Origin: a bacterium
GTDB lineage: Bacteria > Krumholzibacteriota > Krumholzibacteria > LZORAL124-64-63
Reading direction: 5' to 3'
Assembly (NCBI GenBank): GCA_030592025.1
Contig: JAUUZX010000037.1
Coordinates: 1-8,446 of the forward strand
DNA: 8,446 bases
Shown here: in pieces, positions 1 through 8,446 of the stretch
How positions within the stretch are numbered: position 1 is the stretch's first letter
Layout: each line of letters starts with the position of its first letter
Position numbers and translations under genes: made by a program
The notes under the pieces: model-generated
The model's input: the letters and a program-made list of their open reading frames with translations, nothing else
What the model was told of the DNA's origin: nothing
Databases searched by the model: none

Positions 1-59
1 ATGGCAACCGAAACGGCCACCATCACCCTTCGGGGTGCTGGATATGTCGCGAATCTCAT
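1..59 (-). CDS. N-terminal fragment of a probable exported protein (runs off the left edge)
   Basis: The minus strand carries an ATG at 59..57, preceded by a GAGG Shine-Dalgarno-like run 7 nt upstream. The frame stays open to the window edge and gives MRFATYPAPRRVMVAVSVA. A basic N-region (Arg-Arg) followed by a small hydrophobic stretch looks like the beginning of a signal peptide or membrane anchor, but only 19 residues are visible. It starts 46 nt after the stop of the SpmA-SpmB gene on the same strand, so the two could share a transcript. The body of the protein is outside the window and its function cannot be named. Confidence 0.5.
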   Translation of the reverse strand, partial: MRFATYPAPRRVMVAVSVA

Positions 60-105
60 TTCTTGTCCTCGTTTCTCTGGTGGAAGTACATTCGCAAAGT
101 CCCAC

Positions 106-1332
106 CTACCCGAAGAACAGGTAAGTGACGAAGATGGCCGCCGTGATCCCCGCCAGGTCGGCCATGAGCCCGCAGAAGACCGCGTGCCGCGTGCGCCGGA
201 TGCCCACCGCCCCGAAGTACACCGCCAGCACGTAGAACGTCGTCTCGGTGCTGCCCTGGACGATGCTGGCCAGGCGGCCGGCGAAGCTGTCGGCGCCGTG
301 GGCGGTCATGGTCTCGATCATCATGCCCCGGGCGCCGCTGCCGCTGAGGGGCTTCATGAAGGCCGTGGGCAGACCGTCGATCCAGGCCGTGTCGATGCCC
401 GTCGCGCCCACGGCCACCCGCAGGCCGTCGAGCACGAGGTCGAGGGCGCCGCTGGCCCGGAACACGCCGATGGCCACGAGCATCGCCACCAGGTAGGGGA
501 TGATGCCGACGGCCACCTTGAACCCATCCTTGGCTCCGTCCACGAACGTCTCGTAGAGGTTCACGCGACGCCGGATGCCCCCGAACATGAACCCGATGAT
601 GACCGCGAAGATGAGGAAGTTCGCCACGACGGACGAGCGCGCTTCGAGCACTTCCCGGGGCAGGCTCGACAGCCAGGCCACCAGTCCGACCATGGCCACC
701 GTCATGCCGCCCAGCCAGCCCAGGACCACGGGGTCGAGCAGGCGGATGCGCTGGAAGAACGAGGTGACGATGAGCCCCACCATGGTGCTGCACCAGGTGG
801 CGATGAGTATGGGCAGGAAAACGTCCGTGGGGTCGGCCGCGCCGAGTTGGGCGCGATACGTGAAGATGGTCACCGGGATGATGGTCACCGCGGAGGTGTT
901 GATGACCAGGAAGAGGATCATGTCGTCGCTGGCGGTGGTCTTGTCCGGGTTCAGTTCCTGCAGTTCGCCCATGGCCTTCAGGCCCAGGGGCGTGGCGGCG
1001 TTGTCGAGGCCGAGCATGTTGGCCGCCATGTTCATGACGATGCTGCCGCTGGCCGGATGGCCTTCCGGGATGCCCGGGAAGAGGCGGCGCAGCAACGGGC
1101 CAAAGATCCTGGCCAGCAGGTCCACGGCGCCGCCCCGTTCGCCGATCCGCATGATGCCCAGCCACAGGCACATGACCCCCGTGAGGCCCAGGGCGATGGT
1201 GAACGCCGTCTGGGCCATGTCGAAGGTGGCGCCGACCATGTCGCGCCACACGCCGGTGTTCCCGGCCAGGTGACGGCCGATGGCGGCGATGAAGGCGCCA
1301 ACGAAGAAGAACGTCCAGATCCGGTTGAGCAT
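106..1332 (-). CDS. Fused SpmA-SpmB (nucleoside-recognition/Gate domain) inner-membrane protein
   Basis: A 408-residue polytopic membrane protein. The ATG at 1332 is chosen because GGAGG lies 4 nt upstream and the product then starts with a hydrophobic segment (MLNRIWTFFFVGAFIAAIG); upstream extensions of the frame are not hydrophobic. Residues 1 to about 200 match SpmA: a Gate motif NMAANMLGLDNAATPLGLKAM-like block at 101-121, then a hydrophobic TM block at 138-160. Residues about 205-408 match SpmB: LPTAFMKPLSGSGARGMM at 321-338 and GSTETTFYVLAVYFGAVGI at 360-378. SpmA and SpmB are separate proteins needed for spore core dehydration in Bacillus. Single-chain fusions are known in non-sporulating Gram-negatives, where the role is unclear; transport of a small solute is an inference from the Gate family. 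It is divergent from the secreted-protein gene at 1514 across a shared regulatory region. Confidence 0.9.
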   Translation of the reverse strand: MLNRIWTFFFVGAFIAAIGRHLAGNTGVWRDMVGATFDMAQTAFTIALGLTGVMCLWLGIMRIGERGGAVDLLARIFGPLLRRLFPGIPEGHPASGSIVMNMAANMLGLDNAATPLGLKAMGELQELNPDKTTASDDMILFLVINTSAVTIIPVTIFTYRAQLGAADPTDVFLPILIATWCSTMVGLIVTSFFQRIRLLDPVVLGWLGGMTVAMVGLVAWLSSLPREVLEARSSVVANFLIFAVIIGFMFGGIRRRVNLYETFVDGAKDGFKVAVGIIPYLVAMLVAIGVFRASGALDLVLDGLRVAVGATGIDTAWIDGLPTAFMKPLSGSGARGMMIETMTAHGADSFAGRLASIVQGSTETTFYVLAVYFGAVGIRRTRHAVFCGLMADLAGITAAIFVTYLFFG

Positions 1333-1432
1333 GAAACCTCCGGGATGACCGGTCGCGCACGGTTTGTTCGCCCGCAGCATACCCTTGCCCCCGCCGGCTG
1401 TCATGCCCGGGATGATGACAAAAAGAAAACGT

Positions 1433-1461
1433 TTTTCAATATCATATAGTTTTAATATGAT
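1433..1461 (+). promoter_or_regulatory. Candidate sigma70-type promoter for the secreted-protein gene
   Basis: TTTTCA (1433-1438, 4 of 6 matches to TTGACA) and TATGAT (1456-1461, 5 of 6 matches to TATAAT) are separated by exactly 17 bp. They sit in the only AT-rich island of the divergent gap, about 50 bp before the ATG at 1514. The assignment rests on consensus matching alone. I found no equally good promoter for the divergent SpmA-SpmB gene. Confidence 0.45.
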
Positions 1462-1463
1462 AT
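1439..1463. repeat. Perfect 9-bp inverted repeat, operator-like
   Basis: ATATCATAT at 1439-1447 and ATATGATAT at 1455-1463 are exact reverse complements separated by 7 bp (AGTTTTA). The dyad covers the spacer and -10 box of the candidate promoter, which is the classical position for a repressor operator. A second small palindrome, AAAACGTTTT, lies just upstream at 1426-1435. There is no T-tract and no gene end nearby, so a terminator is unlikely. The binding protein is unknown and no regulator gene is in the window. Confidence 0.55.
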
Positions 1464-1513
1464 GCGCGTCCCGTTGACGACGAGAGGGTGGACCCGAAGG
1501 GGAGGATGCGATC

Positions 1514-2812
1514 ATGGTACCTACGCACGCGCAACGGAACCGGGGCCTCGGGTTGATCGGCGGGTGCATCCTGCTGCTGGCCGGCGCGGTCCCGGCCTCG
1601 GCCCAGGTCATGGTGGCCGGCGACGAGTCCTTCAGCGTCTCCTACGCCGATCCCCTCGTGGTCGACGCGCCGGGCGTCCTGGACAACGACCTGCTGGACG
1701 GTGAGGCGGCCTTCGAATTCGGCGCCGTGGCCGAACTGGTCATCGACGCCGCCTACGGGACCCTCGTCCTGAGCCCCGACGGTTCCTTCACCTACACGCC
1801 GGGCCCGACCTTCGACGGCCTCGACAGCTTCGTCTACGCGGCTGTTTCCGGTGCGGCCTACGACGAGGCCACGGTGTTCCTGTCCGCCTGCAAGGGCGGC
1901 CCGGACGTTTTCTTCTGCTGGAAAGAAGGGGCGTTCCAGGCCCTGGCCACCGACCTCGGCTACTTCTCGCGCCACGAAGGATTCGAGGACGAGGCGGTGT
2001 GGGGCACGGCCCGGATCCCGAACAGTGTCCCCGGCGTCAGCAGCCAGGGCATCAGGTGGACGACCAACTACGCCGACGAGGTGCGCACCAACCCCATCAC
2101 CACCACCAGCGGCGGTCCCCGCACGGGCCTGTGGTCGGTCATGGACGCGCTGCACGGCTACGCGGAGGGGACGGCCGCGAGTTGCGACGTCGATACCCCC
2201 GCGGTGACCTGCCTCTACCATGACGGGGTCACGGGGGTCGTGGAGCCGGGCGTCGCCCCGCTGGTCGGCGTCGGTGGCTACATGACCGGCACCTACCCCG
2301 CCAACATGGCGGTCGTCATCAACGACACGACCCTCTACCCGGGGGGCAACTTCAGCGACTACCAGTTCTTCGGGGTCATCGACACGCGACCGGAGGGCTT
2401 CACCCGCTTCGAGTTCCGGGAGATGGCCGGCAAGGTCGGCCAGAAGGTGCTGGTCTGGGGCGACGACTTCACCCTCCTGTCCACCGATCCCCACGTGGTG
2501 TCGGCGGTGCCGGACCCGGAGTCCCGTTTCTTTTTTGCCGGCGCCGGCCCCAACCCCGCAGGCGGCTCCACCACCTGGCGCTTCACCCTGGAGGAGCGGG
2601 GGGACGTGCGCCTTGTCGTCTACGACACCCGCGGCCACCTGGTGCGCGAGTTGACCACGGGCTCGCGGGAAGCCGGGCCCCACGCCGTCGGTTGGAACGG
2701 CCGCGACGCCGGTGGCCGCAAGGTCGCCGCCGGAACCTACTTCGGACGCTTGAGCGTGGGCTCGGGCAATGGGCGGGATGTGCAGGTGCGGAAGATGGTC
2801 ATCATGCACTAG
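1514..2812 (+). CDS. Secreted protein with cadherin/Ig-like N-domain and FlgD-like C-terminal module
   Basis: A 432-residue exported protein. The ATG at 1514 has a strong GGGGAGG 8 nt upstream. Residues 1-30 form a signal peptide (Arg-containing n-region, hydrophobic core, ASA cleavage site before Q31). Residues about 31-124 resemble the bacterial cadherin-like/Big_9 fold (GVLDNDLLDG, YGTLVLSPDGSFTYTPG, GLDSFVYA). Residues about 125-330 are a beta-rich region that I do not recognise; 284-320 (FFGVIDTRPEGFTRFEF to WGDDFT) recall the beta-sandwich modules of anchored surface proteins. Residues 345-432 are a FlgD-like/T9SS-like Ig module (NPAGG, VVYDTRGHLVREL, GWNGRDAGGRKVAAGTYF, ending KMVIMH). 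In FCB-group and related bacteria such C-terminal modules direct secretion or surface display, so an outer-surface or extracellular location is inferred. Four Cys (126, 135, 224, 233) could form disulfides. No catalytic motif was seen. Confidence 0.85.
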   Translation: MVPTHAQRNRGLGLIGGCILLLAGAVPASAQVMVAGDESFSVSYADPLVVDAPGVLDNDLLDGEAAFEFGAVAELVIDAAYGTLVLSPDGSFTYTPGPTFDGLDSFVYAAVSGAAYDEATVFLSACKGGPDVFFCWKEGAFQALATDLGYFSRHEGFEDEAVWGTARIPNSVPGVSSQGIRWTTNYADEVRTNPITTTSGGPRTGLWSVMDALHGYAEGTAASCDVDTPAVTCLYHDGVTGVVEPGVAPLVGVGGYMTGTYPANMAVVINDTTLYPGGNFSDYQFFGVIDTRPEGFTRFEFREMAGKVGQKVLVWGDDFTLLSTDPHVVSAVPDPESRFFFAGAGPNPAGGSTTWRFTLEERGDVRLVVYDTRGHLVRELTTGSREAGPHAVGWNGRDAGGRKVAAGTYFGRLSVGSGNGRDVQVRKMVIMH

Positions 2813-2858
2813 ACTGTCGGCTCTCTCGACGACGTGGCCCACCCCGCAAGGAGCCGTG

Positions 2859-3695
2859 ATGCAGACCGTCTGGACCGGGACCCTCAGGAAGATGCGCGCA
2901 GACGCCGCCGAACCGGTGCAGTACAGCCTGGCCGACGGCTGGTTCGCTGAAGGTGAGCGCGCGGCGGATCACCCCCTCAATCCTCACCTGGGCACAGAGA
3001 TCGAGCTGCGCTTCATCGGCGAGATCAACTGCACGGCCTGCGGCCGCAAGACGAAGAAGACCTTCGGCCAGGGCTTCTGCTTCCCCTGCAGCCGGTCCCG
3101 GGCCGAGGCGGACATCTGCATCGTCCGGCCGGAGCTGTGCCACCACGGCGAGCCCGACAACCCCTGCCGCGACGAGGAATTCGCCCAGGCCCAGTGCTTC
3201 CGGCCCCACTACCTCTACTGCTCCCTCACCTCGGGCGTGAAGGTGGGGATCACCCGCGAGCAGAACATCCCCTCCCGCTGGATCGACCAGGGCGCCGTGG
3301 CCGCCTGCCCCGTGGCCGTGCTGCCGGACCGCCGCGAGGTCGGTTTCGTGGAGAAACGCCTCAGCGATGAGGGCTTCGCCGACAAGACCCACTGGACCCG
3401 CATGCTCAAGGGCGGCCCGCCGGAGGACCTCGACCTCATGGCGGTGGTCGGCCAGGTCGTCGAGCGGCTCACGGCCTGGGGGACCCCCGGCGTGCTGTCG
3501 GAACTGGTGCGCCTGGAGCGGCGCTTCGTCTACCCCGTGCAGCACTATCCCGAGAAGGTGAAGAGCCTCAACCTGGACAAGAACCCCGTCGTGGGCGGTG
3601 TTCTCGAGGGTATCAAGGGCCAGTACCTGCTGCTGGACGTGGGCGTCATCAACCTGCGCAAGTACAGCGGGTACCGGGTCGAGTTCTCCGCCTGA
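2859..3695 (+). CDS. DUF2797 family protein with zinc-finger-like Cys cluster
   Basis: A 278-residue cytoplasmic protein of the DUF2797 family, function unknown. The ATG at 2859 is preceded by AAGGAG 5 nt upstream, so the longer in-frame opening at 2769 inside the previous gene is not used. A C-x2-C…C-x2-C set (C58, C61, C74, C77) forms a probable zinc ribbon. More Cys/His follow (C87, C94, H95, H96, C103, C113). Residues 118-160 read HYLYCSLTSGVKVGITR…RWIDQGA, and 265-277 NLRKYSGYRVEFS, both typical of the family. The Y…KVGIT…R…QGA pattern recalls the GIY-YIG nuclease core, which is an inference. The gene follows the secreted-protein gene by 46 bp and may be cotranscribed, but nothing links them functionally. 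Confidence 0.85.
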   Translation: MQTVWTGTLRKMRADAAEPVQYSLADGWFAEGERAADHPLNPHLGTEIELRFIGEINCTACGRKTKKTFGQGFCFPCSRSRAEADICIVRPELCHHGEPDNPCRDEEFAQAQCFRPHYLYCSLTSGVKVGITREQNIPSRWIDQGAVAACPVAVLPDRREVGFVEKRLSDEGFADKTHWTRMLKGGPPEDLDLMAVVGQVVERLTAWGTPGVLSELVRLERRFVYPVQHYPEKVKSLNLDKNPVVGGVLEGIKGQYLLLDVGVINLRKYSGYRVEFSA

Positions 3696-3697
3696 GA

Positions 3698-3737
3698 ACC
3701 GTCGCCCGTCGCTGACGGTCCGGGACGTTGCCGTCCC
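3698..3737 (+). terminator. Two small hairpins after the DUF2797 stop, possible weak terminator
   Basis: ACCGTC (3698-3703) pairs with GACGGT (3714-3719) around a 10-nt loop. GGGACG (3722-3727) pairs perfectly with CGTCCC (3732-3737) around the 4-nt loop TTGC. Both come within 42 nt of the stop codon at 3695. No run of U follows (the next bases are CGCCGGGATTATTCTT), so a canonical intrinsic terminator is doubtful. They may slow polymerase or stabilise the 3' end. Confidence 0.3.
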
Positions 3738-3825
3738 CGCCGGGATTATTCTTCCCCGCTTCATCTCCCCGGGATCGCCTCGGAACGCCGCCCTGGCCGC
3801 TGGTCCACCCCTTGCAATCGGGTCC

Positions 3826-3840
3826 GCATCCGATGGATGC
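3826..3840 (+). repeat. Perfect 6-bp dyad just upstream of the peptide gene
   Basis: GCATCC (3826-3831) and GGATGC (3835-3840) are perfect inverted repeats around the 3-bp centre GAT. They end 11 bp before the Shine-Dalgarno AAGGAGG (3852-3858) of the small peptide. A poor -35-like TTGCAA lies at 3812-3817 without a convincing -10. The dyad could be an operator or a 5'-UTR hairpin influencing peptide expression; the sequence alone does not decide. Confidence 0.35.
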
Positions 3841-3864
3841 CAAACCGTTTCAAGGAGGAACGCC

Positions 3865-4104
3865 ATGAGAACCGATCCCGACAGACCGATCCCCGCCACG
3901 GGCATCGAAGCCGGCCTCGAACGCCTGGGCGTGCGCGAACTCGAGGAGCGCATGGAGTTGAGCCCCCTGCTGGCCGATGGGGGCGTGGGGGACACGGACA
4001 ACTGCGAGTGCACCTGCCGCTGCGACAACACGATGCCCGAGGAGATCGACATCCCGATCCTGTACGGCGACCTGAAGCCCGAAGAGATCACGCGCGGTTT
4101 CTAG
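3865..4104 (+). CDS. Small Cys-cluster peptide, candidate RiPP precursor
   Basis: A 79-residue acidic peptide with an excellent ribosome-binding site (AAGGAGG at 3852-3858, 6 nt before the ATG). That start is preferred over the longer open frame from 3598, which is a shadow of the DUF2797 gene. Residues 13-36 are predicted helical and leader-like (GLERLGVRELEERMELSPLL), followed by a glycine turn (ADGGVGD). The core has alternating cysteines at 47, 49, 51 and 53 (NCECTCRCDN). An acidic tail, residues 57-79, holds IDIPILYGDL and ends in RGF. There is no signal peptide or membrane segment. The stop codon overlaps the start of the acyltransferase homologue by one base, and a membrane protease follows. 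Leader-like helix, compact Cys core and immediate coupling to putative processing genes fit a ribosomally made, modified peptide. I do not recognise a known family. Alternatives are a small metal-binding protein or a regulator of the next gene. Confidence 0.7.
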   Translation: MRTDPDRPIPATGIEAGLERLGVRELEERMELSPLLADGGVGDTDNCECTCRCDNTMPEEIDIPILYGDLKPEEITRGF

Positions 4105-5276
4105 TGGACCCACGATCGACACCCTCGCCAAGCCGGTCGAGGCCCGGGATCCTGCGGGACCCCGAGCCCGACCGGCGGGCGCAGCCGGCGAACACGCTGT
4201 GGGAGTTGTGGAACATGCGGGCCCTGGACCCCGCGGCCACACCGGACGACCTCATGGCCTACCGCGCCCGGCGCGCCCAGGTCCTGGCAAGAGAACGGGA
4301 GGCTCTTGCCGGGCTGTGGTCGGGGGCCAAGGACATCCTGGCCCCCGGCCACGGTTTCTTCGCGGCAAACCCGGAACTGGCTTCCGGCCTGCTCGTCTCC
4401 ATGCACCTCGGGCCGTATGCGCTCGTCCCCGAGCCCCTGCTGGCCATGGGCCGGACGCTGCGGGTGCTGGTCACCCCGGAGGCACGCCGAAAGAACGAGG
4501 ACCAGGCGACCCGCATGGGTGCACGGTTGGGGCATGGCGCGGACATCCGCTGGTTGCCCCTGGGCGATCGCGGCACCCTGCGCGAGGTGCTGCGGGCCCT
4601 GCGGGACGGCGAACCCGTCTTGGCCTACGTCGACGGCAATCTCGGCGAGGACGGTTTCGCCGGCACCCGCGACCAGGGCCTCGACTTCGAACTCCCGGGG
4701 CGCACCATCCGCGTGCGCACGGGGCTGGCGCGGCTGGCCGCTCGCGTGGGGTGCCCCATCCATCCGGTATCGGTGCACTGGGATGAGGACGGCCGCCCGG
4801 TGTGGGTCCGCGGCGCCACCCTCCGCCCGAAGCGGGGCGACGACCCCGGCGAGGTCACCCGCCAGATCTTCGACTGGGTCTTCGGCGAGATCCGGGCCTA
4901 TCCCGAGCAGTGGACCTTTTGGGCCATGCTCAAGGAGTCGGCGGCGTGCTTCGCGACGACGGCCCTCGATGACGCCGCCGTGCCGCCCCATTTGCGCGGC
5001 GACTATGCCCGCGCCTTTCGCATCTGCTTCGACCGCTCCCCGGCCACGGCCCGGCTCCATCTGCAGCGGGAGGTGGCCGTGTGGCCCGGCGACGTGCTCG
5101 TCGACCTGCACAGCGACCGCTTCTTCGACGCCGGAGGTCTGCGCGATGCCGACCTGACCTCCCTGCGCGCCGGCCGGCCCTCCCTGGCCGAACTGGCGGC
5201 GGAGCACGGCGAATCCTGGGTGACGTACCATGCCTTGAGGCTCTGCTTGCTGGGCCTGGCCCGCCTCGACGGATGA
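4104..5276 (+). CDS. LpxL/HtrB-like LPLAT-superfamily acyltransferase homologue with C-terminal PqqD/RRE-like domain
   Basis: A 390-residue protein. The GTG at 4104 shares its G with the upstream TAG stop (TAGTG), indicating translational coupling; no clear Shine-Dalgarno is seen and the in-frame ATG at 4215 is an alternative start. Residues about 85-275 follow the LPLAT order: SMHLGPYALVP at 99-109 in place of the catalytic HxGxWE block, VLAYVDGNLGEDGF at 172-185, FELPGRTIRVRTGLARLAARVGCPIHPV at 195-222 (typical G…LA…G-P-x-x-P pattern), and YPEQWTFW at 266-273. His101 is present but position 106 is Ala, not Asp/Glu, so acyl transfer by the standard dyad is doubtful. There is no N-terminal TM anchor, unlike LpxL. 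Residues about 316-390 look like beta-beta-alpha-alpha-alpha (VAVWPGDVLVDLHSDRFFDA, then SLAELAAEHG and a final helix), as in PqqD-type peptide-recognition domains; this is inference. Likely role: bind and perhaps acylate the upstream peptide. Confidence 0.75.
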   Translation: MDPRSTPSPSRSRPGILRDPEPDRRAQPANTLWELWNMRALDPAATPDDLMAYRARRAQVLAREREALAGLWSGAKDILAPGHGFFAANPELASGLLVSMHLGPYALVPEPLLAMGRTLRVLVTPEARRKNEDQATRMGARLGHGADIRWLPLGDRGTLREVLRALRDGEPVLAYVDGNLGEDGFAGTRDQGLDFELPGRTIRVRTGLARLAARVGCPIHPVSVHWDEDGRPVWVRGATLRPKRGDDPGEVTRQIFDWVFGEIRAYPEQWTFWAMLKESAACFATTALDDAAVPPHLRGDYARAFRICFDRSPATARLHLQREVAVWPGDVLVDLHSDRFFDAGGLRDADLTSLRAGRPSLAELAAEHGESWVTYHALRLCLLGLARLDG

Positions 5277-6301
5277 GCCGCGAGCCGATCCTGCTGGTGC
5301 ACGCCCATCCGCAGGGGCCATGGGTCGTCCAGCGGGGTGACCGGCGGTTGGCCGTGCCCGCGGTGTTGGGGAGGGTTCTGGCGCCTTGGAGCGGCACGTC
5401 GCCGCGGCGGGCCGATCTGCACGGCGCGCTTGTCGGGGCCACCGGCGCGGCGCCGCAAGATGTGGACGGGCTCCTGGCCGTCCTATGGACCCGCGGACGC
5501 CGGCGCCGCGGACCCTGGCTGCGGGGGGTGGTGCTGCCGCCACGGCTGGTGGCGCGCCTCGCCCAACCGCTGGCTGCCGCGACGGACGCGCGCCGCCTGT
5601 TGATGCTTGTGGGGTTCGGCGTCGTGGGCCTGGCCGCGGGCCTGTCCTTCGGGGCGGCGCCTGCAGATAGCCCGACCAACTGGGCCGTCGCCATCCCGCT
5701 CTTCCTGGCGTCGGCGCTGCTCCACGAGTTGGGCCACGCGGCCGCCCTCCTGCGCCGGGGCTACCCGCCGGGGGCGGTGGGCGTCGGGCTCATGTTCGTC
5801 CTGCCCGTGCTGTGGTGCGACGTCTCGGCCGTCACCGCCCTGCCGCCCCGCCGTCGGCTGGGGGTCGACCTGGCCGGCCCCGCCTTCCAGTTCGCCGCCG
5901 CCGGGTTGTTCGCGTTGGTTGCCCTGGTCTGGCCCGCCGTCGGCCGGCCGGCGGCGACCGCCGCGGTGGGCGCCGTGATCTGGAGCCTTCTGCCGTTCAT
6001 CCGCTCCGACGGGTTCTGGGCCATCGGCGACCTACTGGGTGTCGGAGATCTGGACCGGCAGCCCCAATCCTGGGAGCCGCGGAGAGTGGTCGTTGCGCTG
6101 GGGACCTACCGCCTGCTGCACACCGTTTTTCTGGCGACGATCGGGATCGTGATCGGCGGTCGCGCCGCCGCCCTGGGGAGCCACGTTTTCGGCTATGGAC
6201 CGGACGTCCGGCAAACCGTCGCGTGGGTGTTGGGGTCCGCGGCCCTGATCCTGGCCGCGCGCCGTCTCCTGCCCATGAAATCGGGTGCGCCCGCACCCTG
6301 A
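5273..6301 (+). CDS. M50-type membrane zinc metalloprotease (RiPP-associated type)
   Basis: A 342-residue multi-pass membrane protein. The ATG at 5273 overlaps the previous TGA (ATGA), so translation is coupled; no Shine-Dalgarno is evident. Residues 1-100 are soluble and may be a degenerate winged-helix or peptide-binding region, ending in a LRGVVLPPRLVARLAQPL block that often precedes the membrane domain in peptide-processing M50 proteins. Hydrophobic segments lie near 108-127, 137-150, 165-181, 203-222, 229-243, 284-296 and 316-330. The zinc motif is HELGH (151-155). Family-typical partners are CDVSAVTALPPRRRLGVDLAGP (182-203, D199) and SDGFWAIGDLLG (245-256), either of which may supply the third zinc ligand. 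All are intact, so the enzyme is probably active. Relatives cleave membrane-bound or ribosomal peptides during maturation, so processing of the 79-residue peptide is the natural inference. No dedicated ABC transporter is present in the window. Confidence 0.85.
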   Translation: MSREPILLVHAHPQGPWVVQRGDRRLAVPAVLGRVLAPWSGTSPRRADLHGALVGATGAAPQDVDGLLAVLWTRGRRRRGPWLRGVVLPPRLVARLAQPLAAATDARRLLMLVGFGVVGLAAGLSFGAAPADSPTNWAVAIPLFLASALLHELGHAAALLRRGYPPGAVGVGLMFVLPVLWCDVSAVTALPPRRRLGVDLAGPAFQFAAAGLFALVALVWPAVGRPAATAAVGAVIWSLLPFIRSDGFWAIGDLLGVGDLDRQPQSWEPRRVVVALGTYRLLHTVFLATIGIVIGGRAAALGSHVFGYGPDVRQTVAWVLGSAALILAARRLLPMKSGAPAP

Positions 6302-6323
6302 GCGGTCTATGATCCACGGGCCA

Positions 6324-6340
6324 CCGCGCAAAGGGCGCGG
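6324..6340 (+). repeat. GC-rich hairpin between protease and Smr gene
   Basis: CCGCGC (6324-6329) pairs perfectly with GCGCGG (6335-6340) around a 5-nt loop (AAAGG). It lies in the 56-bp gap between the protease stop and the first Smr gene and ends 4 nt before that gene's Shine-Dalgarno. No U-tract follows. It could attenuate read-through from the peptide unit or be incidental in such GC-rich DNA. Confidence 0.3.
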
Positions 6341-6357
6341 GGCCGGAAGGACCGACC

Positions 6358-6648
6358 GTGACCAACCTGCCCCCGGATGATCCCGGCGAACCCGTCGAGC
6401 TGCCCATCGACGGCGTCCTCGACCTGCACACCTTCGCCCCCCGGGACGTGAAGGAACTCGTGCCCGCGTGGCTGGACGAGTGCCGGGCGGCGGGGATTCT
6501 CGACGTGCGCATCATCCACGGCAAGGGCCAGGGCGTGCTGCGGGAGATCGTTCACGGTATCTTGGCCAAGGACCCCAAAGTGGTGCATTTCGGGCACCCG
6601 TCCGATGGCGGATCCTGGGGCGCGACCGTGGCCAGACTGGAGAAATGA
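6358..6648 (+). CDS. Small Smr-domain protein (complete motifs)
   Basis: A 96-residue protein that is essentially one Smr (small MutS-related) domain. The GTG start at 6358 has GGAAGG 7 nt upstream. All three signature elements are visible: LDLH at 21-24, HGKG within RIIHGKGQGVLR at 51-62, and the closing GGSWGATVARL at 84-94. Smr domains are nicking or RNA endonucleases in several characterised proteins (MutS2 C-terminus, SmrB, which cleaves mRNA at collided ribosomes). With both LDLH and HGxG present this copy is probably catalytically competent. It is followed after 10 nt by a second, divergent Smr gene, so the two are probably cotranscribed. The biological substrate cannot be read from the sequence. 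Confidence 0.9.
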   Translation: MTNLPPDDPGEPVELPIDGVLDLHTFAPRDVKELVPAWLDECRAAGILDVRIIHGKGQGVLREIVHGILAKDPKVVHFGHPSDGGSWGATVARLEK

Positions 6649-6658
6649 AGGCGGGACG

Positions 6659-7057
6659 ATGGCGAAGAAGAAGAAGCGCAAGCCGGTGAGCGACGAGCCC
6701 GACGCGGGCCCGCGGCGCGGTCTGCGCAGGTCGATCCGCCACCAGGCCGTTGAGGACTGGGAGGACGTCGACGCCGGATCCATCGTGGACGCCCAACCGC
6801 CGCGCATCATGCTGCGGATGTTGCCCCTGCGCGAGGCGCTGGCCATGTTGGAGCGCGAGGTGCGCCTGCACGCGGGGAACGGCGAGGCCGAGGTGCTGGT
6901 CGTCCACGGTCGGGGGACGAACTCGCCGGGCGGTGTCTCGGTGCTGGGTCCGGAGGTGCGCCGTTGGTGCGCCGACAGTTCGCTGGTCCGGAGTTGCCGC
7001 GAGGCTCCCCGTCGCTGGGGCGGCGAGGGCGCCGTGGTGCTGAGCCTGGTTCCTTAG
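6659..7057 (+). CDS. Second, divergent Smr-domain protein lacking the LDLH motif
   Basis: A 132-residue protein. The ATG at 6659 is chosen over an in-frame upstream ATG at 6605 (inside the preceding gene) because of AAGGCGGG shortly upstream and the typical basic start MAKKKKRK. Residues 1-30 are highly basic and probably disordered, suited to nucleic-acid binding. Residues about 47-131 form an Smr domain: PLREALAMLEREVRLH helix, VLVVHGRGTNSPGG at 79-92, and the closing EAPRRWGGEGAVVLSL at 115-130. The LDLH signature is replaced by IMLRML (50-55), while HGRG (83-86) is kept, as in YdaL/SmrA-type proteins. Its stop codon TAG runs into the Shine-Dalgarno of the next gene. Pairing with the complete Smr protein just upstream suggests the two act together or on related substrates; this is inference. 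Confidence 0.85.
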   Translation: MAKKKKRKPVSDEPDAGPRRGLRRSIRHQAVEDWEDVDAGSIVDAQPPRIMLRMLPLREALAMLEREVRLHAGNGEAEVLVVHGRGTNSPGGVSVLGPEVRRWCADSSLVRSCREAPRRWGGEGAVVLSLVP

Positions 7058-7067
7058 GAGAGACAAG

Positions 7068-7811
7068 ATGGACACCACCTCCCAGCCCCTCCGCGGACGC
7101 TGCGCCCTGGTCACCGGCGGGGGCCGTCGCATCGGCCGCGAGTTGGCCCTGGCCCTGGGCAAGGCCGGCGCCATCGTCGTCGTCCACTACCTGCATTCCG
7201 CCGACGCGGCCCACGCCGTGGCCGCCGCCATCGGCGCAGGGGCCTGCACGGTGCAGACGGACCTGGGAGACGCCGACAAGACCGCCAGCCTCATCGACCG
7301 GGCCGCGGCGGTGGCCGGACGTCCCGTCGATATCCTCGTCAACAACGCCTCGGTTTTCGAAACGGCCGATGCGTCGACGACCAGGGCCGCGGACTGGGAC
7401 CGCACCCAGGCGGTGAACCTGCGCGCGCCTTTCCTGCTGGCCCAGGGCCTCGCGCGCCAGTTGCCCGCCGGGGTCACCGGCGCGGTCGTCAACCTGGGTG
7501 ACATCCGCGCCCTGCGGCCCGGCGCCGACCACTTTTCCTACACGGTGAGCAAGGCGGGCCTCCATGGCCTGACCCGTAGTCTGGCGGTGGCCCTGGCGCC
7601 CCGGGTGCGGGTGAACGAACTGGCCCTGGGGGCCATCCTGCCGCCGGTGACCGCCGAGGGTCACGACTACGACCACGTGGCCCGGGAGGACATCCCCACC
7701 GGCCGCTTCGATACCCCGCAGGACGTGGCCCACGCGCTGCTGTTCCTGCTGACCAACCCGGCCGTGACCGGGCAGACCATCTGCATCGACGGCGGGCGTC
7801 ACCTGATCTGA
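7068..7811 (+). CDS. SDR oxidoreductase of pteridine reductase/FolM (PTR1) type
   Basis: A 247-residue classical short-chain dehydrogenase/reductase. AGGAG lies 7 nt before the ATG. The cofactor motif TGGGRRIG (16-23) has the double Arg common in pteridine reductases. VDILVNNAS is at 87-95 and the active site Y158-x3-K162 lies in SYTVSKAGLHGLTRS. Position 145, where most SDRs have the catalytic Ser, is Asp (VVNLGDIRAL), 13 residues before Tyr, the same Asp-x12-Tyr spacing as in Leishmania PTR1 and E. coli FolM. NADPH-dependent reduction of dihydropterins or folates in the cytoplasm is therefore the likely reaction. The C-terminus TICIDGGRHLI is typical and complete. It lies 10 nt after the second Smr gene and 32 nt before the GroES-like gene. 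A general SDR with another substrate remains possible. Confidence 0.85.
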   Translation: MDTTSQPLRGRCALVTGGGRRIGRELALALGKAGAIVVVHYLHSADAAHAVAAAIGAGACTVQTDLGDADKTASLIDRAAAVAGRPVDILVNNASVFETADASTTRAADWDRTQAVNLRAPFLLAQGLARQLPAGVTGAVVNLGDIRALRPGADHFSYTVSKAGLHGLTRSLAVALAPRVRVNELALGAILPPVTAEGHDYDHVAREDIPTGRFDTPQDVAHALLFLLTNPAVTGQTICIDGGRHLI

Positions 7812-7843
7812 CGTCGATCTGAAGCCACCGGGGAGGACACGCC

Positions 7844-8242
7844 ATGCCGCGTCTGAAGAAGAAGTTGATCGTGGTGGGGGACCGCCTGCTCGTCCGGCCC
7901 GAGGAAGGGGAGGAGCGCACCAACGCCGGTCTCTACCTGCCCCAGTCGGCCATGGCCTCGCGCCAAGCCCGGGGCGGTTGGGTCGTCTCGGTGGGGCCGG
8001 GCACGCCCATCGTGCGCATCGACCCCGACGGTGATCCCTGGGAAGAAGGCAGCGTCGCGCCCCAGTTCGTGCCCATGCAGGCCGAGGAGGGCGACTACGT
8101 GCTCTTCCTGCACAGGGCGGCGGTGGAGATCACTTTCGAGAAGAGCAACTATTTGATCGTTCCCAACTCGGCCGTGCTGGTGCTCATGCGTGAGGGCTGG
8201 GATCCGGAGCATGGGGAGTGGGTGGGTGGGGAGACGAATTGA
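7844..8242 (+). CDS. Divergent GroES/Cpn10-like protein
   Basis: A 132-residue protein with GGGGAGG 7 nt before the ATG. Residues 8-50 match the Cpn10 N-terminal half: LIVVGDRLLVRPEEGEERTNAGLYLP-type beta strand and mobile loop (the usual GGIVLP is AGLYLP at 28-33), then RGGWVVSVGPG at 43-53. The second half keeps EEGDYVLFLHRAAVEITFEKSNYLIV, as in GroES (GD-x-VLF…G…I…Y-I), but an insert near 56-78 and about 20 extra C-terminal residues make it longer than the usual 95-100. The G-K-G-x-G-x segment between the two halves is not recognisable. No groEL is adjacent. It may be an accessory cochaperonin or a Cpn10-fold protein that no longer caps GroEL. It ends 15 nt before the stop of a convergent minus-strand gene. 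Confidence 0.85.
   Translation: MPRLKKKLIVVGDRLLVRPEEGEERTNAGLYLPQSAMASRQARGGWVVSVGPGTPIVRIDPDGDPWEEGSVAPQFVPMQAEEGDYVLFLHRAAVEITFEKSNYLIVPNSAVLVLMREGWDPEHGEWVGGETN
8213..8231 (+). other. G-quadruplex-type motif at the end of the GroES-like gene
   Basis: Four G-runs, GGGG-AGT-GGG-T-GGG-T-GGGG, satisfy the G3+N1-7 pattern with two single-base loops, the layout most favourable for a stable parallel quadruplex. It lies in the last codons of the GroES-like gene (EWVGGE), on the coding strand, immediately before a convergent gene end. It may be codon use (GG-ending Gly/Trp/Val codons) or a structural element affecting transcription end or mRNA 3' stability. Confidence 0.45.
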
Positions 8243-8257
8243 TGGTTGGTGCTTGCC

Positions 8258-8446
8258 TCACCCCATCCGCACCCTGAACCCCAACACAAACGACGACGCC
8301 CCCGCCGCCGAACTCCCCGCCATGCGCCCCCTCGGCGTCACCCGCACGTGGGTCACCGCCGCGTCGCAGCCGAACCCATCCGCCACCGGCGCATAACCCC
8401 AACTCACCCCGCCGTCGTCCGAGAACTGCACATCATCCGTCAGGTC
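8258..8446 (-). CDS. C-terminal fragment of a convergent surface/exported protein (runs off the right edge)
   Basis: On the minus strand an open frame enters at 8446 and ends at TGA (8260..8258), giving 62 residues. It begins DLTDDVQFSDDGGVSWGYAP and includes VTHVRVTPRGRMAG and a final FVLGFRVRMG. The pattern (VQFSDDGGVSWGY…P…D, then VTHVRVTPRG, then a beta strand ending F-x-V) is that of the beta-sandwich ends of bacterial surface or secreted repeat proteins, so an exported structural or adhesive protein is inferred. The complete, coherent translation and convergence with the GroES-like gene support it as real. Most of the gene is outside the window. Alternative plus-strand and minus-strand frames here read as low-complexity Pro/Gly sequence. 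Confidence 0.65.
   Translation of the reverse strand, partial: DLTDDVQFSDDGGVSWGYAPVADGFGCDAAVTHVRVTPRGRMAGSSAAGASSFVLGFRVRMG

Follow-up and report, generated by a model that had tools for sequence, protein, structure and literature searches.

What could a short peptide with a cysteine cluster, a homologue of lipid-synthesizing acyltransferases and a membrane protease be doing together? This question is raised by the window analyzed here, i.e., the whole stretch of 8,446 nucleotides, for which the original prediction, made from the letters alone, proposed a RiPP-like locus.

Organization of the locus

The gene of the precursor peptide (79 aa) lies at 3865..4104 on the + strand, an assignment based on its open reading frame, its relatives, profile matches and pN/pS values, and is preceded by a Shine-Dalgarno-like AAGGAGG read directly at 3852..3858 (+). 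It is followed by the gene of a 390-aa LPLAT-fold protein (4104..5276, +), whose GTG start lies within TAGTG (4102-4106) and overlaps the precursor stop, and then by that of a 342-aa M50-type membrane metalloprotease (5273..6301, +), whose ATG lies within ATGA (5273-5276) and overlaps the LPLAT stop. All three reading frames are intact and run in the same direction, and the two stop/start overlaps are as they had been described.

A Pfam scan covered ten proteins encoded in the window. On one side, the cassette is flanked by a protein with a Gate domain, one with Big_9 and FlgD_ig domains and one with DUF2797; the opposite flank has a pair of Smr proteins, an SDR and a Cpn10. The Big_9 protein (1514-2812) carries its FlgD_ig domain at the C-terminus and has a signal-peptide-like start, being likely a surface or secreted protein. 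The two neighboring Smr-domain genes are found at 6358-7057, and their homologues recur 3' of the cassette in several relatives. In agreement with the original prediction, no YcaO, lanthionine synthetase, radical SAM enzyme or ABC transporter was found among these ten proteins, nor any other known RiPP-modifying enzyme, which leaves the LPLAT homologue as the only candidate modifier in the window. The lack of a transporter among the ten was counted against our main reading of the cassette, in which the LPLAT protein acylates the peptide. A promoter/terminator scan returned no promoter-like site and three terminator-like sites, a result that carries little meaning.

The precursor peptide

Searching a protein database with the peptide gave 12 matches, namely its own entry and 11 relatives at E ≤ 2.2e-9. 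We then analyzed an alignment (A6) of 45 precursors, omitting P0121 and P0123, which are identical to the peptides of the window and of locus L001, respectively. Mean column entropy was 1.22 bits at window residues 14-36 (IEAGLERLGVRELEERMELSPLL; 3904..3972, +), as compared to 2.39 bits afterwards, and L18, L21, R29 and E31 were invariant. The core of the window's peptide contains the cluster CECTCRC (C47, C49, C51 and C53; 4003..4023, +), and 44 of the 45 precursors have a Cys aligned with C49. Each core has between one and five cysteines, so that at least one is present in 45/45; Asp and Pro likewise occur in every core, and Cys is thus not the sole universal residue, which was counted against our main reading. 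Ser and Thr are present in 42 cores and Lys in 34 (11 being devoid of it). Core types vary, from CxCxCxC and CCxCK to CCHDKCSGND and CCNNFCQCK, with one-Cys cores in a second type of cassette described below, and the cores are short and acidic (on average 7.9 D+E versus 2.0 K+R). Moreover, pN/pS ranged from 0.18 to 0.81 in the 15 precursor pairs chosen, i.e., it was below 1 in all of them, indicating that the precursors are proteins under selection. Judged by these entropy and pN/pS values, the peptides have the conserved leader and variable core of a ribosomal precursor and, with a core Cys in each, all 45 look like RiPP precursors.

Co-occurrence and gene order in relatives

A search with the LPLAT protein gave 137 matches, and a second one, seeded with eight divergent members, gave 42, the weakest at E 9.8e-95; since both scored only the approximately 8000 candidates sharing most words, more distant relatives may exist. 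Relatives with a stated organism belong to Krumholzibacteria or to an unclassified bacterium. A scan of genome contigs returned one locus repeating the cassette, L001 from MAG Gpa_8, while a scan of viral contigs returned no relative. The neighbors of L001 match those of the window, with Gate-domain and DUF2797 proteins on one side and Smr, SDR and Cpn10 proteins on the other.

Among 80 genomes of the phylum of L001, the precursor was found in 34, the LPLAT in 32, the M50 in 32 and all three in 30 (Fisher p of 1e-17 to 3e-17 per gene pair, ignoring common descent). LPLAT matches were counted at E ≤ 1e-30, which leaves out weaker ones (G023, G056, G076 and others), and a precursor match in G015 (E 3e-4, a 28-aa frame with one internal stop) was not counted either. 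The LPLAT is present in 31 of the 34 precursor genomes, as befits an adjacent candidate modifier inherited together with its precursor. Of the six exceptions, three reflect contig breaks, two are loci that appear to have decayed, and the last, G052, is a genome with the second cassette type only. As to the breaks, G048 has its precursor near a contig end and the M50 end at the start of another contig, the LPLAT of G056 is cut by a contig end, and G046 has an M50 match at a contig start. As to the decayed loci, in G049 the end of the precursor core is altered and the next ~1 kb is devoid of an LPLAT, and G045 (L062:3314-4700, minus strand) encodes an LPLAT with Gln in place of the catalytic His, together with an upstream frame that retains a leader-like piece without the LEERxE motif, and gives no M50 match.

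Gene order was evaluated in 34 loci, leaving out the C-terminal LPLAT fragments L035, L036 and L037. In 33 of them the LPLAT is immediately preceded on the same strand by a precursor, or by two in L043 and L047, and 29 have an M50 downstream, in 28 cases within ~25 nt when the start nearest to the LPLAT stop is taken. The five loci with no downstream M50 are L032, L033 and L062, together with L034 and L058, which are cut off at that point by a contig end. Start codons were set automatically and could be misplaced. In L059, where a false domain hit distorts the computed offset, the gap is ~7 nt by coordinates. An LPLAT start able to overlap the precursor stop was found in 17 of 33 loci, bearing in mind that a TGA stop easily yields an overlap if the frame fits. 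In L048, ~1.9 kb with an opposite-strand 395-aa frame separate the LPLAT from the M50 and resemble an insertion. When 37 loci were drawn with a crude gene finder, 17 of them showed a DUF2797 homologue at most 7 kb upstream, and homologues of Smr, SDR or Cpn10 proteins repeatedly follow the cassette; many of the other loci are cut by contig ends. In addition, in P0082 and P0107 the precursor leader and Cys core continue into the LPLAT in one protein; these could be genuine fusions or could result from sequence errors.

The original prediction had staked the locus on the conservation of the peptide and its joint occurrence with LPLAT and M50 in this order. As the three genes do co-occur, with the six exceptions accounted for individually, this check failed to refute it, and 45 precursors with a conserved leader, a fixed gene order and co-occurrence over 80 genomes make the association better than chance.

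A second cassette type was observed in G052, G054 and G055, while G053 has a C-terminal LPLAT piece only (L033:5715-7037, L032:356-1744, L034 and L037). It combines a divergent LPLAT with a precursor whose core holds a single Cys (KSYVC or KSYIC), as is the case in L032, L033 and L034. No M50 is adjacent where the contig continues (G052 and G054), G055 being cut by the contig end, and this was counted against peptide acylation in an LPLAT-M50 cassette. A FabH gene follows the second type in G052 (as a fragment), G053 and G054; we considered it as evidence for an acyl donor and dropped it, as orthologues are found in G001 and G051, each of which has one first-type LPLAT match.

Fold and catalytic residues of the LPLAT protein

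The 390-aa protein matches Pfam Lip_A_acyltrans above its cut-off (E 2.4e-6), and its modeled LPLAT domain has the PatA/LpxM fold, as expected of the LpxL-like acyltransferase homologue that had been proposed. Catalytic residues were assessed in an alignment (A4) of 106 rows, namely the window, three read-through rows and 102 among the 120 matches listed (of 137), and by alignment to PatA; a smaller alignment (A2) held the window and 25 among the same 120 listed. H101, in the motif HLGPYA (codon at 4404..4406, +), corresponds to PatA H126, and its column is His in 105/106 rows, with Ala in P0059; the LPLAT of L062, with its Gln, lies outside this alignment. D177, in the motif DGN (codon at 4632..4634, +), corresponds to the charge-relay acid E200 of PatA and is Asp in 106/106. 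Both catalytic residues of PatA type, the His and the acid of block 3, are thus in place. The acid of the HX4D/E motif is not, as neither D nor E is found at H+5 in any of the 106 rows, while HX4E is kept in all six ordinary LpxL copies of the same phylum that were aligned (out of eight regions fetched). A change from DxD to DGN was considered as a mark of the family and dropped, given that the same six copies read DQD in four cases, DVN in one and DQH in one.

Altered chemistry is one possible consequence of losing the HX4D/E acid, and this loss, together with the absence of the His in P0059, was counted against acylation of the peptide. It does not equate to loss of activity, a reading that we dropped: according to PMC4792965, PatA H126A and E200A are inactive and D131A retains 37% of activity, and PMC9597891 describes VexE as active with a Tyr instead of that acid, which indicates that the acid is dispensable. 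We weighed the possibility that the cassette is of RiPP type and its LPLAT-fold protein does not fatty-acylate, using instead another acyl donor or transfer chemistry, or serving the M50 as a leader-binding scaffold. This alternative, which we find unlikely although it is the strongest of those considered, accommodates the uniform loss of an acid that ordinary LpxL copies keep, but it sits poorly with the retained PatA-type relay His and Asp, as well as with the VexE precedent. Reuse of the fold only as a carrier, as the original prediction had also allowed, likewise appears less likely from the sequences, since His and Asp are so widely kept. Peptide acylation is the most likely function that we would assign to the LPLAT protein.

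The LPLAT tail and the N-terminus of the protease

RRE and PqqD domains have a winged-helix-like fold of three strands followed by three helices. At its C-terminus the LPLAT protein has a tail (roughly residues 310-390; 5031..5273, +), a possible RRE-like domain. In the model of the fused protein P0082 this tail appears as a helix, four strands, three helices and one strand, a predicted fold that is compatible with an RRE and no more. The N-terminal domain of the M50 protein (5273..5497, +) is modeled by AlphaFold as three strands and then three helices, an RRE-like order, with a mean pLDDT of 91.

The PqqD-like tail claimed at the outset did not hold at the level of detectable homology. Neither the tail nor the M50 N-terminus has a Pfam match to PqqD (PF05402), and hhalign against 26 PqqD domains (26 of 30 loci used, four being too short) gave a probability of 0.1% for both, the tail scoring like shuffled controls, whereas two subgroups of the same PqqD domains matched each other at 99.6%; the low diversity of the tail alignment (Neff 2.6) limits the power of this test. 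A home-made profile comparison with PqqD yielded z 2.1 for the tail, with 8 of 150 shuffles as good, and z -0.4 for the M50 N-terminus. Likewise, no profile homology was found between the tail and the M50 N-terminus, and the VIA listings for the LPLAT and M50 models contain no PqqD or RRE row, which excludes nothing. The lack of tail-PqqD homology despite a working control was counted against the acylating-cassette reading. As for the leader, a further point against that reading is that no docking onto the LPLAT was seen in the natural-fusion model P0082, whose first 90 residues have block pLDDT values of 28-56 and whose alignment is nearly empty at the leader: A4 held two natural and three read-through fusions, and only one such row aligned with the leader. 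In sampled rows of a joint MAFFT alignment (A3), 0 or 1 of 39 precursors were placed on the leader of the fused protein.

PqqD-family matches were observed elsewhere in 62 of the 80 phylum genomes (L097-L126), many with a THSLEDIGxFIW-like motif, and on the cassette's own contig in G001 (C178), G065 (C78) and G067 (C17); these are perhaps separate RiPP loci.

The M50 protease

The 342-aa protein carries the zinc-binding motif HELGH (5723..5737, +), whose H151, E152 and H155 are invariant in 25/25 sequences, and an SDG motif with D246 (codon at 6008..6010, +), also invariant in 25/25, which we take to be the third zinc ligand from what is known of the M50 family. The HExxH and distal Asp of an M50 metalloprotease are hence present throughout, and the reading frame is whole, so that the intact M50 membrane protease of the original prediction stands. 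Its profile matches are to NCBIfam daptide_HExxH (1.4e-18; 67.3 bits, below the equivalog cut-off of 300), to NCBIfam YydH/LiaK (1.4e-5; 24.9 bits, below the equivalog cut-off of 225) and, weakly and below cut-off, to Pfam Peptidase_M50 (0.0023); a sub-threshold Acetyltransf_6 match (Pfam, E 0.13) was also recorded.

Among solved structures, the M50 model is nearest in fold to SpoIVFB and MjS2P, and this resemblance, along with the housekeeping-type genes that recur beside the cassette, would also suit a non-RiPP system in which a small signaling or regulatory protein is cut by a site-2-like M50, while the LPLAT acts on a membrane lipid with the peptide as its regulator. Such a scheme is in our view improbable, as it does not sit well with a variable Cys-bearing core behind a conserved leader, with the paired precursors of L043 and L047, or with the fact that both NCBIfam models matched describe RiPP proteases.

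Comparison with known systems

The lipidated lanthipeptides (selidamides, nostolysamides, goadvionins and microvionin) resemble the cassette in having a leader-bearing precursor with an adjacent dedicated acyltransferase. They differ in that, in the systems described in PMC13060382, the acyl group is added to lanthipeptides by GNAT enzymes, while here an LPLAT takes that place and neither a selidamide-type GNAT acyltransferase nor a lanthionine synthetase is found among the ten window proteins. Pearlin pathways, too, process a carrier peptide with an M50 protease of the membrane; TglG and TmoG remove a residue from its C-terminus (PMC10885120). No PEARL-type enzyme is found among the ten proteins. 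With the epipeptide (YydF/EpeX) and daptide systems the cassette shares a related M50 HExxH membrane protease beside a small precursor, as annotated in NCBIfam, although the window protease falls below both equivalog cut-offs. Epipeptide and daptide gene sets include radical SAM or other pathway enzymes, and no such enzyme is among the ten window proteins. Relative to PatA and LpxL/LpxM, the window LPLAT has lost the HX4D/E acid, has gained a C-terminal domain and has its gene beside those of a precursor peptide and a protease.

In the open-licence literature we found no paper linking an LPLAT or lipid A acyltransferase with a RiPP, which leaves absence in print unproven, none combining an acyltransferase, an M50 and a precursor peptide, and none on a daptide with an M50 or metalloprotease.

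Proposed function of the cassette

Overall, the cassette is real, conserved and of RiPP type, as originally proposed, and its composition was not found described in the open-licence literature. That the peptide is instead a small Cys-rich metal-binding protein with unrelated neighbors is very improbable, for its CxCxCxC and CCxC patterns and acidic core are outweighed by the one-Cys cores of L032, L033 and L034, by co-occurrence in fixed order over 80 genomes and by the precursor-LPLAT fusions. We give about an even chance to the reading in which the core receives an acyl group from the LPLAT, perhaps on a Cys, and is cleaved or released by the M50. In its support are the co-occurrence, the fixed order, the fusions, the conserved leader ahead of a variable core that always has a Cys but in 11 of 45 cases no Lys, the PatA/LpxM fold, the conserved catalytic residues of both LPLAT and M50, the activities of the PatA mutants and of VexE, and the locus of G045, where an M50 match, the catalytic His and the LEERxE motif are all missing. 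The leader would be recognized by the LPLAT protein, possibly via its C-terminal domain, and an acyl group would be moved from acyl-CoA or acyl-ACP onto the core. The acceptor would perhaps be the near-universal Cys, otherwise a new N-terminus or Ser/Thr, and the M50 would then strip the leader in the membrane and free the lipidated core, by analogy with the M50 proteases of epipeptides and pearlins. Both the Cys as acceptor and the tail as recognition domain are inferred.

More tentatively, and with less confidence than in acylation as such, the cassette might represent a RiPP class of its own, the first whose defining enzyme is a peptide acyltransferase of LPLAT fold. Such an enzyme would derive from a lipid A/PIM-type one by gaining a C-terminal leader-recognition domain and by acylating a peptide Cys in place of a sugar hydroxyl, and the M50 would free an S-acylated (or N-acylated) peptide, the whole being a near-core trait of one bacterial clade.

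The same genes recur on the flanks of the cassette, which points to a long residence at one site and suggests that it has a physiological role rather than making an occasional antibiotic. As it has only three genes, it is directly testable. If our reading is true, a lipid-biosynthesis enzyme fold would join the RiPP modification enzymes, and a second route besides GNATs would lead to lipopeptides on a genetically encoded scaffold. Moreover, a little-studied bacterial group would have kept a RiPP pathway throughout the clade, often beside the same housekeeping-type genes, as would be expected if it had a physiological role.
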